Source of the DNA: Harmothoe impar
Taxonomy: Eukaryota > Annelida > Polychaeta > Phyllodocida > Polynoidae
Direction: 5' to 3'
NCBI GenBank assembly: GCA_947462335.1
Contig: OX381717.1
Span: forward strand, 15,057,166-15,121,165
DNA length: 64,000 nucleotides
Shown: one piece after another, positions 1 to 64,000 of the stretch
How positions within the stretch are numbered: the stretch's first letter is position 1
Layout: each line of letters starts with the position of its first letter
The notes under the pieces: generated by a model
Database searches by the model: none
What the model was told of the DNA's origin: nothing
The model's input: the letters and a program-made list of their open reading frames with translations, nothing else
Position numbers and translations under genes: made by a program

Positions 1-860
1 TTTTGATGATGGCCCTCTTGCTGATGTGGTCTTCCTGGACATCCAATGGCTGGTTGACCAATTTAAGAAGGTCATCACAATCACCGAGGCCCACCAGGAT
101 GATCCTGAGAACTCTAAATACTGGGCAGACCTAGACCAGAAGGGCATCCTTCATCAAAAACTGGTAGAGAGTCTATGGCCTGATAAAGAGATGAGAGACA
201 AGCTTCTCAGTACCATGCTGAAGTTCTCTCTACTCATGCCTGCTCCAAAGTACTATGTGGAGAACAGCAAGACTGCAGTGGCAGAGAAGCCCTATCTGGT
301 CCCATCGTTGCTGCCTGCAGGGGTCGGGGAAGTACCAGAAAAGGGCAAGGTCATCAGGCTTTGTCCCAACCAGGGTTTCCTCCCCATCGGTCTGTTCAGC
401 CGACTGATCACAAGTTTGTCTGTAGATCACAACTGGGAGGTGTGTGGGCAAATATTCCAGCATTCTGCTACCTTCAAGTTGAATCACCACTCTGCCTCAA
501 AGATCAGCATCCAGAGATGTGCATCAGAAAAACCTAAAGGGATTGAGGTGATAGAAGTGGCTTTTCAAAAAGGAACGAACCCAACAGCAAGTAATGAGCA
601 GAGAGACATACTGGCTGCCATGGCACAATCTCTTGGTCACCTTCCCGGTAGTTCTGGATTTGGTGTCTGGGTTTCTTGCTCAACGTGTTTCCAGTGGAAC
701 TTCATATGCGATCTTCGGGAGTATAACGACAGCCGGATCTATGACAGAAATGTCTGTGAAAGGCATGGTCCAGTACTGAAGAAGTCAGACCATGCTACTT
801 GGTTCTGTAAAGTGGCAAACGACACAGAAGTTGCAGGGTCTGCGCAAAGGAAGGACACTG
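1..860 (+). CDS. Exon 1 (partial): C-terminal COR domain of a ROCO protein
   Basis: The frame is open from base 2. The segment from position 50 (WLVDQFKKVIT), through a winged-helix-like stretch (GILHQKLVESLW, then LLSTMLKFSLLMP) to YLVPSLLP, is the characteristic C-terminal half of the COR domain that follows Roc GTPases. The later part has a GLFSRLI segment and Cys-containing strands usual after COR. The exon ends at the donor GTAAGT (861), leaving one nucleotide of a split codon. COR mediates dimerisation and couples the GTPase cycle to effector domains in ROCO proteins. The 5' end lies outside the window, and the open-frame start at 26 (GTG) is not an initiation codon. Confidence 0.75.
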
Positions 861-963
861 GTAAGTAGACAAGGAAAATACTCTTCAAGTTCAAATGATA
901 CAAAAATAAATTACATCGTCCTTACACAGAATGTGATACTCATGTATATTTTGTCCATTCCAG

Positions 964-1118
964 CTGGGAGAGGCACCTCAGATCTGATCTGCATGGAGGG
1001 CCCAGAGGAGTTCAACAGCTGGGAGGAGAAACTACGGCATCATGTAACAACTGTAGTCGAACTATTTGATCTGCTCGCCTTCATTAAAAATGCTGAAAAA
1101 GAAGAACTAGTTCAGTCT
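964..1118 (+). CDS. Exon 2: post-COR linker
   Basis: Acceptor TTCCAG precedes 964 and donor GTGAGT follows 1118. The first two bases complete the codon split by exon 1 (Ala). It encodes a short amphipathic segment (VVELFDLLAFIKNAEKEELV) resembling the start of a helical bundle. No domain is assigned. The exon ends in phase 0. Confidence 0.65.
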
Positions 1119-1397
1119 GTGAGTAAAGTTTATATCATTTTGATAATGGAATAATGTATTACTTACAGGTAGGGTTTTATTATATAGGATTAAAGAGAAA
1201 ACTATTTAAAAGTTTTTTCCATACAAGACGAATTATTTTCTCAAAGTAGGGGGTCTTCTTAATGGCGGGGCCATTTTAAAGGCGGGTTTTATGGTAAATC
1301 AAGCAAGTTACTACTAATTCCAAGTATGATGTCCCTCCATTTTACAGCAGAGTTTCTTTTGTATGGCTTTAAGATGGTACACTATCTTACACTTCAG

Positions 1398-2637
1398 GGG
1401 TATTCAACTGATCGCCTCAAATCGTCAAACCAGATAGTTCGCGAGATCAAGAGCTCTCCAATCTGGCGGATCAAAGGATCATTGCGTGCTTTCCCATTAA
1501 ACATGCAAGTTCATATGATTGAGCTCCTCGGGATGGATCCAAGTACCTTTGGCCACGGTGCAATTTTCTCCCAGGGAGTAGAAGATGATGGAACGCTTGA
1601 TGAGCTCAAACAAAAGCAGGAAAAAGTGAGCTTGGAAAAACAGCAAAGTTTCGAACCATCACACATAATTAAGAAGGCCGTAGGGCAGCCCACACCAGAG
1701 CAGCCACCACAGCAGCCGCCACAGCAGCCACCACAGCAGCCGCCACAGCAGCCGCCACAGCAGCCACTACACCAGCCACCACACCAGCCACCACACCAGC
1801 CACCACACCAGCCACCACAGTCGCCACACCAGCCACCACACCAGCCGCCACACCAGCCACCACACCAGCCACCACACCAGCCACCTCCACACCAGCCACC
1901 ACACCAGCCACCACACCAGCCACCACAGCAGCCGCCACAGCAGCCACCACAGCAGCCGCCACAGCAGCCGCCACAGCAGCCGCCACACCACCCACCACAC
2001 CACCCACCACACCAGCCACCACACCAGCCACCACACCAGCCACCACACCAGCCACCACACCAGCCACCACACCAGCCACCACACCAGCCACCACAGCAGC
2101 CGCCACAGCAGCCACCACAGCAGCCACCACAGCAGCCGCCACAGCAGCCACCACAGCAGCCGCCACAGCAGCCGCCACAGCAGCCGCCACAGCAGCCGCC
2201 ACAGCAGCCACCACACCACCCACCACACCACCCACCACACCACCCACCACACCACCCACCACACCAGCCACCACACCAGCCGCCACACCAGCCGCCACAC
2301 CAGCCACTACACCAGCCACCACACCAGCCGCCACAGCAGGACAGAACAAACAGCAGCATTTTGAAGTCATTTGATCATTCATTGCCACAATGCACAACCA
2401 GAGTAGGAAGTCCCAAGTTACAAGAACTACCCACTTCCAGTCCTAGTCCATCCAATATGGATCTGGATGACAAGATAGAAGGCTTTAGAATTGGGGATTA
2501 TCCTGAGAACATGACAAAGAAGGCAGCGACCCTGTTTTTTCACGATATAGGCGGTACTCTGCAGTTTCCAGGCTCAGAGGTTGTCTTACAAGTCCCACCA
2601 GGAGCAGTCCCTGCTGGGCAGGTCTATGCCATCCATG
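1398..2637 (+). CDS. Exon 3: linker with Pro/Gln/His minisatellite, start of ZU5
   Basis: The acceptor CTTCAG ends at 1397, the phase is 0, and the exon stays open for 1240 bp. The first 100 codons are ordinary sequence (SPIWRIKGSLRAFPLNMQ). From about 1701 to 2337 it encodes about 53 tetrapeptides of type QPPQ/QPPH. The exon then resumes normal composition and reaches the ZU5 N-terminus near 2545 (FHDIGGTLQFPG, then VVLQVPPGAVP), the hallmark opening of ZU5 domains in UNC5, ankyrin and PIDD. Donor is GTAGGT at 2638, leaving 1 nt. That the repeat keeps the frame across the whole tract supports it being translated. Confidence 0.75.
1701..2337 (+). repeat. Coding 12-bp minisatellite (CCACCACACCAG / CCGCCACAGCAG)
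   Basis: About 53 near-perfect 12-bp units occur in blocks of PPHQ, PPQQ and PPHH variants, with only in-frame irregularities (for example one inserted Pro codon near 1886). All unit changes are multiples of 3 or substitutions, so the host frame is kept. The complementary strand also lacks stops in all frames because of composition, giving spurious long ORFs. Confidence 0.95.
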
Positions 2638-2955
2638 GTAGGTTCTCTATACTCTATAACAACCCCTGCCTTTTATCATATGAAAAAGAAAATGACTAGG
2701 TGCCTTTTCTTTTTCGGAATACAATAAAGTTACTAAATAATTTGCTGTCAAAATATGTTTCGTATACTTGTTTTATTAAATGTTTTCAGAGGACATCTAT
2801 GTGATGGTTTATGCAATAAAGATAAGAAAAGAACTAATATTTGAACTAACTAATAAAACCTTAAGATATTATCTTGAGATTCTGTTTGTGATATCATTTT
2901 CTGGTCAAGTGTTTTGTAAGAAGTAACTGAATTAACACCATTCACATAATTCAAG

Positions 2956-3155
2956 GAAAAGTCCACACCAATCTGCGAGAGTACCATCCTTGGATGTCAT
3001 CCGAGGACCAGTTCATAGTGGGACCAGTGGCTGAGTTCACTGTGGAGGGTGGAGGAACATTTGACAAACCCGTTCAAGTCATCATCCCTCACTGTGTACG
3101 ACCTGCCAAGATCAAAGACATCAAAGTGTTGTTTGGAAGAGATCACATTTATAGC
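2956..3155 (+). CDS. Exon 4: ZU5 domain core
   Basis: Acceptor TTCAAG precedes 2956 and the first 2 nt complete a Gly codon from exon 3. It encodes the ZU5 middle: FIVGPVAEFTVEGGG, then the diagnostic KPVQVIIPHC and a KDIKVLFGRD strand. ZU5 is a beta-sandwich found with UPA and death domains in UNC5, PIDD and ankyrins, where it can hold the protein autoinhibited. The donor GTAAGT follows 3155 in phase 0. Confidence 0.8.
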
Positions 3156-3325
3156 GTAAGTTTGATATATGGTTAAAATTACCATTTTGAACATGTATCG
3201 CTCAAACCATGCTTTTAGAACCAGTATGCACAATGTAATTATAGACAGGCCGTACCTTGGTGATAATTACTAAAATTAAGTATTTTAAACAATAGAAGGG
3301 TTAAATTTTGCCTTGATTACTTCAG

Positions 3326-3568
3326 GAACTCGAGGAAGGCAATGCAGATATATCCTACAGTGTTGAGCCTAGCCATGTGTGCATCCAGACGAAGCACTTT
3401 ACCCGATTTATAGTCACAAAAACAGGTAAAGAAGAAGAAATCAGTGATGCCCTGCTAACAGTGGCAGTATCAAGGAAGCTACTACCGTCAAAGGTTGTCA
3501 CACTGGTGCTGCTGATGTTACACACAGGTTGTGTGAGTCTAGATGACTTCATCCATGTGCGGAAACGG
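3326..3568 (+). CDS. Exon 5: end of ZU5 and start of UPA-like region
   Basis: Acceptor TTCAG precedes and donor GTGAGA follows; both ends are phase 0. The sequence SYSVEPSHVCIQTKHFTRF matches the ZU5 C-terminal strand pattern, where ankyrin/UNC5 ZU5 ends with a TxHFS/TRF-like motif. The following residues (LLPSKVVTLVLLMLHTGC) look like strands of the UPA-type beta domain that normally follows ZU5; that second assignment is inference. Confidence 0.75.
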
Positions 3569-3875
3569 GTGAGAGCATTATGATAAGCATATTACATTGA
3601 CTAATTATAGAAAACTGAAAGTTTATTACACTACACACTTGAATAACTAAGGGAATTACCTTCAAGCTGAGGGACATTTTATTCTTCTTCTATATAACAG
3701 AAACTCTTGTCATCAGTCTGACACAGTTGTTAAATATTGTAACACTACATGAATATATTGAAATAGTTTAAATGGTTGATTAGATTATCAATGCATTACT
3801 CAAACTCAAATTACATGCAGAAAGCAATGTATGCTATCTTTTGTTTGATTCCAAATGCCTTTGTTGTCCACTCAG

Positions 3876-4007
3876 TACTATGATGATGACATGGAGGAGA
3901 TTGTGAAAAGAAAAGTTGTCTTACGCGAGACAGAGGCGGCTGTACCACTACCTATCTTACACATCCTCCTAGCTGTAGATGATGACTGTGATGCAACTCC
4001 CAAAAAG
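3876..4007 (+). CDS. Exon 6: UPA-like region
   Basis: The 132-bp exon is phase 0 at both ends, between acceptor CACTCAG and donor GTAAAA. It encodes an acidic start (YYDDDMEEIVKRK) followed by strands (LPILHILLAVDDDC). It sits where a UPA domain would be, but sequence alone does not prove the family. Confidence 0.65.
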
Positions 4008-4161
4008 GTAAAATGATGTTTTGATCATCCATTTCAAGAGGTGCTTATTCTGATATTACCTTTTAACTACCAAGGGAGTATCAGGGAATGCTTGTGTCAG
4101 GCTACTTTTTCCACCTGTTGCAAACTATGATATTGTAGGGGTCGCGTTTATACATGAAAGT

Positions 4162-4234
4162 GGATTTCACCAGGAACTGAACCAGGATCTCTTTTACTGA
4201 TTTCGAGTATCCTAACCGTTATACCACAGACCTT
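4162..4234 (-). repeat. tRNA-like sequence / SINE head
   Basis: Read on the minus strand it has a box-A-like TGGTATAACGG and a box-B-like GGTTCAGTTCC about 40 nt apart, and a CCTGG-TTCAGTT-CCTGG T-arm. The stems contain mismatches and no CCA or clean acceptor pairing is seen. It is most likely a tRNA-derived SINE or pseudogene in intron 6. Confidence 0.5.
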
Positions 4235-4459
4235 CATGTCCATCTTTATGTATCCCCCATTATTGGATTGATACGGGTGGCATGCAGTGATTACCTTAGT
4301 GTTTCAACAAATTGGGCTTTCCGCAAGGGCATAAGAATGACTAAGCACTTACAATATTTTCACAGGAAATATTCAAGATCCAAACACTCTTTATATGAAA
4401 ACATTTTCAATTTTTTTTCTTATTACCCATTTGATGACTATATTTTGTTCTATGTTTAG

Positions 4460-4672
4460 AGTTACCATGAAATACCTGGGAAGGATGTGTTGCGTCTCCC
4501 AACAAATGGCAACATAAACCGATCAGAGACACTTGGAGACTTTGCATTAACTAGTCGACAACGTCAGCAACTGGACAGTTTGTTGACTGTCACATTCCAG
4601 TATGGGGAGGGAACTGAGAAAGTAGTGCAAAAGATGACAGTAGTTTACCCCAAAGCATGTGCGGATAGCCAG
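4460..4672 (+). CDS. Exon 7: UPA-like region, continued
   Basis: The 213-bp exon is phase 0 at both ends, between acceptor GTTTAG and donor GTATGT. The C-terminal part alternates polar and hydrophobic residues (LLTVTFQYGEGTEKVVQK), compatible with the last strands of a beta-sandwich before the CARD. No catalytic motif is seen. Confidence 0.7.
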
Positions 4673-6133
4673 GTATGTTTTCTGCTTGTTCTGCCTTTTG
4701 TCACTGATACCCATTGCCTATTATTGTATACTTATCTATCTGTATTCATATAGATAATATTAAGTACACTCACCCTGGTATGGGAAAAAGAGTTATTTTG
4801 TATTCACTTCTGCCCACTACACTACCTGATAACCCTTTCATGCCCAGCACTATTTTGATAAAACTCAGCTATTTGCATCATCATTGACAGATTGTGTAAC
4901 AGCTGAATATTCTATCCTGACATAATATGCTTTATATTATATCTTTTGAAAGCTATTGGAATGCTCCTCTTATTACTGTTTGAGGGAACATTATAATTTG
5001 GGTTACCATGGCAACCAGAAACATTCTTTTCACTGAATTCTAGAATATTCAAGAGGTCTGGTCCAGCTATTTTAGTTGGGAAAAGGATATTCTGGCCTGG
5101 AAAATGCTATTTTATTATACCATATGCATGCTTATCTATTGAAAATTGAAAGATATGAAGACCATGATCGTAATCTCCATGAAAAAAAAACATCAAAACA
5201 TGTTTTTAACTTTATTTTCACTATTCTTATCGACTTTCTTCCAAACCTTCATATCAAATGGACTGCGCATTTGGACTGTTTTTAGGTTCTTTTCATCTCA
5301 TATGGTTTTATAATCAAGCTTCCTGTAGCTGGTTTATCTTTCTGGTTCATTCCCAAGAGATGATGTCTTCAAGAAAGTGAAGTAGGATGTAAGAGATGGT
5401 GAGCTCTTGTTAGTCAAAGCAACGTCTAAGCTAGACTGATTTAGTAGCAGACCAGCCCCGATATAGCAAGCATCATGTGACCATCCTCCTCTAGTGGTCC
5501 GTAGTCACGTACCAGGATAACAACCATATGAAATGATCTATGAACCGTTGGTAACAACTTGATGTCGGTAACATATAGCCAGGAAAAAAACACAAATTTT
5601 AAAGTCGGTACAACACATAAATAAATTATCATCAGTGATGACTTGACATCAGTAACATACAGTGTTTAATAAATTTGTTTACAGAAACCGCATTCACAGT
5701 TTCAACCATGATATTATCATTCACATAAGATATACATAAACCATAACGGTATTTGCAATGACCTGTTACATTCCCATCCGTAAAATCCATTGTGTTTCCA
5801 TAGTGTCCCTAGTATTGTATGAAAGCCTATGCAATAAGGCTTCAATTAGTGCATGGTTTGTCCCATTCTGAGAACTAGGTAAAACATGGTGACCTTTTGA
5901 ACATATAAAGGTGCAAAACTGCACATTTTTGGATTTCACCAAGTAGAAAGTGCTATTTAAACAGTTCATTGCTTCAGCGACAGAAATTTTCATACTATTT
6001 CATCCTTTTACTTTTTAACGTTAAAACATTAAATGTTACAGTTTTGTAGTTTCTCTATCTTTGAGTAAGAGTCCGAATGTGAATATGCTAAAAAAAGAAA
6101 AATGACTTTTTTAGTTTTTATTCCTTGAATTAG
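4673..6133 (+). other. Intron 7, no gene seen
   Basis: 1.46 kb of AT-rich DNA between exons 7 and 8. No convincing ORF, repeat array or RNA is visible. Confidence 0.6.
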
Positions 6134-6168
6134 GTGCAACGTTCTGCACTGGAAATGAGTCACAAAAT
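6134..6168 (+). CDS. Exon 8: 35-bp micro-exon
   Basis: Acceptor AATTAG precedes and donor GTAAGT follows. Starting in phase 0 it encodes VQRSALEMSHK plus 2 nt that combine with the first base of exon 9 into a Met codon. The exact phase fit on both sides is the main support; the exon is too short for any domain evidence. Confidence 0.55.
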
Positions 6169-6191
6169 GTAAGTAAAATTTAATCATTGCA

Positions 6192-6192
<1 letters not shown>

Positions 6193-6274
<82 letters not shown>
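6193..6274. repeat. (TA)n microsatellite
   Basis: A pure run of TA dinucleotides, about 41 units, in the intron between exons 8 and 9. Confidence 0.97.
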
Positions 6275-6279
<5 letters not shown>

Positions 6280-6400
6280 CATGTCAATTCAAATGCCAAT
6301 ACGGCTCGTGTAAAAAAGGAAATTGATTCCAGTTGGAAGTTTGGAGGTTAACTTAAAAATCTTCAATTGTCCTGATTAAAATTAACACTGCAAATTGTAG

Positions 6401-6480
6401 GACACTTGCCGGTAATCTCACGCAGAAGGAGCTTGAGGACCTGGTTGTAAAGCACCGAGCAACCATTTATGACAGACTAA
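6401..6480 (+). CDS. Exon 9: CARD helix 1
   Basis: Acceptor TTGTAG precedes 6401 and donor GTAAGC begins at 6481. It encodes TLAGNLTQKELEDLVVKHRA, then TIYDRL. This is the amphipathic first helix expected at the start of a CARD or related death-fold domain. One nucleotide is left for exon 10. Confidence 0.7.
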
Positions 6481-6891
6481 GTAAGCAAATGTGTCTTTTC
6501 TACAACTATAATGTAGATCCATTACCTCTGCTATACAGTTCTAAGTTGAAGTATACAGCTTGTCTGGGGTACCCACAGTCCTCCACTACTTAAAGGCCAC
6601 TACTGTGGTCTTATTCTATTTCACACACAGTGGTAACATTTTTGCGTTTTTCACAGATTAATCCACAAATTTATTTTTTATTCTGCAGTATACCATGGAA
6701 CTTTATATCCTCGAAAATGTTTTACTTTCACAGTGTGTGAAAGATATGAAATACATCTGGTGTTATTGTAAGCCATCACACATCTAACTCTTTTTATATC
6801 ACCTCTCATTTAAAAGGTATTTGATGTTCTTCTAATCAAAAGTACTTTATAGGATATAGTTTCTGACTCCAAATTCATTCAATAACTTCAG

Positions 6892-6965
6892 AGCTCTCTC
6901 AGCTGTTGATCGCTGCACTTGAAGAAGCTAGAATACTTGACCGTGGTACCAAGGATGAGCTCAAT
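6892..6965 (+). CDS. Exon 10: CARD helices 2-3
   Basis: Acceptor TTCAG precedes and donor GTAAGT follows; the first 2 nt complete a Lys codon. The encoded LSQLLIAALEEARILDRGTK matches the CARD pattern of a hydrophobic helix followed by a 'L-hydrophobic-x-x-G' turn. The exon ends in phase 0. Confidence 0.7.
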
Positions 6966-7434
6966 GTAAGTGGTCTTCTTGAATCCCCTAAAATCCAAGG
7001 TGTCATGAACAGACTATTAAGGTAATAAGCTGGTCCATTCAAATCTAGAGTATATGTTTTATGATCTTACAAATGATCTTGGTATCTGTCTGATTTAATA
7101 TTATAGTAATTGTTGTTCTAGATAGTCAACGCTCTGATGTTAGTTCGTGTTTTGAGTTAAATTATTGTTGTTAATGTTACAAGAGTCACTTGAATTAATA
7201 CAAAAATTATTCCATAACAATGAGAGTACATGTATGCACAATGCTTCATGTTCATGAGAAGAACAAGAACAATAGTCTTCATCACACCCCTTACCAGTGC
7301 TCACATATCACAGTTATCTCAGCAAGACTAAAACTAGATCTTCCCATTTATGAATCATTTACCAACTACAAATATATATCAGAACTGACAAACCTAGTAG
7401 TGGCATGTCATAACACCTTCTATCATGTATTTAG

Positions 7435-7609
7435 GCTGCAAGTATCACAGACCATCAGCAGATTAAGGTGATCCTGGATTGTGTCGTGCAGAAAGGGGTG
7501 AAGACCTTCCTTAATTTTTGTACCGTCCTTGACCGTCCGGATATCGATCAGTCTCATATCATTACTGAAGTTCTGGGACTGACCATGGACTATGTTCGCA
7601 CTCAACGAG
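7435..7609 (+). CDS. Exon 11: CARD helices 4-6
   Basis: Acceptor TTTAG precedes 7435 in phase 0. The encoded IKVILDCVVQKGVKTFLNFC is a near-textbook CARD segment (Leu-rich helix, KG turn, then a Phe-containing helix), followed by a last helix (IITEVLGLTMDYV). CARDs recruit partners by homotypic contacts in inflammasome, apoptosome and NF-kB signalling. The donor is GTCAGT at 7610, leaving 1 nt in phase. I could not identify the next exon with certainty. Confidence 0.72.
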
Positions 7610-8870
7610 GTCAGTAAACCAACATCATGTGTAAACACTCCGCTGTCCAATTCTTTTTTTATTTACTTTACTTCTCATAATACATGACATAATGTTATCG
7701 CTCTGGAGAATCAGTAACTTTTATAGAATAATCAGTGAAATAGGCTTTGTTTTTGGCATGACCTGAAAGTCCATTGAGTTAACCATGAATGTAGATTTTC
7801 CCGATGTAGCATTATACAGTTGAATATTAGCCCATGCATAAAATGTGTTGGTGAATTTATCTCACTCTGGTGTTCAAAATTTCTCGGATTAAGGTCAATT
7901 ATAACCACAAAAAAACCAACGTAACAGCCATTTCCAACATAAAATGAACTGCCCATCTACATCTTATGCCATGCATGAAATCAATTACTGATTTTCATCT
8001 TTGCTTTGTCTCTTAATAATTGACACGTGTTTGACAGCAAACTTGTGATTCCTGTTAAATAGATCAGCTAATATCTGTGATCAAGAAGGGGAAAAACAGT
8101 TAAACAAAGCTAAATATAAAAGAGGTTGGCTTTGTGTAACACCCTTTGGTAGAAGGGAAGGCAAAAAGCATTTATATGTTAGCTCACCAGTTATGTGAAT
8201 ATATCATATCAAGAAGGACACCACTTCTGAACCATTGTTTTAAAAAAATGTAACATCAAATCAACTTCACTTCACCCTAGAACAATATATATTATCTAAA
8301 GCAATATATGATGTATAGAAAGAAAATAAACACAAGCTTATAATATGTCAATGCATCCTCCACAGAGCTCCACGACATAAGCAAAGCATAGTCCACATGA
8401 GGCGTCCATTCACTTTATCGACTGCTGCTTCTCATCACACCATTCACAAGGAGAGAGGGAGGTCTATAGTATTAAGATAGCTTCCCTGTGGACATCTGCC
8501 CTGTGAAATCTACTTTCTAGGACATTGACCAGTTTGCGCATAAATACCCTCAAACAAGTATACCCCTTGGACTCCAATCATCTAGGACATCTACCAGTTC
8601 CAGCATCTACCTCCAAGGACAACTACACCTATAAACCTTTACCCCTAGGACTTCAAACCCAGGACAACTACCCCTATAGACGTTTACCCCATGGGACTTC
8701 TACCGAACTGTCCATCCATACTTTCATATTCAGCCCTCCTGGAATTCTTTGGTGTATACCTATATGGTGCTTTTCATTTAAGTGTACATCTTTAGAGCAC
8801 AACAGGATTCCCTATTCCACACTAGCTGGATGTGCACTGGACAGCGCCATATTTGACTGGTCCCAGCACA
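7610..8870 (+). other. Intronic DNA after exon 11
   Basis: There is no recognisable exon. From about 8520 the sequence is richer in C, with loose repeats of 'aggac(a/t)..ctacc..' (8577-8705) that leave a 150-codon frame open without recognisable protein features. Confidence 0.4.
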
Positions 8871-8875
8871 CCTCA

Positions 8876-10700
8876 GTCACAACTCCAACAAAAACAGCAG
8901 TAACACCAGCAGCCAAGCAACATAATCAGCAACAGCAGCCAAATAGAAAGGCAGCAATGACAACAAAAGCAACCTGATAGAAAGGGCAACATCAGCAGCC
9001 CAGCAACAACATCCGCAACCCCAACTCAGCAACAACAGCAGCCCAGTAACTAGAGCAAAAACACCAGTCCAGCAACAACACAAGCCCAGAAACAACAACA
9101 GCCCAGTAATTACAGCAACAACAGCAGCCTAGTAACTACAGCAACAACAGCAGCCCAGCAAAAACACCAATCTAGCAACAACATCAGCCCAGTAACTACA
9201 GCAACAACAGCAGCCATGCAAAAACACCAGCCCAGCAACAACACCAGCCCAGTAACTACGGCAACAACACCAGCCCAGCAACAACACCAATCTAGCAACA
9301 ACACCAGGCCTGTAACTACAGCAAGGACACCGCCCTAGCAACAACAACAGCCCAGCAAAAACACCAGCCCGGCAACAACAACAGCCCAGCAACAACACCA
9401 GCACAGTAACTACAACATCAACACCGGCACAGCAACAACACCAATCTAGCAACAACATCAGCCCAGTTAAAAACAGCAGCCAGCAACAACACCAGCCCAG
9501 AAACAACACCAGCCCAGCAACAACACCAGCCCAGAAAAACAACACCAATCAAGTAACAACAACATCCCAGCAACAACAGCAGTCTAGATACAGCAACAGC
9601 AGTGGCACCACAGAAAAGACACAAATATCAAAAACAGCAGCCCAGTGGCGACAGCAGGACAATGATAACAGCAACAAAATAATGAGCAGTCCAGAGACAA
9701 CAATTTAAAGGCATCCAAGTAAGAACAGAAAAAGCAGTAGATCTGTAGCAGCAGCAACAACAAGAGCCCTGAAGCAACAGTGAAAAACACAATCTAGTAA
9801 CAGAAGCAGCCCAGTACAAACACCAAGAATAGGAAACCATAAATAATGCCGCCCTGTAACAACAGCAACAACAGCAATCTAGTGACAACAGCAGCTATGT
9901 AACAAAATTGGTCCAGTAACAACAGCAACAAAAGCAGCTCAGTTACTTCACCATCAATGGCAGCCCGGCAACAACACCAGCCCAGCAACAACACCAGCCC
10001 ACAAACAAGAACAGCCTAGCAATAACACCTATGTATACAAACAAGAGTAACAACAGCAACCTAGAAAAAGTAACAGCAGTGGCACCACAGAAAAGACACA
10101 AATAAAAAACAGCAGGCCAGAAGCAACAGCAGGACAATGATAACAGCAATGAAAAGAATATCAGCAGTCAAGTGCCACAACATCAGCACAGAAAGCAGCC
10201 CAGTAACTACGGCAACAACAGCAGCCCAGCAACAACAGCAGACCAGTAACTACAGCAACAACATCAGCCCAGCAACAACAGCAGCCCAGTAACTACAGCA
10301 ACAACAGCAGCCAAGCAACAACAGTGTCCCAGCAACAACAGCCGCCCAGTAACAACAACAGCCCAGCAACAACAACAACAACAGAGGCCCAGCAACAACA
10401 GCAGCCCAGCAACAACAGCAGCCCAGCAACAACAACAGCCCAGCAACAACAGCAGCCCAGCAACAACAACAGCCCAGCAACAACAGTGGCCCAGCAACAA
10501 CAGTGGCCCAGCAACAACAACAGCCCAGCAAAAAAACAGCCCAGCAACAACAACAGCCCAGCAACAACAACAGCCCCGCAACAACAACAGCCCAGCAACA
10601 ACAGTGGCCCAGCAACAAAACAGCCCAGCAACAATAGCAGTCTAATTACAACAACAGCCCAGTAACAACAACAACAACAGCCCAGTAACAACATCAAGAC
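8876..10700. repeat. 1.8-kb CAA/CAG-rich degenerate minisatellite
   Basis: Built from variable-length units such as CAGCAACAACAGCAGCC and CCCAGTAACTACAGCAACAA. The purest block is 10260-10690. The + strand in one frame reads Gln/Asn/Ser/Pro-rich for up to 113 codons (10324-10665) and the minus strand reads Leu/Cys-rich, both from composition. A duplicated sub-block (GTGGCACCACAGAAAAGACA at about 9602 and 10079) shows larger-scale duplication. Confidence 0.9.
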
Positions 10701-12340
10701 TGGCAGCTCCAGCCTATTGTGATGACAGAGTTCTGAAGCACAAGTAAGTGGCAAAATGTACTGTAAAGTATAGTTGGTGTATATGCATGTGAACTGAAAA
10801 TGCCTTGCCGTCAAGTTAGGACCAAAGATAACAACTAATAGATAAGGGAAAGCTAGAGTGACAAAATAGGTTACTTTTCTGTTCATTTCCAAATGTCTTC
10901 CATTCTGAAATTAACCTACTTTTATTCAAAAAAGTGAGCAGAATTAAAATTACATATCTTTTTATCAAATAGCGTGAGATGCGTCGTAATGTTCATAATT
11001 TAGGAACAAGATCTGTGTCAATATAATTCAGGAAGATCATGTTAAAGAAGTGACAACTTGTTAATTCATTAGAGGGAAGGATACTCCCTACAACGTGTTA
11101 CCTATCTGTAAGGCATTTCTTACTCAACTACTGCAGAATGAAGAATGAACATCGTCAGGATTCATAGTCAAGCGAGGCAGTGCGCCAAGCAAGAGAGAGG
11201 GGCCAAGTGGGGCAGGTCATCAAATGAGGCCCGTCATGGCAGGGCGGCCAAGCGACACAGGTTGGTCCAATGAGGAAGGGCGAGAATGAGTGTGCTATAC
11301 AGACCAGATGTAGCACGTATATGTATGTATACAAATACAACTGCCACCAGGTAAGAAAATATACTACTATTCAAATATTTTGTTAACTAATAATTCAATG
11401 AAATAAAGATAGGTTGTCAAAAAGAATCAATATAACAAATGGGACTTCAGTGAATGATGCAGCTCATATTAATCAGGTATATATCATGTCAGCCACATTT
11501 GATAGTGTAATACATCCTTCTCGCAGTGTATATAGCAATGACAGTAACACAAAACTGATAGATATGATATGCATTCGCATTTGTCCAATTTTGCCCAGAA
11601 AACAGTAAGGCTTCACATGTGTTATTGCATGGTCCATATTTTTATGCTTTTTCAATCAATAGATTAACACATGATACCTCTTTAATCATCATACACAGTT
11701 CAAAGGGTAATTTCTCACATTGACAGGTGATTTCATGTTTACTTCTAGGTGATCTCAGGCACTAGACAGAAGGTAAGTAATATACCACTTTGTTTCCGAT
11801 AACCTTATCATAGTGATAATAAATGCATTTCCCAATTATAAAGTATGGAACAGCTCAGATTTAATCTTAAAATATTGAAACTCAAGTCTTTGGATGTGAG
11901 GTATAGATACTAGGTTTTATTCCTTAGGAATCACACTTTCAATAAAATAGTACCATTTAATAAATTACTGGCAGGTGAGTTCCTGGGAATAAATACAATG
12001 AACCATCCATGTACTACTTTCACAAACTAGCCATTTTGATAGGAAAATAGAACAACATTACCGCTTGGAGCCAGTACCAAAAAGAGATTACTGTTGTAGA
12101 AACTGTAAACACCTTTTTTATAGCATTGGAGTGAACTTTCTAGGCACTAAACGATTCATTCATGGTTCCCTGACTATTTTAGACCATGGCAAGTTTTGGC
12201 CTCTAAAATTACAGTGGGTGATACAGTACTCATTGCACATACTGAATTTTATTTTTATTGAATCTTACCTTCATACATGCTATAACTTTTACTGGCCAGG
12301 GAAATGAGTGCTCAAACCTTTGAGAATACATTGTGTTACC
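10701..12340 (+). other. Intronic or intergenic DNA
   Basis: No supported gene. It has a few isolated splice-donor-like sites (for example GTAAGAAA after 11350, GTAAGTAA after 11771) but no consistent reading frame. Confidence 0.4.
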
Positions 12341-12343
12341 TAT

Positions 12344-12671
12344 CTAAGGGAGTGGTCATTTTTTAACAACAGGGGGGGGGTTGGTGGATTTGGGGGGGAC
12401 CAAAAAAATTTGGACCCCTTGAGGGGGGGACCAAAAAAATTTGGACCCCACTTGAGGGGGGGACCAAAAAAATTAGACCCCCTTTTTAGCGAAAAAGCCC
12501 GCGCGTTACTAAAGCTCAAAGGGGTCGGCCGCGCTCATTTTCAACCTGCCATGGGGGGGGGGGACCGAAAAATTTGTGACCCCTTCAAAGGGGGGGACCA
12601 AAAAATTTTCGACCCACTCGCGCGAAAATCCACTGACCCCCCCCTGTTGTTAAAAAATGATCACTCCCTAA
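12344..12671. mobile_element. MITE with about 34-bp inverted ends and G-rich core
   Basis: The left end AAGGGAGTGGTCATTTTTTA, continuing ACAACAGGGGGGG, is matched inversely at the right end (…TGTTGTTAAAAAATGATCAC, then TCCCTA). The core repeats GGGGGGACCAAAAAAATTT and its inverse. Flanking TAT on both sides may be the target duplication. Confidence 0.75.
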
Positions 12672-12916
12672 TATAGATCTAACTTCTACCAGGACCTGTA
12701 GGTACAAAATACTGGGGACCTGCTGTGCGAAACCAAGTGATGGAGGCTCACAAAAATGGTGAAGGAAGCAATGAAGGATGACTGATCGTTAATGGACCAT
12801 CAGGTAAAGAAGGATGGCTGAGGGAAAAGGGCATCCCAGATACTGAAGACGACCAGTTGATGAGGAATATCCAAGTGACGAACAACAAAGGATAACCAGG
12901 CTCTAGGTAAGTGACA

Positions 12917-13137
12917 GTACACCATAAAACCTTGTGTATAAGACTAAATCGTGTATAGGCCGCACCTCAACTTTGGGCTGACCCTATGTTTATTGTGACT
13001 TTAGTACTGTAGCATAGTGCAAAGAACGTGCATGAATATAAGCTGCTCGCTTATTTTAGGCCAATCCTATAAGTTGCACTGGTGATCTGACTTCCATATT
13101 AGCCGCATATTATAATTATGCAAGGTTTTACAGTGTT
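12917..13137. mobile_element. MITE, ends TAAAACCTTG / CAAGGTTTTA
   Basis: Inverted ends ACCATAAAACCTTGTGTAT and ATGCAAGGTTTTACAGTG flank about 200 bp of AT-rich DNA, resembling short Tc1/mariner-type non-autonomous elements. Confidence 0.5.
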
Positions 13138-13779
13138 TGTATGAATCTATGAGTTGTATGTACATGAAGCCAAAAGCCACCCGTTGCCACACTACAGTAC
13201 TACTTAAACGTTATTTATCAACCAATCTTTGACATCTATGGAACTATTGCAGTCAACAACTAAGACTGACTATGGGCTGAACGCCTCATAATTAGATACG
13301 TGAAAAATAACTGAATTATCATCCTTCAGAACAGTCCACCTTTTTTTGATAACTGGATTATGGGTGCTCATAGCAAATATTTTTGGGGGCGGGAGAATAA
13401 GAAACTGCTCTCAAGTACAAACATTCTCAAGGGGGCAGAGGGGGAAAAAGCATTCAAAAGTCTTCTTTTGGTTAGCAAATAAAGTTATATTGAGAAATAT
13501 TAGCAATTTTGAAGGCCTAATTCTGGTTGTTTGCTAGTCAGCATGTACTCCTATCGGCGGATCCGTAATCCAAGTTATCAGAATAAAACGGCCATACTTA
13601 TTACCTAAATGTGGGATCTGGATGCTGTGTATTGCAGGTACAACTGCCACAAGCTGCTGCGGGAAGACAGGATGTGGTTCTTAACACAGCTCAATACTAC
13701 TCTCGTCAAAGTGAAGTCATCACCGTGCTCAACAAGCTACAGTTTATCTGTGAATTATAGATTAAAGTGGCATAGTCTG

Positions 13780-14060
13780 ATGGTCAGGACTCAAAAATTA
13801 ATTTTGGTTAAATTGAACCAGAATGGTCAATATGGCCATGCTTCATGTTCTACCTACTTTATTAAACATCATTCCCAATAATTCAGCTTAGAGTTCAGCT
13901 AATTATCAACTTTATGCCCAATACTTTTGAGGTCCACCCATTGAAAATACACTCTAAAGGTCTATACCTGTGTCAATGGGGCCCTCTAAATTGCCTCCTT
14001 TTGCCCATCAATGATATTTTATTGTGCTCTATCCTTGAAAGCCCATCAATGATATTGTAA
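13780..14060. repeat. Dispersed repeat, copy 1
   Basis: The stretch around 13875-13995 (…TTAGAGTTCAGCTAATTATC, ATTGAAAATACACT, AAAGGTCTATA) closely resembles 56135-56235. It is an interspersed repeat of unknown class. Confidence 0.55.
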
Positions 14061-14119
14061 TGACATTTTAAACAGATTGAAGTAGAATTCAAAATATGGA
14101 AAAAAATCAGACCATGCCA

Positions 14120-15664
<1,545 letters not shown>

Positions 15665-16890
15665 TTGTGTTCTATTGTGTGATGAAAGTAAACGGACACT
15701 ATAATAGTTAGTGGTTTCTTCAGCATGAGACTATAGAACATTGTTATATTTTATGGTGCTCTTATTGTAAACACCGTCACATTTCTACATGGTATATTAT
15801 TGGAATGTTATTATAACTATTATTTCAATCAATTCTGAATTCCAGTGAATATAGGCCTGAGGTGATACATTCATCTTTGGGTTCTACTTGTTCGGGTTGC
15901 TTGTAATAGAATTAGAGACTGTGTTTTACAAATAAGTTATCACATGCTGTTAATCAGGGTAAAAGACGTCTACTAAAAGAGGCCCTTCATAATGACTAGA
16001 GTGTAAATGTGTGGTGGTTTATTATTTGTACAGTATGTTAAACCAAGAATATTATGATAAATGCAAAACCAGCATGTTAATGCAATGCACACAGCAGTAG
16101 AAGTCCAAAATGTTATGGACGTGGATTTTTTTTGGACATGAGCTCTAATTCATAGGGTTTTTATCAATGTATCCATACACATAAAACAGTCATGCCTCTT
16201 TGTTTTTTAGTTTGCATATTTGCATGTGTCAGTACCAAATGAAAATGAAAGGAGCCTGTACTAATGTAATGAGAAAATATGTGACTATTTGTAAATATCT
16301 AATATTAAGGTGAGCTATATATAGATCATGACATTTGCATGACATGAGAATCTGAATCATATCGGGGATAAATTTTGACATAAATTGTGGGAGCGATAAT
16401 CAGTGATGTTCATAAAATCAACCGATTTAAGTCATTTCTGATCATTTTTGCACAAACCCCAATTGTTCATCCTTCAACAGTAGTAAAGTGAACATAGCAA
16501 TAATCGATGCAAAGATCTAATGGATTAAATTGTCACTAGCACCATATTTGTGACCTTTTGACCTGATATTCACTATGTGCGAGATGTGACAGATTCTAAG
16601 GTATCACCTTTGTTGATGATTTGAAGATGAAGCTTGGTCACTACTCCTTTCTTAAAGCCTATGGAATTTCTCAAAGCTTTTGAAATTGGTAAATGAAAAT
16701 AAATTGGATGCTCAATCCTATGTAAAGATGCATGTTTTTGAAAAACAAATTATATTGTTTCCTTAAAATGAGAAAAAGTGGCCATATTTACTTGTCATAT
16801 TGCATAGCTTTATAAAGTAACAATATTCTTAATTGTTAGTAATTGACAGCATATCATCAGTTACAATCTAAGGATACCATGTAGCCTGGT
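15665..16890 (+). other. Non-coding stretch
   Basis: AT-rich DNA with nothing I can assign. Confidence 0.5.
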
Positions 16891-16894
16891 GTAA

Positions 16895-17133
16895 GGCCAA
16901 TAAATAAAGGTTTGTTTCAGGTCACTTGGACAGAGAATGTAGGGTCGGTAGCCTAGGTCGGATTCTCTTTTTTTTAACATGAAAATACCAGCCGGCCTGT
17001 CCAAAGACCTGAAATTTGACCGAAAAATGGTAAAAATACTGAAATTTCTTCAAAATTGCATTGAAAAAGTAGGGTCAGCCCTGTTTTGATAGAGTTGGTC
17101 GGGTTACCTGAAACAAACCTCTTTTTTTTGGCC
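16895..17133. mobile_element. MITE family M1, copy 1 (TTTCAGGT ends)
   Basis: The left end GGCCAATAAATAAAGGTTTG (then TTTCAGGT) and right end ACCTGAAACAAACCT, then CTTTTTTTTGGCC, form imperfect terminal inverted repeats around a 239-bp body containing TAGGGTCGGTAG. Further copies or ends lie at 17367, 19623, 21145, 23578, 24679, 29652 and 35810. Confidence 0.8.
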
Positions 17134-17366
17134 TCATTGTGTGTTGCCTGGGAGCACATGGCACAAGCACAAGACAAATCTAGTGTTGTTGGTCACATGC
17201 TACTCCCGACCCTGTATATAAAACTATATTTTAGAGATGCAATTCATAATGAATATGTTCAATGTCCTTATGTGATAAATTAGGTTTCTTCATTTGATGT
17301 TATCATGAAGTGGGACCATTTGAATCACCTGGCCTAGAAATCTAGACCCAAGTCGTTTGTCGTTAA

Positions 17367-17603
17367 GCAAAGAAAAAGGTATGTTTCAGGTAACATTAGA
17401 AGAAAAGGTAGGGTTGGTAGGTGGTTTTTTTCTCTCTTTTCTGAAAACATGAAAGTACTAGCCAGCCTCTCAAAAGACCCTGAAATTGACCAAAAATGGG
17501 TAAAAATATGAAAATGTTCTCATAATTACATGAAAAGATGTTGGGTTGGCCCTGTTTTAATAGGGTCGATCGGGTGAGCTGAAACAAACCTTCTTTTTTT
17601 GCC
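17367..17603. mobile_element. MITE family M1, copy 2
   Basis: A 237-bp copy in the same orientation as copy 1 and 233 bp downstream of it. It shares the body (GAAAGTACTAGCCAGCCT, GTAGGGTTGGTAGG) and ends (GTATGTTTCAGGTAAC; GAAACAAACC, then TTCTTTTTTTGCC). Confidence 0.8.
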
Positions 17604-17825
17604 TTAGATCCCATGCTACACTATGTTTGTTTGCTATACAGACTTTTGGTATTGATTATTACTTCGGTACCTTGTATCTATCAAGACATTATACTGTAAT
17701 AAACTTGACGACTTGAACAATGTTACTTTGTGTTTGAGGTTTCATTTGTTGGGTTCAATTGACAGAATATCGGCTAAACTGCTATTTATTTAAGGAGTCG
17801 TAAAAGTAAATATTAAACCTGTATG

Positions 17826-18143
17826 TATACTGAATCTGGCATCTGCTGGCGAGGCCCCTTACTGTGAGGTCATTATAGTCCACATTGATAATATTAATTA
17901 AAACATAGACCACACCTAACTTAAGATCTATTTACAGGCACTGTCAATAGACTTTGCATCCTCCTGGTTACCCCAATTACCACCAGTTTTATAGTTCGCA
18001 GTGGAAACCCTTGAAGATAACACCAGTCCCACCCTACATTTTATTGCCCTGCTAATTTTCCTAAGACATTGGCTATCCTGTCCAGCTGTGAGCTCATTAG
18101 GCCAGCCCTTTGTCGGCCTCGCCGGCAGATGTCCGATTCAGTA
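17826..18143. mobile_element. MITE family M2, copy 1
   Basis: Begins TATACTGAATCTGGCATCTG and ends in the inverse GGCAGATGTCCGATTCAGTA. The internal sequence (GTCCACATTGATAATATTAA, CATCCTCCTGGTTACC) matches 30659-30978 on the opposite strand. Confidence 0.85.
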
Positions 18144-18379
18144 AAGTATACATTGTCAGGAGTGTATAATCAGAACAGCTTGATCAAATTATTTCCAATA
18201 TTTGGCATTATAAAAGCTGTGGAATCTGAATAGAAAAAAACTTTATTTTCAACTTCCTTTTATTTGAACAGCATCCTGGTAAAGCCATATTGGACCCAAT
18301 GTTTGCATCGCCAAATGCGATTCTTAAAATATATAAATAGATTGAGATATAGACAGAATAAGACAGTTATATAGACATT

Positions 18380-18781
18380 AGGGATGTCATCGATACCCCG
18401 ATAATGGATATACTGACATTTATACAACTCTGATTATTGCATGGACAAAGGCATTATATCGACATACCATTTGTATCAAATATAAACCTTTAATTAACCT
18501 TTCTAAAACTGCTTTAGAACTTGCTTTTTATCCAGTTTAAAAATGATTACCTTTGCAGGTTTACAATATTGAGGGAAAATAACTTCAGATGGCATCCAAA
18601 TTATTACAAGGTGTTCATCTTTATACACCATAAGGAAGGGAATAAACTAAGAAAAATACCCCTTTTTTAAGCAGAAATAGAATATTTTTGCAATATGGAT
18701 AAAAATCGATATAATCGAAAAAGTCGACACAAAAATAGTGATAATCGAAATCGAAATAAATTGGATATCAATGACATCCCT
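18380..18781. mobile_element. MITE with AGGGATGTCAT ends
   Basis: The left end AGGGATGTCATCGATACC is matched inversely by GATATCAATGACATCCCT 400 bp later. The interior is AT-rich with scattered TCGAT motifs near the right end. The TTA/TAA flanks fit a short target duplication. Confidence 0.7.
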
Positions 18782-19250
18782 AATAAACATAAATCCCAAC
18801 ACAACTCATGAACTTTACATCAGAAGCAGGCCACAGACAGGCGTATCAGTGACATACGCCAAAAGTTGTTTGCCTAGAGACAAAGTCACGGTACAGTAAG
18901 GTCTGTTTTACTAGTTTCAGGTTCAATCAATAAAGAGCCGGTCCTTTTACACCAGATTTAACGACTACCTTTGTGCTTAAGAAATTGTCCACAATATAAA
19001 AGAATATATATGACATGTGAAACATTGCTATGCTCCAATACAATTCGATTAAGAACTTACATTAAAAATTGTAGAAAGGGACAGTACCTACTTTTGATTG
19101 TGACAGACCACAGACAGCCGTGAAGTTTTACAAATCTGTCCCTGTAGAGGTTAGGTTTCCCACCCAAATACAATAGCAAACTAGCTGTAAAACACTTCTA
19201 AACCTTGTAGAATGTATCGCCAAACATCCCTGGCGGTCAACCAACAGTGG
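18782..19250 (+). other. Non-coding stretch
   Basis: No gene seen. It leads into the inverted minisatellite that follows. Confidence 0.45.
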
Positions 19251-19267
19251 CCCAGAAGCGCCAAATA

Positions 19268-19590
19268 GATAGAAAAGTGAAAAGTGCAAAGTGCAAATCA
19301 AAAAGTGAAAAGTGCAAATCAAAAAGTGAAAATTGCAAATCAAAAAACCACATTTTTGGAAATTCTGACCCGATGCTTAAAAATACCTGTCACAACCTGT
19401 TGACAGACTGACAGCGTGACACTGAAAGTGGAAACCTCAAACCTCAAACCTCACTTTTTGATTTGCACTGTTCACTTTTTGATTTGCACTTTTCACTTCT
19501 AGGTTTGCACTTTTCACTTTTTGGTTTGCACTTTTCACTCTTTGATTTGCACTTTTCACTTTTTGATTTGCACTTTTCACTTTTCTATCT
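19268..19590. repeat. Inverted pair of 21-bp minisatellites
   Basis: The unit AAAAAGTGAAAAGTGCAAATC repeats at 19272-19340, and its reverse complement TTTTTGATTTGCACTTTTCA repeats five to six times at 19453-19585. The two arms can fold together with a loop of about 110 nt. Confidence 0.85.
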
Positions 19591-19622
19591 ATTTGGCCCT
19601 TCTGGGCCACTGTACCAAACAG

Positions 19623-19706
19623 AAACCCATGTTAAAAATAAAATCCGACCTACCGACCCTACATTTTCTTTCCATGTTACCTGAAACATATCGTCTTTTA
19701 TTTGGC
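19623..19706. repeat. MITE family M1, right-end fragment
   Basis: ACCGACCCTACATTTTCTTT, followed by CCATGTTACCTGAAACATAT and terminal GGCC, matches the right end of family M1. No left end is nearby. Confidence 0.6.
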
Positions 19707-22595
19707 CAAGTGCCAAGAAGTATGGTATTTGGATATGGGCTTCAAATGTGTATTTTCTGCTTTGTGTTGAAGTGTAAGGGCGTCAACAGAGAGGAACAGA
19801 GATGGAACCTGGACTTTGGGAAAGGGGGGCGGGATATAGGCAATCCCCGTTTTGGTGGGAGGCATGTATACGGACAAGGAATTATCATATATACACTTCA
19901 GGTATAGTGTGGCTAGCTTGTATTCAAAACAAAAAGTATTAACATATATGGTATGGCTCCAATGCTATTACTATTAGAATTAATCCTCTAAATATGTGAC
20001 ATTTTGCAATTTGTTACTATTTCAGTGAACGTAACCAAGAAACGCTCCATTGTGGATCAATTCTTTGTCAGTTTTATATAGTCAATACATAGTATAATTT
20101 ATAAGCTTAAATGCTAGGGAAATCTGAACGTGGGGTAAATACGGTAGCCAATGCTTTTAAGACTACAGGAAATATGGAAATATTACTTACACTAAGTTAC
20201 AGTCATAAGTTATGGCGGCATCTATGTCTACATGGCGGTATCAATGTCTACAGTAAAATGTTGTTTAGAGGCCGTGGCTAGTATGCAAGTATTGGCCCAG
20301 GGTTAGGGTGTGGCTTATATATATATGCAAGTTTTTGCCACTATAGAACAGTACTAAAGTCACCAGACTCAGATGGACAATTCAGCTTACAGGATCGGCC
20401 TATAGTTCTGGTGGGGCTGATACACAAGAATACTTCCGTGAGGTTTTACGGTAGTATTCTCTGTGGAGGTTGTCTTTCAGTAAGGATGCACCGAGTGAAC
20501 CCCTATTTGAGACCGGTGAGTGCAGTCTTTGCAAAAACTTTTTAGGCATGCAGGACAGTCAGTCCTGCAGCTAGCCAATTTTGCACGACCGGATAGATTT
20601 CTGCAGGACCGAATATCAAAGTTTTGCACACTATTTAGAACAGATAACATTTATAAAAGAGATGATAACAAAACAAATGCTCTAATTTGCTTAGAATATT
20701 AGTGTGCACCCTAAAACTTATAACTTAAGTTCTGGTTGGAATATTTGAAAAATTCTTTCAATTCTAGATAGCCCAGAATGTGGAGGACATCTGGTCATAC
20801 ATCACTAGTCATTATGCCGGACCAGAGCAAAACGGGGAATTTTAGGCAGACATTGCCACCGTCCGGCACGTTTTGGTAAAGACTGTGAGTGGATTCAGCA
20901 TGAGGATCTTATCAGCAGGGGGAGCGTCTCTAGTGTCAGTTAATCCCACTAGGTGGAGTTGTGGTCTGCTGGTTGCCATGCAGTGTCCAAACATGCATTA
21001 ATTGATATGAAACTTGCTCTTGTACTTACTTGTTTTTCACACACTTACTTGTATGCTAGAACTTGTCATGTTCTGTTGTCTTAGAGGGCAGGTTAATCCA
21101 GCCATACACATAAGCACCACTATCTATGTCTTGTGTTTCATCAGGCCAAATAAAAGAAAAGGGTCTAGCACAACAGTACCGGGTTCCCCTTTTTTTCTTT
21201 TTCTTTCGTTTTTGCCACTTTCTGTTTTTACGGTTTGTAAATCAGACAATTATTAAGGATTTTAGAGCAAAAATCCTCATTCCAAGCCTAAAAACGACCT
21301 GGCCTGCTTTGTCGGACCATGTTACTGGAAACCAACTTCTTAAATATAATCCTCTCTCTTAAAAATATGATAGCAGCAATATAAGGGGTCGTAGGGCTTT
21401 TGTGAGGCGGGCTATTAACCTGATTAAAGTACTAGTGGAACATCTCGACTGTTTCTAAGGATCTTTTCCATAAAGAGAAAATAATATTATGAGCACTTCT
21501 GCAGAGGAATAGCCAGTGGTAAGAAAGCTCTACACTGAAAACCCAGTGCAGTGCAAAGGTTGTCACTGCAGACAACTTCAGGGTAAGTTGTGTATTCGTT
21601 GAAATCTACCTTGATATAATATCTAGGTTTGCAAGGCTCATGTGGAAAATGTGGACTATTGTGTAAAGTTATATTTGAGTATTTTGTAGTACAATATTTA
21701 AAATTAATTTGCCAAGTAATAGGAGAACAGATATATGTAATGCATCTCTTATACACATGGTATCATTCATAAGTCTGAAGATTGACTTCAATTGGTAATA
21801 TACACATGAGTACCTATACCATAGGTCTAATACTGAGGACTCCTAATTCCCAAATAACAGCTCCAGCATGAGGGGGGGGGCGTGCTGGTGTTATGCCATC
21901 ACTATGTTTACCTACATTTTACTGATGTAACCAATGACGTACAAAAATACATATATGTGATCACAATGAGATACTCGCTCTTGACACCAGAACAATGATC
22001 ACCCAGAGGTCATCACCAGTGACCTTACTGCCCCATTGGGTTCTCAGTGTTGTTATTGATCCACAATTTAGCAATTTGCGTAATAGCTCCCTTGACCAAG
22101 TTTGTGATTAATATGACTCACTTTACTTTTAAAATGACTACCTTTCCTACACCAAGTTTTGAAGTTATATTTTAGGGATCTATTCTAGTGAGGGATAGTC
22201 AGAGGCATATTTATCTAGGACCTACACTCCTATATCAATTTATCAGTATTCAGTAGGTGAAGTGTGTTTACCCGCACTAAGACAATACTGTAGCATGTCG
22301 CTATCTGCACCACATAAGATACCAAGGCGCAACTTTGTGCCTCCTCTTCTGGTAAAGTCACCTTGAGGTAAGGTTATGATTTTATATCATACATCGTTAC
22401 TGCAAGTTTATGCTCTGACTCACCGAATAACAGAGGTTATCAATAATTAGCAAAGGGCATTCATGATCTGATTGGAAAGTATATTAATGTCTTTAAATTT
22501 GTGTTGACATACACTAGATACATTATGATTACATTATTATTCCTATGGACATGCAGCTGTAACCATTTATCCTTCACTTATACATTTGTACCACA
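19707..22595 (+). other. Non-coding stretch with M1-related fragment
   Basis: No supported gene. An M1-like segment spans roughly 21143-21330 (GGCCAAATAAAAGAAAAGGG to GGACCATGTTACTGGAAACC). Most of the remainder is unassigned. Confidence 0.45.
22050..22390. repeat. Dispersed repeat D1, copy 1
   Basis: It shares ordered blocks with 31440-31760: TTTTAAAATGACTACCTTT-like, GTATTCAGTAGGTGAAGTGT, GACAATACTGTA, CTCTTCTGGTAAAGTCACCT. The two copies are diverged and in the same orientation. Confidence 0.65.
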
Positions 22596-22760
22596 TACAG
22601 TGAGACCTTGATATATTGGTCTTTGATTGGTCAGTTGTCTCACTTATCTCTCATAATTCCATGGCAATAGTTCTGACTATATCCATTCTATTTCTACAGA
22701 ATAATGCTGTTTAAACGAAAAATTGAAATGAGGTGTCCAATATATCAAGGTCTTACTGTA
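22596..22760. mobile_element. Mariner-like MITE, CAGTGAGACCTTGATATATT ends
   Basis: The left end CAGTGAGACCTTGATATATT is matched at the right by AATATATCAAGGTCTTACTG, with a single mismatch. TA dinucleotides flank both ends (22596-97, 22759-60). The 161-bp element has no coding capacity. Confidence 0.85.
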
Positions 22761-23169
22761 TATCGCGAAATTCATACTTTTGTCATATTTAGAATCTCTG
22801 AATAGTAGGGCTACCAGGTATATGACAACTGATAGGCTCCCTGATACTTAAAATGAGCTGGTATCATATTTACTATGACATTGTTGTAAGATAAGTGAGC
22901 AGTCACTTTAACCAAAGGGAGTTAATCTTTACATGAGCACATGTACATATTGCCATATGATTGAATAAGGGGTCCATATTTGCTATATTACCATCCCCAG
23001 CCCGAGGAGGCATCAACAATCAGGTAGCAAATCAGTATTTATAATATGTAATAGCACACAGGCATTGGATTTGTTTTGGGTCCCCTATCCAGAGGGATCT
23101 ACGTGTTTTAGCCTGCATTGAGGCTCACATAGGTCGTCACTGCTACCTGCGAACGTTGCATTTTTTTTT

Positions 23170-23280
23170 AGCCCTTTGTTCTAAGAGTTTCACTTTACTT
23201 CACCTGAGTGTCGCCCTGAGTGTCTTCACAAACAGGGCGACACTCTGATGAAAGGAAGCGAAATGAAATGAAAAGAGGCA
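23170..23280. repeat. Short hairpin with 13-bp perfect stem
   Basis: GAGTGTCGCCCTG (23206) and CAGGGCGACACTC are perfect inverses with a loop of about 14 nt. Outer arms (CTTTACTTCACCT versus TGATGAAAGGAAG) pair imperfectly. Confidence 0.7.
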
Positions 23281-23953
23281 AATTAAAAGAAAATTTCCAA
23301 AACAAAACATTAAAAAAATATTGCCCTATTTTGCGGGTACCTATGTCCCCCTAGTAGAGTCTGCGCAATTAAGGGGTCACCTATACGCTCTATCCCTGTT
23401 GTTGATAAATGACCACATCCTACAGTGTGGATTCAAACGACAGGGAAGCATTAAGCTTCTGATTTCAAGTTTGGCTGCCTTTTTAAATGGGCAAATTTCT
23501 TTGGTTTGGTCGTAGTGGGGGGAAGGGTACAAACATGAAATGTAAACGTGTCAACTGTGTCTCCCACATGGCATTAGGCTGAAAAAAAGGTGTGTTTCAG
23601 GTTACAAGGTCTAAAAAGGTAAGTAGGGTAGGTAAGATTGTTTACGCCTCAAACACTATACAGTCAGCTAATGCTCTGGCAAAAACAGCTATTGACTCAG
23701 CTTAAATGAAGGGTCAAATTGGGTTGACACTTGTAGCAGAGAGTCAAACCCATTTGACCCTTCATATAAGCAGAGTCATTACCTGTTTGACTTTCTATTT
23801 CACCAGAGCCATGCAGAAAGCACAGTTGATACTACCTTTACTTCTCTCTGTGCACTTATCAGTATGATTATGGTTAATCATTTCCTTTATACTAGCGTAC
23901 AGGTATCGGGAAGGAGCCCCTGTATTTATATAAGTTATATCTTTGAAATAACC

Positions 23954-24053
23954 CAGTGGGCACAGAACATTGAATCAACATTGAAAAATGGTTGTCAATG
24001 TTGATTCAATGTTGATTGAATGTTGATTCAATGTTGAACTGAATTTTGTGCCC
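23954..24053. mobile_element. Tiny MITE with TTGAATCAACATTGA core
   Basis: Ends GGGCACAGAAC and TTTTGTGCCC are inverted. The core alternates TTGAATCAACATTGA with its reverse complement. Confidence 0.6.
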
Positions 24054-24678
24054 AATCGGAATGGGGGGGGGGGGCGAACAGCGTAAGCATGATGCTTGAA
24101 TGTACCCCTGCCAAATTAACCACCATGTTTAGGTGTCATGACGACAAAGGGCATATTGCATTAACATGCTCTGCAGCTCTTATAGTGTTGATGTGTGCCT
24201 CTAAATCCATGAAACCCTTTATACTCTATAGTTCTCACTTACCAATATAATCAGACAAATTATACACATGTATGCATAATGCAAAATATTTTATATTTTT
24301 AATAACAGGGAATCACCATGACTACCCCAGAGTGATTACCGCTATCTACAGAAGTATTTGGGCTATAACCCGCTACACAGCACTACACTCGGTGAACTCT
24401 ACAACCTTCCGACAGAACGTCTCAAAGATCCACTTTGATACTACCTCCTGAAGCCATTCACATCACCACATTATAGACTGGGTGTCTACCTTCCAGGAAA
24501 GTTGTCATTGTGAACATTTTCTGAAATACTCCCAAGTACAGATCGACCGTCCCCAACTATTGACAGCATCGACAACTGCTAGTCACCACTGTCCTATCAC
24601 CTACTCCCATTGCACAGGTAAGTGTTTCCATTTGTGACACGGTGCACATAAGTAAAATCTATGTAACAGTATTGTTAA

Positions 24679-24950
24679 GGCCAAATAAAAAACAGGCATG
24701 TTTCAGGTTACCCAAACCTACCTGGCGAAACAAGGTCCACCCTAGACGTTTTTATCCAATTTTTATTTTTTTAAAGAATTCAAGTAGACTTGGGGCAATT
24801 TCAAGGCCAATTGCACAAGTAAATGCTGTCGTTGGTGAGTCAGCACTGAAGTTTACTCAATAGGCCAAAGTTTAAAAAGAAAAAAAACTCTTACCTACCC
24901 TACTTACCTTTTTAGACCTTGTAACCTGAAACACACCTTTTTTTTCAGCC
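24679..24950. mobile_element. MITE family M1, copy with both ends
   Basis: Left end GGCCAAATAAAAAACAGGCA then TGTTTCAGGTTACC; right end TTGTAACCTGAAACACACCT then TTTTTTTCAGCC. A 60-bp stretch of its right arm is also present inverted at 23578-23640. Confidence 0.75.
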
Positions 24951-26615
24951 TACATACTCCATGCCCCTACAGAGTATGGTGCAGCCATATTTCATGGCCA
25001 CAAAATATGTTTCATCATTTTAAGAAAGTAGGAACTCGGAATAAGCACAAAACCCCACTTATTGATATACATTTACATCATAACTCACTGATTAAAGCTG
25101 GGTAATATCACACTCAGCCTTCATCATTGGGTAATAGGACAGGGGTTCAACTTGTGAAGAATGATACATGCATATATATGTATAGATACATCTATATATA
25201 AACATGTACGTATACTTGTCGAAAGACAATGAAAGCACATTGAAAATTATCACCCTTCAGCCCTATAGCTATGCGATCAACACAGATATATCTATATACT
25301 TACTACAAAGCCGATTGCCTTATCATAACCCACTTGCTCTCAGTCCCAGAGATAACGGTCAACCTGACCCGAGAGAGAGGTCAGCTCTAGTTAGGCTGGA
25401 AGTCCATGTCTTCCACCCGGTGACCAGTACAGGTACAGCATGATCAGATAAGACCGGAGCCCCACAGCTCTAGGCATCGTTAACTATACTTCATTTATTG
25501 ATTAGGCTATAGCGTGCTGTGACTAAGCTATACTATATTATCTTTTACCACATCGTGCACGGAGAACAAAGCATTTCACACCTCTTGTATACTGTATACA
25601 GCTAGTGGCATAAAGTAGGACTAGTACCAATCTGTAGGGGAATTTGGTGAAGGAGCCTATAAGGCTCCTTTGCTGTATTTTGCATAGATTGGTACACATC
25701 CTATAACTACTACATAACTGTGTTATTATTGTGTGAACTTTTAGGATAAAGTAGAAAGGTATCAACAGTACATGTACATTGATACCTTAGGTAGGTTCAG
25801 CTACTAGGTTTATAATTACCAGAGAAATTGGTTATTGCTGACTACCTGTAGTAGAAATAACTTACCACCAAAATGCTGTGAGAGGTAGATGTGCCACTTG
25901 ATCCTCACACGGGTCAAGTTACCCTGAGGTGAGAAACCAGGAGCACATCCGGTGCCATGTAGCACGTAGGGACCAATAAGTCAAGTGGTATTGATTACCC
26001 ATAAAAAGGTAGTGCTTAATCAATGAATTATGTACTAACTACATAGAGTTAATCAGGGATATGACCATCTTGGTATAGAGTGCATGGTTAGGACCGTGCA
26101 GGTATACTTCTTGCCCAATTGTTTTATTGCATTACTCAATAAAAGGTTGTTTTATACTGTTGAGTGCATGACAGTTTGAAGTGGCTTTGCCCTATTTGAA
26201 AACTCCAAGGAATGTTGTTTGTCACAACATGGTGTCCCAGGCACAGGGTTTGCGCTAGCCGCTTGCCAAATCGCAAATGGCAAATTATGATCCATTTTGA
26301 CTAATCAAAGCTCCTGGAAATTTGCCAAATTGTCGAATCATGATTGTCATTGAGTTACAAAGCAGTATAGAACCAATCGCCCAGTATAGGCGTGTGATGG
26401 GAATTTCAACATAGCCATGTAGCTATATCATTTCAGATGACACTGTAGCATCGTTTTATCGGTTTTGAATGCGGGGGGGGGGGGGGGTGCTTTCATTATC
26501 ATTTTATTTCTGTGGTTCAAAGTGGTTGGTCCCAATTTCTTACACTCACACGGCCCTCGCGCTGTAATGCCGGAACCGCTCTAGCAAGCAAGCAAAATGT
26601 CATATCACTGGGACC
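24951..26615 (+). other. Non-coding stretch with small foldbacks
   Basis: It contains a D2-type hairpin repeat (25045-25170, related to 59911-60056), a palindromic element at 25613-25703 (AGTACCAATCTGT ... ATAGATTGGTAC, inner AGGAGCCTATAAGGCTCCT) and a short inverted pair AAGGTATCAA/TTGATACCTT at 25756-25788. No gene is seen. Confidence 0.55.
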
Positions 26616-26619
26616 AAGT

Positions 26620-27397
26620 TGCATGCACTGTAAAAAATTCCCATTGAAATTACTGGGAATCAGTGTAAAATTTTACAGTTTATCACTGTAATGTGATTTA
26701 CGGTGAGACAGTGTCAAATTCAACACTTTTTTACTGAACATCCGTAAACCTGTACAGTGAAACACCTTGTTTTCATTTACGGTGAATCTCATGTTAAATA
26801 TTTGCCCACCAGGTGGCAGCCTGGGAGATATGAGGACTTTAGTGGAACCTCTCACTTTAAAACGTATCTAAATGTGTTAAAATGACAACAATGTCCAATT
26901 ACCTCATCAATTACAGGGTCAACCTTGAAGCCTGCAGTACATTATAGATAGTAAAAATATAATTCCCTTTTGTATATCAGTGGGAACAAGCAAGGATTGT
27001 AAAAACACCCATTTTATGGTAATTAGAATTATACATAATCACACCACGGTCAGAGTTGCTTTGTAACAATCCTAGAGTACCCTTTGCTTATGCATTATAC
27101 TTGCATATTACTGTGAGGCATTCAATGATGTCTCTTATGGCCTAACTTTACAGGCCTGAAATTAAGTTGATATTATGAAATTTACCAATGAATCAAGAAA
27201 AAAGAGAATCATCAATGAATAGCAGAGTATCATCATAAAATGATGATGAATCACCGTAAAATGACAACGGGAAAGCTCGGTAAAATTTACGGGGATTAGG
27301 AGAATACGGTGACCGTAAAAAAAACAGTGAAAGCTTGGCATTAATTGATGCCAGTGAATCACCGTAATCTTACAGGATATTTCTAAGAGTGTGCTTA
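26620..27397. mobile_element. Probable non-autonomous DNA element
   Basis: It starts GCACTGTAAAAAATTCCC and ends GGATATTTCTAAGAGTGTGC, a weak inverted match. The interior has many copies of TTTACGGTGA/TCACCGTAAA in both orientations. Confidence 0.4.
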
Positions 27398-27399
27398 CA

Positions 27400-27710
27400 C
27401 CAATCAGGGGAGTATAGACAAGTATGGGTGATAGAGGCGAGAGGGGCTACATGAGTGAAATGGGTGGACTTCAAACAATATGAGGGGATTGTGGGTGAAA
27501 TCTGGAGAAAGTGGGTGACATGCGGGGATCGAGTCGGGACGACATGAGGAGAGTGGGGACGACAAGAGGGGAATGGAGACAACATGAGGAGAATGGGCAC
27601 AGCATGAAGGTTTTGACATGGGCAGGGATGTTTCGATTTGTGATGACATGACCAGGGATGTGTTTTTGGTTTGATGATTTTGAACCATTGAAAGGAGTCC
27701 AATCCCAATA
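27400..27710. repeat. Degenerate purine-rich minisatellite
   Basis: GGGGACGACATGAGGAGAATG-like units of variable length. The Pro/Ser-rich minus-strand ORFs over it are compositional. Confidence 0.6.
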
Positions 27711-28632
27711 TGGGTTACACTATTGAAAACATACGATATGGCAGCTTACATTTCTAAAGAGATTGCATTAATTTCCATCCTTTAAATATGTCTATAACTA
27801 CATTTAATAGTTTATTTTCAAAATATTGAACTGAACCTAATTAGTATACATAATAAATGGGCCTAAGATAATGACTACCACTATTAGTGTGACCTGTGTT
27901 ATTTGAGCAGGCTGAGGAAGAGACACCAACCCATTGCCCTAGCAATAAAGGAATATATCCTGGGTTGCTAAATCTGTGAAACATATATAATATCGACCAA
28001 ACATACTCTATGCAACATAAGATTTGAAAGGCTAAACCCTCACATTCATGTCTTATTTGGTGTCCAACTCTGGGTGAAGTTTGTGTCCGACTATAGGTGC
28101 AATTTGATACTGTTATGAGTATAGGTAATTTATTTATACCTATTGACCTAAACTATCACAGACAATACATATATACAAATACACAGAGCAAACGACTGCA
28201 AATCCATCCGTGTTGCTTCGCGACGCTTCTGGGAGCAGTGTCTGCCACGTACTAAGGTTAAGTCGGCCATGACTGGTGGCGCATGGATCTACGGGTGCTG
28301 TCATTGGTCAGTGCCCCCTACACGTATAAAATCATACGTGTAGGAAATTACTGTGCAGCAGACTCTGGCTCCAGGAACAACCGTTAGGAATGTGTATGAT
28401 TTGTCAGTGTTTGCTCTGGAGACTAGACCCCCCCCCCCCCCAGGGTAGGAGGTGCCCGGGCCTGCTGGCCCATATTTACGCAGGCCATACGCTTATGGCC
28501 TATAGACTCAAGGAATATCAAGACACACTCACGGGAAGCCTTATATGCAAACCAAATTGATATGAACGCCTACCCAACCGCCTCTAGGTCAGAAAAGGCC
28601 ATTTTGAATTGAAAATACCGGTCCATGGGCTG

Positions 28633-28918
28633 CACAGAGAAAAGAAACAGTCAAAAGGGAGTCCAGGTTGCCTCCAGAATGACTCCCCTCTCTAAGGGAG
28701 TCTATGTCGCCTAAGGGACTCTCTGGCTGACTCTCTAGGTTACTCTCTGGATGACTTGAGGGAGTCACCTGGGGGAGTCATATAGCTCTCTGGGTGATAT
28801 GACTCCCCCAAGTGACTCCCTTAGGTCAGCCAGAGAGTCACATAGGCTCCCTTAGGCGACATGGACTCCCTTATTAGAGGGAGTCATTCTGGAGGCAACC
28901 ATATGCTGCTTCTTCTGT
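28633..28918. mobile_element. Foldback element rich in GGGAGTC/GACTCCC
   Basis: GGTTGCCTCCAGAATGACTC (28666) is the exact inverse of GAGTCATTCTGGAGGCAACC (ending 28900). Outer ends CACAGAGAAAAGAAACAG and CTGCTTCTTCTGTG are also inverted. Nearly the whole interior pairs with itself. Confidence 0.85.
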
Positions 28919-29651
28919 GTGTGTGTGTCTCACGAGATTAGGCCAATGTGATAGTCTTTGACTGAGTCCCATCTTTGACAGTTTATTTAGGGCAGATGTA
29001 GATAGAAATTGGCTGAAAATGATAATGGATGTAATAACACTATGAATTAGTAATTAGCAGCCCATTTATTTCTTCATCTACCCTAAATAAACCGTTTTCA
29101 AGCCGGTCCCTGTACTGGCCCCTCCTTTCCCCTTCCACAGGTCTAGTATCACTGTAGCATCATTTATCCCGGCTAGACTTCTCTCCTGTCTCCCTGTATT
29201 TGAATAACATAGTTCTATTGAAACAAGAGTATGTACGCACATTTTCTTAACATTTTACTGGAAATCAGCTTTAGGATATGGCTGCCGGCTGTTTGCCTAT
29301 GCGCACCCCCTGACAAGGCTGTGAACGCATTAAAATATCCTTCTTCTATAAATGTAAAGAATGAAAGGCCCTTTTGGCAGTGGTCATTCTTTGATTAGTC
29401 TTACAGGGTGAATTCTATAGGATACAGGATGTTTGAACTATAGCTGTGCTATGTATATAGGCAACTTCCCTTCGGTCTCAGCAAAATGTTGTTAAAATGT
29501 ACAAATATATATTTTGAATACAGACTGCACTGTGTTAGGTGGCAGACTGCACTGCCCCAGGTCATAGACTGCACTGCGATCTGAGGAAATTGATAATGGG
29601 TTTTGTGTAGCTAGATGTATATTGACGAAAATACACATGCCAAAAACATTA
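28919..29651 (+). other. Non-coding stretch
   Basis: No gene or clear repeat is seen. Confidence 0.5.
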
Positions 29652-29987
29652 GGCCGAAAAAAGAGGTGTTCCGCCACTTGACCCTAGATTCAAAAAAGGC
29701 AGACCCCAGCAATTCTTCCAGATTTTGGGACTTTTTTTTGTCAAATATTCATATTTCATATGATAAATTCTCAGGAAATCATATTTTAAAACGAATATCC
29801 AACGATTCCATGATATTGCTAGTTATATAAGAATCAGAGAGTTGTCCTTGTGACCCACGAGCCGAAGTGGTGATTTGAGCCTCATTTCAAGCACTAGTAT
29901 AAGTTACTAAAAAGGCATAAAACAAGCCGACCAACCTACCCTATTCTGTTGGACCATGTTGGCTGAAACACACCTTTCTTTCGACCT
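29652..29987. mobile_element. MITE family M1, diverged copy
   Basis: Left GGCCGAAAAAAGAGGTGTTC and right GGACCATGTTGGCTGAAACA then CACCTTTCTTTCGACC match family M1 ends. The interior is diverged. Confidence 0.6.
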
Positions 29988-30658
29988 CATGACTAGAAGA
30001 GTAAGGGATCTCGTAGTCGGACAGTCCCAAAATGCGGACACCCTGCTACCAAAGTGGTTATTATAGTGTCTAAACATGCACTTTTATTGTATGATCATAT
30101 ATTTTTCGCAGAGAGAGCCAGTCATGGTGTTCGTAGTAGACACTGGATTTGAAATAAATTGACCCTTTGATACTTTGAAAGGTGTCCAGAATAAGGGCTT
30201 ATCGTCCTGAAATAGGGCCAAAATTGAAATGTATTTTTCAGGCACAAAAATGGAACTGGCACAATTCCTGAACTGCGCAGCCGTATGGTTGCACAGTACC
30301 GGAATTCTTAAATGGCGCAATAGGAATTGCTAGTCATATCCGCTTATTCTATGCCCATTAGAATTAATTATCTGCCTGCTAGATTCTAAGCATTTTCAGA
30401 TCTACATCCATGCCCACTAGATTCTTTTCCTTCTCTAATGCCTTGTTCTGTGCCTATTAGATCGTAAATTCCATTAGATTCTATTGAGCATCAGATTTAT
30501 TCTATGCCCGCTAAATGCTTATCCTTCTCTTATGTGGGTTAGAAATGAATTTAGACAGGCACGAATGGAATTGCATGGGCATGGGCAGGGGGGAGAGCAG
30601 TAGAAGGGATAGTGGCAGCGGGGAGAGTGTATCATTTTATTTGTGGTGTGTTATGACG

Positions 30659-30978
30659 TATACTGAATCTGGGACCTGCTGGCGAGGCTGACAAAGGGCT
30701 TGCCTAATGAGCTCACAGCTGGAAAGGATACCCAGTGTCTTAGAGAAATTAGCAGGGCAATAAAATATGGGGTGGAGCTGGTACAATCTTCAAGGGTGTC
30801 CACTGTGAGTTGTAAAATTGGTGGTAAATGTGGTAACCAGGAGGATGCAAAGTTTATTTATAGTGCCTGTTAACGATACTTAAGTTTGGTGTTGTCTAAA
30901 CTTTAATTGATATCATCAATGTGGACCATACTGACCTCACAGTTGGGAGCCTCGCCAGCAGGTTCCAGATTCAGTATA
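30659..30978. mobile_element. MITE family M2, copy 2 (inverted)
   Basis: A 320-bp element with ends TATACTGAATCTGGGACCTG and CAGGTTCCAGATTCAGTATA. The interior matches 17826-18143 in reverse complement (GTAACCAGGAGGATGCAAAG, ATCAATGTGGACCATA). Confidence 0.85.
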
Positions 30979-31057
30979 TTTGCTATGTGTTATGGTGTAT
31001 TTGTGACATATTTGAAACATATTTCTGATTTATTGTCTGAATGAGAGCAATAGAATT

Positions 31058-31405
31058 TAGAGGGGCCAGTATAGAGGGGCCCCATTTGGAGGGCCCAATA
31101 TTGAGGGCCCAGTATTGCGGAACCCATTATTGAGGAACGCAGTATCGAGGGGCCCAGTATAGAAGGGCCCAGTATCGAGCGGCCCAGTGTTGACGGGCCC
31201 AGTTTCGAGGGGCCCAGTATCCAGGGGCCCAGTATCCAGGGGCCCAGTATCCAGGGGCCCAGTATCCATGGGTCCAATATCCAGGGGCCCAATATCCAGG
31301 GGCCCAGTATCCAGGGGCCCAGTATCCAGGGGCCCAGTATCCAGGGGCCCAGTATCCAGGGGCCCAGTATCCTTGGGCCCAGTATCCAGGGGCCCAGAAT
31401 TGAGG
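31058..31405. repeat. 15-bp minisatellite GGGCCCAGTATCCAG
   Basis: About 23 units, degenerate at the left and nearly perfect from about 31198. The 15-bp period keeps all frames open (Trp-Ile-Leu-Gly-Pro type on the minus strand), which is compositional. Confidence 0.95.
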
Positions 31406-31439
31406 GGTCATTATCACGTAGCCCATCCCTATACAACAA

Positions 31440-31760
31440 TTTAGTTGACTATAATTTTTGATATCCTCTGATTGATTTATACTCTAGTTTTAAAATAGAT
31501 AGCTTTTGTACACTAAGATTTTAAGTTGTATATTAGGTATCTTCTTTTCTAGAGAGGAATAGCTACAGTCATGACCAATATTGATCCATGGGCTACCCTC
31601 CTATAGGTTATCGGTATTCAGTAGGTTAAGTGTGTTTACTGACACTTATAGACAATACTATACCATATCTCTGCACACATTAGATTAGATATGAAGACGC
31701 TGCTTTGCGACTCTTCTTCTGGTAAAGTCACCTTGAGTTCGGGATAGGATTTTACAATAT
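31440..31760. repeat. Dispersed repeat D1, copy 2
   Basis: See copy 1. Shared landmarks here are GTATTCAGTAGGTTAAGTGT and CTTCTTCTGGTAAAGTCACC. Confidence 0.65.
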
Positions 31761-32859
31761 AAGCAATTTCAGTGCGATTTGTATTATGTAATGTAACAAA
31801 CCAATTAATATACTATGGTATTCAGGAACTCATCGGTATTTAGCTAGATATTTATGAGATATTTCAAACTCTGTAGTTGTTTATAACCTGGTCGGACACT
31901 GGTATTGTAGACCGTGTAGAAATAGGCTAATTAAATTAAAATTCTAGTTATGACTACAAGAGAAATGGAAAGGTCTCTTCTTTGTACTTTGTGAATACAT
32001 CATACTGAAATTCCAGTAGAGAAGGAGTCCCCTAGGCTATTTATGCTATATGCCTACATAGCAGGATCCAAGGCGGCGGACCACCCTATCTTTTTGTACA
32101 TTCTAACGTAAACTTTTTCAATACCACCCATAGATTTCCATAACCTACTAGTATATCATGCATTCCAGACTAAGTCTCCAGCCTCTCTCCCGTCGCTATG
32201 AGAAAATGGAATGAAACACTGACAACTCTATGAGAGAAAAAGTAATCAAGGTCAAGATGATTGTGACACCTGTGACTACTTAGTAATCACTAAAGTAATC
32301 ATATGTGATGACCCTGGGTCATCACCATGGTTACTTTAAAAAAAATCATCTATGGCTAATTTCATATTATTTATTTCTCTGTACAACAATGTATCAATCC
32401 CTACCACCACCTCGTGTTGTCACCATACCATAATTGAGAGCACTTCTCGCCCCCAAAGCATGCCCAATAGAGCATATGTGTGCATAGATAGTAACCAACA
32501 GCCTATCCTTACATGATTATATAAATATGGTATATAGATGTGTGTGCTCTTGATAACTTTGCTCAAAACATACTTGTGCATAACTTGAGTTCCTAATGTG
32601 ACACTTTTCTTCATATATTTCATTTTATAATGAGCCAATATGGATTTAAATCCATACATGGCCTGGAGTAGGTACTACATGTTCCATTACTGTCTAGTAG
32701 GGATCCCTAGTGGCAAATATTCTAATCAAGATGATGACTCTGCATCATCACGGTGATGACCTTAACTAATTAAATGGGCATGATTACCCTAACTAGTCAG
32801 TAGTGACTAGTTTCAGATAAGCCTAAGTTTTCAGTAAATCTAGGCCCATCTCTCGCCAC

Positions 32860-33165
32860 CAATTGGAGACAGTGCAGAATCACTGCCTTCGATATTGCCT
32901 GTGAGTGTTTGATCCTATAGGACAATCAGGAGTGATGCATTACATCAAGCCTGTAAATGCGAGAAGTTGTTGCCTAGAAGGAAACGCAATCTGTTAAATT
33001 TTGTTCATAAACATGCTGATAATTTAGTTGTACCCTTATGCGTATTACGCAGCAAGAATTATATAAAGATCATACTACAGGGTCTGAAGGTAAAACATTA
33101 TAGAGATAGCCCTCTCTACAGGGGTACTTTATTATGGAATGAATTAGAGACTGCTGTACACTGAG
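32860..33165 (+). pseudogene. LINE reverse-transcriptase 3' remnant
   Basis: One frame (32970-33164) reads LPRRKRNLLNFVHKHA, then later SPLYRGTLLWNELE and a stop. This is the RR..hLL.Fmyk ... S.yRG..lWN.L pattern found at the extreme C-terminus of many non-LTR (jockey/CR1/RTE-like) reverse transcriptases. An upstream block in another frame reads FDPIGQSGVMHYIK, implying a frameshift near 32950. No RT catalytic core is present. Confidence 0.6.
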
Positions 33166-35800
33166 CTGATACAAGTTGCCTGATACCATATCTTTCAGAA
33201 TTTAGAGCGAAAAAAACTATATCGGCCACTTCTCTGCCTGACTAAACACATTCCAACAAGGACTTAATTTATAAAAGAGCCGAAAAGTAATTGATCGATG
33301 TTCATGACTATATTGAATGTACAAGTTATGTGTGTTTGATGTTGAAGAAAGAATGATTCATGACAGAAATCTATAGATGTTGCTACTATTGCTATAAAGG
33401 TGATATGATATGGAATGATTCTAGAACAGTCCTAAGATTATTGGCAGTTGAACTGTCAATAACAGAGTAAAATTCCCTAATTGACAGTTCCAAAAATCGA
33501 AATATCAAAAAGGTAATCTCTTCTTAACCGTGCATACTGTCAATAAGGGAATTTTATTCTGTTTTTGTATGTAATTACATGTATGACGGGGAAGGTTGAG
33601 AAAGCGTGGGGGTAGGGTGAGACTTGGCATGTGGCAGGGAGAGACTAAAGTGGGGGCCTCACCTCATGGCATCTCGACATTTCACATAACATTAATGACA
33701 AAATATGAATAAATGGTTAACAAACTCATTGGTGACAGGTGAGATGGGAGTGACTGGTGAGGAGGTGAAACATGATGTGGGTTGATAGGTAGGAGATAAT
33801 GAGCGATGAGGGGGTACCTCTGGGAGCTATAGGTTATTTTAGGGTTAAAAATGAGTGCACAATGAGGCCATGGCAAAGAACACTCATTCTGTTCTGGCCA
33901 CTGTCCACCAGGGAGCTCAGGCTGATTAGGCCCATACATTTCCTGTTTAACTTCAGCCGATTAGAGCCCGGTGGACGGTGACCATTACAAAGGTAATGCC
34001 GTATTCAGAACATATACCATTCTAAACTTTTGCATGAAAAGATTGTATGATTGAATGGGGTTTACCCTTGTGCATTATGTCAGCAGTAATCCTGATGTTA
34101 CACTAATACTCTATTCCACCGCCCAGGCCCACTAATATGCTACATCTTAACCCACAACGGCACAGCAGTTGCATACGAGTACTTCTATTCAATGTTGGGT
34201 CTGCGGGAACCATAAATTGAATAAAAGTACAAATATGCAAACTGCGTTCTGTTTTGTAATTATTTCACCTAGCTTTCAAGGTATGGGGCTGACTTTAGTA
34301 ATAAGTGACCATAGTCTCAACTTGATTCACGTAGCCTAGCCTTTAGACTTTAGACTTTAGACTTCAAAGAAAATAACATTTTGCAGTGGGAACTTCACGC
34401 ACATGCATCATGTTATTGATAAAAACGGTCTAGTGTATGGCAGACTACATGCCTTTATCTATCTATGAGTAGTTAAATTACTTTTTAATCCACAGGATTA
34501 CTATTTTGAAATAGCTCCTGAAATACCCCTTAGCACTGCAGCTATGGGAACTATTCCTCGTCCAAGTTCGAGCTTGTATGCCACGCTGGGAGCTTGTACG
34601 CCATGCATGAAACCTTTATCATTATTTATACGCAGACTTATTAAATACATTTCTAGATGTTAGAGAGACTCACAAATCCATGAAGCCTTTGCGGCTGTAA
34701 ATCCTTTAATCTGGCAAATGACTACATGAGTTCTAGCTATGTTTTCGCTCATGTTTACATTATCCAATAACCTTTGATTAGATACTTATAGACCATCTGT
34801 TTACATGCACAGACTTCGCAGGGTCCTGTTTCTCCACAAATTTGCGGAGGTCCGTAAATTTGCTTCCATCAATTTGTGGACGTCTGCAAATATATATGGT
34901 GCTCCGTACTTGTATGCTTAATAACCAAAATACAATTCCCATATATATTTGCGGGCCTCCATAAATATATCGACAGCATATTTACATCCCTCCGCTAATT
35001 TGCGGACCTCCGCAAATTTATGGTGAAACATCATCCTGGGAGAGGTATATGCTTGTGACATCACAAATATAATGACATGTTACCTAGTGAATTCAGATGT
35101 GAGGTCATCCCTTGGCTACAGGACCAGTGGGCTTCAGATGGGGGTGGATGGCTAAATTTGACATGGCAACATGGTTATTTCCTAGAATCGAGGCTTTGCC
35201 ACTCAATAAAAAATGTTAATCAACGCTAAGAGGAGAACGTTTGCTTAAAAACGTAATATAAACTTGTCTATATATGGTTCATTACGTAAAATTTAAATGG
35301 AAATGTTTCTTTCCTTAATGTTATCAAACATTTATATAGGGCTTGCAGAAAAATATTGCATCAAAAAATAAAGATAAACATTTCTCTATTGTTTGAATGA
35401 AAACGTTTGTATCTAAAACGTTGTTGAACATTTCCACACGGTTCAGAGAGCCCGTGACACCTTAACTAAGGATCTGGAGGTTGTAATAATGTTAATACAT
35501 TGGATGTGTCAGTGACCATGGCTCATGTAGGTTATAAATCAACAAAAGGCTTTGAGAAGGGTAAAACATACTCAAAACACTTAATCAAAAGAGCAATGGA
35601 AACTTTTTGCAGATCTCTTATAGTACACTTTCAGTAATGCATGATATTGTGAGTTAACCACACACATTTAGGACCTTTTTTTATGGAATTTTTGAAGAAA
35701 TTTTTGTATTTTTACCCTTTTTCTGTCAATTTTAGGGTCTTCGGGGAGACTGGCTAGTACTTTCATATAAACGAAAAAAGTTTTTAAAAAAATGCCGACC
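33166..35800 (+). other. Non-coding stretch with two foldbacks
   Basis: 33447-33565 carries an inverted pair around AGTAAAATTCCCTAATTGAC. 34825-35030 has opposed copies of AATTTGCGGAGGTCC/GGACCTCCGCAAATT. No gene is seen. Confidence 0.5.
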
Positions 35801-35809
35801 TACCGACCC

Positions 35810-35867
35810 TACATTTTTTGCCCATGTTACCTGAAACAAAGAAAAACTCTTTTTTTTTGTGCCTGAG
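35810..35867. repeat. MITE family M1, right-end fragment
   Basis: CTACCGACCCTACATTTTTT, then CCATGTTACCTGAAACAAAG and a poly-T end, match M1. Confidence 0.6.
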
Positions 35868-35930
35868 TCATGACAGCCTGTCGTGTTAAATGATTTCTAG
35901 ATTTAGGTTAACAAGTTATGTAGTACTTAT

Positions 35931-36171
35931 ACCACAGCCAGAGCCCTGTGCTCAGGATATTGGCGATGGCCAATGTTGATCACAAGTCACGTACTTTACA
36001 AGCCCTGACTAAGCCAGGGCTCTCCCAGTAAACAAAAAACGTCATACAACATTTTATAGTGTTATATAAAGATTCTCTAAGGCTCCTTACTATGATATAA
36101 CGTTATATAAAGTTTTAAAATGCCATTATGAAGTAAAATAAAGTTTTTTTGTTAGCTGGGCTGGCTGTGGT
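35931..36171. mobile_element. MITE interrupted by a second MITE
   Basis: The left end ACCACAGCCAGAGCCCTG is the inverse of CAGGGCTCTGGCTGTGGT, but the right copy is split: CAGGGCTCT (36015-36023) and CTGGCTGTGGT (36161-36171) flank the 137-bp element below, with CT duplicated. Confidence 0.8.
36024..36160. mobile_element. Nested MITE, CCCAG..AACAAAAAA ends
   Basis: Ends CCCAGTAAACAAAAAAC and GTTTTTTTGTTAGCTGGG are inverted. The interior is AT-rich with AACGTTATATAA-like palindromes. It sits inside the right end of the older element, with a 2-bp CT duplication. Confidence 0.8.
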
Positions 36172-37025
36172 TAACTAGATTTATGCCACACAAGCGGTGA
36201 TTGCTTTGTCACCTTTTGTACCTATCATACAGATGGACACTTTCCTTTGTTCTGATAGCCAAATGTGGTTCAGGCTTCAAGAAATACCTATTGAAAAAGT
36301 GTTTAGATTTACTTATGTTGGTAATATATTTAAAGCTATAGCCTACAGTAAGTCATTTTCTTTACTCCTCAGGAATTACCTGGATGTTGACCTGAGCAGG
36401 TCAGACTGCAATGAACTGCTGCTACATCACACCTTCACTATTTGGGTTATCCTGAACACAAGACATTGAGAGTCCTGAGTCACCTCTTAAGGATGGAATT
36501 ATCAAGTCGCCTTACGTAAGACTTAGTACAGGGATTCGTTGTCACTGTATTGAGCACTGTCTTCAATCCCTTTTTTCCTGAAATGAATGCAAAATAAGCA
36601 GCTTGAATGTAAATACAGAGACACCTAAACCATATGTATGGATCACATTTGCAGTTGTCCACTGTAAAAGTATTTGGAGTACATGGAAATTATTATATAT
36701 AATCTTCAGACATACCATATAATCTTAAATATTGAAAAACAAACCAGAAACAACAAATCAGTGTAGGATACACCTTAATTGCAGAAGGTAGACCACAGCA
36801 TTTGTACTAGATAATATACCACTACAGGATTACATCTTCATTTTTCAACTGTAAAAGTTTGTGGAATACATAGAAATTATCATAGATAATCTTTAGACAT
36901 AAATATTCAAAAACAAACAACAAATATATTAGTGTAGGATATAATTTGATTGTAGCAGGTAGACCACCTTATCTGCAATATTAACACTACAGAATAACAG
37001 TGATAATAGATTTTTTTATAACCAG

Positions 37026-37109
37026 GCTGGGCGATGCACAGCTTAGTGCAGAGAGTCAGGAGCGTCTGAGGACAGCACTCTCCACGAACATCAATCTGGC
37101 TTTTATACA
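37026..37109 (+). CDS. LRR exon A (84 bp)
   Basis: The acceptor AACCAG precedes and donor GTGAGT follows. It is 84 bp with split codons at both ends (first base completes a codon, last two begin one), the usual one-repeat-one-exon design of NLR-type LRRs. It encodes LGDAQLSAESQERLRTALST, then NINLAFI. The predecessor exon must end with 2 nt of a codon, which exon 11 does not. Confidence 0.75.
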
Positions 37110-37488
37110 GTGAGTTTAGAAATCAATAATTGTTCATACTATTCATAACAATATTCGGTGTGCAAAAAATGTAACATCAAATAGTCATTGTTAGGTTAAG
37201 AGATCCTTTAGTAAGATCTATACTCCATTGGCTTAGTATCACCAAATCAGTTCAAGTTGATAGTCTATGACCGGGTGCAATCTATGGCCGGCATGAAAGA
37301 AAAAGGCTAATCTTTTTTAAATTAGTAATTAAAGTGTTCAAACATCCTTTAACTTTTCTGGCCATTTCTGTGTACATCTGCTCAAAATAAGTATAGTTTT
37401 CTTTTCATGCGGGTCATAGATTGCACCTGTCATGGACTTTCAACTTGGACTGATTTGGTGAGACTTAGCCTCCTGTATATTTTATCAG

Positions 37489-37572
37489 GATGTCTAAGAC
37501 TGAGTGGACAGATGAATCGGTCGCAGCCTTATGTAGCTTCCTCCAGAGGAATGAGACACTTAAAGGACTATG
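37489..37572 (+). CDS. LRR exon B (84 bp)
   Basis: Acceptor TATCAG precedes and donor GTAGGT follows; the first G completes the Gln codon from exon A. It encodes MSKTEWTDESVAALCSFLQR, then NETLKGL, typical of a ribonuclease-inhibitor-like repeat with a helix (VAALCSFLQ) and the next LxxL strand. The following intron contains the 13-kb retroelement. Confidence 0.8.
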
Positions 37573-38445
37573 GTAGGTATTTTATTTCACATATATTCCC
37601 TGGAATGAAAATACACGTAAAATTTGAACTGCAACCAAACTTTCAATGAGGGTTTCCCAAGGGCTGACTTAGCTCCAAAGATACCTGGTAGTGTGATGGA
37701 TATGGGTTATTTTTTCTAGCCTATTGGGAGGATTTGACATACACCTATATTCTGTATTTTCTAGAGGTCAGCCCCTTCATGATATCTAGGGCTGGTACAC
37801 AAGTTGATAAAGTAATTGTTTAGAATAAAAAAGCATCCTGTCACAGCTGATTGAAAACATATAGATAAAGATCTTAATGTACCAAATCTTTTGCTTCCTA
37901 GACAAGGAAATGTAATGCATTAGAATGAAACTTAGATGGTTTTTTTATTAGAGAGTAGACCTATAATATGATTTTTGAGTAGAGAGTAGGCTATAACAGG
38001 TTGGTTATATTGTGCATTGATCAAAATGGATATTCTTAAAATTTACACCAAAGTGGGTAATTCTACTAACATTCTGCTTACCGTAATGTCCCACCGGCAT
38101 TAATGCGACATTGAGAAGAATAGGCCTGGGTCCTGAAAAAGTGAAGGATTTGATTCATATGTTGCTTACTAGCCCAGAACATCGAGAGGAGAAATGGTTT
38201 ACATTGTTATGACAGGAATTACATATCATGTGCATTAGCATGTATTCAATATGATTAAAAGCGTAGGCAGTAGTGAAGGAGAAAGTTGTGAATATCTCAA
38301 TGGGGTGGTGCATCAATACATATATATGTGCATTATAACAATATCATATACGTTTAATTTCTCTGTTGCATTTAAGTGTGTTTGCCTTAAAAGGGCTCCT
38401 GCATTGGAAAGTGTTTGGTATGATTGTGTATTGAATCAATAATAG
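37573..38445 (+). other. Intron 5' of the retroelement insertion
   Basis: AT-rich intron between LRR exon B and the LTR element; no other feature is seen. Confidence 0.6.
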
Positions 38446-38929
38446 TGTAGGGGCATGATATTACATATTAATCTCATACACGGTATTTCCGGGTAACGTC
38501 TGTTTACTCGGCTTCCCCACCTGGAGCTAGTGCACACAGTTCCCGGGAGAGGGCGCAGGTCCTCTTCAGGTGACCGTGTGCCGCTCTCAGGTGGGCGGCC
38601 GACCCACCCACCTGGCCACGTGACCTAAGAGCCGGTGTTATATAAGACCCATGTGTTTACCTGGAACGGCAGTCAGTGCAGGCCCGACTGACGAGAGACT
38701 TCACATGTCCAACCGTGCGGACAGAGTTGTATGCTAAGAGTTGTATACTGACCGTTTCCTCTATTTATAGAGAAACCTGATCTACCTGTGTGTATTAATT
38801 CTACACTGATCGTTCCCTAGTAAAGGAACTAGAGTTGTTATTCTTGTGAATAAAGACAGATATATTCTCGCACCTGGAAACTGCCGTGATCGTTGTTCTT
38901 TAACCTAGAGTTAACTACGAACCACCACA
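38446..38929 (+). repeat. 5' LTR
   Basis: 484 bp, starting TGTAGGGG and ending ACCACCACA. It contains CACGTG (38617-38622), a TATA box TATATAAG (38639-38646) and a polyadenylation signal AATAAA (38849-38854), giving a clear U3-R-U5 order. Confidence 0.97.
38639..38646 (+). promoter_or_regulatory. LTR TATA box
   Basis: TATATAAG lies 16 nt downstream of an E-box CACGTG. Transcription would start about 25-30 nt downstream, near 38670. The same box in the 3' LTR (51153-51160) could drive transcription into the host intron toward LRR exon C. Confidence 0.75.
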
Positions 38930-38930
38930 C

Positions 38931-38942
38931 TGGTGCCGTGAC
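38931..38942 (+). promoter_or_regulatory. Primer binding site, tRNA-His type
   Basis: TGGTGCCGTGAC, one base after the LTR, is the complement of the conserved 3' end of animal tRNA-His (…GTCACGGCA plus CCA) over 12 nt. The following bases diverge. Confidence 0.8.
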
Positions 38943-39048
38943 CAGTAGCAGTGAAGGTAGCAGAACAAGCTAGTTGTTCGAGAATATGTTCGGGTTATAC
39001 TGAACAGGAAGTCCTTGAGTGGACAGGCAGTCCTTTAGTGGACGGACA

Positions 39049-41589
39049 ATGGCTACCGGTGGTAGCCTGGGCGGCTCTGGCCCAGAGCTGAGTGAAGGGG
39101 AGTTGGAATCAACTCGCCTGGAGGTGCCAGGGTTGGACCCTGGGGAGGGCTTGAAGCCAGAGCAGAAGAAGAGGAAATTGCAGGATCTTTCCTGGGTGGA
39201 ACCCTATGTAGGGGATGAGAGATTCCAGAGGGAATATGACGAGCGTTTGGCCCGGGAAGAGGATGACCTCTACTGGGAAAATGTCCGATTGGACAAGCAG
39301 TCAATGGAAGATCAGTATGCTGCATTGACTGAGGAATTGACTTCCCTGGTAAAAGAAAGGGATGAGATCCTCTCTGAGAATCAGAGGGTAAAAGGAACTC
39401 TGATAGAAGAGAGAGAACGGTTGATAGAGGACAACCGGTATATGAAAAAGAAGGTTGCTCAGGAATCGCATGAATACCAAAAGATTCAGGCAAAGATTGC
39501 TGAGAACCAGAAGGAGAATGACCATTCAGAATCTCTTAAGGAGAGGTATGAGAGGGAGTTGAAAAAATACTCCAGGGAATGGTATGCCCTGAAGAAGGGG
39601 ACAGAGGAGCTTGAGAAGGGCAGAGACCAGCTGGTCAAAGATAACGAATCCACCAGGATGCAAATCCTGGAGGAAACGGAAGAGTTAGAAAGGAAACGGA
39701 AAGCTGAGGTAGAAGCTGTCTGTTCCCTGGAAGCCAGAAAAACGCTCCTACGGGGTGAATTATCAAAGGCATTGGAAAAACAGGGGAAGGAACAGGTTCC
39801 AGCTGTCAGGCCGGAAACTGTTCCGGATAGTACTCCTACTACTAGTAAGGGGGAAGCATTACCTCAATTCGATCCATTTATTAATGATAATGGATTGAGG
39901 AATGTGGAAGACTCTGTGTATAAAAACAGAGAGAAAGATTCAAGGAGAGTGAATGTTACCGGGCGCTCTCTTGGATGGGAACCAGTTAATCATGCCAGTA
40001 ATGGTCCGGTTAACAGGGAAATGTCTCCGGAGGAGGAAGTGTCTCGACATTATAAAAATGAATTTCGAGATGAAGTGGTGAACCATAGTTATGGCTCATT
40101 GAACCCCTTTGCGGGAGATGACCCGGCTCTATATGGGAATCCGGGAGGGTATGATAGCAAGGGTAATTATAGGTATTGCCCAGATGCAACTTATTCGTAC
40201 CCACCTCCGGCCACGGAAACACACTCGGGAATCAATAAAGATCCTGAGATTAGGCCGAGGGATAGGATGAATAAGGGGACCCAACCGGGAACAAAGGGAA
40301 GGTCAAACCTGGTGCATAAAAACACTGAGGGACTGTCAGGCTATCAAGGCCCACGCTTTGATGAGGGTTCAGAATCTGAATCAGATAAATCATCTGACGA
40401 TGTACCCAAGAGAAAGGTTCCTTTGAACCGACGGGTCACAATGACCCCGGCGGAGCACCGATTACATAATCGAGACCCCGCCATAGGTAATTTGGGACTA
40501 GATTGCTCTAGCCGAGGTCAAGACGGTACAGACCTACTGGCTTGGAGTAGACGCATGTCGGGTCAATTAGTGCATTCTAATTATGCCGCTAAAAGAACTG
40601 CACGTGTGACTAAGCCTTACAGGGGTTTACGACCCTGGAAGGAAGAATATCAATCACTTCTAGATGATTGTAAGTACAATTGCTGGAACAAGGAGGAATC
40701 CTTGGGAGCTTTTGTGATTTGGTTGAGTGACGGGCCGGGTAAGATAGTGGTTGAAGAATGGAGGGACACTTACGGGCCGGAAGCTACATACGACCAGCTG
40801 GAAGTATTAGCTTGTTATACCTTTGGGAAAATGGTGACAGTAGATCACTGGACTCTGTTTCAGAGAAGAACGCAGAAACCAAAGGAATCTGCTAAAATTT
40901 TTGGGCTGGAATTGCAGCGATTATTGCGGCAGGCTAGGCCAGAATGGAGTAGGGATGCTGAATATTACATAGAATCCCTATTTGTAAGATTTATTAGTGG
41001 ATTAAGTGATCCCGAACATGCTAAAGTTTGTGGTAGAGCTTGGGAAGCTGGGTCTTCCCTAGCAGATTTGTTCATGGCGATTGATCAACATGACAAGAAG
41101 AAGATACTGTTGGCTGGTATGATACCCGCTAAAAGGGGGCAGCGCGTCTCTGGAATTGAACATTCCTTAGATGGAGACGATTCTTCCGCGGAAGAATCTG
41201 AAGGGGAGGAAAGAGTAGACGCCCTTAAATTCAAGGGTCGACAGAAATCTAACTCAACCCCAGCTTCCGGGAAACTTCCTAGTAACAAAGGTTATTCGGA
41301 AACCCCCCGGAAACCCGACATTCTGGAGCCTCAGACTGAACCCAGTCAGAGAACCCAGACCCCGGAGACGACCACTCCGGATAAAACAAATGCGTCAGGA
41401 AACTCATTAAATACCTTAATGGAGTCCATGATTAAACGCATGAACGAGGTGTTTGATAATCAAACCAGGCGCCGCCCTAGGGTCGATCGTAACACCGTCC
41501 AGTGTTACAGATGTCAAGTCAAAGGGCACTTTGCATCTGAATGCAAAGCCGAGAAACCTGTTTTAAGAAGTGAGGTTTCGGGAAATTAG
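39049..41589 (+). CDS. gag: Retrotransposon gag
   Basis: 846 codons from the ATG at 39049; the frame is open 30 nt further upstream but without an ATG. Residues about 70-235 form a long charged coiled coil (LIEERERLIEDNRYMKKKV). A low-complexity region follows. A capsid-like helical segment spans residues about 520-680 (RPWKEEYQSLLDDCKYN ... FVRFISGLSDPEH). A CCHC zinc knuckle starts at residue 819 (CYRCQVKGHFASEC, CX2CX4HX4C). Gag would assemble particles and bind RNA. The long N-terminal coiled coil is larger than in most gypsy Gags. The stop is TAG, directly after a slippery heptamer. Confidence 0.9.
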   Translation: MATGGSLGGSGPELSEGELESTRLEVPGLDPGEGLKPEQKKRKLQDLSWVEPYVGDERFQREYDERLAREEDDLYWENVRLDKQSMEDQYAALTEELTSLVKERDEILSENQRVKGTLIEERERLIEDNRYMKKKVAQESHEYQKIQAKIAENQKENDHSESLKERYERELKKYSREWYALKKGTEELEKGRDQLVKDNESTRMQILEETEELERKRKAEVEAVCSLEARKTLLRGELSKALEKQGKEQVPAVRPETVPDSTPTTSKGEALPQFDPFINDNGLRNVEDSVYKNREKDSRRVNVTGRSLGWEPVNHASNGPVNREMSPEEEVSRHYKNEFRDEVVNHSYGSLNPFAGDDPALYGNPGGYDSKGNYRYCPDATYSYPPPATETHSGINKDPEIRPRDRMNKGTQPGTKGRSNLVHKNTEGLSGYQGPRFDEGSESESDKSSDDVPKRKVPLNRRVTMTPAEHRLHNRDPAIGNLGLDCSSRGQDGTDLLAWSRRMSGQLVHSNYAAKRTARVTKPYRGLRPWKEEYQSLLDDCKYNCWNKEESLGAFVIWLSDGPGKIVVEEWRDTYGPEATYDQLEVLACYTFGKMVTVDHWTLFQRRTQKPKESAKIFGLELQRLLRQARPEWSRDAEYYIESLFVRFISGLSDPEHAKVCGRAWEAGSSLADLFMAIDQHDKKKILLAGMIPAKRGQRVSGIEHSLDGDDSSAEESEGEERVDALKFKGRQKSNSTPASGKLPSNKGYSETPRKPDILEPQTEPSQRTQTPETTTPDKTNASGNSLNTLMESMIKRMNEVFDNQTRRRPRVDRNTVQCYRCQVKGHFASECKAEKPVLRSEVSGN

Positions 41590-42821
41590 AGGGGGTTACC
41601 GGGGATGGCAGGACGGTAACCCCTGAGGAAATATGTCAGATTATCACCGACGTTGGCGGTGAAGATTCATTAGCAGTGAATGCGTCCAGCAAGAAGGGAG
41701 ATGGGACCGTACATCCCGGAAACCATGAGGCTGGGGAGACTGGTACAACAGGCGCCCAGGGGTGCGCGTATGGGAAACCTAGTGCCAGTTTAGAGGAGTC
41801 AATAACCAAAGAGTTGGTTAAGGTTGGAGGAACCAGGCTTCCCCCGGGTCATCCTTGTCTGGAACACCTGAAAGGATGTGATTTCGACCTGGGCACTGAT
41901 AGTGACCTTCACCGGTTTACTAGGAATCCCTCAGTAACTGATGGGAAGAGGTGGTACGTTTCCTGTTCTGTACAAGGAAAGACTGGGGAGTTTCTTATGG
42001 ATACTGGAGCTAGCCACTCCATGGTCTCTAAGAGATTCATCAGCTTATTGCCGAATATGTGTGAGAACCTCACAATGAGGGTAAACGCATGTACGGCCGA
42101 TGGTACCAGAATGAGGACATTTGGACGGACTTTTCTGATAATCTCTGTGGCCGGGAAAGAATTTGTTTGGGCCCCGACCATAGCTGAGATTGAAGATGAT
42201 GGTATTCTTGGTTTGGATTTTGCGGCGCTTTTCGGTGCGACTTTGAATCCGAAAAGTGGGAAGTTGAAAATTGAATACCCGTATGATATGACCATACTCT
42301 GTAAGTTGAGAGTGATAAGTAGTGTCGCTAGTGTGGCACAGACTGTGAAGATTCCCCCGGGAATGACCTGTGACGTGTTAGTCAGTTCAGGGAGGCTAAT
42401 CCAGAAAGGATTAGCGGTAATCGAGCCGGATATGGCTGTATTATCCCGGAAGGGATTGGAATCTGCGGATACCCTAGTAGGGAATTCCAGATGGACAGTG
42501 ACACCCATTTCCAACCCCGGAAACTCCACAGTATATCTTGAGAAAGGCACTGAAGTTGGGAAAGTGATACTTGCGGAGGCAGTCACCGGTAGCCACCAAG
42601 ACCTGAGGTTAGAAGAAGGAGGGGAAGAGGAATTGCATGAAGAGTTAACTAAGTTGTTAACAGGATCGTCCATAACGGATGAGAATGATCAGGAAGCCCT
42701 AAAAGCTATGCTGAAGAGATGCAGGCAAGCTTTTGCGGCCCCAGGGGAACCCCTGGGGAGAACCAATAAGGTATTGCATGAAATTAAAACCGGGGATAAC
42801 CCCGCTTTTGAGATTCCTTAA
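41574..42821 (+). CDS. pro: Retrotransposon aspartic protease (pro)
   Basis: The open frame is -1 relative to gag, entered by the frameshift; there is no good initiating ATG. The active-site motif is FLMDTGASHSMVS (Asp codon 42000-42002) and the second motif DDGILGLDFAALFGA near 42200, both typical of retropepsins in Ty3/gypsy elements. The C-terminal part runs toward the RT but meets TAA at 42819-42821; the same frame continues as pol immediately after it. The protease would cut Gag and Pol during particle maturation. Confidence 0.85.
   Translation, partial: GFGKLEGVTGDGRTVTPEEICQIITDVGGEDSLAVNASSKKGDGTVHPGNHEAGETGTTGAQGCAYGKPSASLEESITKELVKVGGTRLPPGHPCLEHLKGCDFDLGTDSDLHRFTRNPSVTDGKRWYVSCSVQGKTGEFLMDTGASHSMVSKRFISLLPNMCENLTMRVNACTADGTRMRTFGRTFLIISVAGKEFVWAPTIAEIEDDGILGLDFAALFGATLNPKSGKLKIEYPYDMTILCKLRVISSVASVAQTVKIPPGMTCDVLVSSGRLIQKGLAVIEPDMAVLSRKGLESADTLVGNSRWTVTPISNPGNSTVYLEKGTEVGKVILAEAVTGSHQDLRLEEGGEEELHEELTKLLTGSSITDENDQEALKAMLKRCRQAFAAPGEPLGRTNKVLHEIKTGDNPAFEIP
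41580..41624 (+). promoter_or_regulatory. -1 ribosomal frameshift signal (gag-pro)
   Basis: The heptamer G GGA AAT (41580-41586, gag frame) fits X XXY YYZ exactly and abuts the gag stop TAG. After a 5-nt spacer, GGGGTTACC (41592-41600) and GGTAACCCC (41615-41623) form a perfect 9-bp stem with a 14-nt loop, extended by one G-U pair. A shift of -1 enters the protease frame, open from 41574. Confidence 0.85.
42819..42821 (+). other. In-frame TAA between pro and RT
   Basis: A single stop lies in an otherwise continuous frame. The following residues (RRLPLKKKIVAEEEI) match the segment just before RT in gypsy polyproteins, so the stop is inside a conserved region rather than a natural domain end. 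Confidence 0.85.
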
Positions 42822-45797
42822 AGGAGGTTACCCCTCAAGAAGAAGATTGTAGCTGAGGAAGAGATAGCGAAAATGCTGAAGGATAATGTTATTGTTCCCA
42901 GCATGAGCCCTTGGTCCTCCCCTGTGTGTATGGTAACCAAGAAGGACGGTAGCATACGGTTCTGTATTGATTACCGGAAACTGAATGGGTTGACTAAGAA
43001 GAACTCCTATCCTCTTCCTAGGATAGATGAGACGATTGATTCCCTGGGAGGGAATGAATGGTTTTGTACCCTGGATTTACAGTCCGGGTATTGGCAAGTA
43101 GGCATGAAGCCTGAAGATATGGAGAAAACCGCGTTTTCTAGCCATATTGGGTTGTTTGAATATAAGGTAATGCCGTTCGGGTTATGTAACGCGCCGGCCA
43201 CCTTTGAAGCCATGATGGAGACGCTGTTAAGTGATTTATTATGGCGGAAATGTCTAGTTTACTTGGATGACGTAATCGTGTTTGGAAAGACCTTTGCGGA
43301 TTGTTTAAGTAATTTGGAAGAAGTCTTAAACCGAATCATGTCTAACGGTCTCAAATTGAAACCAAAGAAATGCAATCTGTTTAAGAAGGATATTAACTAC
43401 CTAGGGCGGATTATTTCCACCGAGGGGGTCAAGGCGGATCCGGAAAAGATCAGGAGTGTGACTGAATGGGAAGTCCCCAGGGGTCCTAAAGATGTGCGAT
43501 CCTTTCTAGGATTCTGCTCATACTATAGGGATTTCCTGCCGGGGTATTCCCGGGTAGCCTATCCGATCCAGTGTTTGTCACACTGGACACCCGGAAATAG
43601 GAAGGAGGAGTTCCCATGGGGGAGGGAACAGGACACAGCTTTCTTAGCAATAAAAAAGTTGTTTGTAGAGACCCCGGTGTTAAAGTATCCCACCCCGGAT
43701 GGTCATTTTGTATTGGATACAGATGCTAGCAATGAGAGTATTGGGGCCGCCCTCAGTCAAGTCCAAGGCGGAGTGGAGGTTCCCATTGCCTTTGCTAGTA
43801 ATACTATGAGTAAGACCCAGCGTAATTACTGTACCACTAAAAGGGAATTGTTGGCTGTGATAGTTTATACTAAAAAGTTCAAACATTTCCTTTGGGGGTC
43901 CGATTTTACGCTAAGAACAGATCATTCCTCTTTGAGATGGTTATTGAATTTCAAAGATGCGGAAGGAATGATTGGACGTTGGCTAGCACACCTTTCCGAG
44001 TTCGGTTTGGAGCAAAGTCAGATCCAGCATAGAGCTGGGGTAAAGCATGTAAATGCTGATGCACTTTCCCGACGTCCTATCAGGAAGTGCGAAAACACCA
44101 ACTGTGATGACTGTGGTCAGCATGAAGCTGTCATAGCCGGAGCAAGGATTCCCTTTGAGATCAAGGGAACTGGGGTTCTGGAGTGGTCCATGGGAACCAT
44201 CCGGAAATTCCAGGAAAAGGATCCTAACCTTAGCCGGTTGTTGGTATTGTTACCTAGGAAGATACGGCCCCCGCGGCCTGAGATTTCCCTGGAGAATCGG
44301 GAAATGAGACGACTAATAGCTCAATGGGCAGAGCTAGAGGTCCAGAGCGGAATCATCTACCGGTGGAAGATTAATTCATCCGGTAGGAGAGTCCGGCAAG
44401 TGGTAATACCTTCCGGTATGAGGAGGGATGTTATGTATTATTGCCATGGACACCTGACCAGTGGACATTTCGGAAAAAAACGTTCCCTGGAACGTCTGAA
44501 AAGGAGATATTACTGGCCAGGGATGAGTAGTGATCTATTAAGATGGATTGCTACTTGCCCGGATTGTTGTAAAAACAAACCTGGGCCTGGGATGGGTAAA
44601 ATGCCTTTGTCTCAGGAGTTGTTTGGTGTAAGATTTGCGCGAGTCGCCATAGATATTATCAGTGGGTTTAAAACTACCCCTGAGGGTAATACTTGTATGA
44701 TGGTCGTCACTGACTATTATACTAAGTATACGAGAGTGTTTCCATTAGCGGATCACAAAGCAGCAACCTGTGCAAAAGCTTTTGTTAAAGGTTGGGTATT
44801 GCATCTTGGGGTTCCCCTAATGATGCATAGTGACCAAGGTCGGGAATTTGAATCTGATCTTTGGCAGGAAATGTGTCACCGACTGGCGATTTGTAAGACG
44901 AGAACAAATCCCTATCGGCCACAAAGTGATGGAATGGTTGAGAGATTCAATCGTACATTGATTCAGGTGTTGAAATCCCTGGTGAATGATAGAATGGATG
45001 ACTGGGATGAGCAGTGTGATTATGTATGCCATGCATATAATAGCACTGTCCATTCTAGTACTTCCTGTTCCCCGAATCTATTAGTTTTCGGGGAAGATTT
45101 GATAATGCCCGCGGATCTGGTATTCGGGGTGGTTGGAATGAACCCGGAAACCCCCTGCCATGTGATGTTTGTGGAGTCATTAAGAGATCAATTCAAATAT
45201 GCTTATGAATTGGTGAGAACTGAACTGCAGAAGAATGCTACCTGGCAGAAGACCGGCTATGATCTAGGCCTTAAGCCGCGACGATTCAAAGTTGGTGATC
45301 AGGTAGTAAGATTACATGAGCCGTTATCGACTCTGAAACTTGCTAGTAATTGGGACGGCCCCTTTGTGGTTACCCGCATAGTAAGTGACAGTACTGTAGT
45401 GATACGTTCATTACAAGGAAAGATGTATAAATCTAATGTAGCTCGACTAAGAGAGTGGAAGGGGAGAGATTTGTCCCTGGACTCGTATGAGTTGGAAGTT
45501 GATACTTTGATAGAGGAAAGTGAACAGCGGAAATCAGTGAAGGAACCTCCCCGGAAACGCGGGAGGCCGCGGAAGGAGGTTTCCCGGAAACTAATGGTGC
45601 AGAAGTCCGTCATCCCAAAAAGATCCGGGAAGAAGGCGGCTAATAAAGTCTCGCTGGCTGAAGGGAAAAGGACCCGGAAGAGTGTGGTTAAGGCTAAATC
45701 CACTCTGGAAAAAGCGTGTCCTAGAACCAGGTCTAATGTTATGCCTAAAAACATAAGACGCAGTCCCCGGTTACTAGCCAGGGACGGTATAACCTAA
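42822..45797 (+). CDS. pol: Retrotransposon pol: RT, RNase H, integrase
   Basis: 991 codons after the in-frame TAA. RT: WSSPVCMVTKKDGSIRFCID near codon 30 and the YLDD catalytic box at codons 147-150. RNase H: LDTDAS near codon 298 and RTDHSSLRWLL near codon 367. Integrase: an HHCC zinc-binding segment (HGHLTSGHFG ... CPDCC) and the catalytic triad D611, D671, E707 with exact DX35E spacing. A GPY/F-type module follows (GPFVVTRIVS, near 846). There is no chromodomain; the tail is basic with an AT-hook (RKRGRPRK, near codon 912). Domain order is Ty3/gypsy. All key catalytic residues are present, so only the stop upstream compromises it. Confidence 0.92.
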   Translation, partial: RRLPLKKKIVAEEEIAKMLKDNVIVPSMSPWSSPVCMVTKKDGSIRFCIDYRKLNGLTKKNSYPLPRIDETIDSLGGNEWFCTLDLQSGYWQVGMKPEDMEKTAFSSHIGLFEYKVMPFGLCNAPATFEAMMETLLSDLLWRKCLVYLDDVIVFGKTFADCLSNLEEVLNRIMSNGLKLKPKKCNLFKKDINYLGRIISTEGVKADPEKIRSVTEWEVPRGPKDVRSFLGFCSYYRDFLPGYSRVAYPIQCLSHWTPGNRKEEFPWGREQDTAFLAIKKLFVETPVLKYPTPDGHFVLDTDASNESIGAALSQVQGGVEVPIAFASNTMSKTQRNYCTTKRELLAVIVYTKKFKHFLWGSDFTLRTDHSSLRWLLNFKDAEGMIGRWLAHLSEFGLEQSQIQHRAGVKHVNADALSRRPIRKCENTNCDDCGQHEAVIAGARIPFEIKGTGVLEWSMGTIRKFQEKDPNLSRLLVLLPRKIRPPRPEISLENREMRRLIAQWAELEVQSGIIYRWKINSSGRRVRQVVIPSGMRRDVMYYCHGHLTSGHFGKKRSLERLKRRYYWPGMSSDLLRWIATCPDCCKNKPGPGMGKMPLSQELFGVRFARVAIDIISGFKTTPEGNTCMMVVTDYYTKYTRVFPLADHKAATCAKAFVKGWVLHLGVPLMMHSDQGREFESDLWQEMCHRLAICKTRTNPYRPQSDGMVERFNRTLIQVLKSLVNDRMDDWDEQCDYVCHAYNSTVHSSTSCSPNLLVFGEDLIMPADLVFGVVGMNPETPCHVMFVESLRDQFKYAYELVRTELQKNATWQKTGYDLGLKPRRFKVGDQVVRLHEPLSTLKLASNWDGPFVVTRIVSDSTVVIRSLQGKMYKSNVARLREWKGRDLSLDSYELEVDTLIEESEQRKSVKEPPRKRGRPRKEVSRKLMVQKSVIPKRSGKKAANKVSLAEGKRTRKSVVKAKSTLEKACPRTRSNVMPKNIRRSPRLLARDGIT

Positions 45798-46274
45798 GCC
45801 GGTACACAACGAGTGTGGTGTCCTGTAATCTTGTTAAATATTTAAATGTTGTAATCAGTTATGTGTGGAAGTAAGTACGGTCGGAATGATCGTGATAGTC
45901 CCCCTGTCAAGGATCCCATGGGTGATGGACGGATAATCCGGTGAATGTGCTTTATTATGCCATTCATATATATTTCATTGATACTCTCGACGAGTTGACA
46001 GAGCGTAAGGATTAACACGTGGAATAAGGGTACCTGTTTACAATTGAACGCGCGGTGACCTGGTTCCAAGGAACTGGGTCACGGGACGCGCGGGGTTGCG
46101 CATGCGCGGTGGCGCGCCTTATATAAGGCCCGCGGAGCGGCGGGAATCGCCAGTTGGGGTTGAGAGGCGGTCCAGAGCAGACGTGAGAGCTCGGACACGA
46201 CCATTGTCGCTGTGGGGAGGTGGATCCCCTATAAATCCATCAACAAACACTTTTCTTGAGTGTGATACAAAAAC
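45798..46274 (+). promoter_or_regulatory. Pol-ORF3 spacer with internal promoter-like region
   Basis: The last 190 bp are GC-rich. TGCGCATGCGCG (46097-46108) is a perfect NRF-1-type palindrome, followed 11 nt later by TATATAAG (46120-46127), the same TATA octamer as in the LTR. ORF3 starts about 150 nt downstream. No splice acceptor of obvious strength was seen just before ORF3. Confidence 0.65.
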
Positions 46275-47144
46275 ATGTCCTCCGAGACAGACCACCAACA
46301 GGTGGACCCTCTTCAAGAGGGCGACTCCGCTAGCGGAGGAAATGAGGTTGTTAATCAACCTGACCTCGTGGACCAGGAATCTCTGGATTTCCTGGGACAA
46401 GGGGAGATAATGGACGTCGACGCTGACTCTCAGTCACCGCTTCGCCCTGCTAATGTCGCCGCCAATTACTTGGAAGGTCTAGACATTGAGGCCATCAGCC
46501 CTGCTGACGGTCGCGCTGATACCGGTGAGGCTGAGTATCAGGATCCGGGTCTATTGTACCATGGAGAACCGCCGGCGGACGTTGAAAAACCCCGCCCGGC
46601 CGTACCAACACTAGGAGGCTTCATGTCCAATTACGATGGACGTGAAGTAGAACTGCACGAGGACGTGCTAAGACTCACGGCGGAGGGAGCTCCCCGCCGG
46701 ATAGACCCGCTCACGAGCCAGGCGATATTGCTCTTCCTGTTAGTGGAGGAGCAGGAGGAGATGCCCCCGGACTGGTTTGTGTACTGGGAGGCACTCCAGA
46801 AAGGACTACGCGTATGCTACTGCTTACGACGAGCTGTCTTCGATTTGCATATCGCAGACATAAAGCGGTTAATGCCCGCACTCCCAATTCTGTCTCTGGA
46901 CCCGAATTGTGGAGTTGCCGGGATGTTGTTGACTGGCGTCAACAGATACCGGGCGCGAATCGGGAAACTCCGAGAGCCGAAAACCCGGAAGGAGTACGAG
47001 ATTGCTGCCGCTAATACGCAGGGGGTAGTTTCGTATGTCCTGGATGTAGCCACTATTGAAGACTACATGGATTCTCACAACGTCAAACGAGATATTGCCA
47101 TATCTTGTTTGGTTGATGAGGCGGTTCGTACAGTACGAACCTGA
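46275..47144 (+). CDS. ORF3, 5' part (before in-frame TGA)
   Basis: 289 codons from ATG 46275. The N-terminus is acidic and low in complexity. Residues about 120-280 look globular (LTSQAILLFLLVEEQEEMPP, WFVYWEALQKGLRV, LPILSLDPNCGVAGMLLTGV). No signal peptide, furin-like site or membrane anchor, so not env. I do not recognise the family. It ends at TGA 47142-47144, after which the same frame stays open for 782 more codons. Confidence 0.7.
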   Translation: MSSETDHQQVDPLQEGDSASGGNEVVNQPDLVDQESLDFLGQGEIMDVDADSQSPLRPANVAANYLEGLDIEAISPADGRADTGEAEYQDPGLLYHGEPPADVEKPRPAVPTLGGFMSNYDGREVELHEDVLRLTAEGAPRRIDPLTSQAILLFLLVEEQEEMPPDWFVYWEALQKGLRVCYCLRRAVFDLHIADIKRLMPALPILSLDPNCGVAGMLLTGVNRYRARIGKLREPKTRKEYEIAAANTQGVVSYVLDVATIEDYMDSHNVKRDIAISCLVDEAVRTVRT

Positions 47145-49490
47145 TCTTCCAGTGCGGAGGAGAAGGCGCGAATAAAAGCGCTGAAAGCCACACCTAGGGG
47201 GCGCGGCAGTAAAGGTGAGAGGGGGGCCTCAAACCGGTCAAGCTCGGCCGACAGTAACCAGTCGGACGAGTTTGTCCAGGAGAGAGGACGTCAGGCTCGC
47301 CGGAACGAGAAGGCAAGATTAGCTAACTTGCCGGACTCTGTATTAGCAGAGGGATTACCGGAACAACCTTCCGGAGGACAGCCCGTTATTCCCCGGGCTG
47401 AGGAGGTAACGGATGAGGCTATGGACATAAACGAAGCCAATACTCCGGCGCCCTCCAACACCAACACCACCACCACCACCCCGGCCCTTGTGGCAGATAT
47501 GACCGCCGCCGCGGGAGCAGCGGCCGCCGTGGCGGCTGCGCTGGTATTTAATCCAGCACGTCTCAGCCCTCTCCGTAGTCCGGCTCATTCGGATCCGGAA
47601 GAGGGAGAGGTTCCGGCTAACGCTGAGGAACCAGGAAATGCCCCAGAGGACCCCATCCCGCCTAATGACGTGATGAGGCGGATCTGGCAGAACGCGAACA
47701 ATAAGTTCCGCGTGTTTATTCCCAATTCATGGGAACAGTGTCCGATTGGTCCTACCAATTTCGGATGTCCACTTGCGATCAACTGTAAAGATCAGAGTGA
47801 CGATGAGGATTGGATCCGGAATACCCCCCGGGACCGTCCTCCGTCTGCTTTTTATCAGCAGTGGCTAGATCAACTCAGGATCCTGCCGGATACTTACTAT
47901 AGTAAGGAGCAGAAAGAAAAACTTCTTTTTGCGATTAACCGCTGGTATAGCCAACGGGAAAGAAACTGGTGCCCATTCGCTACGTGTGTAAACACGATTG
48001 GCACAGACAGAACCGTGTTTGTAACAAAGCAACGGTTTCTGCGTCACCTCTGTGAAAATCACATGCACCACTGTGTGGTGTACCACTGTGATATCACAGT
48101 AGGTAGGGAGTCCCAGCTGTGTAACGGGTGTTTAGAACCCCGGAGAGGTGAGCTCATGCGCCACATGAAGGATTGCCATAACATGGGAATCAGTGTAGCT
48201 CGCAATCGTGTGAATGCGCTACATGATGCCGTATGTGACCAGTACAAGTCACTCACGGAGGAACAGAAGGCTAAGATCCGGCCGGCAACTCCCTTCTACT
48301 GCGAGGTCGCAGATGGGAAGTTCAAAGCCAGGATTGCCAGAGTGGACGGACGACATAAGTTCGCCATGAATGACGAGGAATATACGGTGTTATGCACTAC
48401 CCGTACTTCCCGCAGAGGTGGCGGTAGTTTCCGTCAGCCGGAAACCCGGGGTAGTTCCCGGGGGAAGAGCCGGTCCGCCCGCGACCGCTCTCGATCTCCT
48501 GCGGTCTCACCTGGACCAAAACGGAGACATGCCGGATCCAATTTGGAGGATCTCGATAATTCCTACTATGGGATTTATCATGCCCCGGAAGGTCGCGACT
48601 ATTATCGCGAGTATCCAGACCCGCTGTTTACAGACCGGAAAGATCGGAAACGTGATTCCGGTGGTCAAGCGGCGGCGACTAACATGGATTACCGTTCTAG
48701 ACGTCTGAGCAGTTCAGACAGTGCCAACAGTCAACCTGACTGTGGAGGTGCCCGGCCTAAAGAACCGGCTACCAGAACAAAGGCTTCCCTGCCTTTGACG
48801 TACCATCTGGGGACAACTGCAAAGCTAACCCCCAGGGACGTCCGGTCACCCACTACCCCAACTCGGGACATGCAGGGCTTGACCGTGAAAGCTGAACCAA
48901 AATCACTAATCTCAGTGGTAACGCCTCGGGGCATAACTGTCCCGAAGGCTGCAGCGGTTGCGAAAACGCCGCAAGCGGATGTTAAACCCGTGATTCCTGC
49001 AGCCCAGGAGCCGGTTGTCATCCAGCCAGTCGCGGGCACCTCCCGCACGGAAACTACCGGTGGCGTAAAGTTAAAATACGTCCCGATAGTCAACTACTTC
49101 TCTAGGGAAGAGAAGGCGAGCTGCGAAGTGGGACAGAGAATTGTAACAGAATTCCAGGAGTCCCAACGCGAGCTGGCGGTGGAGTATAACACCAAAATGT
49201 TAGGCCTGTTCACGCATGGCCTAAAGATTGCCCACCGGGAGGAGAAAGCATTGGTCGCTGTCGGCAATGCTGACTACTTGGCTAAAAAGTCAAGGGAAGC
49301 TGCTTCAGGCCAAAAGACTGCTGAGGCCGCCGCAGGGTTCGTTCAGCAAGAGAACGAGAAGTTAACCAAACGGTTACAGGACATGAACGTAAAATTTTAC
49401 GGGGTGTTCGGCGTGACTATCGATACCTGGGATGGCACAACTGAGCACGCGCTTGCTTTAATGAGGGCAAGAGATGAACCTTTAGGTTAA
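47145..49490 (+). CDS. ORF3, 3' part: zinc-finger and SR-rich protein
   Basis: Same frame as the preceding part, separated only by TGA 47142; if read alone its first ATG is 47421. Counted from 46275, codons about 566-640 hold clustered Cys/His: CPFATC with HLCENH, then HCVVYHC and CNGC with HMKDCH, suggesting two C2H2-type fingers. Codons about 710-755 are Arg/Ser-rich with a basic cluster (SRSARDRSRSPAVSPGPKRR), a likely nuclear signal. The C-terminus ends with a short coiled coil (FVQQENEKLTKRLQDMN). A nucleic-acid-binding, nuclear role is inferred; no known retrotransposon ORF is recognised. Confidence 0.65.
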   Translation, partial: SSSAEEKARIKALKATPRGRGSKGERGASNRSSSADSNQSDEFVQERGRQARRNEKARLANLPDSVLAEGLPEQPSGGQPVIPRAEEVTDEAMDINEANTPAPSNTNTTTTTPALVADMTAAAGAAAAVAAALVFNPARLSPLRSPAHSDPEEGEVPANAEEPGNAPEDPIPPNDVMRRIWQNANNKFRVFIPNSWEQCPIGPTNFGCPLAINCKDQSDDEDWIRNTPRDRPPSAFYQQWLDQLRILPDTYYSKEQKEKLLFAINRWYSQRERNWCPFATCVNTIGTDRTVFVTKQRFLRHLCENHMHHCVVYHCDITVGRESQLCNGCLEPRRGELMRHMKDCHNMGISVARNRVNALHDAVCDQYKSLTEEQKAKIRPATPFYCEVADGKFKARIARVDGRHKFAMNDEEYTVLCTTRTSRRGGGSFRQPETRGSSRGKSRSARDRSRSPAVSPGPKRRHAGSNLEDLDNSYYGIYHAPEGRDYYREYPDPLFTDRKDRKRDSGGQAAATNMDYRSRRLSSSDSANSQPDCGGARPKEPATRTKASLPLTYHLGTTAKLTPRDVRSPTTPTRDMQGLTVKAEPKSLISVVTPRGITVPKAAAVAKTPQADVKPVIPAAQEPVVIQPVAGTSRTETTGGVKLKYVPIVNYFSREEKASCEVGQRIVTEFQESQRELAVEYNTKMLGLFTHGLKIAHREEKALVAVGNADYLAKKSREAASGQKTAEAAAGFVQQENEKLTKRLQDMNVKFYGVFGVTIDTWDGTTEHALALMRARDEPLG

Positions 49491-50948
49491 AAAGACTAAT
49501 AAAAGGTTTTGAGTCTATTTCTAATTCTTTTAGGAATAGAGGAGGGAACTATAATAGTTTCCGGATAGATTAATTGTTGTTTCATTTAATCTGACGTCAT
49601 AAATTGTTTATGACGGGGTATCCCTTTTTGAGGGGAGGGGCATCTTTTTAGAGGCATATGGATCAACGCGGGGGGAACCTTCCGTGGAAGCTCTGGACTT
49701 ACCTAACTACTCAACTCTCAACTATAGCCTACCGATGGGGAATCAGGACTCCACCGGGAAGCTACCAAACTAAAGTCCCTGAAACTAACTTTTGGGATAC
49801 GTTACCATGATGTGTTCCTGATACTATTATGCTGAGTTATAAACTGTTCCCGTCCAAAGGATTACGTGTCAAACAGACAATGCTCGTGGTTCCAGATCTA
49901 CTTATATATTTCATGAACATTCCTGGAGCTAGGATTACGTGTTAAACGGACAGTACTCGTGGTTTCCAGCCGGATTATAGTTATATATGCCATGAACTTT
50001 ACTGGAGCGAGGACGGGATACTTATCGAGCTGTATATATATGAACTTACCTTCGGGTGATATTTATCCAAGAAACAGTATTAAGAAGAGGAGAGCACCTC
50101 ACTCATTCGTCTATTAGAAGCGGAGAGCACCTTGACCACAACTAGATCACCAGTAAGCTATATTTAATTGTAAGGGTTTCCGGGTACACTGCCAGGTTAC
50201 TCATTAAAACGTTTTTAATATATAAAATATCATTATTATGTGATACATATCACCTCAGGTGTTCCAATAAGGTATTCTCATATTTACCTTATGAATCAGG
50301 TTTCATAATATGCTACATATGAAGATTGTATGATCTGATAAGCTAGGAAACGTGGCTACCCGTAATGTTTATATGAAGTCGTTAAGACTATGTGTATATA
50401 CTAAATATACCGCCAGGTATTGTCGTGTGTGTTGACTCTGTTGTATGTTGCGAGAGATATTAATACTCCGGTTATATAATCGGATTACCCGGCTTAAAAC
50501 AAAGGCTGTGGTTACTGTTATCCATTGTGTGAATGTTTTCATTAAATCACAAATCAATGTAAGACGCTGGTGGTTGTAAGTCCTTATCAGGACTGGTTTT
50601 TAATAACTTTTCTGTTCAACTTAAATATATACACACCCCACGCGCATTTTTTTAAACGAGTAAGGAAACTTCATAAGGAAGTCATATCGAAATGTGTCAA
50701 GCCGTTCGATTGTATGTATGCTATTATATTCACTTGTCATAAAACATACCTAAATCATCTATTATGGTTGCTATTACAGTGTAATGCCATATTTATATTG
50801 AGTTTGATGATCTCGCTTGTGTAGTATGTCGTGTAATATGTTACGCCCCTAGTTACTGTATAGACAATAACTATAAAGTCGTTGTTCTAAAAGGTTTTCT
50901 ATGTACTAGGAAAACAGTATATATGTTCGTTACCACCTAGTTTTGTCT
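49491..50948 (+). other. Retroelement 3' non-coding tail
   Basis: 1.46 kb without long ORFs. It includes a tandem duplication of about 73 bp: GATTACGTGTCAAACAGACA (49861) and GATTACGTGTTAAACGGACA (49934), each followed by CTCGTGGTT and a TATAT-ATGAAC stretch. This may hold packaging or RNA-export structure; the function is unknown. Confidence 0.7.
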
Positions 50949-50959
50949 AGGGGGGGTAG
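50949..50959 (+). promoter_or_regulatory. Polypurine tract
   Basis: AGGGGGGGTAG directly precedes the 3' LTR, the expected plus-strand primer site (with one T). Confidence 0.7.
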
Positions 50960-51443
50960 TGTAGGGGCATGATATTACATATTAATCTCATACACGGTAT
51001 TTCCGGGTAACGTCTGTTTACTCGGCTTCCCCACCTGGAGCTAGTGCACACAGTTCCCGGGAGAGGGCGCAGGTCCTCTTCAGGTGACCGTGTGCCGCTC
51101 TCAGGTGGGCGGCCGACCCACCCACCTGGCCACGTGACCTAAGAGCCGGTGTTATATAAGACCCATGTGTTTACCTGGAACGGCAGTCAGTGCAGGCCCG
51201 ACTGACGAGAGACTTCACATGTCCAACCGTGCGGACAGAGTTGTATGCTAAGAGTTGTATACTGACCGTTTCCTCTATTTATAGAGAAACCTGATCTACC
51301 TGTGTGTATTAATTCTACACTGATCGTTCCCTAGTAAAGGAACTAGAGTTGTTATTCTTGTGAATAAAGACAGATATATTCTCGCACCTGGAAACTGCCG
51401 TGATCGTTGTTCTTTAACCTAGAGTTAACTACGAACCACCACA
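50960..51443 (+). repeat. 3' LTR
   Basis: 484 bp, identical by eye to 38446-38929, with TATATAAG at 51153 and AATAAA at 51363. It is followed by the ATAG duplication and the intron leading to LRR exon C 205 bp downstream. Confidence 0.97.
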
Positions 51444-51648
51444 ATAGCTTGGGTGCCTGCAGCAGCAGTGTTCCTTGGTCAACTTTTCAGCCATTGATTC
51501 TCCTGTTAAAGGTAGTGACCCCCACGTGTGGACCTTAAGGGCTCAAAGGTAATGAATGTCTGTGGTAAAACCCTTTAGGTTCATAAAGAAATATTTGCAT
51601 AGTGTTAACTTGATTTGTGTAAAATATGTCATTACATGTATTTAACAG

Positions 51649-51732
51649 GCTGGATAGGGAGGAGTTCATCACTGAGAACGTCATCAGCCTCTTCACTGCC
51701 CTAGGAAATAACAGAAAACTATTCAGCCTGTT
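51649..51732 (+). CDS. LRR exon C (84 bp)
   Basis: Acceptor TAACAG precedes and donor GTAAGT follows. Its first G completes the Trp codon left by exon B 14 kb upstream, across the retroelement. It encodes LDREEFITENVISLFTALGN, then NRKLFSL. Exact length (84 bp) and phase match exons A and D. Confidence 0.8.
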
Positions 51733-52676
51733 GTAAGTAATTAATATATCTATCAGCTTGTAAACCCAGTCATTTGGCCAAAATTGTATGTCCCTCAACA
51801 GCTTGGACTCTGTACAAATCTAGGCAATGTCTTATAACCAACTTCTACCTATATTTATTAATGTGTTTGTCTGTCATGGTAGCCAGGTTATTTACTTTCC
51901 ATAAAAAAGACACATAGGGTTATATCTGGCGTACAATCTCTATAAGCTATGTCTCTAGAGGTGCTGCAGACCCATTACCCACCATCTGCACCAAAGACAA
52001 TAAACTGTAAGGGCCCAATTGTAGGTTTTATTGCCCCTCTTCAGTTGGGGATCCACTACTTGATTTTTTGGGCAATTCTCACGATCCGATCATAAGGGGC
52101 TGCACAGTTTGATCAGGTAAAACAATCGGCCCATTAAACCGATGTGTAGAGGGGATAATAATTATGTTTATATTTACATTTCACCATAGGTATATACAGT
52201 TTGATCTGATATAAACACAGGCCTAGTGGTCGCACTGTTGAGAGAGATAAAAATCGAACCAGTTAGATATGAGATCGGGAGGCCAAATCGGCCTAAGGTA
52301 CAAAATCGGGACCTAAATCGGGACAAAGATCTTGTTTGTATAGCTTTAGTAAGTCTTTTTTCCACCTATTTATAAACAAAAACACTATTTGTAAACAAAG
52401 ACCTATGGCAAGATCTGCAGTAACCCCTGTCTGCTGTATACAATTGGTATGGTATATAACTGAGTCTGATTCGTGAGAATAGCCAAGATTTGAGATTAAA
52501 ATGGGTTAGTGGAGCCCCAGCTTTTATGTCCCATGCAATTCCAGATGTGATTGGAAGCTGTGGTTCTATTTAGAGGTATCGAGGGAGGCTCAGGAGATGA
52601 GGACACAGTGTCATCTTTGATAGAATCTCGAAATATCTACCACATACCGCTATGCATTCAGAATGCCCAGGTGCCC
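51733..52676 (+). other. Intron after LRR exon C, left part
   Basis: No gene is seen. It leads to the solo LTR. Confidence 0.5.
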
Positions 52677-52680
52677 AAAT

Positions 52681-53558
52681 TGTCACGCCACAAAACCCCT
52701 TATTATACGTTCATCAATTGTATTACGTCATATTACGTCATATTACGTCATAATTATGATTTATGATTATTAATATTCATTTTTATCATCATTTGTAATA
52801 CGCACAATACTTTATACATATTTTCAATCCATATGTCCATCAAAGTACACCTAGACGTCAGACATACCTATTACTCATTAAATTAAGCCAAGCCAAACAA
52901 CCCCCCATACGTAACTAATCCATGGATCACAAGCAGACCCTTATCCCATGGACAATAGGTAACTGTCAGCCCCTCCAGACGACAAGGCACTGACCGGTCA
53001 CCTATACACAAACAAATGAACCATATGTTGACCCCAAGGATTAACTGTCGACACATAAACAAAGCTATAAAGCTGGACACCCTTAATCAGTGCGGCACCG
53101 CCAAGCCACTTGAGCCGGCTGGAGGCCTCCTGGAGGTGGGCGACAAAGCCCCCACGTGTGCATGCTACTTATTATGTAATCCATTACCCATAGTGCACTG
53201 GACCCAGGCCCCCCACCCGCGGTCCAGCGCACGCCACATGTTAAAGCCATGAATATATAATTATCCAATCAAATGTCAAATGTATATCCAATGTTTATCC
53301 AATGAAAACCACTGTTATATCCACTTCCGGTCACATGGGCTCCTGCTCTACCTGCCGGGCACCTGTACTTAAGCCCCGGGCAGCTAGAGGGAAATCAGTA
53401 ACAATCTCAGTAACCACCGACTTACCATCTATACTGAGCCCTAGTGACTGGTACTCTGATATTAATATTATTATTAATAAAAGATACCAAGTACCGAAAC
53501 TGACGTCTCACCTCATCTTTACGCCCTCATTGATGTGGAAGGGATTTCCCTAGCCACA
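52681..53558 (+). mobile_element. Solo LTR (878 bp)
   Basis: Begins TGTCACGCC and ends TAGCCACA, flanked by AAAT on both sides (52677-52680 and 53559-53562). It has three TTACGTCA sites spaced exactly 10 bp apart (52723, 52733, 52743), three ATCCAAT boxes (53263, 53286, 53297) and AATAAA (53476-53481). No internal coding region follows, so LTR-LTR recombination is likely. It is unrelated in sequence to the 484-bp LTR. Orientation is inferred from the polyadenylation signal. Confidence 0.8.
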
Positions 53559-53618
53559 AAATGAATAACAGCCAAATTGTGTGAAATGCAACGTTGCTAA
53601 TCTGGTTAGTTTCAGTAT

Positions 53619-55623
53619 ATAGGGTAGATTCACCCAAAGACAAACGCACACCTTAAGTCGGACACTTTTGACCATAGAATTTATCACAAATCATGTGAAA
53701 TCAGAGAGAAACTTCAGCACAGATTGAAAGTTCATGTGTTTCTTGATAGTTTTGAAATTAAAACATATTTATCATAAATGTATCGATGGTTGTTTAGGGG
53801 GCTAAAGTTAGGGTATATTTTGTAATTTTGGTACTGGAATTGTGGAGGCAAATGCAAAAATCAGTTTTACCGACTCGCTTATTATGAGTATATGCTCATG
53901 CATATATTATATGTGAAGATATTGCATGAAAGACCTACATTTTGTGCAATAAACAGGTTCGGGAAAAAGTTTTAAATCTTTTTTAAAAGGCTATCTACAG
54001 CCAATCAAAGTTGACCATGTAATTTTACCTAGATTCAGACAGAAATTTCACCGAAGTCGGACACCCATTTCTGAGCATTTCCTGATGTAATCATCGATTC
54101 CAAGATAGACAATCATCATAAACGAAATAAAAATATCATACAGAATGTCTATAATCATTTTATGACACAGAACAATGTAAGAATAATTATTTACCATGTA
54201 TGAAGAGTTTAACATAGAACCTCATAGGGAGATGCCATAATCAAATATGTTAAACTGCTTTAAACTTGTTGTTATAGATGCATAATTATATTCCAATGGG
54301 AAAGGGACTTCATACTGTCCAGAAATATTAATAGCATTGATGTTTTATAGTCTTCCCGCTACATAAGTATCGCTGTATCAATACATCAGATGCCCATCTA
54401 GATGCTCTACAGTGTGACCCACCATAGGCAATGATACACACTCCTATACACATATGATACATGTTCAACCCCAGAGATTCCTGCATTACTATGGTTATCT
54501 GAGTAATAAGAAAATGATATTTTCCGCAATATTTCCCCTATATATAAATCGGCATTAGTTGGGACCAGCGAATCACCCCATTGAATTGGGGCTGAGTGCT
54601 CGCCGGGAACAGATAAACCAAAAGAGGCTATATAAAAATGTAACTCAATTTTTCTCTCCAAATTGTCTGTAATTATAATTTATAGGGTTGCAGATGCAGT
54701 TATCCTTCCCCCCATACAACTACTGCTCAAAATCCGATAGTATTTTATGGAAAAGGGAAAAGACTATAGCCTATAGGTACTCTCGCAAAGAGTGCCTGGC
54801 AACAAGGGCAGACAGGCAAAGAGAAATCGGCTATTCTTTTGCCCTTTTAACATGACAGTAATATAAGATAATTATAGAACAAACAGGGCCAAATACTATG
54901 GGATTTTAGAGTAAGTATGCATGTCATCCCCTCCTATAAATATGATTTCAAAACTATTTATGACAATTGAGATATATAAACTTAAACCTCCGAACCGGGC
55001 CGTCGAGAGAATATGCTTGGAGAGTGAGGTTGGTATTGTGAACCGCGCCGTAGGCACGAACGCTTTGCCATGGTGGCGATATCTCGGGCTGTGGGACGCA
55101 GTGTAGGCCTATTCCCGTGCCCTGCACTAGGCTGCATTGGATTGGTGGGAGGGAGTAGGCCTAGGGCGTGTTCCCACGGCTGGTCCGCGAAAGTGTGCAT
55201 GTGCGTGGCGGGGGCTAGGGGGGAGGGGGGGGTAGAAAATACACAGTAGAGCTTACACCACCTCCCCCCTCCCCCCCCCCACAATCCCGGACCCCGAAGG
55301 GGCTGGTATCTTATAAAGACAGGACAATAAGGAAGTGTCCGACTTCAGGTGAATATTATCATAAGGTGTCCAGCTTCAGGTATTAACTATCCCTTTGCAA
55401 TTCCTATAATTTGATATGATATTTCTCATAGATAAGGTGCTGATAAATGGTCAATTGTCAATAATATATCAAGAAGAATTCCACTTCTTTGCATAGATGT
55501 CGGCAGATTGTTGCTGAACAAGAACACTACATTTTTCAAAAGCTAAAAGGGGTCATGTTTACACAGCAAACGAACGTCCGAGAGTGGTGAATGTACCCTA
55601 GGGGTTGGTTTTACCTGAATCTA
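53619..55623. repeat. Possible 2-kb non-autonomous element
   Basis: GGTAGATTCACCC (53624) and TTACCTGAATCTACC (55607) are weak inverted ends. The motif AAGTCGGACAC occurs near both ends and inside (53656, 54053, inverted at 55336). No ORF of note. Confidence 0.35.
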
Positions 55624-55766
55624 CCTGTCTACACTGTGTTTTGTTTGATCCCATTGACCCTCAACACATGGGGCCATTACCCATATAGCCCATGCAGCTA
55701 AGACTTATTGTTCTGGTTTCTTAGAACTACCTAATATATTGTACAGTTGATTGATATCATTGAACC

Positions 55767-55964
55767 TACACTCTAAGAACAGTGTGTTGCGGGGACATGC
55801 ATAAGGAGTTAAACACACAAATTTGCAACACACTTTTGAGATCAACACAGTTTTGGCAAAGAGTGTTTAGTGCATAGTGTGTTACACCAAAATGTGTGTT
55901 AAAAGTGGCTTCAGAAAAGCGTGTTAATATGTGTGTAAACGTAACACACTGTTCTTAGAGTGTA
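55767..55964. mobile_element. MITE with perfect 22-bp ends, TA-flanked
   Basis: TACACTCTAAGAACAGTGTG (55767, continuing TT) is exactly inverted at the right end (…CACACTGTTCTTAGAGTGTA, ending 55964). If the outer TA is the target duplication, the element is CACTCTAAG...CTTAGAGTG. The interior repeats GTGTGTTA-like motifs. Confidence 0.9.
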
Positions 55965-56079
55965 TCATCCTTTAGAAATAGCACTTTGAAAACACTGGCG
56001 AACCAGAGTTAGAATACCTATTGTGAAATCAAAGTGACATGGTGCAATGACTAAGACTCCAAAATCAATCTTACTAAAG

Positions 56080-56250
56080 TCTTGATGGCCATATTTCATA
56101 TGCTAGCAAACTAGTTTATATAACCTCAATCCCTATAATTCACCTTAGAATTCAACTATTTATCAGCTTTGGCTGAATTTAATATGTCATTTAGTATGTC
56201 ATTGAAAATACATTGCAAAGGACTATATCTGGCCACAAGGAACCAATTTC
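56080..56250. repeat. Dispersed repeat, copy 2 (see 13780-14060)
   Basis: Shares CACCTTAGAATTCAACTATT-like, ATTGAAAATACATT and AAAGGACTATA blocks with the first copy. It runs into an unassigned 128-codon open frame (to 56555) with no recognisable motif. Confidence 0.5.
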
Positions 56251-57242
56251 CAAATACCATTGTACTGGCACTTGGAACACATTTAGCCAGGATTGAAAAC
56301 ATGAGGTCACCACTATGTTATGTTTTCGCAAACAGGAAAGGAGGTGATGAGTGGGCAAAAAGACCTTCTGCTTATGAATTCAGACAATCATATTTACATC
56401 AGCTGTACATATACAACCAGTACAAAGGAGGTCATAACACAAGATGTACTGATAACTTTGTAAAATGGCCTCGAATAATGTTAGAGCAACAACTGAACTT
56501 ATTGCCCACATACCTTGAAATTCTTTGTCAAAAGGAGTTATCCCCTCTCTATTAAGTAAGAGACGTCTTCCCATATCTCATTTGTGGAGATTTATCTAGC
56601 AGAAAATATAACGTCCCATGAACTGTGATGCATTCTATGCCATATTCAAGAGACTCTGATATATGTCAACAGCCATCCGTGATGAACTCGATTTCATAAT
56701 GACAATCTGTAAAAGTAATATCAAATTGGTAAAACCATTTGACAAAAATGAACACTTCCATCCATTTTCACATACTAATGTATTTTCTTAAAATGTAAGA
56801 GAGTATCCATCTATAAAAATGGATGACACTGGCCAATGTGTAGTTAGTCACCAACAAGGCACACTCATTACAATGAAATGACCTTATAACCGTCCAAAGG
56901 AGTACTATTACACTAAAGGTGTTATGGTAACACAAAACTCAGCATTATTGTCATACTTAATCTGCACTTATCATTATTGTAAATAACTCTTCCTAATCTG
57001 ATATCTTCAGAGCAGTATGTATGGTACCTGAAACAGTGTCAATAAAGCTATTTGAAAATTGGGTATCAAGCCATAACTGCAATGACATTATTTTATAGGT
57101 TGTCCTGCAGCAGCTGGACGGATAGTAGTTTTGGTGCTTTATGTCAATTCATAACAACAAATAACTCTTTGCAGTCACTAGCGTAAGTATTACAGTTACA
57201 CATGTAATTATGATCTCTATTTCTTAATATCTCTCACTATAG

Positions 57243-58961
57243 GCGTATATGAGTCAGACCCCAGAAAAATGGACTATGTTGGTGATTTTTAGTCTTTTTC
57301 ACCTTCCACCAGCCATACATTAAACATACCTGTACTATACTAGGTCTTTTTGATATCATGTATGAGAGAACACTCTAGGCTTTCAGAAAAAAAAATTAAA
57401 AACTGAATCGGACTTAGATTTTTTGATTTATGGCCCCTCAAAGTTGAAATATACCCCAAAAACAAGGTTCCAGGCAGTTTTAATATTTTTCAAATGTCCC
57501 CTACCACTACTTTTGCAATCAGAACCCTTCCTATCTAACAAATATATAATGAGGTATATGTGTTTACTGAAAGGTTCAAGCCTTTTTACCTGGATATCTA
57601 GCCCAAATTTTTACCATGGCCCCCTACTTTCAGAAATGGCACTCGTGTAACCTCCCCCACTTTTACTTTCTGGACTGATGTTTGCCTGCTAAGAATAACA
57701 ATCTTATATTCATTTTACCCTCACTATAAGGAGGGCTGTGGGTAGTAACACTGTGAAAAAAATTGTGGGGCTTACTCTAATATTTACGGTGCCAGCCTCC
57801 GATGAGTGGTTTTATTACCGAGGTAAAAGTGGCGGAGGTTACACCGTTAAACCTCAAAAACTGTACAAAAACCTTTCAACTCACTCTTCTAACCTTTATA
57901 TATCATGGGGACATACATTTTCTATCATTCTGGCCACTATTTACAGCCTAAACTTGCTTCAGTGTATTGAGTGGCTGTGTTTTTGTTGTTTTGCCGTAAC
58001 CTCCGCCACTTTATGTAATCTCCGCCACCTTTACTATGATACCATGCCCTACACTGCATAATAACTCTGCTTTACATAGCTTTACGATTTGCTAAAAGGT
58101 GTCTAAAGTCGGACAGTAATCACTTTTAAGCCACTCTAAGCAAACTTGTCAGCAAAAATTAAGGAACCAAAAGTCTGACTTTAATCCACCTTTAATGATG
58201 CTTAATGGCCTTCTTTCCGAGGGTCCAAAAGCTGTTTAAAGTCTGAATTAAAGTTTGCTTAAAGTTGATTAAAGAACAACTTTGGGTTTGCTTAAAGTTG
58301 GTAAAAACTGATTAAAGAAGGATTTGGGAACTGCTTAAAGTTTGTTGAAGTTGATTAAAGAAGGACTTTAGGTTTGCTTAAAGGTGATTAGAGAAAGACT
58401 TTCGGTTTGCTTAAAACTGATAAAAGAATATAAATAGTCTATTTACATGTAAAGTGATATATAAGATTGAAAGTATACATATGGAAGATAATATACAGCA
58501 AATGTTATGATAAACAAGACACTTTTAAGCAAGCTAGAGTAAAGTTAGTGATTCTTGGTAAAAAACTGCACCATTTTTACAAGTTTTCGAAAGTTTGTTA
58601 ACCCACAAAATGAAAAGTCTTTGTCTGGTGATTATCAAACTTGGTATGCATGATTATATATACCGTAGCTACTTGTAGACAAAATTATAAGTTACTGTAG
58701 TGTTTTTCAGACATTCTATCAAATCTGTGATATTTTGGACGTAACCTCCGCCACTTTTACTCTAGGTTATGTTCACAGGGTAATAAAAACTGACCCCCTG
58801 GGAGTTAAGCCTTCCCTTTGGTGGTTTCATGGACCCAAGATACTGGTCTTTCAATGTAATTAACTTGTTTGAAGATAACTTGAGTTTACCAAAATTTTCT
58901 TTTTCATACGATAGTGCCCCAGTTTAGAGCATTTTTGGGAAATCTGACTCATATATAGCCA
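57243..58961. mobile_element. 1.7-kb inverted-end element with internal repeats
   Basis: Ends GGCGTATATGAGTCAGA and TCTGACTCATATATAGCC are inverted, with ATA on both outer flanks. Inside, GTAACCTCCGCCACTTTTAC or close variants occur four to five times in both orientations (57648, 57822, 57994, 58740). A minisatellite with GCTTAAAGTTGATTAAAGAA units fills 58235-58430. No transposase is seen. Confidence 0.6.
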
Positions 58962-59572
58962 TAACAAATGCTCTTATAATGACTTTAAGGCTACAACAAA
59001 CAAATTGTGTGCCAAACTGTTCTATAGTAAAAAAGTCCCGTTAGTACAACTTTGTTAAGATATTGGTTTAGGTTTCACTTCATGAATCAACAGAATTATG
59101 ATGAATACACCAATGTAGGCTATAGGCACTCATGTACTTTACTAGCATGTGTATTTATGTAATAAAATGTTATGAGCATATTTTGTATACTTCCTAAAAG
59201 TATCGAGGTGGTCTATAATGTCCTATTTGGATACTACAAAATTTAATGCTGGCCAAAAGCAATTTGTTATAACAGAATTTACTGTATTATCATATCCATA
59301 CGTGACACAATCTGCAAAAAGGGACGTTAGTGCAGGGTGCACTGAGGCCCCTTTTCCCACTAAATGTCACCTAAAGAGAGAGAGAATTGTTGAACATGCA
59401 GGCTGTATGCTCTTCTGGTAGTTTTACCGCCGTTTTGAAATTGATAAGTGGTGAGTGTTAGTGTATGACCCTACAGTATATATCTTATGTTAATCATGGC
59501 CATCCAGTTAATGAATCACAGCTCTCAGTTGATACTGTATGTAGTGATATTAAACACCTTATTACCAAACAG

Positions 59573-59656
59573 ACTGCGTGAGGCCCGACTCTCCCCCAAG
59601 CAGCTGATGGACCTGCTGTCTGCCCTGCAGGAAAACACCACCTGTGACTGGCTGGA
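59573..59656 (+). CDS. LRR exon D (84 bp)
   Basis: It lies between acceptor AAACAG and donor GTAAGT, and its first A completes a Leu codon with the TT of exon C. It encodes LREARLSPKQLMDLLSALQE, then NTTCDWL, a clear NLR-type LRR with consensus-like Leu spacing. Confidence 0.85.
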
Positions 59657-59910
59657 GTAAGTAGTGTATCTAGCTAACCACTAACACTATTTCTTATCCT
59701 GTTAATTATATATAAATATCCATATTGATATATATATATGTATGTCTAAGATGAAGATGCCATTGGGTAACATATAAAGTCTCTTCTAGAAGCGATGTAG
59801 AATGTTCCAAACAATAAAGTCCTGAATCTGATTTTAAATCTACTGCCAATCACCTCTGAAACAAAATGTGCTCTAGGTTTATCATATCTACTTGAATTAG
59901 TCTAATAAAC

Positions 59911-60056
59911 GCAAAACCCCACTTATCAACATAAATGGACATCATACATCACTCATTGAAGCTGGGTCATATCACACTCAGCCTTCAGTATTGTGTGATA
60001 TGACCCAGCTTCAACTTGTGAAGTATGATGTGCATGTCAATGGCGTGGAGTTTTGT
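59911..60056. mobile_element. Hairpin MITE (family D2)
   Basis: GCAAAACCCCAC and GTGGAGTTTTGT are inverted ends; inside, GAAGCTGGGTCATATCACAC pairs with GTGTGATATGACCCAGCTTC exactly. A second copy lies near 25045-25170 with GGTAATATCACACTCAGCCT. Confidence 0.85.
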
Positions 60057-60182
60057 CTATTTATGCATGATTTTAATTTAGATGTTTATATTGTAATTGT
60101 ATTGAAAAGTGGTATTTGAGCCCCCATTAAAGCTGATAAGGGGCACCCTGCCCCCCCCCCCTTTTCCTACACCACTGATCAT

Positions 60183-60437
60183 TCTGTACATAGTGTGTGT
60201 GTTATGTACCACAACCTGCCTCAGGTTCTGTCTGCATGGTGCGTCATATCAGACATCCCTGTACTTCTGTACACAGTGTGTGTGTTATGTACCACAACCT
60301 GCCTCAGGTTCTGTCTGCATGGTGCGTCATATCAGACATCCCTGTACTTCTGTACATAGTGTGTGTGTTATGTACCACAACCTGCCTCAGACTCTGTCTG
60401 CATGGTGCGTCATATCAGACATCCCTGTACTTCTGTA
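60183..60437. repeat. 83-bp tandem repeat, three copies
   Basis: Units start at 60183, 60266 and 60349 (TCTGTACATAGTGTGTGTGT) and are almost identical. The recent duplication leaves frames open in places; no gene is inferred. Confidence 0.95.
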
Positions 60438-60578
60438 CGTATTGAAATAGCTAGATGTGGTTTCAGTATAGGTTAAGCTTTTATCTTCATGTGTGTAATT
60501 GTAAGCATGTCATGTTAGATGTGTTATTGTGTGTGTCATTCTGCTGATAACTGACCACTTTCTTGTATCCTGTATCAG

Positions 60579-60665
60579 CCTCAACTACTGCAGTACCTGG
60601 GACGATGCGAGCATGGCGTCACTGCTGGGATGGCTGCAGATCAATGACACCCTGCATACCCTCCA
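60579..60665 (+). CDS. LRR exon E (87 bp)
   Basis: Acceptor TATCAG precedes and donor GTGAGT follows; the first C completes an Asp codon from exon D. It encodes LNYCSTWDDASMASLLGWLQ, then INDTLHTL, another complete LRR unit, one residue longer than its neighbours. Confidence 0.85.
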
Positions 60666-61249
60666 GTGAGTATACATTGTGCATGGCAACTGTGACTTGA
60701 CTATTGCTGACCTCTGCGGTCAGGGGGTACTTTTATACTTCTGCTATAAATTGTATAACTGTACGTCCTTGGATGGTCTAAATCATACAGAGCATAGGTG
60801 AATTCCTTTTACATCTCAGTGAAATCCAAAAGTAGTCAAATCTCGAGCTTAATGACCCAATGATCATAATTTTAAAGGGAATCACCCTAATCAGAAAATG
60901 TCTTTACTCTTTTGTCTTTTATGGGAAAGAGATAGGTCCCCAAAATGTCTTGAATGATCATTGTCTACCCTAAGCAGATTTGTTGAGCAAGAAATCTACA
61001 TAACACTGCCAGTTCCCAGTAGTACCCTCCTCCCCACCAGTAATATCCCACGGTAATCTAGTCTACTAGTTTAGTTATATCAACGTTACCTGCATCCACC
61101 CTCATATCAAAGTCGATGCAGTCACAGTCAATATAAAGCATTATTACACGACCTAACGTTATTGGTACGATCCTGTATGAGAACAGAGAAGGAAAAACGT
61201 ACCACCCAGGTGTGTGGTATGCTTTCCCATTTTTTTTCCCGCTTTTTGG

Positions 61250-61400
61250 GGCTCTAGACCAATCAGAGGGCAGCATTGGATCACGTGACAGCTAGGGCAA
61301 TGGCGCCGATGTAAACAATCCGCTCGCAGATTTAAGATGCAAACTCGCCGATTTAAGATACAAACTCGCCGCTTTAAGATGCAAACTCACTGATTTAAAG
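61250..61400. promoter_or_regulatory. Promoter-like cluster and 21-bp triplicate
   Basis: ACCAATCAG (61258), CACGTGAC (61282) and CAATGGCGCC (61298) lie within 60 bp, followed by three near-identical units TTTAAGATGCAAACTCGCCG (61331-61391). It sits in the intron after LRR exon E. Whether it is an active promoter is unknown. Confidence 0.35.
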
Positions 61401-62415
61401 AAGGAAATATGGTAGGGGGGTAGATAATTGTCTTCTGGTCGTGTAATTCATCTTGTATTGCATGCTAAGGCCACGGATGGGGCGTACCAGCCCGAGGTGC
61501 ATCTGCCTTCATGCAATACTGGCTATGTATGACAGATGATGCATACTGTGACACATGACAGGGGTGGCGCTGCCACAGACGGGGAACACTTTGAGATGAG
61601 GGGGGTACTGTGGAATAAGGTTGACGTTATTGTACCACTGAATTAGTTTTCTTTGATAGAGATCACATATTTACAAGAGTTGTAAAAAGTCAATGATGGA
61701 AAAGTTACAGATATATAAAGTCTCCTCTTTTAGCATCAGCAAAATATGGCATGAATGTATTTAAGAATACTTTTTTTTTGGTTTAAAAAAAAAAGATAAC
61801 TATGCAATGTGGTCCAGCCTGTATGTCTGACCACATGTAAAGTATTAGTATGCTTTACAAATCAAAACAACTTAACAAAAAAATTATCTTTTTTTTGCTA
61901 ATTTTTTATTGAAAACAGAATAAAAATGGACAAATATAGGCATATTTGGTATCAAATCAAAGCCAATACTGCCATTGATGCAGTAAGACAGAATAAACTT
62001 ACGTTTTCCTCAATTTTAAAGATCAGTAAAGTCTTAACTTTTTTTTTCCTATACATTTCAGCCCACAGGTAAATAAAAAAGCCTCCCTCGTCACATTTTT
62101 CAGTCATTGGTTATATGCAGTATTCCACTGATGGAATCAGCCGTGATTCTGTCTGTTGGACGAGATTCTCCCATAAGTTTAACATTATATTCTTTTATTG
62201 GATGACAAAATTCCGGCTGACCGACGTTGGTGGAATACATGCTGATGAGAAACTTTCTTTTTGAGTGGCCTAATTTCACCATTCTTGTGTTGTCTACCCG
62301 TGCCACACCAGGTGGGGGGCCAGGTCTCCCTTTCTAGTCATGTGGGTAGATCCAGGTAGGCAGCCAATCTCAGTCTGCCTAATGGTTCAGCCCTGACCGG
62401 ACCTATTCATGTGCA
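61401..62415 (+). other. Intronic DNA, nothing assigned
   Basis: AT-rich with several poly-A/T runs; no gene or repeat family identified. Confidence 0.5.
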
Positions 62416-62422
62416 CTTTGCC

Positions 62423-62585
62423 CAGGGCCGTGGCAACCAGAGGGGACGGGGGGGGGGGACATGTCCCACTCACTTTTGACCAACCCTCAAAAAGGTCAAA
62501 CCGAAAAGGTCGGCTAATAAGGGGTCAAAAAGGGTCAAAATACCCCTCAGTCCCCCATACTTTGAAACTGCTTGCCACGCCCCTG
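62423..62585. mobile_element. hAT-like MITE
   Basis: Left end CAGGGCCGTGGCAACCA and right end TGCTTGCCACGCCCCTG are inverted with two mismatches; CAGGG ends are typical of hAT-type non-autonomous elements. The interior has a G run and AAAGGTCAAA repeats. Confidence 0.7.
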
Positions 62586-63038
62586 GCCTCTGCTCTGCCT
62601 CTACCCTTTGCCTCTAGGTTTCACATGCTTGCACCGAATTTTTGTTCGGTCAAATTCACATGGGTCAAACCACTTGTATTTAGTTGGCTTATACTAAGAA
62701 TTTGTGAATAAACTCCTACTTTGCAATACTCAAGTTGAACCGAGTTCGCCGTTCACTAGAATACACTAGCTTTTATAGAGAATGTATTTATCCTCAGATA
62801 AAACAATATGTTGCATACTGATGAATTTTGAATGTGTACCTGTCAATTATTCCTTTGGAATGATAGACTGGGACATTGGCATTCATAAACCCCACCTTGA
62901 AAAACAGTTCATCTGAAGAGCAAACCACCAAGAGCCCTCACTAATGTGGCTTCAAGGAGCTACTGTAACACGACTTTAAAGGTCCCATGCTATGTCCCTG
63001 TGTGCGACAGTATATATGTGTGTGAGGGACACGGCTTT

Positions 63039-63110
63039 CTGAGACACCGGGACATGAACCTGGGGCCTTCCCCTTGCCAAGCGATTGCTCTACCACTGAG
63101 CTACATCCCC
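63039..63110 (-). repeat. tRNA-Ala-like pseudogene or SINE head
   Basis: On the minus strand: GGGGATG acceptor-like start, box A TAGCTCAGTGG, intact D-arm GCTC/GAGC, a loop TTGGCAA (anticodon GGC, Ala) with mismatched stem, and box-B-like GGTTCATGTCC. The stem mismatches argue against a functional tRNA. Confidence 0.55.
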
Positions 63111-63956
63111 TTGTCCTATCAGATAGACCGTGTCTCACGTTACTGGATCGGAAGGTCCAGAGGGAATTCGAAGCGGGATAACCCGAGTGATACCCCCTTG
63201 CGGGTTTACCACTGAGGCTTGGGGAATCCAACCCCTACATGTGTATACAGATCACACAAGCACGTCTGTACAGAGACATAGCACCACACTTCCCTGATCT
63301 CAGATACTTAGGAAAAGGTTTTGGTCTCCTGACAACAAGGGGCATTTAACGAGTTGACCCCTTGGCCGCATGCGATGAGGCCATAGCCCCAGTGAAATAA
63401 TGCTGCTAACAGGTATGAATTGAATTGAATTGAGTAGGTTTTTATTGCTGAAAATCATGTTAATGGTCTTCCTGTTACAAACAATTCGGGTGATCAGACC
63501 CTCGTATGCACTGACTAAATTATATCCTAGTTTTCCAAATAAATGATAATGTGTATCAAAGTAAGAGTTGATTCTCTGTCACTACATTTAATTTTGCTTA
63601 CATTTATATATCATGTATACTCATAATAATTTTAAATAACAAGTGTACCTTTGTGTTTGTTTATCTTATACATTATTCCATTCAAGTCATAATAGGAGGC
63701 CTAAAATGGTATTCTTATGCAAAACAAATGCCATATTGGTGACGTCTTTGGGCTGTCAAATTCTGCTGCTGGTTATTTAATGGCTCTGCAAAATAAGCTG
63801 ACCTTATTTAAATCTGTGTCGTAGCCTATTTGATTTCTTTTGAAGAATAAAAAAGAAGTAGCTCTGCACCTGAACGTGGGGTGAAAATAGGGTAGATATA
63901 ATTGCCACATGGCCTTTAACTGATGCTGATTGTGTTGCTCTGTTTACAAACACCAG
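63111..63956 (+). other. Last intron, right part
   Basis: Except for SINE-like sequence possibly extending to about 63230, nothing is assigned. It ends at the acceptor of LRR exon F. Confidence 0.5.
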
Positions 63957-64000
63957 GTTCAGCAACTCCACCTTCAGCAGCCGGGGCCTGGTGAGGTTAC
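63957..64000 (+). CDS. LRR exon F (partial, cut by window end)
   Basis: The acceptor CACCAG ends at 63956 and the first G completes the Gln codon from exon E. It encodes FSNSTFSSRGLVRL before the window ends, so more repeats are expected downstream. Confidence 0.75.

What the first reader, a model, noticed from the sequence alone, without database searches (positions are those of the whole stretch)
46275..49490. Large non-env third ORF with zinc fingers in a Ty3/gypsy element
Downstream of pol, where env would lie, is a frame of about 1,070 codons (one in-frame TGA). It has no signal peptide or membrane anchor but has clustered C2H2-type Cys/His (codons about 566-640), an SR-rich basic segment and a C-terminal coiled coil. 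I know of no standard gypsy ORF of this type. It could be a captured host regulator or a nuclear cofactor for transcription, RNA handling or integration.
Basis: partly seen in the sequence, partly recalled or inferred. Interest (0 to 1): 0.85.

Follow-up and report, generated by a model that had tools for sequence, protein, structure and literature searches.

The report
Jumping gene with self-promoted zinc-finger gene
A very recently active 13-kb jumping gene of the Ty3/gypsy type carries, besides the usual two genes, a large third gene for an unknown zinc-finger-like protein that seems to have its own start switch and is clearly kept working by selection, so such elements may bring along their own regulator.

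Summary
The window carries a 12,998-bp Ty3/gypsy element with identical LTRs, gag, pol and a third ORF at 46275-49490. The in-frame TGA is private to this copy: 56 of 62 scored siblings have an open frame of 1,074 aa or more. ORF3 is under purifying selection (dN/dS about 0.13; 0.05-0.07 in the Cys/His core). It has a full-length homologue (P0001, 1,096 aa, 44-48%), and a sister family carries a remote homologue in the same place (803 aa, 27%, hhalign E 2e-8). Family libraries and PDB gave nothing credible. New here: TATATAAG-N23-CAG, as in the LTR, precedes ORF3 in both families. Most likely ORF3 is an element-encoded, probably nuclear regulator with its own sense promoter, organised like foamy-virus Tas. 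Promoter activity, location and target are inferred. 'SR-rich' and 'coiled coil' are statistically weak; host capture has no support. The one 1,417-type sister copy examined has open pol but has lost most of ORF3, so ORF3 may be dispensable in cis.

The parts
38442..38445 (.). 5' target-site duplication ATAG (partner 51444-51447)
38446..38929 (+). 5' LTR, 484 bp, identical to the 3' LTR; TATATAAG at 38639-38646 and CAG at 38670-38672
38931..38942 (+). primer-binding site TGGTGCCGTGAC (complement of a tRNA-His 3' end; assignment recalled)
39019..41589 (+). gag frame, 856 codons, CCHC zinc knuckle
41574..45797 (+). pol (PR, RT, RNase H, integrase) in the -1 frame relative to gag; one in-frame stop at 42819-42821 private to this copy among those examined
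45798..46274 (+). pol-ORF3 spacer with the candidate internal promoter
46098..46107 (.). GCGCATGCGC palindrome resembling an NRF1 site (motif recalled); identical in the 13 copies aligned (of 39 with some upstream sequence held)
46120..46153 (+). TATATAAG-N23-CAG core-promoter-like motif of the same design as in the LTR; predicted start near 46152
46275..49490 (+). ORF3 (private stop at 47142-47144; 289 + 781 codons here; open frame of 1,074 aa or more in 56 of 62 scored copies)
46590..47141 (+). N-terminal region (codons 106-289), dN/dS about 0.1; mostly helical in a low-confidence model
47685..48419 (+). conserved Cys/His core of ORF3 (codons 471-715), dN/dS 0.05-0.07; C-x4-C...H-x4-H...C...C...H-x4-H at 47970-48179
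48420..48614 (+). basic region with RS/SR dipeptides (weak excess over shuffles)
49050..49487 (+). conserved C-terminal region, possible coiled coil, ending in an FG...W segment shared with the sister family
49491..49800 (+). conserved non-coding stretch after ORF3 with several predicted hairpins
50949..50959 (+). G-rich polypurine-like tract before the 3' LTR (role recalled)
50960..51443 (+). 3' LTR; TSD copy follows at 51444-51447

Best explanation
ORF3 is a conserved accessory gene of a Ty3/gypsy lineage. Shown: it is kept as a working protein of about 1,070 residues by purifying selection, and it is present as a remote homologue in a sister family. Also shown: in both families it lies behind a spacer with a TATA/initiator-like sequence of the same geometry as in the LTR. 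Inferred: a second RNA polymerase II promoter makes a sense subgenomic mRNA for ORF3, ending at the LTR polyadenylation site. Inferred: the protein is soluble and nuclear and uses its Cys/His fingers to bind the element's own DNA or RNA. In that way it would raise or tune output from the LTR promoter, or the fate of the full-length RNA. In organisation this is a two-promoter circuit like foamy virus IP/Tas, reached independently.
For: Selection: dN/dS 0.11-0.14 between subfamilies in the printed pairs with dS above 0.25 (dS up to 0.77), pN/pS 0.13 within 26 young copies; 0.05-0.07 in the Cys/His core. Homology: P0001 at 44-48%; sister family L083 at 27% over the core plus a separate C-terminal match, hhalign probability 95%, E 2e-8; the ordered Cys/His pattern, written after seeing the sequences, fits all 3. 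Linkage: 21 of 23 sister-family pol copies of the 1,415-aa type have a listed ORF3 starting 697-699 bases beyond the pol match (coordinates); 13 of 13 pieces fetched at the fixed distance upstream of window-type ORF3s (10 young copies, 3 of other subfamilies) contain the protease frame. Promoter: TATATAAG-N23-CAG in both spacers, in the window's LTRs and in what I read as the sister's 3' LTR; 0 of 20,000 dinucleotide shuffles of either spacer give it. The motif was derived from the window, so only the sister spacer is an independent test. The window has 6 plus-strand TATATAAG; the 3 followed by N23-CAG are the two LTRs and this site.
Against: No RNA or protein data. Low divergence upstream of the TATA box equals or undercuts that of pol, so it is no proof of a promoter footprint. 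At other spacings from 15 to 35, 0-3 TATATAAG-CAG pairs occur in window plus L083, against 5 at 23. One copy with an open ORF3 (L011) has lost the stretch from TATA to CAG. The one 1,417-type sister copy examined, with open pol, has lost most of ORF3 and has no TATATAAG before the remnant. 29 of 120 listed pol hits are at least 66% identical but only one ORF3 hit exists, so many pol relatives may lack a recognisable ORF3, or their contigs stop short. Nuclear location and nucleic-acid binding rest on composition and Cys/His spacing. Structure models were unusable (pLDDT 40 and 37).
Confidence: 0.55

Rival explanations
1. ORF3 is a real accessory protein but is translated from a spliced LTR transcript, like env or the bdelloid ORF3s; the TATA motif is not used.
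For: Bdelloid ORF3s are described as typically separate transcriptional units expressed from spliced messages (passage of PMC5408684). L011 keeps an open ORF3 without an intact TATA-to-CAG stretch. A pyrimidine-rich TTTTCTTGAG just before the ATG could serve as an acceptor.
Against: The exact motif recurs in the sister family's spacer although the two ORF3s are only 27% identical, and in 0 of 20,000 shuffles of either spacer. The candidate acceptor AG is changed in L011.
Confidence: 0.25
2. ORF3 acts at the RNA level (export, splicing control or packaging, Rev-like), with the hairpin-rich stretch after the ORF as its target.
For: Basic region; a conserved non-coding stretch at 49491-49800 with predicted hairpins in 9 aligned copies; folding z-score -2.5 for 390 nt.
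Against: Covariation is slight: 3 of 82 predicted pairs change on both sides, and the covariation term is +0.22. The RS/SR excess is weak.
Confidence: 0.25
3. ORF3 is a self-encoded restrainer of copy number or an anti-silencing factor, as Ty1 p22 restrains Ty1.
For: Ty1 makes its inhibitor from an internal promoter (passages of PMC5834202). ORF3 divergence is about 2-7 times that of pol at silent sites, as might fit an arms race.
Against: The families with intact ORF3 have at least 150 and 56 scored copies, both capped lists, which does not look like strong restraint. dN/dS stays low, with no sign of positive selection.
Confidence: 0.12
4. ORF3 is a captured host gene.
For: Higher G+C (54% against 47%) and CpG content than gag-pol.
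Against: No credible relative in Pfam, NCBIfam, PHROGs or PDB, and one hit (P0001) in a collection of about 5.8 billion proteins, of which the 7992 candidates sharing most words were scored; that collection seems to hold few animal genes. The copies whose upstream flank was read or aligned lie behind pol.
Confidence: 0.08
5. ORF3 is an env-like or fusogen-like protein.
For: Position after pol; one Ala-rich hydrophobic 19-mer.
Against: No N-terminal hydrophobic segment, no stretch above 1.4 in L083 ORF3, and Cys/His and basic segments instead. The insect sORF2 fusogens are short transmembrane proteins (passages of PMC11952523).
Confidence: 0.03

Closest known systems
Maize Grande gene23 and related plant aORFs (passages of PMC7264820, and PMC11963269)
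   Same: Ty3/gypsy element with an unusually long pol-to-LTR region and an accessory gene for a protein without known relatives, transcribed from its own promoter; the Grande protein is nuclear.
   Different: The plant gene is antisense to gag-pol; the word zinc does not occur in either paper's main text. Here the gene is sense and of a different protein type; sequences were not compared.
Foamy virus internal promoter and Tas (passages of PMC7390438)
   Same: Second promoter inside the element driving a regulatory reading frame, besides an LTR promoter.
   Different: The foamy virus promoter lies within env; transactivation is proven there and untested here. No sequence comparison was made; this is a Ty3/gypsy element without a recognisable env.
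Bdelloid rotifer LTR-retrotransposon ORF3s (passages of PMC5408684)
   Same: Lineage-specific, non-env third ORFs in LTR elements of an animal, with gains and losses.
   Different: Those are GDSL lipases, DEDDy exonucleases, coiled-coil, TM or env ORFs, typically from spliced messages; the word zinc does not occur in that paper.
Ty1i / p22 of yeast Ty1 (passages of PMC5834202)
   Same: An LTR retrotransposon uses an internal promoter to make a trans-acting regulator of itself.
   Different: p22 is a truncated Gag and an inhibitor; ORF3 is a separate protein.
Insect mdg1-group sORF2 (passages of preprint PMC11952523)
   Same: Accessory ORF in insect LTR retrotransposons.
   Different: Short transmembrane protein; transcripts span LTR to LTR without evidence of splicing.

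Membership tests
Ty3/gypsy LTR retrotransposon | LTRs, target duplication, and pol order PR-RT-RNase H-integrase | tested here: met
   identical 484-bp LTRs, ATAG duplication, Pfam PR, RT, RNase H, H2C2 and rve in that order
Ty3/gypsy LTR retrotransposon | placement in a named clade by RT phylogeny | not tested
   no named reference set was at hand; the pol search gave 6495 hits at E <= 1e-100, of which the best 120 were listed, few with names
Env-bearing element (errantivirus/retrovirus-like) | third ORF with signal peptide and transmembrane anchor | tested here: not met
   (hydropathy only): no N-terminal hydrophobic segment; the only borderline stretch is Ala-rich and weaker in L083 ORF3
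Accessory-ORF LTR elements (aORF/ORF3 class) | extra ORF between pol and 3' LTR kept open in many copies and under constraint | tested here: met
   56 of 62, 35 of 42 and 56 of 56 scored copies open (best matches only); dN/dS about 0.13
Elements with an accessory gene under its own promoter (Grande-like, foamy-like organisation) | core promoter sequence directly upstream of the accessory ORF | tested here: met
   TATATAAG-N23-CAG in two families, 0 of 20,000 shuffles each; sequence evidence only, and one copy (L011) lacks it
Elements with an accessory gene under its own promoter (Grande-like, foamy-like organisation) | transcripts starting at that promoter | not testable with these tools
   no RNA data held
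Foamy virus Tas | transactivation of LTR and internal promoter by direct DNA binding | not testable with these tools
   needs reporter and binding assays
C2H2 zinc-finger proteins | significant match to a zinc-finger model | tested here: not met
   no zinc-finger model at E up to 1 (up to 5 for P0001 and L083 ORF3); the only Pfam hit, HPTransfase on the N-terminal piece, has E 0.05 and is below its cut-off
C2H2 zinc-finger proteins | conserved C-x4-C...H-x4-H ligand pattern | tested here: met
   ordered Cys/His pattern in window, P0001 and L083 ORF3 (pattern written after seeing them)
SR protein | RS-repeat domain beyond composition | tested here: inconclusive
   43, 141 and 210 of 1000 shuffles reach the observed count

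The most novel reading that the evidence does not exclude
A lineage of (probably animal) Ty3/gypsy retrotransposons has independently evolved a foamy-virus-like two-promoter circuit. An internal sense promoter with the same TATA-N23-CAG core as the LTR makes a large zinc-finger protein of a new family that switches on the LTR promoter. Its subgenomic RNA may also be co-packaged, so that ORF3 is exchanged between elements near its own start site, which would explain the jump in divergence there.
Probability: 0.25. Interest if true: 0.82.

Novelty: new variant of a known kind. Interest (0 to 1): 0.62.

Why it matters
Gag and pol are generally considered sufficient for LTR retrotransposition (PMC7264820, abstract). 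Here a successful, recently active family spends a quarter of its length on one extra protein that has no recognised relatives and appears to have its own promoter. If the circuit is as inferred, a retrotransposon regulates itself in trans with a dedicated factor, an arrangement known from foamy viruses and, in other forms, from plant Grande and yeast Ty1. It also gives annotators a definable protein family (Cys/His core plus the FG...W C-terminus) that genome pipelines might otherwise call a host gene.

Tried and rejected
Own polyadenylation signal for ORF3: the AATAAA after the window's ORF3 is not kept in the subfamilies, so dropped. Promoter footprint by conservation: first read as proof, withdrawn after finding that the spacer is no more conserved than expected from pol divergence. 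CpG decay as the cause of the faster ORF3: rejected, third-position divergence without CpG sites is still 1.8-2.5 times that of the end of pol. Recombinant origin of ORF3: the pol and ORF3 trees agree on the main clades, so plain swapping from an unrelated source is not shown. Fold search: not run, because both models had mean pLDDT below 40. P0001's own pol: none of the 120 pol hits listed has a longest contig of 12,409 bases, so P0001's linkage to a gypsy pol is unproven. Viral contigs: no ORF3 relative with P0001 as query. Organism: not identified; the cytochrome oxidase search did not complete, and that the host is an animal is only a guess. PMC8220671 (passages) only cites Grande; it describes no such ORF in the passages seen. 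One search used a faulty start pattern and aligned only the window; it was redone.

Full report
What is there. The finding lies in a Ty3/gypsy element of 12,998 bp (38446-51443). The two LTRs of 484 bp are identical and flanked by a 4-bp duplication, ATAG. After the 5' LTR comes TGGTGCCGTGAC, which I recall as the complement of the 3' end of tRNA-His. Gag (39019-41589) has a CCHC knuckle; pol (41574-45797) has protease, reverse transcriptase, RNase H and integrase in that order. Pol overlaps gag in the -1 frame. The host is unidentified; the assembly has 1.51 Gb in 736 contigs.

The third ORF. ORF3 runs from 46275 to 49490 with one TGA at 47142-47144. In the same genome, 62 candidates of 5534 were scored with its C-terminal piece. 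All 62 match at 99-100% identity, and 56 of 62 have an open frame of at least 1,074 aa; the 6 shorter ones include the window copy. A 77-aa query of the fingers gave 150 matches of 150 scored (3638 candidates), all 100% identical; this is a cap, not a count, and by no means all of them have full-length frames. The window's pol stop at 42819-42821 is absent from the 10 young siblings examined; of 3 copies from other subfamilies, 2 have a pol stop elsewhere. So this copy is broken in two genes although its LTRs are identical. These searches rank the best matches first and so favour intact copies.

Selection. Among 34 open copies, the printed pairs of subfamilies with dS above 0.25 have dN/dS 0.11-0.14 (largest dS 0.77), and pN/pS within 26 young copies is 0.13. 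By region, in four pairs, the Cys/His core is tightest (0.05-0.07) and the two variable linkers loosest (0.16-0.31). The protein is made and matters to the element, or did until very recently.

Relatives. The ORF3 C-piece finds one protein, P0001 (1,096 aa, from ENA), in a collection of about 5.8 billion, of which the 7992 candidates sharing most words were scored. P0001 matches both ORF3 pieces along their length (48% and 46% in pairwise comparison). A profile of five sequences found nothing more. Pfam, NCBIfam, PHROGs and PDB gave only sub-threshold scores, the best being E 0.039-0.05 on the N-terminal piece. The collection seems poor in animal genes, so absence there is weak evidence. A viral-contig scan with P0001 found none. 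By contrast the pol query gave 6495 hits at E <= 1e-100, and 29 of the 120 listed are at least 66% identical. Many pol relatives may therefore lack a recognisable ORF3, or their contigs may stop short of it.

A sister family shows that ORF3 is old. I searched the genome with P0039, a pol 56% identical to the window's; 33 copies of 17,020 candidates were scored, 83-84% identical to P0039, in two types of 1,415 aa (23) and 1,417 aa (10). Downstream of one 1,415-type copy (L083) lies an 803-aa ORF with the same layout: SDDEDW, C-x4-C...H-x4-H...C...C...H...H, a basic stretch and a C-terminal FG...W segment. BLASTP against P0001 gives 27% over 244 columns (E 5e-6) and a second match in the C-terminus (25%, E 9e-6). 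Profile comparison gives probability 95%, E 2e-8. 56 of 56 scored copies of this ORF are open at 806 aa (4720 candidates). From the coordinates, 21 of the 23 1,415-type pol copies have a listed ORF3 starting 697-699 bases beyond the pol match, on the same strand; 0 of the 10 1,417-type copies do, but the list is capped at the closest 56.

Result against. Downstream of the one 1,417-type copy examined (L082), with open pol, only the C-terminal remnant of ORF3 is left, and there is no TATATAAG before it. I could not count how many copies share this, because the search did not complete. If many do, ORF3 is dispensable in cis, or supplied by relatives.

A promoter of its own. The spacer before ORF3 holds TATATAAG at 46120, then 23 bases, then CAG at 46151. 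The LTR has TATATAAG, 23 bases, CAG as well. In the sister family the spacer (L083:636) and what I read as the 3' LTR (L083:4447) have the same arrangement; a site in L082 (2334) that I take for its LTR does too. In the window's plus strand 3 of 6 TATATAAG are followed this way, namely the two LTRs and the spacer; on the minus strand 0 of 4. Over window plus L083, spacing 23 has 5 pairs; other spacings from 15 to 35 have 0-3, the 3 being at 27. In 20,000 dinucleotide shuffles of each spacer the full motif appeared 0 times, and TATATAAG alone 147 and 89 times. The motif was derived from the window, so the sister spacer is the independent test. Upstream there is GCGCATGCGC in the window family (identical in the 13 copies aligned, of 39 with some upstream sequence), and ATTGG and GGGGCGGGG in the sister family; I recall these as NRF1-, CCAAT- and GC-box-like. 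I first took the high conservation of the spacer as a footprint. That does not stand: against the window copy, divergence at 45850-46099 is 0.4-3.2% for 9 of 10 copies (7.2% in L011), pol is 2-10%, ORF3 5-30%, and the 3' region mostly 2-18% (43% in one bin of L014). Copy L011 lacks the TATA-to-CAG stretch yet keeps ORF3 open. No polyadenylation signal of ORF3's own is conserved.

A step in divergence. In five copies compared with the window, third-position divergence of ORF3 is 1.7-2.5 times that of the adjacent end of pol, and this is not due to CpG sites. ORF3 dS is 5-7 times that of the protease-RT segment in the four pairs compared (for example 0.72 against 0.10 for L003-L014). The rise begins near the core promoter. 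The trees agree on the main clades. Faster change of ORF3 and exchange of ORF3 between elements both remain possible.

What the protein is like. It is acidic at the N-terminus (charge -13 in the first 50 residues), with two Cys/His clusters, a basic stretch and a conserved C-terminus. It has no N-terminal hydrophobic segment; one Ala-rich 19-mer is borderline (1.76), weaker in L083 (1.37). RS/SR enrichment and the heptad pattern are weak. The two structure models (two sequences each) had mean pLDDT 39.8 and 36.7 and were not used further.

Reading. The best-supported account is a conserved accessory gene with its own sense promoter, coding for a probably nuclear nucleic-acid-binding regulator. 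Gene, selection, homology, linkage and promoter sequence are shown. Transcription start, nuclear location, binding and regulatory effect are inferred.

Comparison. Foamy viruses use an internal promoter for the transactivator Tas (passages of PMC7390438). Maize Grande carries an antisense accessory gene for a nuclear protein with its own promoter (passages of PMC7264820; reference title in PMC11963269). Ty1 makes p22 from an internal promoter (passages of PMC5834202). Bdelloid LTR elements have other ORF3 types (passages of PMC5408684). Eight paper searches looked for such an ORF (two more, 98 and 99, were for foamy virus and Ty1). In their listings I saw no gypsy element described with a zinc-finger ORF3 under its own sense promoter. 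The library lacks most subscription journals, and Repbase entries were not available.

Noticed in passing
window 49491-49800: Conserved non-coding stretch after ORF3 with a run of predicted local hairpins (z -2.5 for 390 nt; slight covariation), a candidate structured 3' RNA element.
   Followed up: partly
window 46100-46150 and copies L009-L018: Rise in divergence between subfamilies near the internal core promoter; ORF3 diverges about 2-7 times more than pol at silent sites. Faster change, or exchange of ORF3 via its subgenomic RNA, are open explanations.
   Followed up: partly
L082:837-1223: Sister element with open pol but ORF3 reduced to its C-terminal remnant; possibly an ORF3-less family living on its relatives (one copy examined).
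   Followed up: partly
window 42819-42821 and 47142-47144: Two stop codons, absent from the young siblings examined, in a copy whose LTRs are identical, so it was broken at or after a very recent insertion, or was copied by helpers.
   Followed up: partly
window 2-868: Open frame resembling a Roc/COR protein (COR-A, E 2.8e-6, below the curated cut-off), followed by an ORF with a long 12-bp repeat (1693-2339) coding for PPHQ/PPQQ.
   Followed up: partly
window 31140-31397 and 60182-60438: Tandem arrays of 15-bp and 83-bp units.
   Followed up: no
window 63039-63110 (-): tRNA match in Rfam (34.2 bits, above gathering) that ARAGORN does not call; possibly a tRNA-derived repeat.
   Followed up: no
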